DNA of 64,000 nucleotides from Ascidia mentula. Lineage: Eukaryota > Chordata > Ascidiacea > Phlebobranchia > Ascidiidae. This document shows, one piece after another, positions 1 through 64,000 of the stretch (positions within the stretch are counted from its first letter, which is position 1; each line of letters begins with the position of its first letter). The stretch covers positions 17,737,001-17,801,000 of the forward strand of contig OX387199.1 in NCBI GenBank assembly GCA_947561715.1. The letters run 5' to 3'. The position numbers were made by a program, and so were the translations under genes. The notes under the pieces are model-generated. The model did no database searches and was not told the origin of the DNA. It was given only the letters and a program-made list of their open reading frames with translations.

Positions 1-182
1 ATAACGTGAGCAAGAGTTAAACAATTACTCGCTACAGTTAACCCGATACAACCCTGACTTGATTGTAAATAACCATTTACTATCTATGCCCATGTTGTTA
101 TCCAGTAATTTGCTTATTTGCATATATGGGAAGAATTAATTTAAATGAAAAAGCCAAATCTGACTTGCTGCTATACATTATG

Positions 183-440
183 TGCAAACGTTTCGTTCAC
201 GACTGCGTCTGACGTTTTTCAAAATAAAAGTCAAAACGAAATACAAAATCTCCATGCATTTTGTATGGGCTGACCATGTCCAACATCAGTGCAATTTGAG
301 AATGAGCTGCAACCAAGAGGGCTCTGAGGTAGACAGGCAACAAAACGGGCAAAACATAACAACTCGTCAGAGCCACATCACGTGACAGCAGCTACACCAG
401 GCAGTGACGTCGTCATATCAGATGTGTTGAGCTGCAGTGA
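183..440 (-). repeat. Dispersed repeat with decayed hammerhead-like end
   Basis: This stretch is an inverted, diverged copy of 59275-59480. Shared blocks, read on the minus strand at 59 kb, include a gaggtagacaag-like block, a cgtcacgtgacagcagc-like block and the end gatgtgtcaagctgcagt. The outer end at 183-216 read on the minus strand keeps GAAACGU preceded by a GACGCAGT-like segment, but the CUGATGA box and GUC are damaged. An ORF at 182-385 crosses it and is not a gene. The family identity (Penelope-like or retrozyme-like) is inferred from the hammerhead-like end only. Confidence 0.55.
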
Positions 441-1150
441 TTTCTGTTTTGTGTAGGAAACATTGCTTCTGATAAATATGCTAGCTATCAACATTTTTAT
501 AAAACTTCACCAATAAAGAGTCTAATTTTGAACAAATATTTCATTTACAGTGATTGTTTCTTTCATTTCTTGTTCTGTAATACATTTGCATTGCTATATT
601 TGTGCAGTTTTGTAGGAGTGGAAAAGACCACGCAAGGGTGTAACACAAAAAGTAGTTAGGTAGCAGTGGGTGGATAAACGCAGGCTAGTGGTGGAAATTA
701 CCACCACTGGAGGTGTTAAACCTCAAGCTTGGAGTTTTCCACCTCAACCCTACAGGGGTGGAATTGTCCAACGTAGCTTGGAATATTGGGACCACTCCAC
801 GTTTTTGATTTACAGTTAAATTGTATTGCAAACATGCACATGTTACGCTTATCATACATGATTAGAAGTGAGATAATTTTATCTGTTTTTCACCAACGTG
901 AGGTGTAAACAAGTACAAAAATGCACAGTCAATTGATCCCCGAAATGATTTGCGTAAAAGTTCTCAACACAGGCTGCAGATGAAAGGAAACAAGACACAA
1001 TTCATCTGAACCAAACCTCCCCAAGCAGTTTTCGAACTGACTTCAGGATAAATTACAAGGAAATGCTTGGACATTTCGTCGAAATCCGCATATACGTAGC
1101 GAATTCTTCCCACCCATTAAAGCTAAATGTTTTGTTAGAGAACCAACACG
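441..1150. other. Non-coding stretch, nothing recognised
   Basis: No coding sequence was recognised. Around 689-742 the sequence ggtggaaa recurs inverted as ttttccacc about 38 bases later, an imperfect hairpin of unknown meaning. The rest is AT-rich and unremarkable. Confidence 0.4.
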
Positions 1151-1264
1151 ATGAACAAAGCAGCCATTCTGTTCATGTTTGCATGCTTGATGCTCATTAC
1201 CATCGATACAACCAACGGGTGGAGACGAAGACGCAGGCACGACCAGCAGAGTAGTTTTGAGTAA
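1151..1264 (+). CDS. Possible 37-residue secreted basic peptide
   Basis: An ATG-to-TAA frame of 37 codons starts MNKAAILFMFACLMLITIDT, a good signal peptide (charged n-region, long hydrophobic core, small residues before a likely cut after TNG). The predicted mature part is about 14 residues: W, five arginines, H-D-Q-Q, then S-S-F-E. A gtaagaaa donor-like site lies just past the stop (1266), so this could also be the first coding exon of a gene whose stop has arisen by mutation or is avoided by another splice. No family was recognised. It overlaps a longer frame on the opposite strand (1043-1357) that has no recognisable domain. Confidence 0.35.
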   Translation: MNKAAILFMFACLMLITIDTTNGWRRRRRHDQQSSFE

Positions 1265-1842
1265 TGGTAAGAAATGTCTGTGTGTAACGCGTTTGATTAT
1301 TTTTGAAATACTGTAACCAAAAAGCAAAAAAATATGCCAATAAATTAGTATGAACATTTTTTTAATTGACTCTACTTAATGCAAACCCCTACCAGACCAG
1401 ATTAAAGACACAACTGGCCAGATTTGGTCGCGGGCCACACTTTGCCCATGTCTGCACTAATACGTACTGCGACTCAAAAATATCATAGTATGTTTTTTCT
1501 TCGACAAAGCGCCGCCTCCAGCATTGCCGACGGCATATTGTAAAACCCGTAGTTCCATAAATCTCACAAACAAAGGAAATAATCCGACAAATAATCGGAA
1601 AAGAAAGGGAAGAAAAACGCGTAGTTCCGAGAAACAAACAATCCATATCTTGGAAGACAACTCTTTTCTACGAAAGCAAAATCTTGCGAGCAAATGTTTT
1701 TGTCATATAAAGTTGGAAATGGAAACAAAACCAGAATATCAAACATGAGAACAATACTCATATTAATTCTTTTTCTAGTTGAACGCCTTTGGGCCAAATG
1801 TAATTGTTTGTGGTCGAAGACCAGCCAATTGCAAACACTGCC

Positions 1843-1870
1843 CTACAGGTCTCGTCAGTGCAGCTGACTA
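1843..1870 (-). repeat. Partial hammerhead family-A copy (5' half)
   Basis: Read on the minus strand, GCUGCA precedes an intact CUGACGA box and GACCUGUAG, matching the stem I, core and stem II 5' strand of the other family-A copies. The GGUC-GAAAC half is missing or replaced, so it cannot fold as a hammerhead. Confidence 0.45.
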
Positions 1871-2300
1871 TTTTACCTCTGAATGTATTTTTAGAAGTGA
1901 CACTTTTCCCCCTAATTATAGCAAAACCATTAACATCGCCATGGGGGGCTGCATATGCTTGATTTGAAATATTCGCATCCAATTACTAGCCTTTGAATTG
2001 CATGGGCGGTTTTGTAAGGCAGGAAATCGCCAACCTATTATTTAGCATATACCATTGTTACCACTACATCGGTGCTGTATTGCGGTTTATTATCCTCGAC
2101 TGGTACGAAGGATTTTATGTATTGTTTTAAGTGCGTAATCTTTTTTAGTAATTTGTTTGAGGGTTGTGTTTTTTTGGGGAGAAAAAAGACTGACACAGGC
2201 TCAAAAACCGAGCAAGTTTTATTGTTTGAAGTTTTTAATACCGAATAGAATTTGAACGGAATTGCTAATTGCTTACAGCAAACTTTTAGGAGACGGAAAT
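1871..2300. other. Upstream region of the sulfotransferase gene
   Basis: No gene was recognised. A minus-strand frame at 1758-1982 and another at 2038-2307 carry no known motif. The promoter and 5' UTR of the sulfotransferase gene should lie here, but no TATA box or other element could be fixed. Confidence 0.3.
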
Positions 2301-5300
2301 ATGTCATTTCACAAATTTAAAGGTGCAGTTTTCTTCATACGTTTGGTGGCAATATGTCTTCTCTCTCTTGTTTTAATGAATGCGTACAACTCGCATCGAG
2401 GGGGGCAACAGTACAGTGCAAAAGCAAGGTAAGCAGTTTACTTTTTGTGATGAAATCAAACAGTTTAAATGCTTTTCAACAAACTTCGGTATGTTTCAGA
2501 AAGTACGTAATGTCGTTCGCCAAAGCTCCAAAAGGAGTCGCCACATTTTGCGAAAGCAAGTAAACCTTGACTTGATAGCCTAAATTTGTTAATCGAGTTC
2601 TAAAAAGGCCTATGAGGATACAAATGTTTATCATTACCGGCTTCCAACGTCAGATATATATTATGAAGTGACAACACAACATAGGTTTCCCCAGCGCATT
2701 GCTTTAACTTAATCTGTTGCGTTGGCAGGCTCCTTCCTCGGGTGTTTTAATGAGTCAATAGAACAGAAGGCGGCAGTGGTACATCGACATCACTTAATGA
2801 CACTCAACTGGTGTATTTCCTCGTGCCACTCACAGTGAGATCCGAACGTTTATGAAATTGTTCTTTTCCTGAGTGCTAAAAACAAACAGCGAAAGATACT
2901 GAACAGGAAAGCCAAAGCTCACAACACTGATAATACTCGCAGCAGTGTTCGTTTGCTTATGGTGATTGGCATATTAACTTTACCTTTTCTATTCCGAGTC
3001 ATTTATACTCCATTGTACGTTGTTGGTTAATCTTTGAATAGAATCTTAATTCACACGAAATCGTCTAATTAGCTACCAGTGTGTAGGACTGTGGTTCCCA
3101 ACTTCATGAACCACTCGATCGCTCATGCCTAACAAACTATTACGTCGACGTACCATAAAGCGACGACCTTCTATAGATACAAACTCGTTCACGTACATTG
3201 ATAATTCTTTTTATCTGCTGCCACAATATAACCATTGCAGGGCTATGCTGTTGAACATAAAAATGAATTTGGTGAAACGTGAAAGTAAGGCTACGCCGCC
3301 CCAACAACGCAAAAACGAGGGTCCATATAGTGTAGTGTCAGTGAACATGAAACTGAACCATCTTTATTGCATGCAAACCAACAACCTACACTGTGAAGTA
3401 TCAGCATAAGTTCAATCGTGCTTTTAGTGGCCACACCTACGCTGTACTTAAGAATGGAAGCACATGCATGTGCGATAACGTTCTTGATCACATCGCAAAC
3501 AAACGAGTGACGTCGCACGGATGTGATCAAATATGTGCAGGAGAGGAAACGGCGGGAGAAGATAAAAAATGCGGAGGGAAGAATAGCGTGAACGCATATT
3601 TTATTAAAGGCAAATGTGTGCAACGTAAGTAAAACTGTTACGGTACAAATCACTAAATAGACAAGAACACTTTTAGCTCGGACAATAAACCGTCGTTACT
3701 TTCTTGATATTATGAGGTCGCTCGGTAAAACGACAGCATCCAAGACTTTACCTGGCAATAAGTTATTTTTCTTCGTTCGAACTGAATCGAACAATTGACG
3801 CGCTTGTCTCAGCAAATTTCAAACTTTTTAGCACCTTTCATCAAAGAACACGTGGTGTCCCGCCAGCGAGGCTGCATTCAACACAATCAAGCCATTCTTC
3901 CAGACCAATACGTCATGTCCGAGTCATCAACTGATTGTCTGATGATATGTGAACATCAGCACCACCCGGCGGCAATTTACGGTGCAGGGAAAAAATGCTG
4001 GTGCGGAGAATTTGGCCCGACATTTGGGTACGTTTCGTTCCTACGGCAGCAAAACGAAAACATGTTTCACAGTAAAATACCCGGAATGTATTGTTCTTAG
4101 CCTAGCAATGATATATTCGTAATAAGTTACCAGCTAAGATATGTTGAAAGCAATTTTGTACCAAAATACCTTACAGGGTACGAAAAGCAAAATGCAACAG
4201 GTCGAAACATTTTCTAGTTGTAACATGTAACCTAACTGCTCGGCATCTCACTATATATTTCATTTTGTTTCGTTTTCGCAGTCCTTTGATCTGTATTTCA
4301 GTATGTGCTACTTATTTTTGTTTTATAATGCATTCTTTTCGGTGCTAGCGATGCCTATAAGCAAGCAAAGTACGTATATATATATATTTACATCAGTTAA
4401 ACCGACGATGAGATTTTTACAACAAAGTAGTGAAAAGTAATCTGATACGAAGTCTTTATCCGACAGAAACCTTACCGAAGATCACAAATTTTCATAAAGC
4501 TTTCACTTCTGTATGTTTTTAACTGTTTCGTCATAATTTTTCACTCAGGGGCACAATTTCCAGACAAGAGGAATTCAACTCAACTGATTCGCTGGAAATT
4601 TTCCGTACGCTGGCGGAGGACAAAAGATGCGGAAATGTTCGTCTTCTTCCCGCCGGTGAATACAACCGAACACTCCTGACCTCCTACCCCGGATCTGGAA
4701 ACACGTGGATTCGGTATATGTTAGAAAAGGCGACCGGATTCTACACGGGGAGTTATTACTCGGATAAAGAAATCGGTGCCATGGGTTTGTACAATGTAAA
4801 AGTGGAATGAATTTGAAAGTGTGATGATGCAAAAAATACGTACATGTATTTTACAAAAATTCAAACTTATGTGGAACAAGCAGAGTACCTGTGCCAAGTA
4901 TAGAAAACGTATGCTGAGGTTTACACTAAAAAAAAACTACTAATAATTTTGTGCTTATTCAGGATACTTGGGAGAAAGTCTGAAGCCAAGTGAAAATAGA
5001 ACAGACCCACTAAAAAACCATTTGTTCCATGGTCTTTCAGGGCACGAAAATATCCATTCCATAATCTTGATCATAAGAAACCCGTACAAGTCGATTTTGT
5101 CGTACGCTAACTTCCGGACTCGGAAGAAAAATCGACACGTTGGTCATGCTACGGATGATGAAATAAAAAAAGGTTACGTTTAAAGCTTCATTTTAATTCT
5201 TTAATTCTTTAATAAGTTAATATGCTGATAATGCTAAACGCATTTATTGATTTTTAAAAACACCTTTTATCTGCAGAACTCAACGCAGAAATACTGGTGA

Positions 5301-5659
5301 AAAAAATAACCAAACATTTAACATACCACAAAAATGTGTTGTCAAGCAAAAAACCAAAACTCGTTCTCTACTACGAGGACATAGTGGCCGATCCGATCTC
5401 CAACGTGAGAAAGATGGTTGAATTCTTTCCAAATCCCGCACTTCACCCGAAAAACCTGGAAGATCGACTCGCCTGTCTCCGCTTGGAACTCGAAGGTTTT
5501 GCCAAGCGAAAGCCGCGCCGGTATTCATTTGAAATTTATCCACCATTTACACGGGAAGTGATTAATAAGAACATTGGATACTTGCGAAAATATCTTCAAA
5601 TAACCGGCGTTGAAAAAGCATTACCTCCATACGAAAAAATACTGCATGACCAGAAGTAG
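2301..5659 (+). CDS. WSC-domain sialate/carbohydrate sulfotransferase, WSCD1/2-like
   Basis: This is a Golgi-type type II membrane sulfotransferase split over at least seven exons: 2301-2428, 2729-2834, 3428-3624, 3832-4027, 4564-4784, 4963-5172, 5277-5659. Exon 1 encodes a short cytosolic tail and a signal anchor ([19 protein letters not shown]). Exons 2-3 form one WSC domain (GCFNES.., [18 protein letters not shown]). Exon 4 gives the first half of a second WSC domain ([22 protein letters not shown]). Exon 5 has the PAPS 5'-phosphosulfate loop [15 protein letters not shown], exon 6 the 3'-phosphate site [14 protein letters not shown], and exon 7 [12 protein letters not shown] before the stop. 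Phases agree at every join from exon 2 onward; the join of exon 1 to exon 2 is out of phase, so a small exon is missing or exon 1 is misplaced (2500-2559 was tried and does not fix it). Vertebrate WSCD proteins are reported to sulfate sialic acids; substrate here is inferred. Confidence 0.88.
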
Positions 5660-6435
5660 GATGCCAGTGACACATTTTTTGTTCTATTTGTGTATATACC
5701 CACAGTTTCTCTTTAAAAGAAGACCTAGGTCTTTGTCTTTCGTAGCGAACACTATCCAAGTATGTTTTTTGTTGTCACTGTTGTTGTTCTATTACGTGTG
5801 CTGTCAATATAAGACCGACTTCCAGCGAAAATATTGATGTGGGTGTTTTTGATAAGTAGCGTTGTAATCTTGTTCCAATCACACATATGAAATGACTATC
5901 AACTGTCAGCACGAAAAAAATGGATGGCACTAAGAAGCCTACACTAAACAGGATAAAAAGAAAAAAAAATGTTTGGATACAAATACCTTACTAAGTATAT
6001 GCAAATTAAAATATAAGGCTCATGCAAATCAATTTAATGGATCATTTAAAGCACAACGTGTTGGCCTAATCAGTGGGCTAATTTTATTGATGGGTGTGAG
6101 CTTCGTTGCAAGAAAATTTATGTACATCCAAATGAAATTCAAAACGAGACAACTGATCGGGTTTCCAGTGAATCTACATCATTCGCATTGACCTTGTATC
6201 GCCGAAGCCTTTATTTCACCAAGTGTTTTTTCCCGGTGGAACCAACTTAAAGAATTGCCGCTGGTGGTATCACGGAGCCAGGGGCCATTAAGTCTTGCCT
6301 TTTCACAAGAGTGATGCCACCATGACCGCCGTGTTCCGCAGCACAATTAGATGCCCTACTTCTGCAAATAAAACTGATACGTTTTAATTAGTCCACACAA
6401 TAACGTTACGCGCAAATGTTTGACCAAATCAGTCA
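5660..6435. other. 3' flank, nothing recognised
   Basis: AT-rich sequence after the sulfotransferase stop codon. An open frame at 5973-6191 has no recognisable domain. Part of this must be the 3' UTR of the sulfotransferase transcript; no clear polyadenylation site could be chosen. Confidence 0.3.
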
Positions 6436-6481
6436 ATAGACTTCGAATCAGAAGATTGAGAGTTCGAGTCCCTTCGTGGGT
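6436..6481 (+). pseudogene. 3' half of a tRNA-Arg(TCG) gene
   Basis: The sequence has an anticodon arm GACTTCGAATCAG with TCG in the loop, a variable region, a T arm with the B-box-like GTTCGAGTCCC and part of the acceptor strand. It resembles the 3' half of animal tRNA-Arg(TCG). The D arm and 5' acceptor strand are absent, so it is a relic or the tail of a tRNA-derived retroelement, not a working tRNA. Confidence 0.55.
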
Positions 6482-8354
6482 AAATCCCAACAAAGGTATG
6501 TTAAGTTTTTAAGTTATGCAAATCTGACGCCATTGCTTAGATTAAAATACTTAATTTACACGAATTGATATTGCTTTGATCCTAGCTTACTCCTTTGTGC
6601 AGTAAAATACATTTTAAATATATTTTTATGTATATCTTACAGTCTATATATAAGTAGATATTGAGCATTTTTTTTTAATTTAGTAAAAATGCAACCAAAA
6701 TACAAGCTACCCAATTTATAAAAAGCTCATTTACATGCTGCGATGCCAGTGAAACTTACTTGCAGTGTAATAAGAGTGTTTCCCAATTAAAGCCAAGCCA
6801 GGGGGAACAGGCATTCACATGTCATTGCCTGACAGTTTCTAATTTAAAAACGCCTTTACATTCAATAATATTTGGATAATAGGAAACAACACGACGCAGG
6901 TCCAGGGTAATCCGTGATATTCTTGCTAGTTTACCTTTTCTAAAAACAAATTATATCTGGCATTTTTGTTGTTGAAACAACCTGAGCTTCACATGATCAA
7001 TATACGCGCGGACGCAATTCATAACAAACGCTCATTCACCCATTGAGCCTTTTCAGTCAAAGATAGTACTCACTTGTATTCTGCAGATGCGTGTCCACTT
7101 AACTCTCAAGCGACACCGTATGATGCAATTGGTAAAAATGTAAAGCCAATCCAGACCTTAAGTTAAAATTCTATAAAAAGCTGCAGCTAATTTTCCTCTC
7201 AAATTGTTGAAATTTATTGCCTCGCAAAGGAAAAAGGCGGTTAACAATATGTGAAGTTTTTTTGCAGTTTATTTGTGAACACTGTGCGTGTCGTATGGTT
7301 TTGAATTTGTTAGGTCTGAGTTCGTTTCATGCAACCAAAATACCTCTGAAATCACATCCTACTTTACATATAAGTTATACTGAAAAAAAATAATAAAATA
7401 ATTAATGAGAGTTTAGGAGCAAATTCGACATCGTCAAGAAATATCAATAAAGTTCAAGATTAAGACATGATGTTGATTTATCAGAAAAACATTTACTTGT
7501 GTTGGAACTTATTGTAAAAAAGCATAAGTGTGTATCATCCATACTACCAACATCAGATTCTTTTGTTCTTCTGAGACCTTGACGCAGCGAAAAAACGAGT
7601 GTTTCGTTACCAAGTTGTTTGTGACATTTTCGATATTCTTTCATGGTATAGGATATGTGCAGAAAAAGATGCAACAAACTCTTCAGAAAAGAAAAAAACT
7701 TTTTGCAGTTTTTTATGTCTCCGAAAACGATACTGCTAAATCTCATGTGTATGACTGTATAAAGTATTTCCAAAACAGGCCTGTTTCACAAAACTTTTTG
7801 GTGCTACTAAAGTTGTAAGTGCCTACAAGGTACGAGGTATATAAACTTTTATCCTCTCAACACTATGTTTATTGACAAGGACAAAAAATATTCGCTGTCA
7901 ACGGGCTGCTGCAGTTGACAAAACAATTTTGGAAAAAGGTTGAATGTTGCCGCTGCGCATGTTGACGAAGAAAAAGGAATAACATTGATATTTATGCAAA
8001 AAATTTGGTCCGATACGATACATCACCATAAAATCCATAATCACCCACAAAAAAACACGCGGGAGTGTTTTAACTGTTTTGGTGAATTTTTGAAGTTGGC
8101 AGGATATATTTTCCTACCAACGTCAATACAACATATTTACAAGTAAACGATCATCCAAAGACACAATAAGTACATATCTGACAACAAATGCGTTGACTTC
8201 ATCGCCAAAATGTTTCATCTTCATCTCATACGATCGTTGGCACTTCGGACGACAAAGGCGCACTCGAATGTTTTCTGCCATACGATAGATTGCAAAATGA
8301 AGTGAGTTCACTGGAACCAGGGGGAATAAACGCAAGGTTGAATGCAAGGTTTAT
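6482..8354. other. Intergenic, nothing recognised
   Basis: Long AT-rich stretch. Overlapping frames at 7444-7773 (-) and 7528-7818 (+) are mutual shadows with no known motif, and 7940-8146 (+) is the same. I see no gene, RNA or clear repeat here. Confidence 0.3.
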
Positions 8355-8897
8355 TTACAGAGTGGATTCTTCTTCAATTACAAGTAACTTTTCCCGGTTG
8401 GCAACCACAACCACATTTTCCTGTTGCTCTTCCTGTGGTTGGCGCCTGAAAACGACACGTAGGCCATCCCGAATTCTATTATAAAGCAGTTTCGGGGCGT
8501 TGGAGTAGATTAGGGGATTTAGAGAGCTGTTGATGGGGAGCAAGATAATTGCTGACACAGAGTACATCACTGGAGGCATTGGGACTCCACCGATGTTCAC
8601 AAATGCCATGATTGTAATTGGAACCGAGCAGAGAAAATCAGTAATTATCAGTCGAAGGATTTTCTTTTGCATTTCTGCCGAAACAAACAGCATTAACACA
8701 ACAACACGTCTGCAAGTACGAATGAGCTTACCTTTGTTTTGTGTTGCCGCCCTTCCAACTCCAGGTCTATCGTTCACAACCGCAGGTTTTTGTTTTAAAA
8801 CTGCGTACACAACCAAGACTCCAATAAAAGATTTCCAAATACGTTTTTGCAATCTACGCACAACTTCAGTTAAAGTTTGAGAACGACGTTGAAACAA
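8355..8897 (-). CDS. LGR/relaxin-receptor-like GPCR, C-terminal exons
   Basis: Two exons (8732-8897, then 8355-8674) are separated by a 57-bp intron (gtaagc..ggcag) whose removal joins AATQNK to EMQKKILRLI in frame. The product holds the end of TM5 (FIGVLVVYAVL), the third loop, TM6 (LIITDFLCSVPITIMAF) and TM7 with ILLPINSSLNPLIYS, then a basic tail ending at the stop. The pair ITDFLC..P in TM6 and LPINSSLNPLIY in TM7 is characteristic of glycoprotein-hormone and relaxin-type LGR receptors. An acceptor-like tattttag precedes 8897. The upstream exons (TM1-5 and LRRs) were not found in the following few kilobases on the minus strand, so this is either a gene with long introns or a fragment. Confidence 0.65.
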   Translation of the reverse strand: MFQRRSQTLTEVVRRLQKRIWKSFIGVLVVYAVLKQKPAVVNDRPGVGRAATQNKGKLIRTCRRVVVLMLFVSAEMQKKILRLIITDFLCSVPITIMAFVNIGGVPMPPVMYSVSAIILLPINSSLNPLIYSNAPKLLYNRIRDGLRVVFRRQPQEEQQENVVVVANREKLLVIEEESTL

Positions 8898-9249
8898 CTA
8901 AAATACATAGAAATCATTGAGAACGGGGATGCAAGTGAGTAAATTATGTTTTTGAAAACTAAAACTCACAAAAATAATTACAACCGGTCATTTAAAAAAT
9001 GGTTTTGATAAAATAAATTATTGCGCTGTGCAGTGACAGGTCAACAAATTATTTTCTTGTTTGTTTTGCTGAGTTTTGCTATAGGAGCGGCCTTAGGAAA
9101 ATTCTTCCGTTATGTCACACCCCACATACCATCCAACCATCTGCACTAAAAGCTTCTTTGCCTGATTTAGGAGTTTGGCGGCCCCAGAGCAAAACTGTTT
9201 CACACGAGTCCAGAATCACGTAGTTGTTAAGTTGCTGGAGTTGTTGGAG

Positions 9250-9460
9250 AGCTACAGACAAGGTGTACACGCACTGTTTCGACCTGTAAGGTCTGATCAG
9301 TGCAGTTGCTGACACTAATTTCCACTTTGTGGTACCTTTCGGTCAACGTCGATCCGTTTGGTACCCTATACTGAGTACCAAACAACAGAGACCAACCACT
9401 GTGGAGCGCACTAAGGCCAAACGGAACTGCTTGGTAACCGATAGCGCTAAAGGGTAAAAC
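9250..9460 (-). repeat. Hammerhead family-A repeat copy
   Basis: On the minus strand 9250-9310 reads: stem I 5' strand ending CUGCA, core CUGAUCA (one change from CUGANGA at G8), stem II GACC-UUACA-GGUC, GAAA, a stem III that can close on CUUG, then GUC and stem I 3' strand UGUAGC. The flank 9311-9460 matches 31693-31830 closely and, more distantly, the reverse complement of the 269-bp unit at 32161-32429, so the hammerhead belongs to a defined repeat family. Confidence 0.6.
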
Positions 9461-10121
9461 CCAATGCAAATAAAAAATAAGATTGACGAGGAAAAATGGC
9501 GATTTGTAAAGATTTTGCTGTTTTTTTGTTTCGTGAACAGCATTGTCTCATTTATTGGCAAAAGACACTTATCGCTAGATTTATCTGTGAGTAAGAAATG
9601 AGATACCTTTGAGAGACAAACTTGGTAAACATTTTCTGTGATGACAAATGCTCGCCGTGCGCCAGTTCCTCGTGTTAAAGGCCATGTGGTATTTAAAAAT
9701 TGCTTACTGTTTTGCAGAGCCTGAAATGTTTTACGTTTTTTTTTTTGGTTCGCGCTGGGTTAGTTTCTTTTTTATAAAGATTTTTTAAATATTTTGCGAG
9801 TTGTTGTAAAATCGTGTTTTGATCGGTTTGTACGTCATCTTAATGCATTAATCCAGTTATTGACTTTATCCATTCTTCTTTTTTCAAGATTTTAAAAAAT
9901 ATGAATTATTTTTCCCACCGCATTCAGTCCAACGTACTCTACTTCTGGCAATAGCGCTTGTAGTTTTTTCTTCAATAAGACAATCATACTTATACCTCAG
10001 TTCTAGCCTTAACATGGTCATCGCTTTATCGTGTGGCTGAAGTGCAAAATTTTAACTTTCGAGTCTTGTCTCAATTTCTTTTTTAAAAAGTATTGCTCTT
10101 CTGGCATAAAATAAACGTGTT

Positions 10122-10176
10122 GTATTTATTCGACGTTTCGTCTGCCATGCGGCGAGACTTCATCAGGTATTAATAC
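10122..10176 (-). ncRNA. Minimal hammerhead ribozyme, family B, intact core
   Basis: Read on the minus strand: stem I 5' strand GUAUUAAUAC, core CUGAUGA, stem II GUCU..AGAC with an inner GCC..GGC pairing, GAAA, CG, then UC to complete GUC, and stem I 3' strand GAAUAAAUAC. Stem I pairs at 8 of 10 positions and stem II is perfect. Stem III is only the palindromic ACGU, the form known for hammerheads that work as dimers in Penelope-like elements and retrozymes. Activity is inferred from the fold; the core shows no mutation. Confidence 0.6.
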
Positions 10177-11570
10177 CGCAATTTCAAAGTAAACTACACT
10201 AAAACATGCTGGGACACAAAAAGAAAAAAGGACACGTTGACACCACTTGTTAGATCATGTGGCTAAAACACAAAACATTGCGGAAGGCGTCACAGTTACA
10301 ACAAATTGTCATAAACTGCCGGAAAAAATACATCGTTCTTTGTCGTTGACGCATCCACTGTTTTTGTGAATGTGAAGCAACTCAAGAAAGAGTCGCTCGG
10401 TGTGGTCCAACTCCTTTTCCAGAACTTGGGCTTTATCGACTGCAAATTCGTGTCGAGCTTTGCCACATTTTCTCTCGATGTGCATGTTACATCCAGTTTG
10501 GTGCCTTTCGTTTCTGCCACGCCAACGACGTTTTTCAAGTATATTTTATTTCTTGAAATATTTTGAATATTTCATCTCTTGGTAGTTTTGCAACTGTCAC
10601 AAAAGTCAAACAGCAAGGCCTTTGAAATGAAAACTTGGCTGTCTTGCTATTCACAATAAGCAAAGTTTGGCGAGCCTTGTGTTAAATTGTTAAATTCAAG
10701 GCAATTTAAGGTTCAATACACCTTTATTCTGCACAGACACCAAGGATTGTATTTCGTTATGATTGTATTCTGTTGCACTTCACATTTTTCTCGGAATGTC
10801 GCTTGTGTGTCATTGTTCCGATTGGGTTAAAGCGCTGCTAAGGGCTTCTGAACAGAAAATTGTAGATGTACAAAGATTAAATCTAGTTCTAAATATCAAA
10901 GTACGTTTCTGCCTCATGCACGCAAGTTTTATGTAAGAATTATTATTACCCGTGAAATTGCATTAAAACGTGGTACTAAAACAGGGGAACAAAGCAAATA
11001 AAAAAATCTATATTGCCAACATATGCACACCTGTCATTTATGCAAAAAGTGTATATTTATTGTGTTGCATAGAAGTCGAATATTTACTAGTGCAAGTGAA
11101 GACATTACAGTTTTTAATTTTTTGATTAAAACCTGTTGACGAAAACGAATACCGCTAGTCACTGTGGGGCGCTGCAGAGTCATAAATAATGATGCTTGAT
11201 AATTTCGATGCAGGCAGACAGACTTGTATTCAAATTAGTTTCACACAAGCCGTCGTCTTTATTAAACAAACACTGAGTGTTAACTACAAATATATATGTC
11301 ATAAAGTGTAACAAGGTTTGAGTCTTGCAGTGTTTCGTTTGTATTTGAACAACACGTTATAAACAATATTGAACCATACGTTTCGAACTTGTCTACTCGT
11401 GAAAGCACACAGGAGTTTCCAGGGGTTTTATGCGACGTTTAGCGCAAATATGGGCGGTTGCAATTTGTAAACTTGACCACAAATAATAGTAACTCACCCC
11501 TAAGATATATTTAGACAAGTAAAGTTAGCTTTCCTTTGTGTTGGTAGCCAGCCTGCAACTTTAACATAAA
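10177..11570. other. Intergenic, nothing recognised
   Basis: No gene was recognised. A minus-strand frame at 10296-10538 and two plus-strand frames over it have no known domain. The sequence is AT-rich with scattered homopolymers. Confidence 0.3.
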
Positions 11571-11598
11571 ATAACAAGTTTAACAGCAAATAACATGT

Positions 11599-11781
11599 TT
11601 AACAGAAAATAGTGGGAATTACGGAGTCAGTGACATTATAATACAAATATTTGCCTGGTGCGACCTGTAGGTGAACAAACATTGTTGTCGACGATGGTGC
11701 AATGATTGCAACAACACCTGTTGCAGAGTTGGTCTGAAATGAAGGCTCCCAGAGAGGACTTAATCTGCCATTTTCAGCCAC
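11599..11781 (-). CDS. Possible exon of a repeat-containing protein, unknown
   Basis: An open minus-strand segment encodes a 60-residue stretch including IIAPSSTTMFVHLQVAPGKY and ends at a stop. A close copy is at 17523-17765. Two related DNA blocks at 12150-12245 and 12360-12440 share the core cgacgatggtgcaatg and an upstream AAATATTTG. On the minus strand these encode related SSTxMxVxxxVA patterns, which suggests repeated exons downstream of the kinase. No family was recognised, and non-coding repeats are equally possible. Confidence 0.25.
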   Translation of the reverse strand: MAENGRLSPLWEPSFQTNSATGVVAIIAPSSTTMFVHLQVAPGKYLYYNVTDSVIPTIFC

Positions 11782-12848
11782 TTTTTCCCGATAAGTACGA
11801 GCATCATCTGAAAAAAAATTTCTAGTGCGCGAACTTCAAAATTTGTCACGCAACCTTCGCAATATTACACAATGCTTAATTTTGTTATGTAACCAACCTA
11901 AGAATTGTGCTATTGTTTTCCAATGGAGTTTGGTTAAATTTAGATATTCACAGAACATTGTAACACTACTTTGTTCAAAACTGCAATACAAGCTGGGTCT
12001 ATATACTACCCGAAATGGCTTCCATTACCGCTTAGCGGTAATTTTTAAAGGTGATGATGAAAAGGGAAACTCTATATCGGTCTAATTGAAACTCATGGTC
12101 AAAATATGTGTCTAGGTTCCACATTTTAGATTTAGAACAAGTGACTAGGCGAGAATTACGAATTCAGTGACCCAACAAAACAAAACTGTCTGCTACGTGC
12201 GACATGTACGTAAACCAACATTGATGTCGACGACGGTACAATGCAACTTATATGTTTTATTGTAGTTTTTGATTTGCAGGCTTTAGTTTATGGGGATCAA
12301 GCTTGTGCAAGTATTATGGTCATAAAACCGTGTAAAGCTAAAAAAAACGACAACTTTGGAAAATAAGCATGTCAGCGACACAAAATTACAAATATTTGCA
12401 TCACGTTCAATCTGTCAAATAACACATAACGATAAAGACGATGGTGCAATGCATCTAGTGTACTCGGTTTGATCTGATTTACAAACTCGATATGTTTAAA
12501 CAGATCGGAAATGACGTCAGTTTAAATCTTTATTTATACGGTCACCAAAAATTTTTGAGAAAATAAATGTTTGTCAGCTTATAAAATACATGTATGATTA
12601 ATATTTAGATGTGTTGTCAGTATAAGCAAAGGCGTTTTAACATACATGTTCTGCTTTAAACGGTTTGATCTAACAATTTTAATTGTTGGGACTATCAAAC
12701 CAAAGCACAATATTATAAAGGTGTAAATGGAGGAAATTTGATCTATTTTTTCGAAAACTGTATTACAAACTTGCATTCATCAACTCTTAATTAACAATTT
12801 GAATCTATCATGTAAACTGTAAATACCTCTTATAATATCAAAGATATT

Positions 12849-13034
12849 TTACGATGGCGTAAGAGCGTGATAAATCTCTAGGATCCTTCTACCTGGTTTG
12901 GTTAAGTAAGCAGACCTTTGCAAAATCTCTGGGTAAATAGTGTATTCGATAATGTCACTCGGTTCATCAAAACTGTACATAACGAAGTCTTCGGTTGAAT
13001 TACTAGTTGCAATTACAACTTCAAAGCAAAACAA
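12849..13034 (-). CDS. Possible exon, unknown, conserved between duplicates
   Basis: An open minus-strand segment includes VVIATSNSTEDFVMYSFDEP and DIIEYTIYP. The copy at 18070-18291 preserves these residues exactly up to YTIYP and then diverges. Preservation over a duplicated segment is weak evidence for coding, because the whole region is similar. No domain was recognised. Confidence 0.2.
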   Translation of the reverse strand: MFCFEVVIATSNSTEDFVMYSFDEPSDIIEYTIYPEILQRSAYLTKPGRRILEIYHALTPS

Positions 13035-13691
13035 ACATACAATGCATCATGCAACGGGACTTACAATCATTGTACAATGCTGCAAACAAGGTGTTGCGTC
13101 ACAATGTTTATAGTTTGAAAGGGCGTACATTACAAATGAAGGGAATTAACCAAATGCTGGTCGTGACAAACACGCGTGATTATTGCAATAACATGATCAT
13201 GGCTCCACGATAACATAAATGCAAACAGCGCAATTAAACGTCACAAATGTATCAATTTTAGAGGGACAATATTTTGTCTTTATATATACAAGAAAATTTG
13301 AACTTAATTAAAATCGGTGTAAAATGTGATCTTTGAAGTAACAATTAGGCTTCAGCGGTCAGCAGCAATTTGGTTTGTTTGCGTGCGAAAATTATTAAGC
13401 ATTTATTGTTAGAAGTCAATTTGCTTCAAAATGGTAATACAGTGAGTAATATTCTTCATCTCTTGGATGGTTGTTTCTTGGCATGTCACCAACCTAATTA
13501 GAAGGCAATATGTTTACCAATCCTAGTAGCACAAACGACCACAATTTATGCCATGAGTTCAACCTGTTTTTTGACATTATTTTGAATTAAACTAATTTGA
13601 TTACAATAAACCCGTATCAAGTAGAGCCATTGCTTAAACTGCTGGTTCCGATAAGGAAAATCTTTTTTTTAATTCAAACTAAATACCTAAA

Positions 13692-15272
13692 TTATATTGA
13701 ATCCCGTTTTCTAACCTCCAATTCGTCAAAAAGTTGCTCTAAATCCAATCTTCTGTCTGGTCTTGTTGTCCCACTCCGTGTCGTCAGTGGCCTTCTGTCT
13801 GGTCTTGTAGCCCCACTCCCTGTTGCCAATGGCCCTCTGGACTGTAGGCCTCTGCCTGATGCCGATGGTCTACTGCTTGATGGCCGCATTGTCGTACTTG
13901 ATGAAGAACCAACTGCACACAAAACAAGATATAACATGCAAATTATGTCTTTCTGCGTACAAACATCGTAAATTTTCTCTCATATTTGAGATCGTTAAAA
14001 AATTCGCCGCAATTATATACAATTACAAAAAGAGTCAAAACTATCTTAGCGAATACTTGGTTTCTACGAACGTACACATTTGTGCGATCCTGTAAATTAA
14101 ATGCAATGGATAACATTTTTAACCTACCACCTCTTCCTGAGGCTTGACCTGGGATTGTAAGATTCCTGAGAGAACTCCATTTGTCTTTGCGAGGGTCGGG
14201 ATGAAAGACCTGAATACTCTTGCTTGCTCTATCAATGCCGCGTTGCAAATGCGAATGGCTGTACTCGGTAAGTTGTTCTTGTAAATGTTGCAACACATCG
14301 AGCATATCAGGCCTACGTTTGGGCTTTTGCTGCCAACAACTTTCCATCACATTAATCAATATTTCAACACTCTTCCAATCGGGTTCATTGAGGTTCTCCA
14401 TCATCGTTTCTATTTGGTCGATTGGTGGACGCCATCCTGTTTTGATTTTGGATATAAATATTTGAGGTCGGTTTTTCAGATCGCACCTAGTCAAAAGAAC
14501 GTAGATCACCAATGCAAAAGAATAGGTGTCTTGCTCTTTCCTCACGGGCAAAGCTGGATTACACAGAACTTCTGGAGCCGCGAACAATTCCGTCCATTCT
14601 TCGCGTTCAGGATTTTGTGTGGTGGGAAACCCGGTGTATTCACACAACTTTGCTCCACCAAAGTCGGATAACTTGCAGTGAAAGTACTTGGAAATCAAAA
14701 AGTTTGCAGGTTTGATGTCACAATGCACCATGCGCTTAGACTCTGTTACATTGTGAACATTCGCAATGCCTGCAGCGATCTCGGTGCACATTTTCAACAG
14801 AACAGGCACCGACAAACGCACATGTTTGTTGATCAGTAAACTTCCAAGATCTCCATACTTGCAGTATTCCATGACAATCGCTATCATTCCTTCCCATGTT
14901 GTCCAGCCAAACAGTTGCACTACGTTAGAGTCTTGAGAGATTTGATGATGTTCTAATTCCATCTCGATTCTGAAAATTATGTTCATTCCCCATAATGCAG
15001 GTACAATACCGAACAACAATTTTTTTACTTGCTTTTGTATTTGAATTACAGTTATATTTTGGTGTAATTTGATACTGATTCGGGGAAAATTGATTTAAAC
15101 AAGTTACGCTGCCTTACTTGTGCATTTCAGATCGTTGGGCTCGGAAGCACTTTAGTGCAACGAGTCCTAACTCTTGGTGGTTGGCAAGTCTTACAACTCC
15201 GAAACCACCTTTCCCGAGCTGTCCATGATCTCCTTTAAGGTACCGGAATTCGTCGGGATGAAACTGTCGCAT
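13692..15272 (-). CDS. Non-RD protein kinase, TKL/RIPK-like
   Basis: Three exons are seen: about 15122-15272, 14133-14970 and 13692-13925. Exon 1 starts with an ATG directly after an acceptor-like AG and carries the glycine loop GKGGFGVV and VALK. Exon 2 adds the helix C region (IEMELEHH), VMEYCKYGDLG, the catalytic loop HCDIKPANFL, SDFGGAKL, the activation-segment end FAAPEVL and the C-lobe motif KPKRRPDM. Exon 3 is a Ser/Thr/Arg-rich tail with repeated TRPDRR and ends LEVRKRDSI. All catalytic residues are present, but HRD is HCD, so the enzyme is a non-RD kinase, a form common in innate-immune kinases. Junction phases agree (K-I after exon 1, G-V after exon 2). Upstream exons may exist beyond 15272. 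Substrate unknown. Confidence 0.8.
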
Positions 15273-16168
15273 CTACAATGCAAAAATTTTGTTCAGTTTT
15301 AATTTATTGAAAATTATGATTAGGAAAATAAAAAAACAACAGCGCATAATTTTGTTCACGAAAAACAAAACATTTCTTTTAATGAAGTGTTTTTATAACA
15401 TTGTAACACCCAACTTGCAAGATTCATATAAGCTATGTCTGTATTACCTTGAAAAGCTTGATTACAAATGCGCCCAAAGCCGTTTTACCCGACGATATAT
15501 GCTTCAAAACGCTTGTTACGTGACCAGTCGGAGGCAACCAATTAACTGCCGCTTGCAGGCTTAATTTGTCTGCGCAAAAGACTGGACGTCATTGACCATG
15601 GTTGATTGAAATGTTATAACTAGGGCGAAAAAAAGTAGAAAATTGGTCAAAATTTTTGCGTTAGGCCAAAAATTGTTAAAATTGTTTACAAAGTGAAAGT
15701 TGTTTACGAACTGCATTGTCGTGGTGTCGTAAAGTTTGCACTGCAGTGAACTTTTCATTTTACATTTTACACATTGTAACTTACTTTATACTGTTATGGC
15801 CCATTGTCTACTTATTGTGAATCATATACCATTAGGTGAAATAATTAGGTTAATATGATGTGATACTCAACACACCTCAAAACGTGTAAAGCTACTTTGT
15901 AAGGACAGACACAACTTTGTAAGGACAAAGTATATCTCGTTGTACTACAATAAATTTTAACTTTTTTTGCTCAAAAAATGCGTAATTTAACTACTTGAGT
16001 TCTTTATACGACAAAATTTACCAAAAGCAGGTTTTTATTGTCAAAATTTGTCAATCGTTTCAATTTTTAGGTAAAAAATTTTCGTTTTTTAGGTGAAAAA
16101 ATATTCGCCGTACTTATAACGCTTCTGTCTGTTTCACGCAATATTTTTCTGTACTTGTTTTACCGAAC
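15273..16168. other. Upstream of kinase copy A
   Basis: No gene was recognised. 15280-15550 is duplicated at 20370-20580, whereas 15560-16168 is unique to copy A. Frames here carry no domain. Confidence 0.3.
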
Positions 16169-16740
16169 ATGACTAGAGAATGCTGTGAGATTTTTCTTTC
16201 TACGCAACGGATTTTACATCGTAAAGCACAGCTTGGTTTCGTCGTGAGGGACAGCTCTAAATGCGAATGTAGCGGAACTGCGTCAACGTTTCTCAGAACC
16301 GATCATGATAAAGGGTATTCAGTCTTTGTTTTGACGACACCATGTTCCCCAAAACATGAGACCAGCTCGATCTATCACGCTTTATTTGTCGTGGTTTCAT
16401 GGGCACTGCAGTTTCCCGAGAAAAGGTATGAGCTTGAGTCATGACTGACATCTCTAAATGCGCCTGCAGCGGAACTGCGTCAACGTTTCTCAGAACCGAA
16501 CATGACGAAGGGTATTTATGTTCGGTGCTAAGAAACGTTTTTTTTTTGTCACGAAATTCCCAAATTTTATTGTGCACCGGTAATACCAACACTGCCATGT
16601 TGAAATCTACAACCATGCGCGTGCAATTTTGTACAGTCATTTTCCAAAATAACTCTGTTTGGTCATTTGATGGGATTTGGGCAGTAATGAAACACTCAGA
16701 AGCGTCAATCGCCTGGCAAATAGACCATTTATATTTTTAT

Positions 16741-17499
16741 TTTTTTAATATGAAATATCCTAATACATTAAGTTTTAACTTAAAACAGTCTCACCAACAT
16801 CGGTTTAAATATTTTTTGTTTCATTAAAACCAAGTATGTAACAAAACAATTATTGCATTCACTTTCTCACCCTGCTGCTTTCATCAAAATTGCGTAACCT
16901 GTGTGAAGTTGGGAAACAAAACTGAAATTTTGTAAACGAATTTCCGATTTGACTATTGGTCACGGGTGGAAGTAGAAATGTATGAATAAAGTCAGTATCC
17001 GCTGCGATAAACCATCAAGACATGCAAAGTCATACAAATGGAATAACGAACGACGATGCGACTTAATTGAAAACTGGACAATATGGGTGGAAGCATGGGG
17101 TTAAAGGTTTTTTGACAAAGGGGGTTTTGACAAAATTCAAGCGGAGTTGTTTTTTTTATCATATTTTTTATCGTAATAACTTAAACAAGAATAATAATCA
17201 TCATCAAAGAACTTCACATCTCAACGGCTAAAAGCGTAGCATGTCTATGTATGAGATTTTGGTGCTTTTGGCTTGCAGACACTTAACTCAGACATGTTCA
17301 CCAATAAATCCTGCGAAATAACGTCGTAAAATCAAGGCAATAAAATCGTAAGTTGTAAAAAGCAATTCGTTGAACTTATTAAAAACGGTGACGCATTTTA
17401 CAAGCCAGCTCGTGACACAAAACATGTTGTTTTATGGCGTGTCTGAACTTTGGCTTCGTGTCGTGTTTGCTTAATGTTTCGTGTTTTACTGCTACTTGC
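16741..17499. other. Spacer between duplicated segments
   Basis: AT-rich sequence between copy A and copy B. It has no counterpart in the duplicated unit and no recognisable coding sequence or repeat. Confidence 0.3.
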
Positions 17500-17522
17500 A
17501 AGTTTAACAGCAAATAACAAAT

Positions 17523-17765
17523 TTAACAGAAAATAGTGGGAATGGCAGTGACCCCATAATACAAATATTTGACAGGTGCGACCTGTACATGAACCAACAT
17601 TGTTGTTGACGATGGTTCAATGAGAGCAAGGACACCTGTTGCAGAGTTGGTCATGAAAGCTCCCGGAGAGGACTCAATCTGCCCTTTTTCAGCCACTTTT
17701 TCCCGATAAGTACGAGCATTACCTGAAAAAAAAATCTCTAGTGCGCGAGCTTCGAAATTTGCCAC
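17523..17765 (-). CDS. Copy-B counterpart of the 11599-11781 segment
   Basis: The minus-strand reading includes LIEPSSTTMLVHVQVAPVKY and ends, like copy A, in IPTIFC and a stop. It extends further upstream in frame than copy A. Function unknown; may be a non-coding repeat. Confidence 0.2.
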   Translation of the reverse strand: MANFEARALEIFFSGNARTYREKVAEKGQIESSPGAFMTNSATGVLALIEPSSTTMLVHVQVAPVKYLYYGVTAIPTIFC

Positions 17766-18069
17766 GCAACCTTCGCAATATTACACAATGTTTGATTTTG
17801 TTATGTAACCAACCTAAGAATTGTGCTATTGTTTTCCAATGGAGTTTGGTTAAATTTAGATTTTTACAGAACATTGTAACACTACTTTGTTCAAAACTGC
17901 AATACAAGCTGCGTTTACGTTACCCGAAATGGCTTCCATTTCCGCTTAATGGCAATTTTTGAAGGTGATGGTCAAATCGGAAACTCAATATAGGTCTAAT
18001 TGAAACTCATGGTCAAAATATGTGTCTAGGTTCCACATTTTAGATTTAGAACAAGTGACTAGGCGAGAA

Positions 18070-18291
18070 TTACGAATTCAGTGACCCAACAAAACAAAAA
18101 TGTCTGCTCCGTGCGACATGTTCGTAAACCAACATTGATGTCGACGACGGTACAATGCAACTTATATGCTTAAGTATTGTGCAATGTGGGTAAATAGTGT
18201 ATTCGATAATGTCACTCGGTTCATCAAAACTGTACATAACGAAGTCTTCGGTTGAATTACTAGTTGCAATTACAACTTCAAAGCAAAACAA
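18070..18291 (-). CDS. Copy-B counterpart of the 12849-13034 segment
   Basis: It shares VVIATSNSTEDFVMYSFDEP and IIEYTIYP with copy A, then continues into an SSTSMLVYEHVA segment because about 700 bp present in copy A are missing here. This joins two of the repeated blocks into one frame. No family recognised. Confidence 0.2.
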   Translation of the reverse strand: MFCFEVVIATSNSTEDFVMYSFDEPSDIIEYTIYPHCTILKHISCIVPSSTSMLVYEHVARSRHFCFVGSLNS

Positions 18292-18957
18292 ACATACAAT
18301 GCATCATGCAACGGGACTTACAATACTTGTACAATGCTGCAAACAAGGTGTTGCGTCACAATGTTTATAGTTTGAAAGGGCGTACATTACAAATGAAGAC
18401 AATTAACCAAATGCTGGTCGTGACAAACACGCGTGATTATTGCAATAACATGATCATGGCTCCACGATAACATAAATGCAAACAGCGCAATTAAACGTCA
18501 CAAATGTACCGATTTTTGGGGGAACCATATTTTGTTTTTTATATACAAGAAAATTTAAACTTAATTAAATTTGGTGTAAAATGTAAAGAAAATCTTTGAA
18601 GTAACAATTAGGCTTCAGCGGTCAGTAGCAATTTGGTTTGTTTGTTTGTGCGCGAAAATTATTAAGCATTTATTATTAGAAGTCAATATGCTTCAAAAAG
18701 GTAATACAGTGAGTAATATTCTTCATCTCTTGGATGGTCGTATCTCGGCATGTCATCGACCTGATTAGAAGCCAAGATATTTACCAACCCTTGTAGCACA
18801 AACGACCACAATTCATGCCATGAGTTCAACATGTTTTTTGACATTATTCAGAATTAAACTAATTTGATTACAATAAACCTGTATCAAGTAAAGCCATTGC
18901 TTAAACTGTTGGTTCCGATGAGGAAAATCTTTTTTCAAATTAAACTTAATACCTAAA

Positions 18958-20362
18958 TTATATTGAACTCCGTTTTCTAACCTCCAATTCGTCAAAAAGT
19001 TGCTCTAAATCCATTGTTTTGTCTGGTCTTGTAGTCCCACTCCTTGTTGCCAATGGCCCTCTTTCGAAGGACTGTAGGCTTCTGTCTGATGCCGATGATC
19101 TACTGCTAGATGGCCGCATTGTCGTACTTGACGAAGAACCACCGGCACACAAAACAGATATAACATGCAATTAAGTATTTCTGCGTACAAACATCGTAAA
19201 TTTCTCTCATATTTGAGATCGTTTTAAAAATTCGTCGCAATTATATACAATTACAAAAAGAGTCAAAAACTATCTTAGCGAATACTTGGTTTTTACGAAC
19301 GTATGCATTTGTGCGATCCTGTAAATTAAATGCAATGGATAACATTTTTAACCTACCACCTCTTCCTGAGGCTTGACCTGGGATTGTAAGATTCCTGAGA
19401 GAACTCCATTTGTCTTTGCGAGGGTCGGGATGAAAGACCGAAATACTCTTGCTTGCTTTATCAATACCGCGTTGTATTTGCGAATGGCTGTACTCGGTAA
19501 GTTGTTCTTGTAAATGTTGCAACACATCGAGCATATCAGGCCTATGATTGGGATTTTGCTGCCAACAACTTTACATCACATTAAGCAATATTTCAACACT
19601 CTTCCATTCGGGTTCATTGAGGTTCTCCATCATCTTTTCTATTGGGTCGGTTGGTGGACGCCATCCTGCTTCGATTTTGGATATAAATATTTCAGGTCGG
19701 TTTTTCAGATCGCACCTGGTTAAAAGAACGTAGATTCACACAACTTTGCTCCACCAAAGTCGGATAACTTGCAGTGAAAGCACTTGGAAATCAAAAAGTT
19801 TGCAGGTTTGATGTCACAATGCACCATGCGCCTAGACTCTGTTATATTGTGAACATTCGCAATGCCTGCAGCGATCTCGGTGCACATTTTCAACAGAACA
19901 GGCACCGACAAACTCACATGTTTGTTGATCAGTAAACTTCCAAGATCTCCATACTTGCAGTATTCCATGACAATCGCTATCATTCCTTCCCATGTTGTCC
20001 AGCCAAACAGTTGCACTACGTTGGAGTCTGTAGAGATTTGATGATGTTCTAATTCCATCTCGATTCTGAAACTTATTTTCATTACCCCATAATGCAGATA
20101 CAATACAGGACGACAATATGTTTTTTTGTTCGAATTACTGTTATATTTTGGTGTAATTCGATACTGATCCAGGGGAATCTGATTTGAAGCAAGTTACGCT
20201 GCCTTACTTGTGCATGACAGATTGATGGGCTCGGAAGCACTTGAGTGTATCGAGTCCTAACTCTTGGTGGTTGGCAAGTCTTACAACTCCGAAACGACCT
20301 TTCCCGAGCCGTCCACGATCTCCTCTAAGGTACCGGAATTCGTCGGGATGAAACTGTCGCAT
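18958..20362 (-). pseudogene. Kinase pseudogene, copy B, 133-bp deletion
   Basis: The three exons of the copy-A kinase are recognisable (ATG at 20362; HCDIKPANFL; SDFGGAKLCE; C-terminal LEVRKRSSI). Relative to copy A, 133 bp equivalent to about 14507-14639 are missing at about 19736, which removes the activation segment with FAAPEVL and shifts the frame so translation stops soon after GGAKLCE. In exon 1 the glycine loop is GKGRFGVV and the ATP-lysine motif VALK has become DTLK. It therefore cannot encode an active kinase. A truncated N-lobe product is possible but unsupported. Confidence 0.85.
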
Positions 20363-21053
20363 CTACAATGCAAAAATTTTTTTCAGTTTAAATTTATTGA
20401 AAATTATGATTGGACAAATAAAAAACAACAGCGCAAAATATAGTGCACGAAAAACTAAAAGCATTTCTTTTAATCAAATGTTTTTATAACATTGTAACAC
20501 CCAATTTGCAAGATTCATATATACAATGTCTGTATTACCTTGAAAAACTTGACTACAAATACGCCCAAAGTCGTAAGGACTGACAGTTTCTACCAGAAAA
20601 TGTAGAAAAGTATCTCTCGTTGTACTACAATAAATTTTATCTATCGCGCTTTATTTGTCGTGGTTTCATGAGCACTGTAAGTTTCCGGGAAAAGGTATGA
20701 GCCTGAGTCATGAATGACATTTCTAAATTCGCCTACAGCGGAACTGCGTCAACGTTTCTCAGAACCGAACATGCACACCCTCCATCATGTTCGCTGCACT
20801 GCCATGTTGAAATCCAAACCATGCGCGTGCCATTTTGTACAGTCATTTTCCAAAATAACTCCATTTGGTGGGATTTGGGCAGCTATGAAACACTTAGAAG
20901 CGTCCATCGCCTGGCAAATAGACCATGTATATTTTTATTTTTTCATTTATCGCCAATATTTGTCAAAAACAACAACTTATATTATCACATGTATGAACGA
21001 TGCATTGAAACGCCTTAGTCCGTCAATATCTTTAACCTGATACAAAGACCAAC

Positions 21054-21256
21054 CTTTCCCTTTTCTATTGGATCAGTGAGCATCACTATTATTGTCGAGT
21101 TTTCTTGCCAAACCATCAACCAGAAATCATTGATCGTTTCCTGCTTAGGGCCTTGGGTAGCGATGAACTTCTTCTCGTTGCTGTAACCCGGTATATAAGC
21201 AGCGTTGATGTAATCGTTGACCTCTTTTTCCACCAGTATCACTCGGGCATGATCGA
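21054..21256 (-). CDS. Single protein-tyrosine-phosphatase (PTP) domain exon
   Basis: An exon with acceptor ttttgacag at its upper end and a GT after GGAAAG at its lower end encodes [26 protein letters not shown] and DFWLMVWQ, followed by an [12 protein letters not shown] stretch. These are the consecutive conserved motifs of classical PTP domains (receptor-type or cytosolic), up to the strand before KCxxYWP. The exons with the catalytic HCSAGxGRTG loop and the preceding motifs were not found nearby on the minus strand. It may belong to a gene with exons beyond what I could recognise or be an orphan exon next to the duplicated segments. Confidence 0.7.
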
Positions 21257-21863
21257 CTGTCAAAATTTTTTTATATCAAACTGCAAATATGCTATTTTGA
21301 GTCATTTATGTGTTAAGGTAAATATTTTTGAATGTGTTTCGCGTTGCGTTCTCGGGAAATTGTGAAACCGCATAAGATTGTTGACCATTTTGCTTCGTTT
21401 GTGAATAACCTGTAATAAGAACCTGTTAATTTTACATAAACCCATGCAGAATGAACTGCCTTGGGCATCCAGCCAATGTCCAAACAAACCCATCCCATTC
21501 TTAAACTGTATAACTGATGATTGAAGGCAATGAAAGGCCTGATGAATGAAACCTATACACATTACTCAGTTTCCTATGCGAGTAGAGAAGCTTTTATGAG
21601 ACAAAAACCTTAACACCAAAATATTTTCAAATATCACTGACATCAGTTGCTTTCTCCGTAGTAGGATTGCCGTATCAAAGACATTATCAAATACAGGAAA
21701 AAGCAACAACACAAAGTCTCTAACTTTGATTCTATGCGTTATAACATTTATCAAACATGTAGCTATAACAAACTCTAATGTAGACAAATTGTAAACTGGT
21801 GTACAGAGCGTGATGCGCAAAACACGGTTATAAGTTTACAAAAATGACTAATATATTTTTTAG

Positions 21864-21987
21864 TTACGGCACAAGAGGAGGGGACATGAGACCTGGTTTC
21901 AAGAAAATAGCTAAAGACCGAGAAAACAACTGTTACGTTGCTGGGGAAGCTTCCTACCCTAAAATTATTGAGTTGGTCGAAGAGTAA
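21864..21987 (+). pseudogene. Orphan 3' exon of a cathepsin-like protease
   Basis: After the acceptor tttttag the frame reads YGTRGGDMRPGFKKIAKDR then ENNCYVAGEASYP and a short acidic tail to TAA. This is the C-terminal segment of papain-family enzymes (GYxKIAKxRxNxCGIAxxASYP). It parallels the final exon at 25898-26042. No other cathepsin exons were recognised upstream, so it is probably a relic of a duplicated gene. Confidence 0.7.
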
Positions 21988-22859
21988 GAAGAACGCGAAG
22001 CAAAGTTTGTCATGTAATATTTGCGAACATGATTTAAATGCAAAATCACCTGCATTTTGAATTTTTGTAAATATGTAATGAATTGCAAATACTATTAACT
22101 ATTCAAGCGTGTGTGGGGAGAGTTAATACATCACAGCTCCTGTAGCTCTCTTCAAACATTGTGGAAATTCTAATTGATTCTTATCTGTCTGGTACTTAGT
22201 CAACAAATATTCAATTCAAAGTGACGTTTTTCGTTTCATATGATGGGTACTCTTCTTACAGATACAGACACTTTAAACTGTTTAAATGATAGATTTTATA
22301 CCTAACCAAACCAGGCCTGGTCATTTTACATAACACAGATTCAGGCAATGTTTAGTCCAAACATTAAAAATATATTTGGAAACTACTAAGATGCGTAAAA
22401 CATCTCTTTGAAAAATTTTATGCGTTTGATTTAGTATTGATTGCGCCGATGTCTAAAATCAAAAATTGCCAATACCAGACAGATGGGACGTGTGTCAAAC
22501 AAGCACCAAAGCGCCACATAGTGGACTGTAAACTATATTGTTCCCACTGCAAGTGCTTAAAAACAAACATGGTACAATTCTGGAAGATTTCTATACAGTG
22601 ACAATTTCCAGGCGCTCAAAACCTGTGTTTACTTTGAATAACAGAAAGTTTGAGTTTCAACGGATTCTAAATGAACAAGCAAAATCATGCTTTATACCTA
22701 AAGGTAACAATGACAATGTTTTAACTCATGAAATCAAACCCTGACCAGCAACACTTCTTTGGCGTGACACAAGTGAAACTTCAATTTGAATTTCAAATAT
22801 TAGTATAATAACATGAATAAATGAAACATGTATTCTAACAATAAAAGCGTTGACACAAC
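21988..22859. other. Intergenic, nothing recognised
   Basis: AT-rich sequence between the orphan cathepsin exon and the hAT element. A 68-codon frame at 22538-22744 has no recognisable motif. Confidence 0.3.
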
Positions 22860-22867
22860 GTTATTAT

Positions 22868-23297
22868 TAGTGATGCACCGAAACAGCATTTTTTTTATTC
22901 GGCCGAAACCGAATATTCGGCAAAAGTTGCCGAACAAATTCGGCCGAATAAACCGAAACTAATTTTGGTATCCATCTCCTTAAAATCGCAATAAATTTAA
23001 ATAAAACATGAGCTAGAATGCATCTGATCCTATCATACAACCTTTTATTGGCACTTAAAGAATGCTGTACCAACTGCTTAAAGTTGATTTCGGTGACAAT
23101 TAACAAATAAAACACACTAGTACAGTTTGAACAATGATTCTAAACTATACTAAACTTTGCGTACCAGTGTTGCATGCAGTAAAAAAGTTTCGGTTTCGGC
23201 CGAATTTTGCAAAAATATTCGGCCGAAACCGAATAATTATAAAAACCTTGGTTTCGGCCGAATAAGTTCGGCAAACCGAACTTTCGGTGCATCCCTA
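22868..23297. mobile_element. Non-autonomous hAT-type MITE
   Basis: A 430-bp element has terminal inverted repeats TAGTGATGCACCGAAA (left) and TAGGGATGCACCGAAA (right, reverse complement) and is flanked by perfect 8-bp duplications GTTATTAT at 22860-22867 and 23298-23305. Both arms contain repeated subterminal TTCGGCCGAA palindromes. An 8-bp target duplication and this TIR type indicate hAT transposition. No transposase is encoded. Confidence 0.92.
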
Positions 23298-23305
23298 GTT
23301 ATTAT

Positions 23306-24869
23306 AGTAATATTTGATATCGATACCTAAAGATAATAAGATCTGGTTGGTGAACGCCTCAACTTACAATTTGAATGGGTATTTTTGAAGTCGGAAACAT
23401 AAGACGAACAAAATGATGTTTCAGGGGCGTAATATCGCTGCAAATCTTTTGTTTTCGAGCAAATGTGTGAAGCGTAGAATATGGTGGTTGTTGGTGGGAA
23501 ACACTTTCTTTTTGTTTAATGTGGCTTCGTTCCCACCTTGATTTTGGGTTTATCACTTTTAGTTTGAGGTTTTCATAGTGAGATGGCAAATGTGAGGGGT
23601 GTTAATACTACCTTTGTATAAATATAATTTAAGATGAATGGATCGCGGTCAAAAAACAACACAAACAAAGTGACGTCAAATCGAATCGCTTTTATTTTGC
23701 GCAAACAGAGCAACTACGCAGTTGAACAATACATGAGTGCAACGACACGCAACACAATATTTGAGTGCGCGTAGCCAACGTCAACATCGCTATGTTTACA
23801 AAACAATGTCTTTCTCCATGTTCAAGGAATCAAGTCCTCGCAATATTCATTTACTTGTATTTAAAATCAAACTTTTCTGTAAATATGTCCTATATTACGT
23901 TTTACGTACACATGCCACAGGAAAATCAGGTGTTGGGTTGAAACAACCTTTATATTTATCTGATTTCTAATCCTCTTTCGGTAAATCAATGGGAATATTG
24001 CTGACATCATCTTATGAAACATTATTGACCAAATTATGGCACGGACAATCATCATTTAGTATGGAACATAGATGGTATGAGAATTTTGTTTTCAATATTT
24101 GCAATTTTTCACCACATTATTATTGTTTGTTTTCGTACTCCTAACAAAAAAATTGAGACGCATAACAAACAAAAAGAGCAGTTGAAAAGATTTCACTTTA
24201 CAATTGTTGCCAACCTAACACACAACGAATCATAACACAACATATGAAGTTGGCGCTGCTAAGCCTTTCATTGGATGGTTTCGCAATTTGAGTCTATTCT
24301 CTGTGCTCAATGAATCAATGTTATTTATATGTAGCCTCCTGGGAATTTTTTTTTCATTTGAGACCAAGTTTCTTCCGTTCTGAGCAATGGGGAATCATAT
24401 CAGAAGATTTTGTCAAGAGGAAACGTAGTCGTAAAAATGCTGTTATCACAGACGATTTTTGATTGAGGTTTACCACGTTTTCAGCATAAATCATTCAATA
24501 TTGGAATATTTATTTGTCGTTTACTCGGTAATCTTTGTTTTCCCCTTGAGCGATTCTTTATCAAGTGACAAACTCTATATCAAGTATAAAAAAAGACTCA
24601 CAGTAAGTTCAAATTCCTTTGTTCAGGATTTCAGATGTAATTTGTGTGTATTTGCGTTCAACTTATTGATGGCGCAGCCTCGGTGCAAGTGAAATGGAAC
24701 GACCCAAAACAACAATATAACAACAAAGTAAGTGGAAGCAAAGTTAATACAACTCTTTTAACTTGTACCAATAAGAAAAGCAATAAAATATTTGAAATCG
24801 TGTCAAAAAAATAAAACGACTATTAAGTTGCAGCAGTCAGCATTGATTACTACCTGATTTATTGACTGC
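23306..24869. other. Upstream of the cathepsin pseudogene
   Basis: No gene was clearly recognised. A plus-strand frame near 24459-24692 contains LYIKYKKRL, faintly like a cathepsin propeptide start, but the I29 ERFNIN pattern is not visible and the match is too weak to call. Confidence 0.3.
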
Positions 24870-26042
24870 GGAGAGAGATGAGGACAAGGGTTCTGATGGC
24901 AATAAAGATTGGGACGTGGACATGGACGGAACACGGGATGAGAAGGACGTGCTCCTAAACATGTTGGAACATGACGATGAAAACAGGGAGGGTAACAACC
25001 AAAAAAGCATAGATTGGGACCGGTAAAAGATCAAAGACCTCGCGTGACGACTGACCCCAAACCAGAAACTTTTCCAGTTTGTTGGATATTCAGTGCGGTA
25101 AGCTGTGGCAGTTGCCATAATCGAGACATTTCTTGCTGTGGTAGAAAGTATATTCCTTATATCGTTTCGTTGTATGTTAGGTTTGTAGGTTGGGGCAGTT
25201 GAATCTGTGCCGTCAAAGTGGTAAACTTATAGTGCTATCTGAACAGCATTTAGTTGATTGTTTGATCAAAGGTAAAAAAGCTACGAGTGGATACCCAAAA
25301 GAGGCATTTTTATTTATTAGGGACAAAAAGGGAATCACCAGTGTCAAACAATATCCATATGTGGGAAAGGTACTGAATTTTGTAATGTTGTAATTTCGCC
25401 GTTTGCTTGGTATCTGGTCAAACTGTGTATGCGACTGCAAAAAATCTTTTCTGCTACAAAATTGAATCAACCGGAATTTAATGCTAAACGGAGCAGATTC
25501 GGTCGGGAGATGAAGATTTGAGAAAATTGTTGCAAATAAAGGTCCTGTTTCTGTTTGCTTGATAATCTCCACGAAATCCGAATTTCGGAAAATAAAATTT
25601 AGAAGTAGGCCACTGCTTTACTAAAATTCCCTAAGATTTAAACAACCCTTTTGCTTCTAGCCAGATTTTCTGACAACAGTTGGAAAGATGCTCGTGAAAC
25701 TTTCAACCAACTTGAAAAGCTGAAAGGAAATGATCGAAAAGTTTACAGTGAAATGCACAAAGAGCATCTATTTCACTCAGTGCTAGTCCTGGGTTATGAA
25801 AAAACTGCGGAAGGAAACTTCTTGATCATCAAGGACAGGTATACAAGAAAGATATTCTTTTTAACCAAATATAACATTGTAGTAAATTTGTTTAAAGTTA
25901 TGGGACGGTTCAAGGCGGTTTGAAGCCCGGTTACAAAAAAATCGCCAAGAATCGGAATAACAATTGCAACATTGCCGGGAATGCGACTTATCCTGTTGGC
26001 GTCAAGTTAGCCGAACTTCCTGAAAACTTTGAAGGGTTTTGA
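24870..26042 (+). pseudogene. Papain-like cysteine protease (cathepsin L-type) pseudogene
   Basis: Successive segments match a cathepsin: SIDW then GPVKDQ, VCWIFSA (active-site Cys), SGKLIVLSEQHLVDC, GYPKEAFLFIRDKKGI, YPYVGK, GDEDLRK then VANKGPVSV, HSVLVLGYEK (active-site His), FLIIKDRY where the catalytic Asn is Asp, and the last exon 25898-26042 with GLKPGYKKIAKNRNNNC. Frame changes are needed between SIDW and GPVKDQ (about 25015), before SGKLIVL (about 25200) and after GDEDLRK (about 25525), and in-frame stops lie near 25470. The normal CGSCW motif is also altered. Splice-like sites remain after WIFSA and after YVGK. The gene was once intron-containing, so this is decay by duplication and not a retrocopy. 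Confidence 0.85.
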
Positions 26043-26817
26043 TCGTATGTTCTCTTCACATTCTGGTAGTGTTTGTGCTAAACCTACGTATTTTCCAGCA
26101 ATGTTCAGCAAAAACTAACGTCAAAACAAAAATTATTTCCTGAAACTTTTAAACCCGCCGTTTGTTAGATGTCGAGCGCGTGAATTTATGTCAACAATTC
26201 TTTTTTTGCTAACCTTAACGACACGTCCACGTAATTATGCCGTAATGCATGACGTCGTGCTGCAAATCGCCAAACACCTATTGTAATGCGAGAAACGCAT
26301 AACCTTTATGTTTAGTCATTGCAGGAGAAAACACCGTGTAGGTCTACTATTAGCGGTGCATTGCCGATGTCTTCCATTCCGTTTTTTCAATTACCTAACT
26401 ATGTCAATTGTGTTTCAGATTTGTGTCAGCGAAATGTTCCAAACTAAATTCTTGGAGAAAATCGTGTATCCGCACGACCAATGTATATTCCGAACCAAAT
26501 TTCGTGATCAACTACCGTCGATTATAAATGGCATGTCTGAAGGAGTTTGTGACAGGGATCTTTCTTAACAATTCGCCTTCGGCTTCTCGCCATAAAAGAA
26601 TGTAACCACTGTCCGATACAGAGACGGAAAAAAAAAGTCAAAAGTTTTTTTTTTATAAAGCGGTTATTGCCAACATTGTTTGTATTTTTGCTATTTCCGA
26701 TTGAAATTTCTCATCACGTCACTCGGTGTTAACACTCAGAGATGGATCGATTGCAATATGTCATAACTGCTATTATATCCACGTGAAATGTCGCCTTGTT
26801 GTACCAAACCTTTACAA
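26043..26817. other. Intergenic, nothing recognised
   Basis: AT-rich. A frame at 26308-26568 has no recognisable domain. Confidence 0.3.
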
Positions 26818-26925
26818 CGCATATATCGCTTGGATTTTAATTATATCGCTTGGATGTTAATTCAAATGTTTTTACTGTGCGGTTTTATAAAGTTTGTCGG
26901 ATTTTACCAGATAAATAATAAAATT
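26818..26925 (+). repeat. Direct repeat, first copy
   Basis: The segment with atcgcttggat, then gtgcggttttataaagtttgt and ttttaccagataaat, recurs at 27455-27550 with substitutions. Origin unknown; the two copies flank SINE-like and unclassified sequence. Confidence 0.5.
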
Positions 26926-27359
26926 GTCTCTTCTGCTATCATATACAGTGTAGCCTATTTTTTTAAATTGGAATCGGTGTTTCTATAAATCCGCATGGTG
27001 GTACAAGATATTACCCCTACAAATAATGTTGTACGCTACAGAGTTGTCCTGTGTCAAAGCCAGTAAATAACTATACCCTTATCAACCCAGCAAGGTTCAC
27101 AAGGCTTGGTCTTCTTTTTGGTGTCTGGCTCGAACGCCTGTTATTTTGTTACACCGGGATTCGAAACGAAGAATTCCTGGGCAGAAGGTTTTCTTCTTGA
27201 TGTATGCACCGGGCGCTAATCCGATGGGCATATCCTTTTGTTAGTTTTACCATGCAGTTACCGGGGCGACAGCTTGTGGTGAACAGCCCAGACATAGGTT
27301 ACCCCAAAAAAACGCCAGAGCGTTTAATTTGTGAAGGTTTGTTTATTTCGGTTTGAAAG

Positions 27360-27452
27360 CAGCGGTCTTGCTCCCGACCCATTTACCAAGAAATAAACCT
27401 GATCGAGATTCGTGTCCAGGATGTTGTGGATTCGAATCCCGATGTGGTCCAA
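27360..27452 (+). repeat. tRNA-derived SINE, decayed copy
   Basis: It shares cgaccc..taccaagaaa, tgatcg..attcgtg and the B-box region ggattcgaatccc (27428-27440) with 31840-31945. The tRNA-like 3' region and A-rich gap suggest a pol III SINE. Confidence 0.5.
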
Positions 27453-27454
27453 TA

Positions 27455-27550
27455 TAAATATCAATTAAATTCGCTTGGATTTTGATTTAATTTAAGCGAT
27501 TTGTTTTTGTGCAGTTAAGTTTGTCGGATTTTAGCAGATAAATTATAAAC
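27455..27550 (+). repeat. Direct repeat, second copy
   Basis: Diverged copy of 26818-26925 in the same orientation. Confidence 0.5.
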
Positions 27551-28028
27551 ATCCATAGTTATATGCTTGACGAAAGTTTCAAGTTAGGTAAAGTTTGTGC
27601 ATTCCATTTTCCACGACATTTAGATTTAAGATTTATCCGGTAGTTCTTTAGTGTAATGAGTTAGACATACATTAACGTATGTTGCAAACATTACGTTAAA
27701 CAGCGTTTTCCCAAGAAAACAAATAAAAACATTGAATTGGCTTCTCCTTTATATATGATTTCATGACAGTCAGCAAATTGTTGCACCATCATAACTTTGT
27801 TGAATGGACGTGACGACGACCGAGTTGTCCAAACCAGATGAAAGTCTACCTTATAAAATAAGTGCAATTGCACCACACGCATTTGATGAAGACATTGAGG
27901 TTCCATTCATTAGCTGACTTACGTGTAAAGTACAATTTGGAACAGAGGTGATGGCGCCACCTGGTGCTAATATATACACACCAAGTGCTCCATTCACACT
28001 AAAATGTGATTCAATAACATTTGGAATA
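27551..28028. other. Intergenic, nothing recognised
   Basis: No coding signal found; a minus-strand frame at 27691-27906 has no known motif. Confidence 0.3.
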
Positions 28029-28032
28029 TTAA

Positions 28033-29055
28033 CCCTTTAGAGCCCAAGGGTATACTGAGCAACAGAAAAAAATTAATATATAGCGTTTTGTTGCGTTGAT
28101 GGGTTCAATAACACATTTCATGAAAAAAATTTGAGATGTTTGGCCGTTAACCCCCATTTTCTGGTGGGGTCAACTGTGACCCATTGGGCTCTGGCGGATG
28201 ACCAATGAAAAAATTTAACTTTCTAATTTTGTTGAAACTAGTGTAGCTATGCATTTCTTTAGTAGTACAAGTAACAACCTAAATGAAATCGATGTAATAT
28301 TTTATTATGTTTGGTCAAACAACTGATTTTTAGACCCCTATTACGTCTGATTTTCGTGTTTCGTAGGTTCATATGGGCAGAAAACTTTGTTTTTCAGTAT
28401 TTAAAGCTAAACAACGCCTTATTTAGGTCCGTGTTGATGCTGCCCAAGTTGTAACAGCAATATTTGCCTATTTTTGCTGGTCAATGGTTATTTATACCGA
28501 TAAAATTTGAAAAAAACTTCATAAACAGCTATTTTACCGTGCATAAAATAAAAACCTAACTCGAAATCGAGGCAATAGATGATGCACGTATTATTTCTAG
28601 TATCATGTGATGCTGTTATGTAATAATATTAATTGAAAAGCTGAAAAACATGATTCAAAAAAAATAATTGTACTTGGCACCAATGCCCTATGTCCCATAA
28701 ACGACCACATGAAATTAAAAGGGGTGTCATTTCTTAAAAATACGTGCTACGAATACCTAACTTTTTTATAGATACTATACAATGCCTTAGCTAAATGACT
28801 ACCGACTTTATTTGCAAATTGTTCACCAATTGAATGTTTTTTTTACACATGTAAATGTAGCTTATAAAGCACTTTTGCGTTTCCTTCCGGCGTGCTTGCT
28901 GTGTCAATCAAAAAATCCCTATAGCGACATCTACCGGTTTTAAAATTATATGTAGATCAGGGCAAAGGAAGGACTCTGGGCTTTAAAGGTAAAAAAAATC
29001 GAAAAAGCAGAAACATTTCTTGTATGGGTCTTTAAAGTCATGGGGCTCTAAAGCG
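28033..29055. mobile_element. Non-autonomous piggyBac-type (TTAA) element
   Basis: Ends are CCCTTTAGAGCCC on the left and, reverse-complemented, CGCTTTAGAGCCCC on the right, each bordered by the tetranucleotide TTAA (28029-28032 and 29056-29059). TTAA target duplication and CCCTTT-type ends are typical of piggyBac elements. Further copies of the GGGCTCTGG/GGGCTTTAAAGG motif lie near both ends as subterminal repeats. The interior has no transposase frame. Confidence 0.75.
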
Positions 29056-29501
29056 TTAACACAAGGTAACAAGGTAATAAGTTATTTTATTGCTTACCAT
29101 GGGCCCTTTGATGGCTATGTATACTGGTTGCTAGGCAGTTTTTCAGTCATCGAATATTCAGCTGTCATCATGTCAGGAGATACCCATTCTCCTACACCTG
29201 AAGAACAAAATAAGAAGGTTGAGAACCTTTATTGTGCGTGTAAGGACCGAATGCCGGCAAAAAGCCATGTGAGTGATAATGAAAAGTCTACCAACAAAGC
29301 ACAGGTACTACAAAGAAATGCAGACAAAAGCGTTGTGGGCTCAGGCATCACCTATGTTGTGGCATAACCCATCTCAGTTAAGACATTGTGGTAATGTCCA
29401 ACTTTGTTGGGTGTGATGTTGTAATTTGGGTCGCTGACATGAAAACATTACATCCATGTTGCTGGGACGACCGTGCGCGGATTACCCAGTGACACGTCGT
29501 A

Positions 29502-29741
29502 TTACAGCTTAACACTTGGGGAGCAAATCTTTATTTTGTAAAGATGAAGGCTTGTCAATGCAGTGTAATACGCCTGCACGTCATCGGTTTGTTGCGCAGT
29601 TGCCAAAGCTTCAAAGTCGATATCCTGGGATGAAGTGTGCAAAGTAGGCATGGCAACACACGAAACGGCATCAGCGATTTTATTGCGCATCTCATTGACA
29701 TTTTGCTGACTCTCTTCATCCACGATTTCATTGGTAAACAA
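29502..29741 (-). mobile_element. Ty3/gypsy-like pol fragment (RNase H-integrase linker)
   Basis: The minus-strand frame contains NKIADAVSCV followed by IDFEALATAQQTDD, which matches the linker NxVADALSR...I(D/A)xxxLAxAQxxD between RNase H and integrase in Ty3/gypsy polyproteins. Nothing else of the polyprotein was recognised adjacent to it. It is a short relic. Confidence 0.55.
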
Positions 29742-31100
29742 TCATCTTATTTTGCTCGTGATTCTCACAAGAATGTGTGGTTGTCGTGATTTATGGGTGA
29801 AAATTAATCGGACTCTAATCGCTTTATTTAGCCGCAGCTTAATTTCGATGTACACGAAAATAGATGTTCAGGCCAGCAAAACACCACTCCATTCAACTTT
29901 TCTTGCGCTCAACAGAAATGCGGAACTAATTTAAAAATTCAATTGGAGGTGTAATTTAGTTTAATTTGTGGACCCAGCTTGAGTTGCTGATTTGGTTTTC
30001 ATTTTTAAAATCATTACATTTCAGCTCCAATGCCAGGTTGTACCTCCAATGCCAATGTACAAGTCGTCATGCGAAAGAGCGTGGCTTTAATGCTGTGTTT
30101 TGCATGTAGGCGCGATAAACTATCGGCTTTATTGACAAACTTGGCTATTAACAGTAACACGTCATCATTAACTTGAAAACATAAATTACACAAAGTCAGA
30201 AACCTAGTGCATTACGTCGTCCTACTGCAAAGAATGCTGCGATCATTATGTTTACTGGCATCGGTATCGAGACATTGTCGTGAACCTTAATCGTTGCATT
30301 GGTACCGCTCCCGCTAACTGTTTCCGTTGGTAGACATGTTTTAGTTAATTTGTGAAGGTCGCTTGACAACTGGTGCCCAGTCCGAGGGCTTGGGCCATCC
30401 GTTTTTTGTGTGAAGTCAGCTTTGAAAAAAGGGAAAATAATGTTTCGGCATCAAATCTCTACAAAATAATATGTTTTAACCCTAGAAGTAATTTTGAATA
30501 AGTTAAAAAAAACAAATTATCAATAAGTTTCAACTGGGGCACTGCCTATTAAATATTCACTGACATTTTGCAGTATTAAACGTCTCACGCAAAACTAAAT
30601 TAGTCGTTTGGCAGATAACATAAGCCCCATTGTCCTATATTCTCCACACACAGTAATACATCACATTTCACTTGCCGCTACAAATATTTATCAGTATAAA
30701 TAACTGCAGTATCTTTTAAATTAATTTTAAAAGTGATCTCGTTCTCGAGTAACTTGCCCTGGTATGTTGAAATCAGTTGATCCATGACTTGCACTAAAGG
30801 CAATTGTAGCTCGTCGATAAAGCAGAGGATCTGTTCAAATTAATAAGCGTTTATATTAAGATATGTGCAATTACATCCTATGCGTTTTAAGGACGTATAA
30901 AGTTTTTAAACCCCACCGAAGTGTATTTAATTGGATTGTTTTCTTATCACACTGCAAAAATAGTTGGGTAGTGTATACCCAAAATAATTGGATTTCGGCT
31001 TCGTATGATATCTCGTTCCCTTTTCCGACGTTTCCTGAACCGAATCTACGTAGTGGTCACCCTGTCAAAAGCGTGTTGGGTGGGAATATACCCAGACTAA
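29742..31100. other. Intergenic, unclassified
   Basis: No gene was recognised. A TATA-like, AT-rich composition prevails. It separates two retroelement relics that are in the wrong order to be one element. Confidence 0.3.
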
Positions 31101-31107
31101 TACCCTG

Positions 31108-31345
31108 ATCGCGTAAATGGTAGAGGCCCAACCACATCGACCTTTTCACGCTGCATCGGGCTATTTACCGTCGAGTGGACCAATGGTGCCTGTGACCTTT
31201 GTGCGTTTTATTTGCAATATTGACACCCGATACAACCCCGACAAAACTGTTCTACTTCTTCACGCCATCTGTACAAAAGGTACCTTTAGGTGACTTTAGA
31301 GAGGGTCTTCGCGATTCCTGGATGCCCACCTCCGAGCGAGTCTTC
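31108..31345 (-). mobile_element. Ty3/gypsy-like integrase relic
   Basis: On the minus strand GGGHPGIAKTLSKV, then after a stop RWREEVEQF and CRGCIGCQ, match the integrase HHCC zinc-binding region. Further on, in another frame, APLVHSTVNSPMQ and KVDVVGPLPFTRSG match the start of the integrase catalytic core. Stops and frame changes show it is dead. Confidence 0.65.
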
Positions 31346-31554
31346 TTATAGTGCAACAATAACCCCTTGTCTTAAACTTAAGAAAGAGAACTACTTTAAC
31401 TACGATCTTTACCCCGTAATCAGTTTCCACGCATAACTCCTTTACCTTTTGCATTAGTCGAGTAAAGAGCGATCACCAATGTCGACATGGATCGCCTTGA
31501 CGACATAAACAAATGAACGTCCCGTTTCCTAGTGCAATTGCAAGCGTCGTAAGG

Positions 31555-31640
31555 TGCTTAGCGTTGCCTCTCTGATCGTCCGGCATTGGTCTCATGGCGC
31601 AAGGCTCGTTTCTACTTCTTTGTATTCGACTGCATAGAGG
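31555..31640 (+). repeat. Short dispersed repeat, copy 1
   Basis: The segment tggtctcatggcgcaagg, then ttcgactgcatagaggttgcc recurs at 48340-48425 in the same orientation with about 80 percent similarity by eye. Its proximity to the hammerhead repeat at 31693 may mean both belong to one family. Confidence 0.45.
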
Positions 31641-31692
31641 TTGCCCCTTAAAACCCCCTCTCACACGCCTTGTATATAAACCTCGCAGGCAC

Positions 31693-31830
31693 ACTAAATT
31701 CCACTTTGTGGTACCGTTCCGGTTAACGTCGATCTGTTGGGTACCTTACACTCAGTACCAAACAACAGAGACCAACCACTGTGGAGCGCACTTTGGCCAA
31801 ACGGATCTCCTGCGTAACCGATATATAGTG
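31693..31830 (-). repeat. Hammerhead family-A repeat, body without ribozyme
   Basis: Nearly the same sequence as 9311-9460 (ccactttgtggtacc, then ccaaccactgtggagcgcac) and a diverged match to the reverse complement of the 269-bp unit at 32161. The ribozyme part is missing. Confidence 0.55.
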
Positions 31831-31839
31831 ATATATTGG

Positions 31840-31945
31840 CGGGTGATTGGCAGCATTGACCAAGCGCCCGACCCGAATACCAAGAAAAAAAACTTGATCG
31901 GAATTCGTGCGCAGGATGTCCTGGGTTCAAATCCCGGTGTGGTGA
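31840..31945 (+). repeat. tRNA-derived SINE copy
   Basis: The 3' part carries ggttcaaatcc (31924-31934), a perfect pol III B box, followed by a tRNA-like ending, a short A tract and a TA microsatellite. The same unit recurs at 27360-27452. The A-box side is not clear. Confidence 0.55.
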
Positions 31946-32136
31946 AAAAAAAAATATATATATATAGTGATAAGCATATTTTACTGCAAACAAGATGTCG
32001 TAAAATTCTTTGCAGGACACTCTGTGTAAATCGCATCACAATTCACATTCCATCGTCAACATTGCATCAAATGTTCAGCAGCAACATTTTTCGTTTGAAG
32101 TTGTTTTTCTAACAATCAATTACTCTTTTGCATTCA

Positions 32137-32485
32137 ATATCATCTGATAAGCAATGATGAGACCTTTTAGGTCGAAACAGTGGCCATCTGCCTGCAGCTT
32201 ATACACAATTCATATTATTGGCTCCACTTTGCTTATCATATATGATTATTGTGGCACGGGGCCTGACGGCACTATTGGTTGAGCTTTGCTTGGCCGTAGT
32301 GTTCTACCTTGTTTTCTCCGTAAGGTTGCACCTAGTTTGGTGCCCAACGGATGACGGTGATTGTATAGTCACCACGAAGTGGAAGTCTTGCTTGGCCGTT
32401 TGGTCAGCAAAGTCGTCTGAAAGTGATGAGACCTTTTAGGTCGAAACAGTGGCCAACTGTCTGCAGCTTATACACAATATCATCT
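32137..32485 (+). repeat. Tandem hammerhead-ribozyme repeat (269-bp unit)
   Basis: Two type-I-like hammerheads lie exactly 269 bp apart (stem II starts at 32161 and 32430). Each reads UGAUGA, GACC-UUUUA-GGUC, GAAA, then CAGU-GGCCA-xCUG. The second copy continues with UC to form GUC and stem I strand UGCAGC. In both copies the first base of the CUGAUGA box is changed (A or G), and in the first copy GUC is GCC, so both look inactive. Tandem units of a few hundred bp each with one hammerhead are the structure of animal retrozymes and hammerhead satellites. Confidence 0.65.
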
Positions 32486-33518
32486 GGTTCTTTCGCGACT
32501 AATTTAAACTTTCACGGAAATTTAATCGTTTTGTTGAATGTTTGCTGACGTGAGAGGGTAAAAGTGTGTGTATTCTTGAACTTGTGAATTCTGATGAGGT
32601 ACAAATTCCAACCACACTTCATGAGTTTGGTAAAGAATTCCTCGGCTGTTTATGTTGGTTCTTGTTTGAAATATCGTCATGGCGAAAATAAAACAGGTTC
32701 TTTACCCACCTCTCGTTGTCGCTTAACGTCATTTGTTACCAATGATTCAGCTTCAATGTACAATGAAAAAATAACTCCCGCCTGTGGGCGATCGAGTGCG
32801 CCAAACCAAACGACAAATATTTGTCGGAATGAGTAAATTTATGGCATACTCTTGTAGAAAGGGTTCTCTTTTCTTTGAACAAAAACATCGAAACAAGGCA
32901 ATCTACTATACCTTGGTCGCACTCCACTGTGAACTTGGTTCATGGATGTAATGTCGAATACACTTAATACCATCGTGTCTGATGCTCGATGCTCAGATTA
33001 GGTGCCAATGGAAAGTGAATGAAAGCACCAGTGACAGAATATAATCTGAACATATCGTGATATTTACGAACTAACCTATGACTGCCAAAATGTATCACTC
33101 TTGCCCACACAACCTGTATCACATGAAACAGGTCATGTTTCACGTTCCCACTTCATCACAAAATTATCACAAACACGTTTTTCTGTTTTTCACAGAAAGT
33201 CGGAAAAGTCGAGGAAGGTGAAGAAACAAATAAAATAAGAACACAGTGTTGACATTAAAACAAGTCAGATCATAGACCCAATTGAAATAAGTTTAAATAT
33301 AACGAAGGCATCAAATGTGGAAGTCAATAAAATGAAATCAGCTCAAAACAAAAACTTTTATATGCTTTGCCAAGTTATGCTATCTTGTACAAAGCCTATT
33401 AAAATCTCAAGTTGAACCCATCTCCAAAGTACAATTTACGTAGCTTGAATATCTTTGAAGTCTGCGACCAAACAAAACTTTTCCTCGAACAACAAATACC
33501 AACATGATGGTTCATAGT
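32486..33518. other. 3' flank of GON4L, nothing recognised
   Basis: No coding sequence recognised; frames at 32594-32836 (+) and 32736-32927 (-) have no known motif. The 3' UTR of GON4L must extend into the right-hand part. Confidence 0.3.
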
Positions 33519-36500
33519 TTATTCATCCGTGAAGTCGCTTTCTTCACTTCCGTCCTGGCCGCTCTCATCTGTGTCGTCACTCGTCAACAGCGCCATCAAG
33601 TGACCAAACCGCGTTTCTGTGTCTTGCCGCTTTAACACCTCGGAAGCCTGAGCAACATAAGATTGTGACACACAAGTGCAATTTTTTTCCAAAATGTAGT
33701 GTATTTAGTATAACATATCGCCAACTCTTCCACCATAAATGTTGAACTATTTTAGTGTTTCAGGCGCCACAAAAAGTGTAACAGTCGCCTCATTCCGTGA
33801 ACAAAATCCACAGTGTGAAAGCAGCACAAACAATAATGATCAGTTTGTGAGTCATCAATAAACCACATTGTGATGTCACGAATGTCAGGGGTTGCCTGGA
33901 TTATGAAAGTTTTAATATTCACCTTCTGAAAAGCTTCTTTACTGGGACCCATTTCTTTACAAATGCTCAACAATATTGCGTCATCATTTCTTGTCCATGA
34001 TTCTTTGGGTTCATCGTTGCTGCCTATTTTAACAAATTAAACAGCTTGAGTTCTTGCAAAACAGTTTTTTTTCCCAATGTTTGGTGATATACTGGCCATA
34101 ATATGTTATGATAAACCTGACAATTAGTTTTGCAATGCAAAAAAACAGATTTAAAATTATAAAAAGATGAAGGTATTTAAATTCATAAAGAAAAGAAAAC
34201 TTTTTTAATTTTACATTTTCGGAATAACTTTTTGTCTGGGGATCCAGTTGGTGTGTTGGGAAGATCTGATCCAACTGATGAGGATTGAGCATCAGCATCA
34301 CCTCTGTCCGGCAAAGAGATCGTTTCGTGACTTTCCAAAGAATTGGTTGGAGTTTTTGGTCTGGTCATACATGGCACAGTTAGCTTCCGTGACAAAGTTT
34401 CCAACATTTGTTGTGTTACCTGTCATGTGTGTGATGAAGTGATGTTGCGGAGTTGTGTCTCTTGAAGGGACTGCAGGAAAGAGCATCCTCCGATATGACT
34501 ACAATGTCTGGAGGAGGAAAGGGGGATTCCATGCGATGAGGATCACATTGTCTGAAAACATGGATTAAAAATCACTACAGTAGGTTTGAGTCCATGGAAA
34601 CCGCCCATATATCAGGTGTTCCTGGTAATTTCAGGAATTACTCCCTGATTCTGTTGCAATCACAAGATGACTTTTATATCCTATTATTCATATCACAAAC
34701 TTGTGTATCAGATGTTTCGGTAATACCCAGAATGTCCAGATGGCAATAAACGTAATAAACCACCACTACTCAAATTCAGACCTAAATAGCTGGTGGACGT
34801 ATTTAATACTGCAAGTTTCGGTAGAACATGTATGGAGAAAAGTTTTCAGACAAAATATTTAATATGTGAAATGTGTGGGATTGGATCAACTAATTTTTGT
34901 CGTTATGATAATAAATGCTCTATGCTCACTCCATATCCTCCACATCACTTTCCTCCTCTGATCTCGGAGCTTCCTCCAATCCATCCTCTCCTACACAAAC
35001 GATCACATGATATGTTGCCATAGAAACAAATGTTATAAAAAGAAGCATTGAAAAAAGAAGAAACTTGATGATTTTTTTCCAATAAATTATTTTTGAGGAA
35101 AATATGAGCAGTGCTTCTTACTGCTTCCTGTGCAATGTTGCATCTCTTCATCGTTGCTTTGTCGAGGGTCAACATTCTCTTTCATGGTGTTGAAATCTTT
35201 ATTCCGAGGTTTACTCGGATGTGAAATTTTCACTAAATCATCTCCTTGACCTGCATCCATCATTCAATCAGTTGTGAAACTTTTAAAAGTTATACTACTT
35301 GCTTCTGCACAGTTTTTCTATAGGTATAGACCAGAGGCTGACACAGCGTATTGAAAAATTTTTAAAGTTAGTTTGACTGAAAGTTGAACAAGATTCAACA
35401 GATTGTTGGTCAGGGAAGATTAGTTGGTGATTTGAACACTGCCGATCACACCCAGTGACATTTGTTTGAATCTTTCTTAAACCCAACAAGATGAAACTTC
35501 AACATATGCCAAACCTTTACCCCCTCATATATAAGCAGCATGTGTAGCAAACAAGCACGACGCACAGTCAGTATAGTTAGTGATAATGGACACAGTATAG
35601 TTAGTGATAATGGACACAGTATAGTTAGTAATAATGGACACAGTATAGTTAGTAATAATGGACACAGTATAGTCAGTGATAATGGACACAGTATAGCTTT
35701 CATGTTCAGAAACACAAATAATTCCACCCACCGTCCTCTACCCCAGGCAAATTATCGTGGACTTCGGCTGATGGGATGTAAATCTGCTCAAATGAACTTC
35801 CAGCATCCTAAAACATAGAAATAAATGTTACATAGAGATCAACACCAATCCGACTGCTGACCTTATGAAGGTCGTCACTCCAGATTATTTCTTCATAGTC
35901 TCCGTGCAGCCTGCTTTCTGGTGGTCTTTCGTCATCGAAAAACGTAAGAAATTCTTCTTGTAGGTAAATATCAGTCTTCAGGAGACCCAAAATCACCTTT
36001 TTCATCTGAAGTCGTTGAAAATTTACAATGTCAGGATTTGAGATATGCACACATGGTGGCAGACCAGAGCATAACATAATGAACAACAGAAATATACAGG
36101 AGTCGAGTGTTCATGGTGGCATGTCTAACAATACATGGTTAACTAGGATATATTTGATAACTCTTTCTTCATGGTAATGGTAAGTTTAGTTACATGCATG
36201 TATATATCAGCTTACAATGGTAACTCATGGAAAACAATTAACGACAATTAAGCAGCGAAAATTACATTTTAAACCTTAAAACGTACATGATAATACTTGA
36301 TTAACAGAAAGATTTTTATGCCTGAAATAAATTTATAATTTTGCTGTTTCCAAAAAGGGCCTTACTAAAATATAACAAACAACCATATCACCTCTTGTTC
36401 AGTGTGGATTGGTCCTTCCGCTACGGCGTGGAACGCACTCAAAATCCTGTTCAGGTGGTGCGGGTTGTCATGGAAACGGATCTCGAGTTGTCGAAGAAAT

Positions 36501-39500
36501 TTTCGCGCCCTGGCATAAACTTGTTGCTCTGGAAGCTGCAAAGAAATTCATTCATTTGTTTTGCCCCATGAACACAATTTAGAAACACATCAATATTTAT
36601 AACAACTAATGTGATTAGTAAATAAAAACTGGATCAAAAAACCAAAGGCCCCTGGCAGGCTGTCGATCTCACACCGTATCAATAATAATATATTAAAATC
36701 CCAACACAGCGATCTTTAGACAGCTCAGATGGAATTATTGAGAGAAAAATATATTTATAACAACTCTAATTATTTTCTGGGCAGAGACAAAGTGACATTC
36801 GTAAACTCACAAAAACAGTGACTTTCGTTGATTATATCGTGCAGGTTTGACTTTTAGTTGTACTGACACTTTTATTGATTATATCTACTTTAAAACCGGT
36901 TGTAAATTGTCACCAAGCAACTGAAATAACAGAAACATCTACTTTCAAGTCAGGGATATGCTCTGAACACACATTTCAACCTATTTGAACGCTGCATGGA
37001 GAACTAACAAACTTAATTTTAGATTAGCTGAAAACTCACCAACCCACAGATGTGGGCTTGCTCCGGAAGCAGAAATGGCGCAAATCCCTTGAGAAGATTT
37101 GGCCACGGCTGGAGGATTTCAGACAGCTGGAAGAAGAGCGAAGACGGAGACTGAGTAGAATCGACATTGAACTGACACATGATGTCGAGGATATTCACGA
37201 GGATGTCTGGATGATCTTTCAATTCTTCCTCCATTCTGTGAAATAAATATACAATAAGATTTTCAAAAAAGAGTATTTGATACTGACATAGAAATCATAA
37301 AATTAAATGTGCAATTCTTGATCCATGTCTGCACTTAGAAAGTTTGCAAGACGTTTTCAAATACTCAATTCACAAAATCAAAAAACTACCTTTTAACTTG
37401 TGTAAAAATCCAAACCCTCACACCAAGATTAAATATTCATCAAACAAAATAGATATTTTTGTTTAACTTTACAATGTCGACTTACTTCTTCAAATAACCC
37501 TCAGCAAACATCATTTCCTTCTCAACTCTACTTGGATCAAGTTGGACGATCGTTTCTTCCTCAAGAAGTCGAACATTTTCTGCTGATTTCCTCAACCTCC
37601 TACTTAGCTGATCCTCATCCACAATCCGGGGTTTCTTCCCTGATAAACCAGGATGAAGTCTGAAAAACATCGTCAATGCTGGTTTTCAAACAAAGCTACT
37701 TTGCAAGTATTTTGCTTTACTTGGATAATTTAAACATTTCCCCTCGAAGCATTTTAAACCACAAATAAATTCATGTTTGTCTGGGTAAACAAATTGATAC
37801 ACCAGTGCAAGTTTAACGATACCCTAGCAGTGTTGAGTAATACACACAAAGCACTGACTTTATAACAGGATCATAATCGTAAAATGTAGGAAAATCATTC
37901 ATTTTTAATGTAAAAAAGGAAAACATCGCTGTTGTTAGTATGAGATCACTGTTATACGCCAATGCAGGAATGGAAGTTTCTAATTCGCCAGTTAATAACT
38001 GTTTTCACTGGGTCATTTTGTAAAAAATTTGACTTGTACACATTTCAGTTGTAATGGTAAAGAAACGAAACAATTGATCACACAGAGTTAAAATTTAACT
38101 CAACCTAAAACATATTTTTAAAGCAATGGATCAATATTGGACACATGGTCACTGTTTCAACATGTAAGGTCCCACCAGTGCAGCTTTGCGGTGACCATAC
38201 GACAATCTTGCTTGGCAAAGGTAAGGCAAAGACATCCACATTGTGAATGAAGTCAGACCGTTACCACAAAACTGCACAGATGCCCGGGACCTTACACGTT
38301 GGAAAAATATGCTTGTCAGGAGCTTACTCAAAAATCACATTGTTGGTGTTCTGGAATCTAATCAACGTCTTTAATTTACGGAAATTCAATTTCTGTCAGC
38401 AGAATTCAGGTTCGCAACCAACCTGTGGAGTCTTCCACCAAGTTTCTTCGAGATCTTCCCGGATCTGTTTTTCCACCTCACTCTCCTTCCTTTCCTCCAC
38501 ATCCCATCTTCATCATCACTCTTCTTCCTCTTCTTATGCTCTTCCTTCTCTTCCTCATTAATCTCCATCATATCTTCTTCTGTCAATGTGTCCTCATCAC
38601 TTGCAACATCATCTTCCTTTTCTCCACCAGATTTCACAGGAGCTTCTTCCTCCTCGGTATCAATATCATAAAACTCATCATCTTCTGTTAATCCTTCATC
38701 ATCATCATGAACATCTTCTGGAGGAGCAGGATCATCAACCTGAATTCCAAGATGATTTAATGTTGTAATTTACAGCTTGGGCAGAAATAACATATTTTTA
38801 TTTCCTTGCTCAATAAAATGAAATCAACAGTTTTTATGAAGCTGTTGTATAACGAAGTAAATTGAAATGGAAGTGAATCCCTTCCAACTACCCCTTGTGA
38901 AAATATAAGACCAATTGAGGGAAGAACATTTAAACTGACAGTTCAATATTTCTTAAAGAAGCTTAAGTGCCGATTAATTACCCGCATACAACCCGATAAT
39001 TTACCACTGCTCGACTTTTACCAGATAGTAGAACTGAAAACAAACAAAATTATCCTCTTCTAATTTTAATGCGGCAAAAACAAGAAAAATCCATACTCAC
39101 ATGGGAAGGGGACATCGTTACTTTCTCAATTTTTGACTTTTTCTTTTTATCCACTTTTCCACCGACTTCACTGATTCGAGAATTTTCCTCATCAACTTTA
39201 GAGTCGACTGGTTTGACATGAATGAATTGATCGGTGACTCTTTGTTCCTGTTGTGAAGTGATTGTTGGCTTATCGGTCGACTTACTGACATGTAAGTCAA
39301 CTTCCTGATGGGAGTTTCCTGATGCAACCTCAGACTGAACTGGATTTGCTTTCTTCTGAGTGATTTTCTTTTCATCCTGAATACAAACACAGGTCACTGT
39401 CTCTAAAATAGCATATTAAAACATAATAACACCTGATAAAAAATATATAAAATATAATAAAAAAATAACAATTCAAGGAAAACTATGAGAAAAGTTAGTT

Positions 39501-42500
39501 AATTGCACAGTTAAAATGTTCCTGTGTTTTGTGCTCTGGCTCTGCACCTTTTTATTGGGAAAACAAAACAAAACGTTCCATTACATTTTTGTCACTCTTG
39601 TTTATCTTGGGTTGTTTGGGAGATTTTGTGTCATTTCTTCGTTTCTTCAAATTAACCAACTTTTTCTGGGGACTGTTGAAACTTTCCGGGACAGGACGAC
39701 TTCGAATCGGAGTAAGATGTTTCACATTTGTTGGCTTGGTAACTATCGCCGGTAGTAACATAGCACATGCTGGGAGTGTGACTTGGGGTGGACAACGTAT
39801 CACAACATTGTTTTGTAACATGGATGATTGTTGCACAGAAGAGACTGCAACACATACGAAATCGCTGACATTTGCTCAATTATTTTTATATTGAAAGTTA
39901 GATCAACGACAAAAAGAAGTTATACATACAAAGACAAAACTAATATTTGTATGGTTTCCAGATAGCAATATGTATACATCGTTTTTTGATTTGCATTTTA
40001 ATCAGAATGGATTTTTGAAAATTTAATTTACATCAAATTGAACATATCTTCCAACCTGTAGGTAACGGATTCCTTGAGGAATGCAAACCTCCTACTATCT
40101 CCTCATGGAGGCAGATCATCGGATCTTGCTGCTTTCTCTTCTCCTCCTGCTGAAGAGCAATCAGCCATCCTGGATGTTTGGTGCTCTCTAGATGGAGCAA
40201 GTTAGGAGCTTTGGTCCCTTCTCCTGCATCCGGACATGATAATGGTGGAGGATTTGGAAGTTTTCCAGAGCTTCTAAAGATGCGGATGGGGTTGTCAGGG
40301 CGATACTGTCGATGTTTAGCATTTGTAATCCTCCATCTTATTTGCTCCGGTTGTTTGGATGGCATCATATACTGGTGGATGAGGATGTTCGAGGAGATAC
40401 TGTGACCTTCCATTTGAGCAAGACCCAATGTGAGGAGACTGGTGAAAGTTATTGCAGAATTTTAAGGTTTGACACTTATATAAGGTAAAACATATTTAGA
40501 CAATTTAGGGGTTTTTAAAATTTGTTCATCAATTTTGTGGAGTGCACTACGTACAGACTTTTTGATGATACATAAACACACAAAACAGAGTTCTGGACGA
40601 AAGTATTCAAACAAGGCAAGTTTTGCACTAAAAAACTGAAATGTAACTCAGTTCTACATAAGTGGAGGGTCAAAGCACAGATGAATATGTGTGAATGTCA
40701 CTGGACAACCTTTTCTCAAAACTTTTTGAAAAAATTTGGACCTTTGATATTAACGCAGTTGTATATTTTGCCAATCCATACTCTGGTACTGGTCATGATG
40801 TTTTTATACATCTACATCCATTACAATGCCTTCACATATTGGGGAAAAGCTTTCTAAACAACTTCAATCCTCAGAAACAGTGTAACCATAGAAACCACCC
40901 AACATTAGATCTTCCAAACGTGAAAATACAACTTTTTTATCATTGCAGTGCTTTTTGTTCATGTATTTTTCTAACAAAACATATTTTTCTGATTTTAAGT
41001 AAGTTAAGTAATTTACTTGTCTTCGGGGACAGTGAACGTGAGTCTGGTTTGGTCGCAAACCGCAGACGAGATGGGGAGGAGATCGCTGAACTGGAACACA
41101 CCACTTGTTGCCATGACAACAGCAATGTTACGTGGAATTGGAATCAAGCCTTTGTTTCTCTCTTGTCTGAAAACAGGTTGAGATTTTCATAGAAAATAAT
41201 TTTAAAGTTGAATTATCGTTCTTACTTTGACAATCTTGTGACAGGATCGCTGTCTTTGATCGGACGTTGAACGATCTGTAAAGCTTCGTTCAAAGTTGGG
41301 ACAGAAAAACAGGAATTTGAAATGTTCATCGTGGCCTTGTTGTAACTGCCAAGATGTTCCAACTCCTAAATGAAAAATTTTTTTGGTTTTTGTCTTGTGA
41401 ATTACTTAAAGTAGGAAACACCAATTTAAAATAAAATCTACAAAAATTTACAATGAAATAAATTTTTTTTTACTAACACAATCTCCACACATTATAGTAC
41501 AACAAAATATTTCAGGGTAACACAGTAGTATTTAATGTCATGATCTGATGACCCAAAAAGTTAACAGAACCCTGGAAGTGCTTTCTGGACCACATTGTTA
41601 ATTTAAAACCCAGGTCAAAGAGCTTTACTTTCTATATACATCTGTTGGTAGTACTCACATTCAGTAAATCCTGTGAATCCTCAACTATTTGTGCTAGCTT
41701 CGATGAATTCCGACACAGTAAATTCAATTGTGTGAGCAACTAAAATTAATCAGCATAAATTAAAATGTATGTTGTACAAGACAAGGGGAGGTTGCATTGA
41801 TAACGTATCTGGATTCTCACATATTTTTATAATTTAGAAAAAGTATGTGGTTTAGGGACTGTACACAGCTGTGGTGGTGTACTGGCTAGCATGAGATTGT
41901 TATAAACACCATTAAAATGTGAAGCCTTATCGAAGTTTGATCTGTGGATGACAAAAATTCCCGACCAGGCAGCGAAATACTCATGCCCAACACACACCTG
42001 AACATGTTGCTTCATCTGGAGGTTCAAGTCATGTTTCTGCTTTTCAGTGAAGACGAAAGAATTTCCCTGTGGAATAATATGTTTGTCGAGCTCAGCTGGT
42101 TGGTTGGTAGTTTGGTTGTGAACGAACTTGAGATGTTGCTTTACTGTGACTCTGTTATTGTTGAGTGTGGGTGGCTTCCTAAATCAACATATTGAGGTTT
42201 AAATAATGGGTTATGATGATTTTACCGATTATATGTGCAAGGTACTTATTTGAGCAACAACCAAAAATGCATGGATTTTTTGTTGAAAACAGAATTAATG
42301 GGAGTTTGCACACTAAAAAAGCAAAAGCTTTTTACTACCAGGGTCAGCCTGGCTTATGATCAGGAATATATATTCGCCCCATGGGCATCTTCAGTTCATT
42401 ACAGTAGACAAAAAGCTACTGCTTTTTTAGTGTGATTACATAAGTATACAGTGATCGATTTGCGTGCATCTCCAGTTTTGGTTAGATTCCAATTTTTTGA

Positions 42501-45500
42501 TTTTTTATTATGGGAGTTTGTATCTGATCACATTGCCATTAATTGTCAAGTCTTAAATATAAAACAATAAAAATGATCGTAATGTGAAGCAAACAAAACC
42601 TTTCTTTCCACTACTTTACAGACTTTTATCATTATATTACATGTTATTTTGTAACACTTACTGCAAGAATGAAACTTGCTTGTGAAAGTTCCTTTCTTTT
42701 GTTTTGGGCTGAGGTTGGGGTTTGATATTTTGACCTTTGTAATCAATTGCAGGAACTTCCAACAACTCAAGCAATTCTTGAACTTCCTTCTTTGAAATGT
42801 GAGTCTGCAATATAATTCAGTCATGACCAGTCACAGATAGCAAAAATCAGGAAAATGATTTCTGCGTTGCAAATGAGTTTTTATATTCCACCACCCATGT
42901 GTAGTTTTCTCTTATACTGTGCATGTCTTTACACACCTGGCAGTCAGTTTTATATGACGGGGTTGTAGCAGCACACAGGGCGTCCGTGCTTGGGACAGAA
43001 TTGAGCTCTTTCAAGGTGTGCTTTACTCATTTTACATTTTTTACAAACACCGACGATGCTTTTTAGCAGAATATAATATTTTCATATGCGAAAATCGACA
43101 GGTTTCAACCTTGGAAACATATCTTTCTATGCATGTGGTGGCAGTAGATGCATATTTATCAGAAAATAATCTCAAACCTCACAAATGCTGAGTAATTGTT
43201 ATCCAAGATATTGTTAAAATGAACCTCAGCATAAATAAGGCTGTTGTTTGTTGTTATTGAAGTGAGGGCATTTTCCCAACAAATTATTTTCCAAATATAA
43301 TGTTTTTGTTGCTGCCAGGCGGCATATTGTAACTTAATAATCTGTTCTTCTGGCATATATAAAAACGTCACTTTATTCATCGACGTTTCGCCTGTTATAC
43401 AACAAGGCTTCATTCCACCTTTTTATATATGCCAAAAGAACAGATTATTAAGTTAAATTATTTTTCCACTTACAGCTGGATCATCTCGCAAATCTTCCAT
43501 ATCGTTGACATCGTCCATTTCGGATGCAATGAAATTATAATCAGGGTCAGTCTCCTTGTCATCTTCTTCCTGTGCATCACTCTTGTTTGTAGCTGCACAA
43601 AAATATTGTTTAATGTTTATATAATGCAGAAGTTAACTATTTTGTTATTATTTCAATGACACAATAGTCAGGGGCTGTACATGTTAACAAAACATATCAA
43701 AAAATCTCTTTTTCAGCATTTCTATTTATTCATTTCTTTTCGGATATACTCACAGCTTTATATTAACCAGTGAAAAGCCCTTTTATATTGAGTTTACAAA
43801 TACAAAAACATATTTTTACAACTTGGATAGTAACTCCACATAACTTCATGCTAAGACCTGGTTTGATTCCATAAATATGAAATATTTGGTAGAAAAACAA
43901 TAAACAATTACAAGTATTCCCTTTACAAGCCTCAAATATTTCACACAGATATCAAAGACAACTAGTTTCCTCGTACGTTTGTCATCCATCATGAGTTCTG
44001 CGAGCCATTTGTGCCATTCTTCATCACCTGTGGGAAAGTACATATCCTCTGTTACATCGGGAGGGTGGAACGCCATCTCAATCTCAGCCATTGCGATGTC
44101 CAACAGTGAGTGCTTTGATCTGTGTGGAAACAATCATGTTGGATGCAATTAAACACATAGAACTTGTGGGCGATGCATTGACTTTTTAGTAGTATATGAT
44201 TGTCTCTTGTCTCAAATTGAAATCTCAAACAAAAACTTTAACAAACGTGTGTTTTAATTCATGGGTGCAGCTACCACACACATAAATTTACAAAAAATAA
44301 TATAATTATTATTCACTAAAAAAATACACTGATTTAAAACCAGCACCCAACCTTGTCCTCCTTGCAATTATCTCTTCTTCATTTGCAGGTGTTCCTTCAT
44401 CTATAGCTTTCAACTCGCAATCAATCTGGTTGAGATCTTCAATGAAAGAAGGTGAAGTCGCCAACATTCCAGCACCATCTGTCAAGGCGATTTCTGTCAC
44501 TTAAAGAATAAATTCATGTTACCAACTTGACAGATATGCAATCCTATTCCTGTAATCCTGTGGTTTTGTACAGTATTTTAAAGAAACTAAATCAGACAAA
44601 AGTGCAGCAAAACAATATTGACTGACCTGATTGTTTACAAATAATTCTTACACAATGTAACATCCCAGTTCATTTTAAACCTTATTAGAACATATTGCCA
44701 ATTTCTATTGTTCCCATAAATTTGTTGTAAGTTCTAACAGTAAAATCATAATACAAATTCCTTCATTCGAACAAAAACAAACATTCTATGAGCTGCAGAC
44801 AGATGTCCACTGTTTCAACCTAACATTATTTACATATAATATACATGTTTAAATCAGAAAATCTTATTGTACTGCGGTCAATTGTAACAGCTATGAGAAT
44901 AGAAGGTTGGGCAGGACATATTTTTTCTTATTTTGATCAAGAGACAATGGAAAGTTTACTTTTATCAGTTTCCTCCAACGAAGTGTCCAGTTCGTGGGTC
45001 GATGTCATCGTATCTTGTGACATGCAATCTTCTGTGTCCATCGTTTCCTTCAATAAGTGAGGAATTATTTGCACACACTTGACATCACCAAAGCAAAGGT
45101 TAATAAACCAATTATTTAAACCTGGTAAAACAGAAATACAAATAGTTTAACATAAACTGTCTCAAAGAACAAAACCATTAACAAACCAACAGCTATAAGC
45201 ATCCTATATTACATGAATTTTTGTTACAAGTGAAATTTCAATGTGTTGAGATTTTGCAATTAAACATAGTATAGATGTATGGTTGCATTGTGACTTAATA
45301 ATGCAACAAAACAAGTTTTTAGTTACTTCCAACTCTGGCTTGTATTCCTCATCCTCTTCCTCGTCATCATCTTGAAACTGAATTTCTGTAAATGTTGGGG
45401 CCTAAAATAAAATGTCACAAAATTTAAAATATATATATATTGTAGAACCCCCAAACATTCTGGCCTCATTAAATTATTTTCTTTGTGATTTCGTTGTTTC

Positions 45501-46779
45501 TCAAAAACGCAAACTATTAAAAGTGATGTTTGTGATACATACTTCAAGTCATTTGACTCACTTTCGTATTTTACCAATTATTTCCATCAAAATAAAGGTG
45601 TTGAACAAATTTTACTTAATTCAGTCTGACTGCATTAATCCCACAAAATTCTGTGATCCACTTGTCACAAACAAGTAATACAGTTATGTGGTGAAACTCT
45701 ATAAATAACCATGGCAAGACAATCTAGTTTCACCCAGAAAAAACCTACTATATATATGTACAAGTTGGAAATTTTTGTCATATCGTCGCTGACCAAAGTT
45801 TGATAACCTGGGCATAAACATAGTAGCAACATAATGATTAAGTCAAAATACCGTTTTTGGCTGCGGAGTACTTTTCTGTTTTGAACGAAGATTTTTGTGT
45901 TCCTGTAAAGTTTAAGAATTACTTTAATATTTAAAAAAAGTAGCAATAAAACATACCGGGAGTTTTGGGGGTGATTTGTTTTCATCGAGACTCGCTTGTA
46001 ATATATTTGCCACATTTTCATCATTCAGTAGTTCCTGAACAAATACATATGGGTAATAAACATAAGTATATATAAAAATGAAAATAGGCGATGTATCCTC
46101 TGTAACGATTACAAAGAAATCGCATCATTCAACAAATCATTAATAGACAAGTTACTTCCATATTAAACAAAATGGACAAATGTTTTGGTTTACAAGTAAA
46201 ACCCCAGGTAATGTGTGAACTGTCATTACAACATAGCATCCATACATGAATGATAGTTTTAACATTCCTCCGATTTAGTCCGTGCTTCTTTAATTTCTCT
46301 TCCAACTTGTCATTGATTGTTAAAGATTTCAAAACAGATGCTTGCTGTTCCTCCACATCATCATCATCATCATCTGTCAATTTTAAATGCTATTTGTGAT
46401 TTCACTTCAACCTACATCTGACAGAGCAGGTGAGATATAGCCAGGAAATGTGTGGTAACATAGGCATGTCTAGTAACGGCTCAAGGAAAGCATAATTTAA
46501 CAAAATTATAATGGAATTTCCTAAAAATATTCCGACCTAATAAGTTGTAATTTAACCTTACTTTATGTGGATATTAAATATGTGGCTTGATAGTTTTGTC
46601 ATTCAAAAGCTTAATTGCAATGTTCAACTTGCTGCACAAATTCACAAAACAACACTGAAGACCAACTTACCTGATGATGTTGAATCAGACAATGACACAA
46701 CAAGACGTTTTTCGTCTGGTGATAACATTTCTCCAAAAGATTTCGATGAGGAATGAGAACAAGATGGTTGTTCATCCAT
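33519..46779 (-). CDS. GON4L: GON4-like chromatin/transcription cofactor
   Basis: About 26 exons run from ATG 46779 to TAA 33519. Early exons: 46672-46779 (MDEQPSCSHSSSKSFGEML), 46246-46373 (LNRRNVKTIIH), about 45957-46035, about 45862-45904, 45327-45401 (FQDDDEEEDEEYKPELE). The conserved core follows: 43985-44119 (FHPPDVTEDMYFP, EEWHKWLAELM), about 43475-43590 (DPDYNFIASEMDD), 42665-42808 (ISKKEVQELLELLEVP), about 42010-42180 (LNLQMKQHVQ), 41659-41739, 41227-41366, about 41020-41170 (MATSGVFQFSDLLP), 40070-40440 (GLAQMEG). An acidic segment (38407-38750) is followed by paired-amphipathic-helix regions at 37040-37235 (LQPWPNLLKGFAPFLLPEQA), 36395-36545 (ARKFLRQLEIRF) and 35810-36005 (LQEEFLTFFDDERPPESR, DYEEIIW). 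A SANT/Myb-like exon (about 33900-34010, SWTRNDDAILLSICKEMGPS) and an acidic C-terminus complete it. Known family role: nuclear transcriptional co-regulator. Exon ends marked 'about' were not fixed. Confidence 0.92.
35560..35697 (+). repeat. 24-bp minisatellite in a GON4L intron
   Basis: About five tandem copies of a 24-bp unit (agtgataatggacacagtat plus agtt/agtc) with only single-base differences. The unit length is a multiple of three, so it stays open in several frames on both strands (for example SDNGHSIV repeats), but it sits between GON4L exons and is not coding. Confidence 0.9.
38140..38188 (-). repeat. Hammerhead family-A copy in a GON4L intron
   Basis: On the minus strand: AGCUGCA, CUGGUGG in place of CUGANGA, GACCUUACAUGUU (stem II weakened), GAAA, CAGUG..CAUGUGUC with GUC. 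Two changed core purines make it inactive. Same family as 9250 and 32161, and on the sense strand of GON4L. Confidence 0.5.
42309..42434. mobile_element. 126-bp fold-back MITE in a GON4L intron
   Basis: The ends CACACTAAAAAAGCA and TGCTTTTTTAGTGTG are perfect inverted repeats, and pairing continues inward through AGCTTTTT/AAAAAGCT. No clear target-site duplication was seen, so the superfamily is not assigned. Confidence 0.65.
43331..43454. mobile_element. Fold-back element with decayed family-B hammerhead
   Basis: Arms of about 35 bp (43331-43365 and 43420-43454; aacttaataatctgttct and its complement) flank a centre that on the minus strand reads GAAUGAAGCCU, a 7-bp stem II with GUAU loop, AGGCGAAACGUC. 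GAAACGUC is intact but the CUGAUGA box is GGAAUGA. The centre is related to 10122-10176 including the adjacent ttctggcat. It lies in a GON4L intron. Confidence 0.55.
44791..44822 (-). repeat. Hammerhead family-A fragment (3' half)
   Basis: On the minus strand AGGUUGAAACAGUGGACAUC is followed by UGUC and UGCAGCUC: the GAAA, stem III, GUC and stem I 3' strand of family A. The first half (CUGAUGA and GACC) is lost. It lies between GON4L exons. Confidence 0.5.
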
Positions 46780-47984
46780 GTTTCAGTTAAAATCAATATT
46801 TCCAGTCGTCACTTAGCAATATTCTTACAAATTCAACCTAATTAAAGCTTGCAGTCTGTAAGATTACTAGAATTTTCACCTGTGTACGATTATCACTAGT
46901 ACAACATAAATAAAAATATGGACAAATATGTTGCATTTTCCAGGAATTTATTTCAGTTGTTTTTAACCTGGTTGCAGCAGTAGTTTCATTTCTGTATATA
47001 TAGACTGTGTAAAACAATTTAATAAACGTAATTTATTTTCTGTGACACACAAATCTGTCATTCTTTTCATGGTGCTGCCTTCACATTAACAATGGGTCTG
47101 ATGGCACAAACACAATGTTGCAGGTAAAGATTGGCTGTCGCAGATAAAATACTTGTCTCAGATAAAATACTTGCGCCAATGAGAAACGCTGTCCAGCGCT
47201 TGATTCAGTCGCTTGACACATTAAACAAGTTGGGAAACTGCTGCAATCATCAACTAAACTCTAAAGAAGGCTGAAGTATCACAACTTTTTAACAGTAAGC
47301 AAAACAAAAAGTTTCGCAAATCCTTTGCCGCCACTCGGCAAAAAACAAAACAACATGTTCGTTCAAGCGTAACCGATATATTTACCCGATTTAACGAAAG
47401 ATGACGAAACAACGTACTTTGTTTGAGTTAAGTTTACTAAAAGAAAAATGTTACTGGGGTGATTCAAAATAAAAAAAATCACATCTGTCATGCGACCATA
47501 AGTAGCACTAGAATGCTTCGGTATCAAGGCTGTCGTTGTGCTTATGTAGGGTACGGTTTGTCATTCTTTGAACTTTTGGTCTTCGCAACTGCTTTCATCT
47601 CTTATACACTTACACCCCGTTTTTCCGATGCCTTTGCTAGTTATTCCAATTGCATTACCGCATTCAACTTGCGCTGCTTCTTATGAAGTCTCTTTTTTCC
47701 TGTAAACGCAGCAATTATATCTTTGATTCTGCCTCGTCTTTGCTCCCTAAATATTTACGACTCTTTTCACGTATTAACAGATGTTTTTCGTGCATCAGAT
47801 CACAATGTGATCTCACAGATCAACACTTTTGGTCTCATAGATCATAAAAGGCATAAACTGCAACCAATTATGGTGCTATATATTGCGTAGAGGAGAGATG
47901 GGCCTTGTAAAAAAATACAAAAGTACTTATACTTAAACGATTCTATGTCTCAGAAAAAACAATTGCATTTTTTCAAGCACTTTT
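46780..47984. other. GON4L upstream region
   Basis: The GON4L promoter and 5' UTR should lie in the left part. A plus-strand frame at 47459-47686 has no recognised domain. No regulatory element could be fixed. Confidence 0.3.
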
Positions 47985-48840
47985 ACCCCAAATAATGCCC
48001 AACTGGGGGATCAAATGCCCTCTGCTGAAACGGTCCAGTAACCAATTTTGATTCGAATGCGTAGATGAGGGGTGGATCTTTCATAAAATCACACCCAGAT
48101 TCTTTTATTGCACTGCGGTGACCTCCAAGGCGGTTGAACCATGGTTGAACTGTATGCGAATCCATGACCACTCGAGTGGCTGCAACAAAGGCTTCACTTG
48201 TAACTCGATTAACGCCGTATTGGTTTTAGACTAAACGACGATCCTGTCACTCCAGTATTGCAATGATATACAGCACTTTATTTTTCAGAAAAGCGTCTGA
48301 ACACTGCTGTACGTAATATCGTATCAGGGCGTCTTGTAAGTGGCCTTTTTGAGCGTCCAGAACTGGTCTCATGTCGCAAGGTACGTTTCTCAAGCTCATT
48401 GCGTTCGAGTGCATAGAGGTTGCCATCACGATCCTCTTTAGCCCAAACATGACATTTATAAAAAGACACTTCACCTAAACATCTTGCGAAACCATGCGGG
48501 TGTGGTGACAGCGTCAAATTTGTTTGTATTGTGGACTTTAATGATAGAAAGTTTTAGGTCGAAAAATGGTGTTTGTATGACCCCATGTATGTCATTCTTA
48601 TCCCACGTAGACGACGGGTTTCGTGACTGCACTCCTCATATGGCAAAAACAGTCCCAGGGGGCAACCAAAGCAACTTTCCTGTGACAATTTTATGCCATT
48701 GCGTAGATAAGGGTTTTTTTGTGATTAATTTTTTCGCAAAACCAACTTACATTTTTTGCAGCCTATTCAGCTAAAATAATGTCCGACCAGTGGGGGGCGC
48801 TTTAAGAAACTATCCTGCAACCAATTTTGACAAGAGGTGG
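47985..48840. repeat. Dispersed-repeat-rich stretch
   Basis: Two related blocks, 47990-48070 and 48770-48840, share aaataatg..c, gggg and caaccaattttga then gaggggtgg/gaggtgg. The segment 48340-48425 matches 31555-31640. No coding potential was recognised. Confidence 0.45.
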
Positions 48841-49547
48841 GCCTAACAAAAAATCACAAATTAAGGTATACTTCTGTGATTCAATTTTGAGCTACACCCT
48901 CTTGAACATTTTAATGCTTTTTCAACTGAATTTTTCACAGCACCCAGCACCAATTGACCAGCTGACTGAGAAGAGCAAAAAATACACTAAAACTGCACCA
49001 AACACGGTGAAAATCCCCCTGGCTACAGCACGTGACTCCCTGTTCATTCAACCATAAATTTGACCCCAATAATGCACCACCGGTTGCCTTGTGACGTAAC
49101 AGAGTTTCTCTGTGACAGAGGACGGATATATTCCCCGCGGGCGAAACTTTTTTAATGGAAATAATGATATGCGGTCTTAAGACTGCAGTGCACTAAATAC
49201 ACCGTAGAAAACGTGGGGGGGAAAAACAACACAATGCAACAAATTACAAAAAAGCAAGGCAAACATTTTGTGAAAGTTTAAATAATTATGACCATCAATA
49301 GAATATTATTTTCCTAAAATAATTCTACAGTATTATGAAAAATAATTTAACATTAAAATGGGGCATTTGTAAGGGCAGTGTTTTCAGGAATGTAAAGCAC
49401 AAGAAGTTTGACAATCTTAGAAGCAAGTTCAGCTCAAACAGGGTGGAAAGGTAAAGAAAGCAAGTTCTCATATAACGTTTTGAAAATGGAAACTTTCTAA
49501 AAAAAAATTTGAGACGTGAAGAGCATATGATATACAAATATTAATAT
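48841..49547. other. Intergenic, nothing recognised
   Basis: Frames at 48827-49057 (+) and 49325-49537 (-) have no known motif. Confidence 0.3.
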
Positions 49548-50030
49548 AGCACTAAAGTTTTATTCATTCTTAGTTTTTTACTAGATCAGCAAGTAGTTAT
49601 TACATTGGAATAGCAATGAAATTAACAAAGATCAACAAGGTTAAAAAAATAAGGCTACTCAGTAAAAGTGTCATAATGAAAAAAGCATGATCTCAATGTT
49701 TTCCACAAAACTGTGCCAAAAATAAAACAAATATTTGTTAAAAGCAAATATACAATAAAAAAAACCCACTATGTTTGATTGATTATTTGGGTTGTACCCA
49801 GACAAGCAACCAGTTTACTTATTGGAATAGCAATACATAGGACAAAGATCTACAAGGTTGCAAAACAAGTGCAAAATTTGACCGCAATCGCGTGAATGGA
49901 AAATTGTTAAATGAAATCAAAAGATATTAAATTGAGGACACGAAAGACATCGTAAAAAAGGCACTAAAGTTTGATTCAATTTGAAGTTTTAACTAGATCA
50001 GCAAGTAGTATCATATTGGAAATTTCTTGC
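49548..50030 (+). repeat. Local direct repeats 3' of the NLR gene
   Basis: The block gcactaaagtttt..ttcat, tttactagatcagcaagtag and attggaa occurs at 49548-49612 and again at 49960-50025. A part (ttattggaatagcaat..aacaaagat..acaaggtt) also occurs at 49600-49640 and 49818-49860. These are short ancient tandem duplications. Confidence 0.55.
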
Positions 50031-50176
50031 AATTTCGATGATAAAAGAAGTTTGGTGTTAGGGTGTTGAAGGACATCTTGCCTTTGTCCAAGTTACATCA
50101 CACAGCATTCATTTGAACTGATGATAGAAATAAAGTTATAGTCAATTTCATACTTTTGTAATTGTGTTACTTCTAC

Positions 50177-53100
50177 TTACTGTAGCTTATTTTGGTGTTT
50201 TTCAAGTTCTTCCATCAATTCCTCTGATATTCCACAGCCTACAAATATAAATTCTTTACTAGCTTGCATCATGTTTTTGACTTGTCGACCTCCATCATCT
50301 CCAATCTGGTTGTTGCTCATATCAATATCCTGTGAAAATAAAAAAAACACTTAAATAAACAAGGAAGTTGCAGAAAATATCACTAAAAATATTCAATCCT
50401 ACCCAAACTTTCCACTTCTTTGTTGCAGCCACCATCTCTTGACCAATTTTAGTAATACCACAATTAATCATTTTTAGCCTTCCAATATTTAAGCCAGATG
50501 ATGCAATAAGTTGAAGTCCACGATTTCCTACTTTGCATCCAGAAACATCAAGCTTTATCTTAAAAAGATCAATTTGTTAAGAATAGAATAAACCAGCACA
50601 AAACTTGTTCTGAATTCAAAAACATACCAACGGATTGAACGAACTTCTCTTTAAGGTCTGAACCAGAACATCAACATGTGTCAAATTGTAAGCTTTAATT
50701 GAAAAATAATCTCTAACATTGTGCCTTGTACAACCAAAGCTCCATTGCAAACTTTTTTCCTCAAAATGGGGAATCAATGGCAATGTATATTGGGAAAACA
50801 TGTGAGAAATTACAAGATAAGACAACAAAAATCCGGGAAAGTCTCTTTCTTGTTTTAACCATCTGGAGTCGTTTGGTATTTGAGCAAATTTGTTTTCACT
50901 AAGAAACACTGTTGACTCTACACATATCATCTGCAAGAAAATCACGTTAAAAACACAAAATTTGTCACAAAAAAAAAGAAGTTTGGACTGACGCATACCT
51001 TCAGGTTGTTCTCTTTAATTGCTACTTCAAACAATTCGAAAGAGTTGCCATCAAAATTTCCTGAAATCATGTCAATAACCTTTCCATACTTTTGTGTGTA
51101 GTGGAAGAAATAGGAAACATCATGAGGGTAAACAGTGACATTCTCCACATCAATAGATTTGGGAAACTTTGAAAAAATATTCCTTTCTACTTCTTCATCT
51201 TGGGCCTCACTTGCCCATCTGCATGCCACAAATATGTTTGGAATGTGAGAAAACAAAACTTCTCCTTTTTCTGGTATTTCATGACTAGTCATATTTTCTT
51301 CACCTATTGTATTTTTGTTGCACAGCCCAAATAGAAATGTAAATATCATTTGATCTCGAGTAAACCTTTTCATTAACTGAGAAACAGACTCTCTAAACTC
51401 TACAATAGACTGAAAAAAGACCAAATGACGTGCTGCAAAGTAATCTTGCCAAATACGATGTGAAAAAAAGCTGATTTTGTCGCAATGCAAGACTTGCAAA
51501 TTTAAATTAGCAGAAACTGAGAGTGAAGTGTGAAGAAATGAGGATCGGTCGACGCCTGCTTCTTTAAGATCATTTTGTGTAAATTGATATTGTTGTTTAA
51601 TGATTCCACACCAAGCTAATTTAGCTATTGGCTGTGCTTCCTTTTTATGGCAGTGTTTGGATCTGCTATACACTGCATAGTAATATGATAAGATGTCAGT
51701 CATAGAAATAAACCCAGTATTTGGGTTAGTCAACAAATAGTTGTGGATTAAAATAAAGAGAAGTGGAATGTAACAAAAACGACCGATTACTGCATTTTGT
51801 TGCAATTTATTTTGAACTTCTTCATATTGATCTCCGCAAACCTGTTTTCCAATTTCCTTTTGAGTTTCTTCACTAAACCCACAAACCTCAACAACAAACG
51901 TTGGCCTAATCTCTGGTGGAAGCTCAAAGAATTCTTCTGGTCTGGATGTAACAAGTTTTTTTGCTTGGGGAAAGATATTTCCACTTAATAGATTGGCAAT
52001 GATGGCCATTGGGTGAGCTTCGCTACGTAAAGATACACTTGGATAAACTTTTGTGAAAGTTTCCACATAAGCTTCATCAAGACCGTCCAAAATTATGAGA
52101 AGATTGGGATCATTGCATAACAATTCTGCTAGATGGGACATTTGGTTATCTGTAAGTTGAATATCAGAAAGACAGCAACAAAGTAAAAGTGAAATTAAGT
52201 TGGTGTTTTTACTGAAATCGATGGATCTGATTTGGATGTAGAATATAAAAGAGGTTTCTTTTAGAATTGAACGTTTAACTACTTTCCCAAGAAAAACTTT
52301 CGTAAAAGTAGATTTTCCAACACCAGGTTGACCCAAAGCGATAACTATATTACCATGTTTTTCAATTTGCCTTTTTTCTGCATGCTTATTGGTAGCATTT
52401 TGAAGCTGAATGGAAGCTTTTGCTTCTTGAAAAATACATTCAATTTGAACATTACCCTTTGGGTTTGAGTTAGTACTTTCTTCTGATGACTGGGTTTTTA
52501 GTTTTATTGTAAGTTCAGGAATCCCAAACCCAACTTTGTTTACAGTTTTCACAGAGTGATCAATGGTTCCAGAAATTTCCCTGGCCTTCTGCCACAACCT
52601 TTGATTTATATCAACTGAAAAATACATATATGCAAAGCTGGCATTAAGATATATTTAGTCTTTTTTGCAAGAAGGTTTCCTTTTCAGATTTAAACCAAAG
52701 TTACAATACAAGATATTTTTGGTTTTAATGTAATTTCTATATAGTATTGTAAATATATATATAGATCATGAAAAAAAAAACTTACCAACAAAAACAGCAT
52801 TTTCTGAAGAAGCATGTTCTGCAAAATACATTCATAAACCTAACAACAGATACTAAACCCTGGGCTTGTGCAGAGTAAAATGTTCCAGCAATAAAACAAA
52901 ACACAATATGTATGTACTTTTCCTTCAAGAATCAAGGATGACAATATTTAAAGCATTAATGTATGTTCATACCTTGACTATTGCCATATTGGTTAATGTT
53001 GACATTGCCCACCACATCAACAATGCTCCCTGTGATCTTTGAATGACTTGCTTCAAATCTTTGGTTAAGACCTGTAAGAAAACATGGAACTGCCACCAAC

Positions 53101-53298
53101 CTACATTTTTTTTAAAGAAAGTGAGGACACTCATAGGTTTTATATGATTACAAATAAACAGCTAATCTATGAAAAAGGGCAAAATGCATGCAGATTTTGG
53201 AAAAAAATTCCCATTTGTCACATACTGTTACCTGATGTTGAAGGTTGTTCACTTCCCAACTGATCATAGTTTTTATTCTTGGTCTTGTCAGTAGCCAT
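50177..53298 (-). CDS. NACHT-LRR (NLR) receptor
   Basis: Seven exons: 53232-53298, about 52972-53072, about 52785-52820, 50999-52620, 50628-50930, about 50410-50560 and 50177-50330 (TAA). Phases agree at all checked joins. The N-terminus has no CARD, death or pyrin domain; exon 2 encodes SKITGSIVDVVGNVNINQYG. The big exon carries the NACHT ATPase: P-loop GQPGVGKST, Walker B LLIILDGLDEA, sensor KKLVTSRPEEFF, GFSEETQKEIGKQV, and the helical part ending FFSHRIWQDYFAARHLV. The last exons hold three to four ribonuclease-inhibitor-type leucine-rich repeats (IKLDVSGCKVGNRGLQLIA; IDMSNNQIGDDGG). By family it is a cytosolic innate-immune sensor that oligomerises through NACHT; the ligand is unknown. 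The LRR array is short for an NLR. Confidence 0.9.
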
Positions 53299-53428
53299 GC
53301 AAATATATTGAATCCTACATTCTTTACATTTAAAGAAAAAACACGATTGTCTGCAACCGTGAAAATGTTGCAGTTAAAAAAACTAGAGGCATTAATGGAA
53401 CAAATTCAACGTAGTTTCTCTTGCTTAA

Positions 53429-54063
53429 ACCTTTCACAAACATTCGTTTCGTTCTTTACATTAAAGTCTTCACTCCATATAATTTCCCCTTTTTCGAGGC
53501 CCACTTTAATTCCAAAATATAGCAAAACAAATATCTTCTAAGAAACTTTTGTCCCGTGCATATTTTTTTAATTACAATTTAGGCAGAAATAATAACTGTA
53601 TTCACTGGATGTTATTACCAGCATGATATGGAACTTCCAAACCTAATTCAGAGCTATTGGTGGGCATTCACGGCGCCTTTATGGTTGACACCTCTTTTCA
53701 ATTATCACAAGAGAAAAGGTAAACACATTAACAAAGGCACACTTTGTAGAGACGCACCAAATATGGCATTGGGCGGATGTTCGCATGTTGTCACATTATT
53801 GCTTAGTTACCCATGGTGATAAATTGCGAATATCAATGGTAGATGAGTTAAACTTCTTACGTCACGTCACCCATTTTTAACTCGTTAAACACACAAATAA
53901 GACAAAGATGTATTCTACGACACAAACGCTGTGTTCTATTCGTATGTACTCGATTTTAAGCTTCGGCTTGTAAGTTTTCTGTCCTATTAGTTTTGCGACT
54001 TGCAATCGAGGGTGGCCTAGAATCCAGTGAATACTGAATACATATATTTTTATTTTAGGGCCG
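53429..54063 (+). repeat. Direct duplication block 1, copy 1
   Basis: Nearly identical to 55659-56292 (offset 2230 bp), including a 63-codon frame (53628-53819) copied with three changes. It is followed by a copy-specific stretch of 131 bp. The frame lacks any known motif, so coding is doubtful. Confidence 0.85.
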
Positions 54064-54194
54064 CTTTCACAACTTGCCTTACTGCCCGCAGAACCTCAAT
54101 TCAGCACTGCATACAATGGCTTATTTAAACACAAATACAATGTACAACAAAGATTTGAAATTACGTAAAAATATGCTTTGTTCACCATACAGCC

Positions 54195-54728
54195 AATAAA
54201 ATCACCACAAACAAGCTTTAAAATAGTGATTTTAGTGCATATTTTGCTCTCTATGTATTTTTCTATTTTCCATCAACCACACTTTACAAGCATTAAAAAA
54301 TTTGTCACTAGAACGAGTGATTCTAAACGGCATTAAAATATCACCTACACATAAACACGTAACGGACTCTATAGACATGTTAGAATTCAGCGTATCTTAT
54401 GTACCGACGCACAAATGAAAAAGATTGTAGTTAGTTGAAAGGAAGGTCGATACATTTGCAGTGACTAATAACGGTAAATTTAGATAATTAATAGCCATAG
54501 GCCTTATCTTTCACGTTTGCAGTCACTAATGACGAAACTTCAGCGAAGCAGTGGTCGTTAAAAGGCTTAATTTAGTCATTTATTTATAAAGCGCCTCTCT
54601 GCGCCTTAAACGCTGCAACGGTTCAACACATTAACAAAGGCACACGTAGACGCGCCAGCAGATATAATATTGAGCGGATGTTCGCATGTTTTCACAGTAT
54701 TGCTTTGATACCCACGGTGATAAATTAT
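54195..54728 (+). repeat. Direct duplication block 2, copy 1
   Basis: Nearly identical to 56445-56977 (offset 2250 bp). Its last 100 bp (54629-54728) is also an older, diverged copy of 53726-53825, sharing aaaggcacac, gcggatgttcgcatgtt and cacggtgataaatt. A further short block gcattaatggaacaaattca occurs at 53387 and 54745. Confidence 0.85.
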
Positions 54729-55658
54729 ACGAATAGCGGCATTAATGAGGCATTAATGGAACAAATTCAACGTAGTTTCTCTTGCTTAAAATGGAACAAA
54801 GAAGGATTCACACAGCGTGACATCGGTAAAACCCATTTCGTTGCGATACACTTTATAGGTGTTCATAAAAGGCAATGGTAATGTATGGCCCGGAACATTA
54901 TTAAACCGGCACTTGTATGCAGCGCCGTAAATGCTCGCTGTCTACGCTTTGACGAACAATGCGCACGCTGGCATTTATACAGCATGACCGCGGTCAAAGC
55001 CATTTCGTTACGATATATTTAATAGGTGGCAGTGGTAATGTGATCTACATGTTCCGGCATATGATGTTTACTATTATAAAAGCCACATGCTTTTTTAAAC
55101 ATATCGGAAATCAACAATTGCTGACAAAACCACAAAGACACAGACGCGAGCAAATGGCGTGGAGCTTTAACGGACACGTGTAATTTGTAGCAGGTGTGTG
55201 CTGTGTCGGAGGGCTTGGTCTCGAGCTTAAGATTTTGATTTAACACACGGAAAACAACATTATTCGAGGTAAGTGGCGTTACCTGCCACATTTTGGAATC
55301 TTTAATTTGTGAATTGACTCAATACAGGCCACCTTCGCCCATCACAACACGCTGTAAGGGTAGGTTTCTTCCTGGATACCCAGCGGGAATGACGTACCAG
55401 TAACCCTTTAGCGATGTGACGTGATATTTAATAAGCTGCCGACAAGCCACACCGTTCAAATCTGGTCTCATTAGTGCAACTGGTGGCAAGCATGGGTTGT
55501 CATTCAAACTGTGTACTAATCATTACAGTTTATTTGCTGCAGCGCCACATCATTTCTTCAAATTATATACAATTTATTATCAGGTCCAATAATGACTGGT
55601 TTGTCATTTGATGGGGAACTAACAAACCCAATGATAAAGATAATCATATTGCACAAAA
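54729..55658. other. Between the duplicated blocks
   Basis: Unique sequence apart from the short repeat at 54745-54790. Frames at 54959-55183 (+) and 55019-55291 (-) are shadows of each other with no known motif. Confidence 0.35.
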
Positions 55659-56292
55659 CCTTTCACAAACATTCGTTTCGTTCTTTACAATAAAGTCCAC
55701 ACTCCATATAATTTCCCCTTTTTCACAGCCCACTTTAATTCCAAAATATAGCAAAACAAATATCTTCTAAGAAACTTTTGTCCCGTGCATATTTTTTTAA
55801 TTACAATTTAGGCAGAAATAATAACTGTATTCACTGGATGTTATTACCAGCATGATATGGAACTTCCAAACCTAATTCAGAGCTATTGGTGGGCATTCAC
55901 GGCGCCTTTATGGTTGACACCTCTTTTCAATTATCACAAGAGAAAAGGTAAACACATTAGCAAAGGCACACTTCGTAGAGACGCACCAAATATGGCATTG
56001 GGCGGATGTTCGCATGTTGTCACATTATTGCTTAGTTACCCATGGTGATAAATTGCGAATATCAATGGTAGATGAGTTAAACTTCTTACGTCACGTCACC
56101 CATTTTTAACTCGTTAAACACACAAATAAGACAAAGATGTATTCTACGACACAAACGCTGTGTTCTATTCGTATGTACTCGATTATAAGCTTCGGCTTGT
56201 AAGTTTTCTGTCCTATTAGTTTTGCGACTTGCAATCGAGGGTGGCCTAGAATCCAGTGAGTACTGAATACATATATTTTTATTTTAGGGCCA
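55659..56292 (+). repeat. Direct duplication block 1, copy 2
   Basis: Second copy of 53429-54063. Confidence 0.85.
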
Positions 56293-56444
56293 CAAATTGT
56301 CATTTTTACAATCCTAGTCATTGTTTCATTACTTTTTTTTAACTAATACAGGGGACACCTAGCTTTCCCAGCGATTTTTTGTGGGTGTTTTGCCAATCGC
56401 AGTTCATGAAAATTGAATGAGCTAAAACTGTCGCAAATCACACT

Positions 56445-56977
56445 AATAAAATCACCACAAACAAGCTTTAAAATAGTGATTTTAGTGCATATTTTGCTCT
56501 CTATGTATTTTTCTATTTTCCACCAACCACACTTTACAAGCATTAAAAAATTTGTCACTAGAACGAGTGATTCTAAACGGCATTAAAATATCACCTACAC
56601 ATAAACACGTAACGGACTCTATAGACATGTTAGAATTCAGCGTATCTTATATACCGACGCACAAATGAAAAAGATTGTAGTTAGTTGAAAGGAAGGTCGA
56701 TACATTTGCAGTGACTAATAACGGTAAATTTAGATAATTAATAGCCATAGGCCTTATCTTTCACGTTTGCAGTCACTAATGACGAAACTTCAGCGAAGCA
56801 GTGGTCGTTAAAAGGCTTAATTTAGTCATTTATTTATAAAGCGCCTCTCTGCGCCTTAAACGCTGCAACGGTTCAACACATTAGCAAAGGCACACGTAGA
56901 AGCGCCAGCAGATATAATATTGAGCGGATGTTCGCATGTTTTCACAGTATTGCTTTGATACCCACGGTGATAAATTA
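56445..56977 (+). repeat. Direct duplication block 2, copy 2
   Basis: Second copy of 54195-54728. Confidence 0.85.
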
Positions 56978-58918
56978 CCAATAGCGATGGCAGAGTTGAT
57001 GGCAAAAAACCTCTACGCATTTCTACGTCCCCCATTGTCCGTTAATGAACTCCTTTAACCATACAAATAAGACAAAGATATATTTGACAGCACAAACCAG
57101 ATTTAAACCTGTCAAAAAGCTAAATTTATTGAAGGTTTACTGAAATCGCAGATATTGTAAACAAGCAGGATTAACACATTTTTCCCCGAAAAGTCGGACT
57201 AAGATCTAAAATATATGTCTTTGCAGAAACGTAAAATGTATTTTTGTTATATATTCAAGGTATGCTTCTTCAAATTTTAATAGGAAAATTCCTGAAACAT
57301 ACTATGTAATTTGTGGACGCACCTGATAAAAACGCTCAATCTGTACATGACTTTTATGTCTGTAAGTGAGCAAATGGTTCGAAAATAAAGTCAGGAAAAT
57401 ACTATTTTAAACTAATACGTACTAATTTAACAAAAATAGTATGGTCATACAAATTGCGTAGAATCAGGCATTGTAGTTATGGATTTGTGGCCGAAGATCA
57501 GATTTTGCGAAGCCGACAATAGCGCGTTAATAACCGCATTAGAATAAAATAGGTTGCTTTAGCGAAAATAGAAATGGTGCGCGAGAGTTTCTACAATCAA
57601 AATGTAAATTCATGCGTAGCTGAGTTCAAGCGAATATTAGTTGTACGTTTTCGATCGAATCCAAATCTTTTCTGAGCACTGCTAGTTTCTACTGCCTTAC
57701 ACGCCTTTCCATTAACGTCAATCACTATGCATATTCCTACACGAAAAAAGAGAACCACTTTGCGATCCACCAGTAAACGTTATACCAACAGCCGCCGCGT
57801 GTATTATACGTGGGTTCACTGCTGACTTATGATATAAATTATGTTTGGTGCCTGCATATAAATCAGCCATAGACGCCGGGTTTTGATGGGTTTGCTATAG
57901 AGGTTTGTTGATAAGGTTTAATTGCTTTGGCTCACAAGGCCTTTCCTTTGACTCCTGTAGTCAAATGCTATTCTAACCAAAAAAACAAAACAACCGCCAG
58001 TCCCCGGAAAATTGTACTGCTGAGTTGGTGGTTGTGTGCACAAAAGTTAGTTGTTCGAACAAAGTTAAACTTATTGAACATTTTTGGAGACACGCCATAC
58101 TATTTTACATGCGTTTTTCAGTCTTCAGTGTACCAGGCGTTCGCATCCAACTTCTAAAGAAATATCGGCCGCAGGTGAACCAAATATGGTTGAACTGATT
58201 TAATACATAATATCTTATGCTAGCAGACTAACGCACAATTGCAGTAAACATAACATTCAACACCGTACAATACATAAACACGGAAAAAAAAATAATGCTA
58301 TTCTGAATATTGGACCGAAGAAGTTTAAAAACCTTCCAGTTGTTGGTGGATGTTATCGTGTATTTGATAATATCACAGTTTGAAATGACCTTACAGAAAT
58401 TTTGCTTGCCTGTCCGCCAACGCTAACATTAATCATATCGTGATACGTTGTTGGGTTGATTGCTAATGTGTTTAAGGCCTCTCCTTTAACGTTTGCGTTG
58501 ACTAATGGTGGTTGCTGAAACAGATGGTTGTTACTTGCTAAATTTAGTTGCTTCTACGTCAAATGTCTCCTGTTCGTTGATTGCCGTGACTAATTATGAT
58601 AAACCCTGCTAATAAATTGTTTTTAGGTGATGCATTGCACTGCATGGTAATTATCAAATTCGTACAGTCTCATCCGTGCTGGTGACGAGCATTTTGCGTC
58701 ACTTCAATCTTCTATAGTAACAAATGAGTCATAATGATCAGTGATCTTAATATAGTTGCTACTGTGTTTCTATCTTTTTTCCTAACCGATGAAGTAATTA
58801 AGCATGAAACAATTTCTTCTCCAGAAACAAAGAAAAGTTTTAGAGAAACGAAATCACTGGCTAAGATAAAAGTATAAAGTAAACAAGTCATTTGTCATTG
58901 ATGTAAGTTGTTGCTAAC
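56978..58918. other. Intergenic, nothing recognised
   Basis: About 1.9 kb of AT-rich DNA. A frame at 57927-58157 has no recognised motif. Confidence 0.3.
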
Positions 58919-59064
58919 AAAAATCCCAAAACAATATATAGCATTTCTAAGAAAAACCTAATGTGCATGTCTTTTGTATGATTTATAAACTTTAGAGACC
59001 CAGCAGGGCTTCGGCACAAATTTTTAGCATTTGTCAGCTCGTGTTTGTGCTTGTGCATTTAACC
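58919..59064 (+). repeat. Dispersed repeat, copy 1
   Basis: Diverged match to 63829-64000 at the window end: aaaatccca, gcatttcta, catgtctttt, agcagggcttcg, tttgtcagctcgt. The second copy is cut by the window edge. Confidence 0.6.
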
Positions 59065-59274
59065 ATGACCTATAGCTGAAAGTGAGGTCAGCAACCATCT
59101 GTGGGAAAAATCGGATCATCATGTTAATTTTTATTCACCCAAAATTCTACATAGTTCATCAAAGTAACATCAAATCCAAATTGCTAATTCTCAAAACACT
59201 ATACATTCAGCAACACAAACCATCATTGAACGTAGATGACAGCCCCAAACCTTTCTACCAGGTCAACATTTAGG

Positions 59275-59480
59275 TCCTTACTGCAGCTTGACACATCTCA
59301 ACTGATGACGTCGCTGCTGTGTTGTTGATGCTGCTGTCACGTGACGCACCTCCGGCGTGTTGCTTGGTGTTGTTGTGTTTTCTTCTGCCCGTTCAGTCCC
59401 TTGTCTACCTCGGCGCTTTGCTGCGTTAGCTCATTATAGTACTGATGACGCAGTTAGTGTTCGAAACGTCTACTTTAGGT
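59275..59480 (+). repeat. Repeat ending in a family-B hammerhead with intact core
   Basis: This is the inverted partner of 183-440. At 59433-59480: stem I 5' strand AUUAUAGUA, core CUGAUGA (59442-59448), a weak stem II, GAAA and CGUC, then stem I 3' strand UACUUUAGG. Stem I pairs at seven positions with one U-U mismatch; stem II keeps only about three pairs, so cleavage would be poor. All core nucleotides are intact. Confidence 0.55.
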
Positions 59481-59829
59481 AACATGATTAATAGCATATT
59501 AGCTTTGGCTTATTCTATTTCGAGTAATTAACAAGCACCCAAGGACTACTGAAATCGTTGTAAAGTGTGGCTAATTATCGGAAAACTACAAAATTTCGAC
59601 TTAATTCATCAAATCAAATAATTGTTTTCTGGTTGGTTGTGTATTAACATTTAACACAACGAATATTTACAAAGCAGTTTAAAAAATCACAGATTCAAAG
59701 AAAGCAACTCAACAATAAAATAATTGAAGGAAAGATGTCAATGTCCGTGGAAGCTTTTGTACAAAGTGTGTTAATATAATCCAATATTCAACTACACCTC
59801 GTTTTCAAAAACAAAAGTCGAGCACTGCC

Positions 59830-59901
59830 TTCGTCATTGGAGCATAACCACAGTCCACACTACAGCAACACAACCAACGCTAAGTTGGCTTTACTTTCCA
59901 T
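59830..59901 (-). pseudogene. Relic signal-peptide exon of the 62-kb precursor
   Basis: From ATG 59901 the minus strand reads MESKANLALVVLL, a stop, then CGLWLCSND, against MGSKVNIALVVLLSCGLWLC in the gene at 61979-62341. The Ser codon TCG-type position has become TAG and the rest of the coding sequence is gone after a few codons. It is a dead partial duplicate. Confidence 0.75.
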
Positions 59902-61978
59902 TTTTGTGTGGTAAACTCAAAAATATTGGTGGGCAATCAGCGTTAGTTTGAAGTTTATTTTAAAAACAAGAATTAATTGATGTGCCTATGGTGATATCGT
60001 CAGTTTCTTTCTTCAAATACTAAACTTAGAAGTAAAGATCAAGCGCTATGTTGAGTATTGAACACAACTACAGACAGACCAAGTGGCGACGATATAAAAC
60101 GTTAAAATTCTCGGTGACACGCAGTCTAAGACAAACAAAAACCTGGAGAGAAATGTACTCATGACTCCAGTAGCCTTAAACAAAAAATGGGGAAAAAGGC
60201 ATTGAACAAGGCAAGTAAACAAGCGATAAGGTGTGTTTTCTGCGCTTTAAAGCTAGTTATTATATTAAGGGCGAAACCATGCTAAATCTTAACAGACGCC
60301 TTGTAAGGCTTAATTAAGTTGCATATCCCAAATTTCTAACAGAGATATCCGTTAATCCTAACCCCTTATAATTTGCCCAGGCTGGCGTCGAACTAGTCGA
60401 GCTTTGTGGACGATCTAATTTTAGTTATATGTACTCGCGCCGATATGTCTGTAGCAAAGTAGTTTGTGGTGGCGAAGTGATTTTAGGGTTGCTGTCAACT
60501 TGGCGTTGACCCAACAGTCCTTGACACCACATTCTTGGGTTTGTTAGTTCACGTTGGCAGTCGACCGTGACCTGAACGCGAGCTTAATGTTAACCATAAG
60601 AGAAAAATATTCTTCAAAAATAAAAAACGTAAAACCGTATTGTCACAGAGGTTGTCACTCCAAGAAAAATGAAACATAAATTTAAATGAAATGCTGACTA
60701 GTTGCCTAAATTAGCTGCAATAAGATTTTGATTTTGCAACCGCAAATTTAGGCTGTTGTTTGTAATATGTTTTGGCTCAAACCAAGTGAAATGTACTATG
60801 AGTTACATTGGGATAAATATTACTCACTGCAGTGATTTATTACGACAATCAAAAATGTTTAGGGAGACTTGGGAATAAATGATTTGATGTTTGTAAACTT
60901 CATGACACTTTTGTCAGCTGCAAAAGTAGGATCACACTTGACTGCACCAAATTCTGCTGCGGGGCTACTGATGCGTTAAATCCCACTTTTGCACTCGTTT
61001 TTCTCCCGATACATCCCTTGACCTGCTGCTATCCCTGTTTTGACTGATTGCTGGAACTTCTTCGTTGAACATGACTTTGACATAATGTTTCATGATTTTA
61101 ATGGTTAAATCCAAACACAATTAACTTGAATTATCATCTTCAAAAACAAAATAAAGGCCAGACGTTGCTTGTGTAAAAAGCCTTCTTTTAACTGTGTTTT
61201 GTATTGTTTTCTTCACACTGTAAAGTTTCTTGACATTCTGTTTGGCTTCAGTAAAATGCTAATCTACAAAGAATACAAGCAAAGTTTCGGTTGGTTAATC
61301 CGGGTTATTAAAGGAGTGTTTGATTACGATATAGTTGTATAACGAAAGACTTCGTTCAAACAATTGGTTGTGAATCATGAAGAAAAAAAGGTTCGCTTGG
61401 CTGCTTTAAGATCGGCCTTAAGTCTGTAAATGCATTTATTCCCAAATTTGGGAGGCGTTTTATTTGTGGTTGAAGGTGTGACGTCGACGCACGAAATCGG
61501 GTTTGGCAGCCCTTATTTGTGGTCATGGTCAAATGCACATCCTCAAAGCGCGTTGCAATTCTGAAAACTTGGGGGACAACCTGGGCTGAAAATCAACTCG
61601 CGCTCATGAAAAATTAAATATCCTCCTCCACAACTTTTCACACCAAATGTGAAAGGAATAAAACTGACGATTCTTGCCTTAATTCTCCGTTAATATTTGT
61701 ACCACAAAATAGTGTTAGTAATCAATTCACAAGGAATTTGTGTTTAAATTTTTGAAACTATGTTTATCTATTAGTTGTCGTCGGGATGGCCGACGACTTT
61801 GCAATGATATTTAAAGCATTATATTGTGCATTTAGGTATCTTGTGATTTTAATAAAAACAATTTAACAACTCCTTAGTTTGCCACTCCAATAGCGTGCGT
61901 TTAGGTCATGGCTAAATGCAAACAATACACATAGCCTACCGTCTGACAAACCCAATTTCGAGCCAAGGCCTTGCTTGA
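59902..61978. other. Intergenic, nothing recognised
   Basis: A minus-strand frame at 61356-61538 has no recognised motif. No repeats or RNA genes were recognised in these two kilobases. Confidence 0.3.
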
Positions 61979-62341
61979 TCAACGCCTACAACCACAAACA
62001 TACACAACACGCCTCCTTTGAACGTTTCCTGAATTTCTTTTTTGACGATTTTCAACATCACGGGTGAATCCAACTACATTTTGTAAATTACTAGTTGATT
62101 TACCTACAGGAAGCGCTCTATTTCCTATTTCCCTTTTACGACGATTTTCAAAATCACGTTTGAATCCAGATATGGCAGGTAACACTTGAATTTTGGCATT
62201 TCTTCTTTGGAGATTCTTTATGTAACCATTAATTCCACCGAGAGGCCCGCGATTTTCTGCATTACTGTCTTCACCATTGGAACATAACCATAATCCACAC
62301 GACAACAACACGACTAACGCTATGTTGACTTTGCTTCCCAT
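61979..62341 (-). CDS. Secreted peptide precursor with dibasic sites, unknown family
   Basis: A single-exon 120-codon frame begins with a clear signal peptide (MGSKVNIALVVLLSCGLWLC, likely cut after SNG). The rest is rich in Asn and Arg and contains two similar segments, GFKRDFENRRKREIGN and GFTRDVENRQKRNSGN, 32 residues apart, each with a strong furin/PC-type site (RRKR, RQKR). Other basic sites are LQRR and VQRRR, and the C-terminus is VVYVCGCRR. Processing would release several short peptides. Such architecture fits a neuropeptide, hormone-like or host-defence peptide precursor; no named family was recognised. A relic copy of its 5' end is at 59830-59901, which supports that this was a real gene prone to duplication. 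Confidence 0.65.
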   Translation of the reverse strand: MGSKVNIALVVLLSCGLWLCSNGEDSNAENRGPLGGINGYIKNLQRRNAKIQVLPAISGFKRDFENRRKREIGNRALPVGKSTSNLQNVVGFTRDVENRQKRNSGNVQRRRVVYVCGCRR

Positions 62342-63828
62342 TTTCGGTCAAATTGCAATAAGTCTACTAGAAAAGCCCCTTTATCCAAACTTTGCAGAAT
62401 GAACAGGTTTGGCGTGGAAATAATCTTTATGAATGGACCAATTTGGGTCTTAACTGTCCTTTTGCGCCACCTAGTAACCGTTCATATTTTTTCGTTCAAT
62501 TCGTGTCTTACGTATACAATTTCAAAAATTTCAAAAAATCTTCTTGGGAAAATACAATTTTACTCCATTTTCTCTTTTGTTTTCCGTTCCGTTAGCGCAC
62601 GTTTTGATTACAGTCAAATGTACAACCTCAAAACTGGAGCTCACATACTTAAAAAATTTCATTGTAATAGCACTACCGGTTTAACGTCGCAGTTAACCAA
62701 CCATAAATGCAACAACGAATAGGTTCCTTGGATACCTTGGACTGTGTGCGTTTAAAATTCGTTTCTGTTTACCTGATACAGATGTTTCTATGATCTATTT
62801 GTGTTTAACTCCCCAACATTGGTACCAAGCTTTAGTCCAGCATTACCAAGCAATCATTCTGAAGCAGTTTATCCAAATAAGTTTGTAATTCCAAAGCTTA
62901 AAAAGCTAAAGATTGTTTCATAATTTTGGATGCAATGTTGATCATGAAGTAGTTACATGAAGTAGGGCACAGTGGTTTTTATAGTGGGGTACATGTTATG
63001 TACATAAATTGACTAGTGTGTTTTCAGTCCATTGGCGCTACCACGTGGGCTGATTTTTAGGTAAATGCTGAATCTAGGTGGGGGACTTGCGTGCATCGGC
63101 GATTTACAGCTGAAATGGGTAAAAAGCACGACCCATATACCATGAAGAAAACGTGATAGGGATTCGCGAAGCTACAGTTACATAAATAACGTAAACGTAT
63201 TTCCTTTCAGGGTATATATTCACATTTACTTGTATTCTGTAATATTAGCAACTGGTTTCCATGATAGTATTTGGACAAACAAAGTAAATAAACGCTATCA
63301 TTCTATGCGTAATCGTTAAATCTATAAGTGGTGCTGATGCGCAAACCCAGTGATCAGAAAAGAAATCTTGTGGATACAGTACAACTATATTAAAATTAAC
63401 ATACGATTTTGTCATTTGTTTAAACAACACAGTAATGTTTAATTAATTTCATAATAATGAGTACATAATTTCTAATTTGATTACATGACAGGGAATAAAA
63501 AAAGTTAAATGCTTCTTTCTTGGAACCATGAAGAATTGACCAGGTAAAAAACCCGACATTTTCGTTTTTTATATCACATTTGCAGTTGTGCCATATCTGC
63601 ATCCGCTTGTTACTTTGAACGCTCGCTGGTGGTATGAAAACTAGGTGAGAGAACATATTCTTATAAACCAAACTGAGACAAAACAAAAAGGATTGATATT
63701 TCACACTATATCCAAATAACCCTACATCATTTTCGACTGAAACGTCTTTTTCCCGACAAGTTATGAGCGTTTTATAAAAGGTGCGTACATTTGTTTCATT
63801 AAGTTTACAGCATAACAACAATTTTTGC
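62342..63828. other. Upstream of the peptide gene, nothing recognised
   Basis: It should hold the peptide gene's promoter. Frames at 62399-62722 (+) and 63420-63839 (-) have no recognised domain. Confidence 0.3.
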
Positions 63829-64000
63829 AAAAATCCCAAGAGAATACGTATGACAAATCCTTTGCTTCCAAATTGTTAGCATTTCTAAAAAATTAAACAA
63901 TGTTCATGTCTTTCAAAGGATTTGTGAACTTTATAGACTCAGCAGGGCTTCGAATTTTTAGGGTTTGTCAGCTCGTATTTGTACTTGATCACTTAAACAT
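63829..64000 (+). repeat. Dispersed repeat, copy 2, cut by window edge
   Basis: Diverged copy of 58919-59064 in the same orientation, continuing past the end of the window. Confidence 0.6.

What the first reader, a model, noticed from the sequence alone, without database searches (positions are those of the whole stretch)
32137..32485. Hammerhead-ribozyme tandem repeat with a 269-bp unit (family A), retrozyme-like
Two copies of UGAUGA + GACC-UUUUA-GGUC + GAAA + CAGU-GGCCA-xCUG lie exactly 269 bp apart on the plus strand. The second continues into GUC and UGCAGC. Consensus over this and the copies at 1843, 9250, 38140 and 44791 restores a full type I hammerhead: stem I GCUGCA/UGCAGC, CUGAUGA, stem II, GAAA, stem III, GUC. 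Each copy in this window has a core lesion at a different place, as expected for decayed descendants of one active founder. Seen directly: motifs and spacing. Known: retrozymes and hammerhead satellites have this plan. Inferred: that this family moved as a small RNA-derived element.
Basis: partly seen in the sequence, partly recalled or inferred. Interest (0 to 1): 0.78.

Follow-up and report, generated by a model that had tools for sequence, protein, structure and literature searches.

The report
Sea-squirt hammerhead retrozyme with Penelope-type ends
The repeat is a worn copy of a small non-coding element that carries a self-cutting RNA and has spread widely through a sea-squirt genome, and the shape of its insertions suggests that the enzyme of Penelope-type retrotransposons pastes it in from two fixed starting points at once.

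Summary
The motifs are real: an identical 32-nt hammerhead core stands at 32155 and 32424, 269 bp apart (0 in 100 shuffles). The genome holds 4,192 sites within 3 mismatches of the core (control 0) and 362 exact copies of an intact 57-nt type I hammerhead (control 0). The family unit is 284-285 bp; 269 bp is a deletion seen only in this copy, a dead 328-bp insertion (32147-32474) between 12-bp target duplications. It fits the known animal non-LTR retrozymes. The new part is the insertion anatomy. Listed neighbouring sites are minus/plus 18 times, plus/minus never. Of 30 distinct two-armed insertions with a scripted duplication, 29 end once at site P1 (unit position about 54) and once at P2 (about 81); none ends twice at one site; one (L006) is odd. 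Penelope-like elements (PLEs) in the same genome show the same plan. A PLE enzyme priming at two RNA sites, one per target strand, most likely moves the retrozyme. RNA circles and enzyme action were not testable here, and no partner PLE was identified.

The parts
32135..32146 (.). Left copy of the 12-bp target-site duplication CAATATCATCTG
   Evidence: Printed; exact repeat at 32475-32486; also found by script
32147..32474 (+). Decayed retrozyme insertion, 328 bp, family A, two hammerhead cores
   Evidence: (90-95% to the 284-bp unit of L025)
32147..32153 (-). 7-nt stub ATAAGCA, read by eye as a minimal inverted arm ending at P2 (reverse complement TGCTTAT); weak because short
   Evidence: and comparison
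32155..32200 (+). Hammerhead copy 1, dead: C3 missing, U16.1 changed (numbering recalled)
32424..32470 (+). Hammerhead copy 2, dead: 5' strand of stem I and C3 lost in a deletion that makes the unit 269 bp
32461..32474 (+). P1-type outer end CTGCAGCTTATACA
   Evidence: same end class as
32475..32486 (.). Right copy of the 12-bp target-site duplication

Best explanation
The locus is a decayed insertion of a non-coding, 284-nt, non-LTR retrozyme of Ascidia mentula. Proposed cycle: (1) genomic arrays are transcribed and the type I hammerhead cuts each unit just before UGCAGC [inferred; intact ribozymes are shown]. (2) Monomers are ligated into circles, or multimers persist [inferred]. (3) The reverse transcriptase and GIY-YIG endonuclease of a Penelope-like element bind the RNA and cut both target strands 12 nt apart [12-bp duplications shown; enzyme inferred]. 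(4) One target 3' end primes at P1, about 16 nt after the cleavage site, the other at P2, about 27 nt further on [paired ends shown; priming is the reading]. (5) The two cDNAs run back along, often several units of, the template and are joined, giving head-to-head tandem arms of variable length [anatomy shown; joining inferred].
For: Intact type I hammerhead in 362 exact 57-mers, control 0. 29 of 30 distinct two-armed insertions with a scripted duplication have one P1 end (49-57) and one P2 end (76-87): 15 with P2 left, 14 with P1 left, 0 with the same site twice. Longest exact direct repeat at least 12 bp in 28 of those 29, against 0 of 812 cross-locus pairs (5 of 812 reach 10). Listed neighbours within 1,200 bp: 18 distinct minus/plus, 0 plus/minus. 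All 29 contain sequence across the cleavage site, so the template was not a cut linear monomer. PLE-1 in the same genome: RVT_1 and GIY-YIG above Pfam cut-offs in one frame, head-to-head 2,870-bp array, 4 of 4 two-armed insertions end at two sites about 40 nt apart with 11-12-bp duplications read by eye. One array each of PLE-3 and PLE-2: two different ends, 39 and about 73 nt apart. A purified PLE enzyme cuts and extends both strands and starts at two adjacent internal RNA sites (PMC11167929, parts 1-2 of 4 read).
Against: No partner PLE was identified: the retrozyme tail has no convincing sequence match in PLE tails. Spacing of the two ends is 27 nt in the retrozyme against 39, 41 and about 73 in three PLEs. 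L006 has one end at about 20-27 instead of P1; one-armed insertions exist (L011, L066, L080 and the L040 fragment end at P1, L041 and L053 at P2). 16 of 59 mapped rows gave no duplication, some of them old or family B. Arms of one element are only slightly more alike than arms of different ones (98.5% of 23 against 97.2% of 600 comparisons), and in some (L064, L069, L075) they are not. For PLE-2 and PLE-3 the reverse-transcriptase domain was not tested. No RNA data. The PLE studied in vitro does not need its hammerhead for insertion. A. vaga PLE duplications are 8-10 bp.
Confidence: 0.8

Rival explanations
1. A LINE-type retrotransposon moves the retrozyme, and the inverted arms come from ordinary twin priming as known for L1 (recalled).
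For: Twin priming also gives minus/plus arms and target duplications (recalled); target sequences are 79% A+T.
Against: Ordinary twin priming predicts no fixed second start; here both ends are fixed and different (29 of 30). The printed right ends show no poly-A or other 3' tail. PLEs with the same plan are present. LINEs of this genome were not examined.
Confidence: 0.1
2. A DNA transposon or MITE-like element whose terminal inverted repeats happen to hold the hammerhead.
For: Head-to-head arms look like terminal inverted repeats, with duplications of nearly constant length.
Against: The two ends are at different unit positions and each varies by several nt; arm lengths vary from none to several units; one-armed insertions exist.
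Confidence: 0.03
3. Satellite DNA spread by unequal crossing-over or rolling-circle DNA, with a relic hammerhead.
For: Tandem organisation; some arrays have identical units (five full units in L025).
Against: Thousands of dispersed sites, 12-bp duplications and fixed paired ends show insertion of separate copies.
Confidence: 0.03
4. Copies of an outside viroid-like circular RNA that enters the genome now and then, not a resident element.
For: The 284-nt non-coding unit (longest ATG frame in three units 46 aa) folds better than shuffles as a circle (z -2.9).
Against: High copy number at all decay stages; it would still need the same PLE-type insertion.
Confidence: 0.04

Closest known systems
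Animal non-LTR retrozymes with type I hammerheads (Cervera and de la Pena 2020, PMC7229834; sections 12 parts 1-2 of 3 and 17 read)
   Same: Type I hammerhead in 150-450-bp non-coding tandem repeats, GC below 50%, target duplications, genome-wide spread, PLEs present beside them.
   Different: New host group (tunicate) and sequence. Head-to-head arms with one P1 and one P2 end do not appear in the parts that I read.
Penelope-like elements (PMC11167929, parts 1-2 of 4; PMC3846280, passages)
   Same: Inverted end copies, a tail at one end only, tandem units, short target duplications, hammerhead motif near the start sites.
   Different: The retrozyme codes for no protein, has a full three-stem hammerhead, a unit about ten times shorter and end sites 27 nt apart.
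Schistosoma W-elements with type I hammerheads (PMC8490949, passages)
   Same: Repeats with hammerheads, thought to be mobile.
   Different: Other sequences and host; no paired-end anatomy in the passages seen.

Membership tests
Type I hammerhead ribozyme | Core CUGAUGA, stem II, GAAA, stem III, UH, with stem I open (recalled) | tested here: met
   362 exact copies of a 57-nt string with all parts; the window copies themselves fail
Type I hammerhead ribozyme | Match to the Rfam model RF00163 | tested here: not met
   No match in the window, in the genome scan, whose own control also rang nowhere, or in four loci with exact intact copies; the reason was not examined
Type I hammerhead ribozyme | Self-cleavage | not testable with these tools
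   Needs in vitro transcription
Animal non-LTR retrozyme | Tandem units of about 150-450 bp with a type I hammerhead | tested here: met
   284-286-bp spacing in arrays
Animal non-LTR retrozyme | GC below 50%, no coding capacity | tested here: met
   47.5% GC, longest ATG frame 46 aa in three units
Animal non-LTR retrozyme | Target-site duplications longer than 4 bp | tested here: met
   12 bp in 17 and 13 bp in 7 of 29
Animal non-LTR retrozyme | Expressed as unit-length linear and circular RNA | not testable with these tools
Animal non-LTR retrozyme | No LTR, primer binding site or polypurine tract | not tested
   No systematic search made
Penelope-like element | Codes for reverse transcriptase and GIY-YIG endonuclease | tested here: not met
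   The unit is non-coding; it would be a passenger, not a PLE
Penelope-like element (insertion signature only) | Inverted end copies with two different start sites and short duplications | tested here: met
   29 of 30 two-armed insertions; PLE-1 4 of 4

The most novel reading that the evidence does not exclude
Animal retrozyme RNAs are templates for a PLE enzyme that works as a pair: two reverse-transcriptase units start at two fixed sites on one RNA (perhaps a circle), each primed by one strand of the cut target, so that each two-armed insertion records both starts. This would identify the mover of animal retrozymes and give genome-scale, in vivo evidence for two-ended target priming by PLEs.
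Probability: 0.6. Interest if true: 0.75.

Novelty: new member of a known kind. Interest (0 to 1): 0.6.

Why it matters
Which enzyme moves animal retrozymes is open: the papers that I read name PLEs only as likely candidates (PMC7229834, section 17; PMC7761336, passages). This genome holds hundreds of intact copies with readable ends, and PLEs with the same plan, so the question becomes testable with a purified protein and a short RNA. It also offers an in vivo counterpart, one start per end, to the two start sites found in vitro for a PLE (PMC11167929). The searches listed no account of tunicate retrozymes; one tunicate paper lists 9 type I hammerhead loci (PMC8704543, passages). Annotation that relies on Rfam would have missed this family.

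Tried and rejected
Rfam scans: no hammerhead, even on loci with intact copies; not used as evidence. The thought that the 269-bp unit was a spreading variant, because L002 has a 268-bp spacing, was rejected: its deletion differs. A sequence match between the retrozyme tail and PLE tails was sought without convincing result; hits in L082, L089, L100 and L104 look like other retrozyme copies near PLE fragments. A covariance model was not built: family A copies are too alike to show covariation. Identity between the two arms leans to a shared template but is not decisive. A hairpin between P1 and P2 appears in folds of the retrozyme and PLE-1, but not in the same form in PLE-2, PLE-3 or family B; kept as an idea only. 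A first count of 20 minus/plus neighbours (and my note) counted two C1 pairs twice; the distinct number is 18. My earlier '29 of 29' left out the odd two-armed L006; it is 29 of 30.

Full report
Observation. The two motif copies are exact and 269 bp apart; 0 of 100 dinucleotide shuffles gave any. Rfam reports no hammerhead in the window at gathering score or up to E 10. It also reports none in L025, L071, L004 and L063, which hold 7, 6, 4 and 3 exact intact 57-mers, so Rfam does not see this family.

Host. The genome has 195.8 Mb in 79 contigs. The lengths of eight contigs and of C70 agree within 0.01 Mb with the nine chromosomes of Ascidia mentula (PMC11109543, passages with Table 2). The paper gives 197.0 Mb in 95 scaffolds, slightly more than is held here. 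The name is an inference from lengths.

Family. A 329-base query from the window gave 118 matches; only 40 of 2,204 candidates were scored, so this is a lower bound. The pattern CTGATGAGACCTTNNAGGTCGAAACAGT with up to 3 mismatches gave 2,113 + 2,079 sites, with 0 and 0 for the pattern read backwards; it covers two families, with stem II loops UUUUA (A) and UUACA (B), among others. An exact 57-nt intact hammerhead of family A, with both strands of stem I, gave 192 + 170 sites, control 0 and 0. In L025 five full units of 284 bp, from both arms, are identical. The unit has 47.5% GC and no ATG frame above 46 aa in three units. Folded as a circle it gives -90.5 kcal/mol, z -2.9 against 100 shuffles.

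The window copy. The element runs from 32147 to 32474, between two copies of CAATATCATCTG. Both ribozymes are dead: copy 1 lacks C3 and has U16.1 changed; copy 2 lacks the 5' strand of stem I and C3 (numbering recalled). The junction that makes the unit 269 bp was found in 1 of 108 held loci. The right end is of the P1 type; a 7-nt stub at the left reads as P2, which is weak evidence by itself.

Insertion anatomy. I mapped 59 locus rows to the L025 unit. They were not a random sample: most were fetched as best BLAST matches, the rest as first pattern hits on C1. 37 rows show both orientations. Of these, 29 have a scripted duplication and P1/P2 ends; L006 has a duplication, one end at P2 and the other at about 20-27; L036 is a second copy of the L034 insertion with the same duplication; L001 (the window) was mis-paired by the script inside its tandem units and read by eye; 5 (L031, L043, L044, L052, L065) gave no duplication. 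Of the 22 one-orientation rows, 11 gave no duplication (some old, four of them family B), 5 were mis-paired inside tandem units (L012, L016, L032, L062, L070), and 6 gave one (L011, L066, L080 and a 43-bp fragment in L040 with a P1 end; L041 and L053 with a P2 end).

Statistics. In the 29, P1 lies at 49-57 (median 54) and P2 at 76-87 (median 81); P2 is on the left in 15, P1 in 14. If each end chose independently, 29 mixed pairs in a row would have a chance of about 2e-9 (my arithmetic). The longest exact direct repeat at the ends is at least 12 bp in 28 of 29 and 10 in one; in 812 cross-locus pairs none reaches 12 and 5 reach 10. Duplications are 12 bp in 17, 13 in 7 and 14-19 in 5 rows, the longest with a mismatch. 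Elements are 302-1,823 bp long. Among listed places on C1 and C2, neighbours within 1,200 bp are minus/plus 18 times and plus/minus 0 times, duplicates removed. Inner junctions vary from element to element.

Template. All 29 contain the sequence across the cleavage site (up to 1 mismatch). A cleaved linear monomer primed at P1 would run out about 16 nt later. So the template was closed or multimeric there; circles and uncut multimers are not separated by this.

PLEs. A GIY-YIG search gave 150 matches (150 of 382 candidates scored). At least three groups lie in fixed-period head-to-head arrays: 2,870 bp (PLE-1), 3,493 bp (PLE-2), 2,668 bp (PLE-3). PLE-1 has RVT_1 (39.7 bits, cut-off 29.6) and GIY-YIG (29.1, cut-off 22.6) in one frame and a minimal hammerhead-like motif, by eye. 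Ten of the 20 loci fetched match PLE-1 and represent five insertions: four two-armed ones (L091/L092, L093-L097, L099, L100) end once near reference 2027 and once near 2068, with 11-12-bp duplications read by eye; L084 is one-armed. One array of PLE-3 ends at two sites 39 nt apart, and one array of PLE-2 at two sites about 73 nt apart; the PLE-2 duplication cannot be delimited in a run of T. For PLE-2 and PLE-3 only the endonuclease match was seen, not the polymerase. No PLE was shown to share its tail with the retrozyme.

Literature. PLEs as movers of animal retrozymes are proposed, not shown, in the parts that I read (PMC7229834, section 17; PMC7761336, passages). One PLE enzyme in vitro cuts and extends both strands and starts at two adjacent internal RNA sites, which explain the PLE tail; its hammerhead is not needed for insertion (PMC11167929, parts 1-2 of 4). 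Inverted end repeats with a tail on one, and 8-10-bp duplications, are described for rotifer PLEs (PMC3846280, passages). The searches (open-licence papers only; top rows of each list seen) showed no title or abstract describing this anatomy for retrozymes; papers outside that library were not searched.

Verdict. A new member of the animal retrozymes, in a tunicate, whose insertions carry a PLE-type two-site signature. The family assignment is firm apart from RNA evidence; the PLE mechanism is well supported by anatomy and untested by biochemistry.

Noticed in passing
window 59074-59511 and 150-438: Remnants of a Penelope-like element, 74% to the 3' part of L082 at 59074-59511 and 63-77% at 150-438, so PLE and retrozyme remains lie in one window.
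   Followed up: partly
window 9244-9469 and 31682-31823: Copies of a second retrozyme family (B), 78% and 85% to a fragment from L048; the latter lies just upstream of the finding.
   Followed up: partly
L100 480-760: A third hammerhead repeat beside a PLE-1 copy, with another stem II but an A-like tail (85% over 47 bp).
   Followed up: no
window 31896-31955 and 27408-27448: Repeated stretch with a tRNA B-box-like string and an A-rich end, perhaps a tRNA-derived SINE (by eye).
   Followed up: no
window 13943-15094 and 19720-20193, minus strand: Two frames with near-identical kinase-like stretches, apparently a duplicated gene (domain name by eye, not searched).
   Followed up: no
window 50942-52654, minus strand: 570-aa frame that looks like a NACHT-type NTPase by eye; not searched.
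   Followed up: no
window 35569-35696: 24-bp tandem repeat, 5.3 copies, 97% matches.
   Followed up: no
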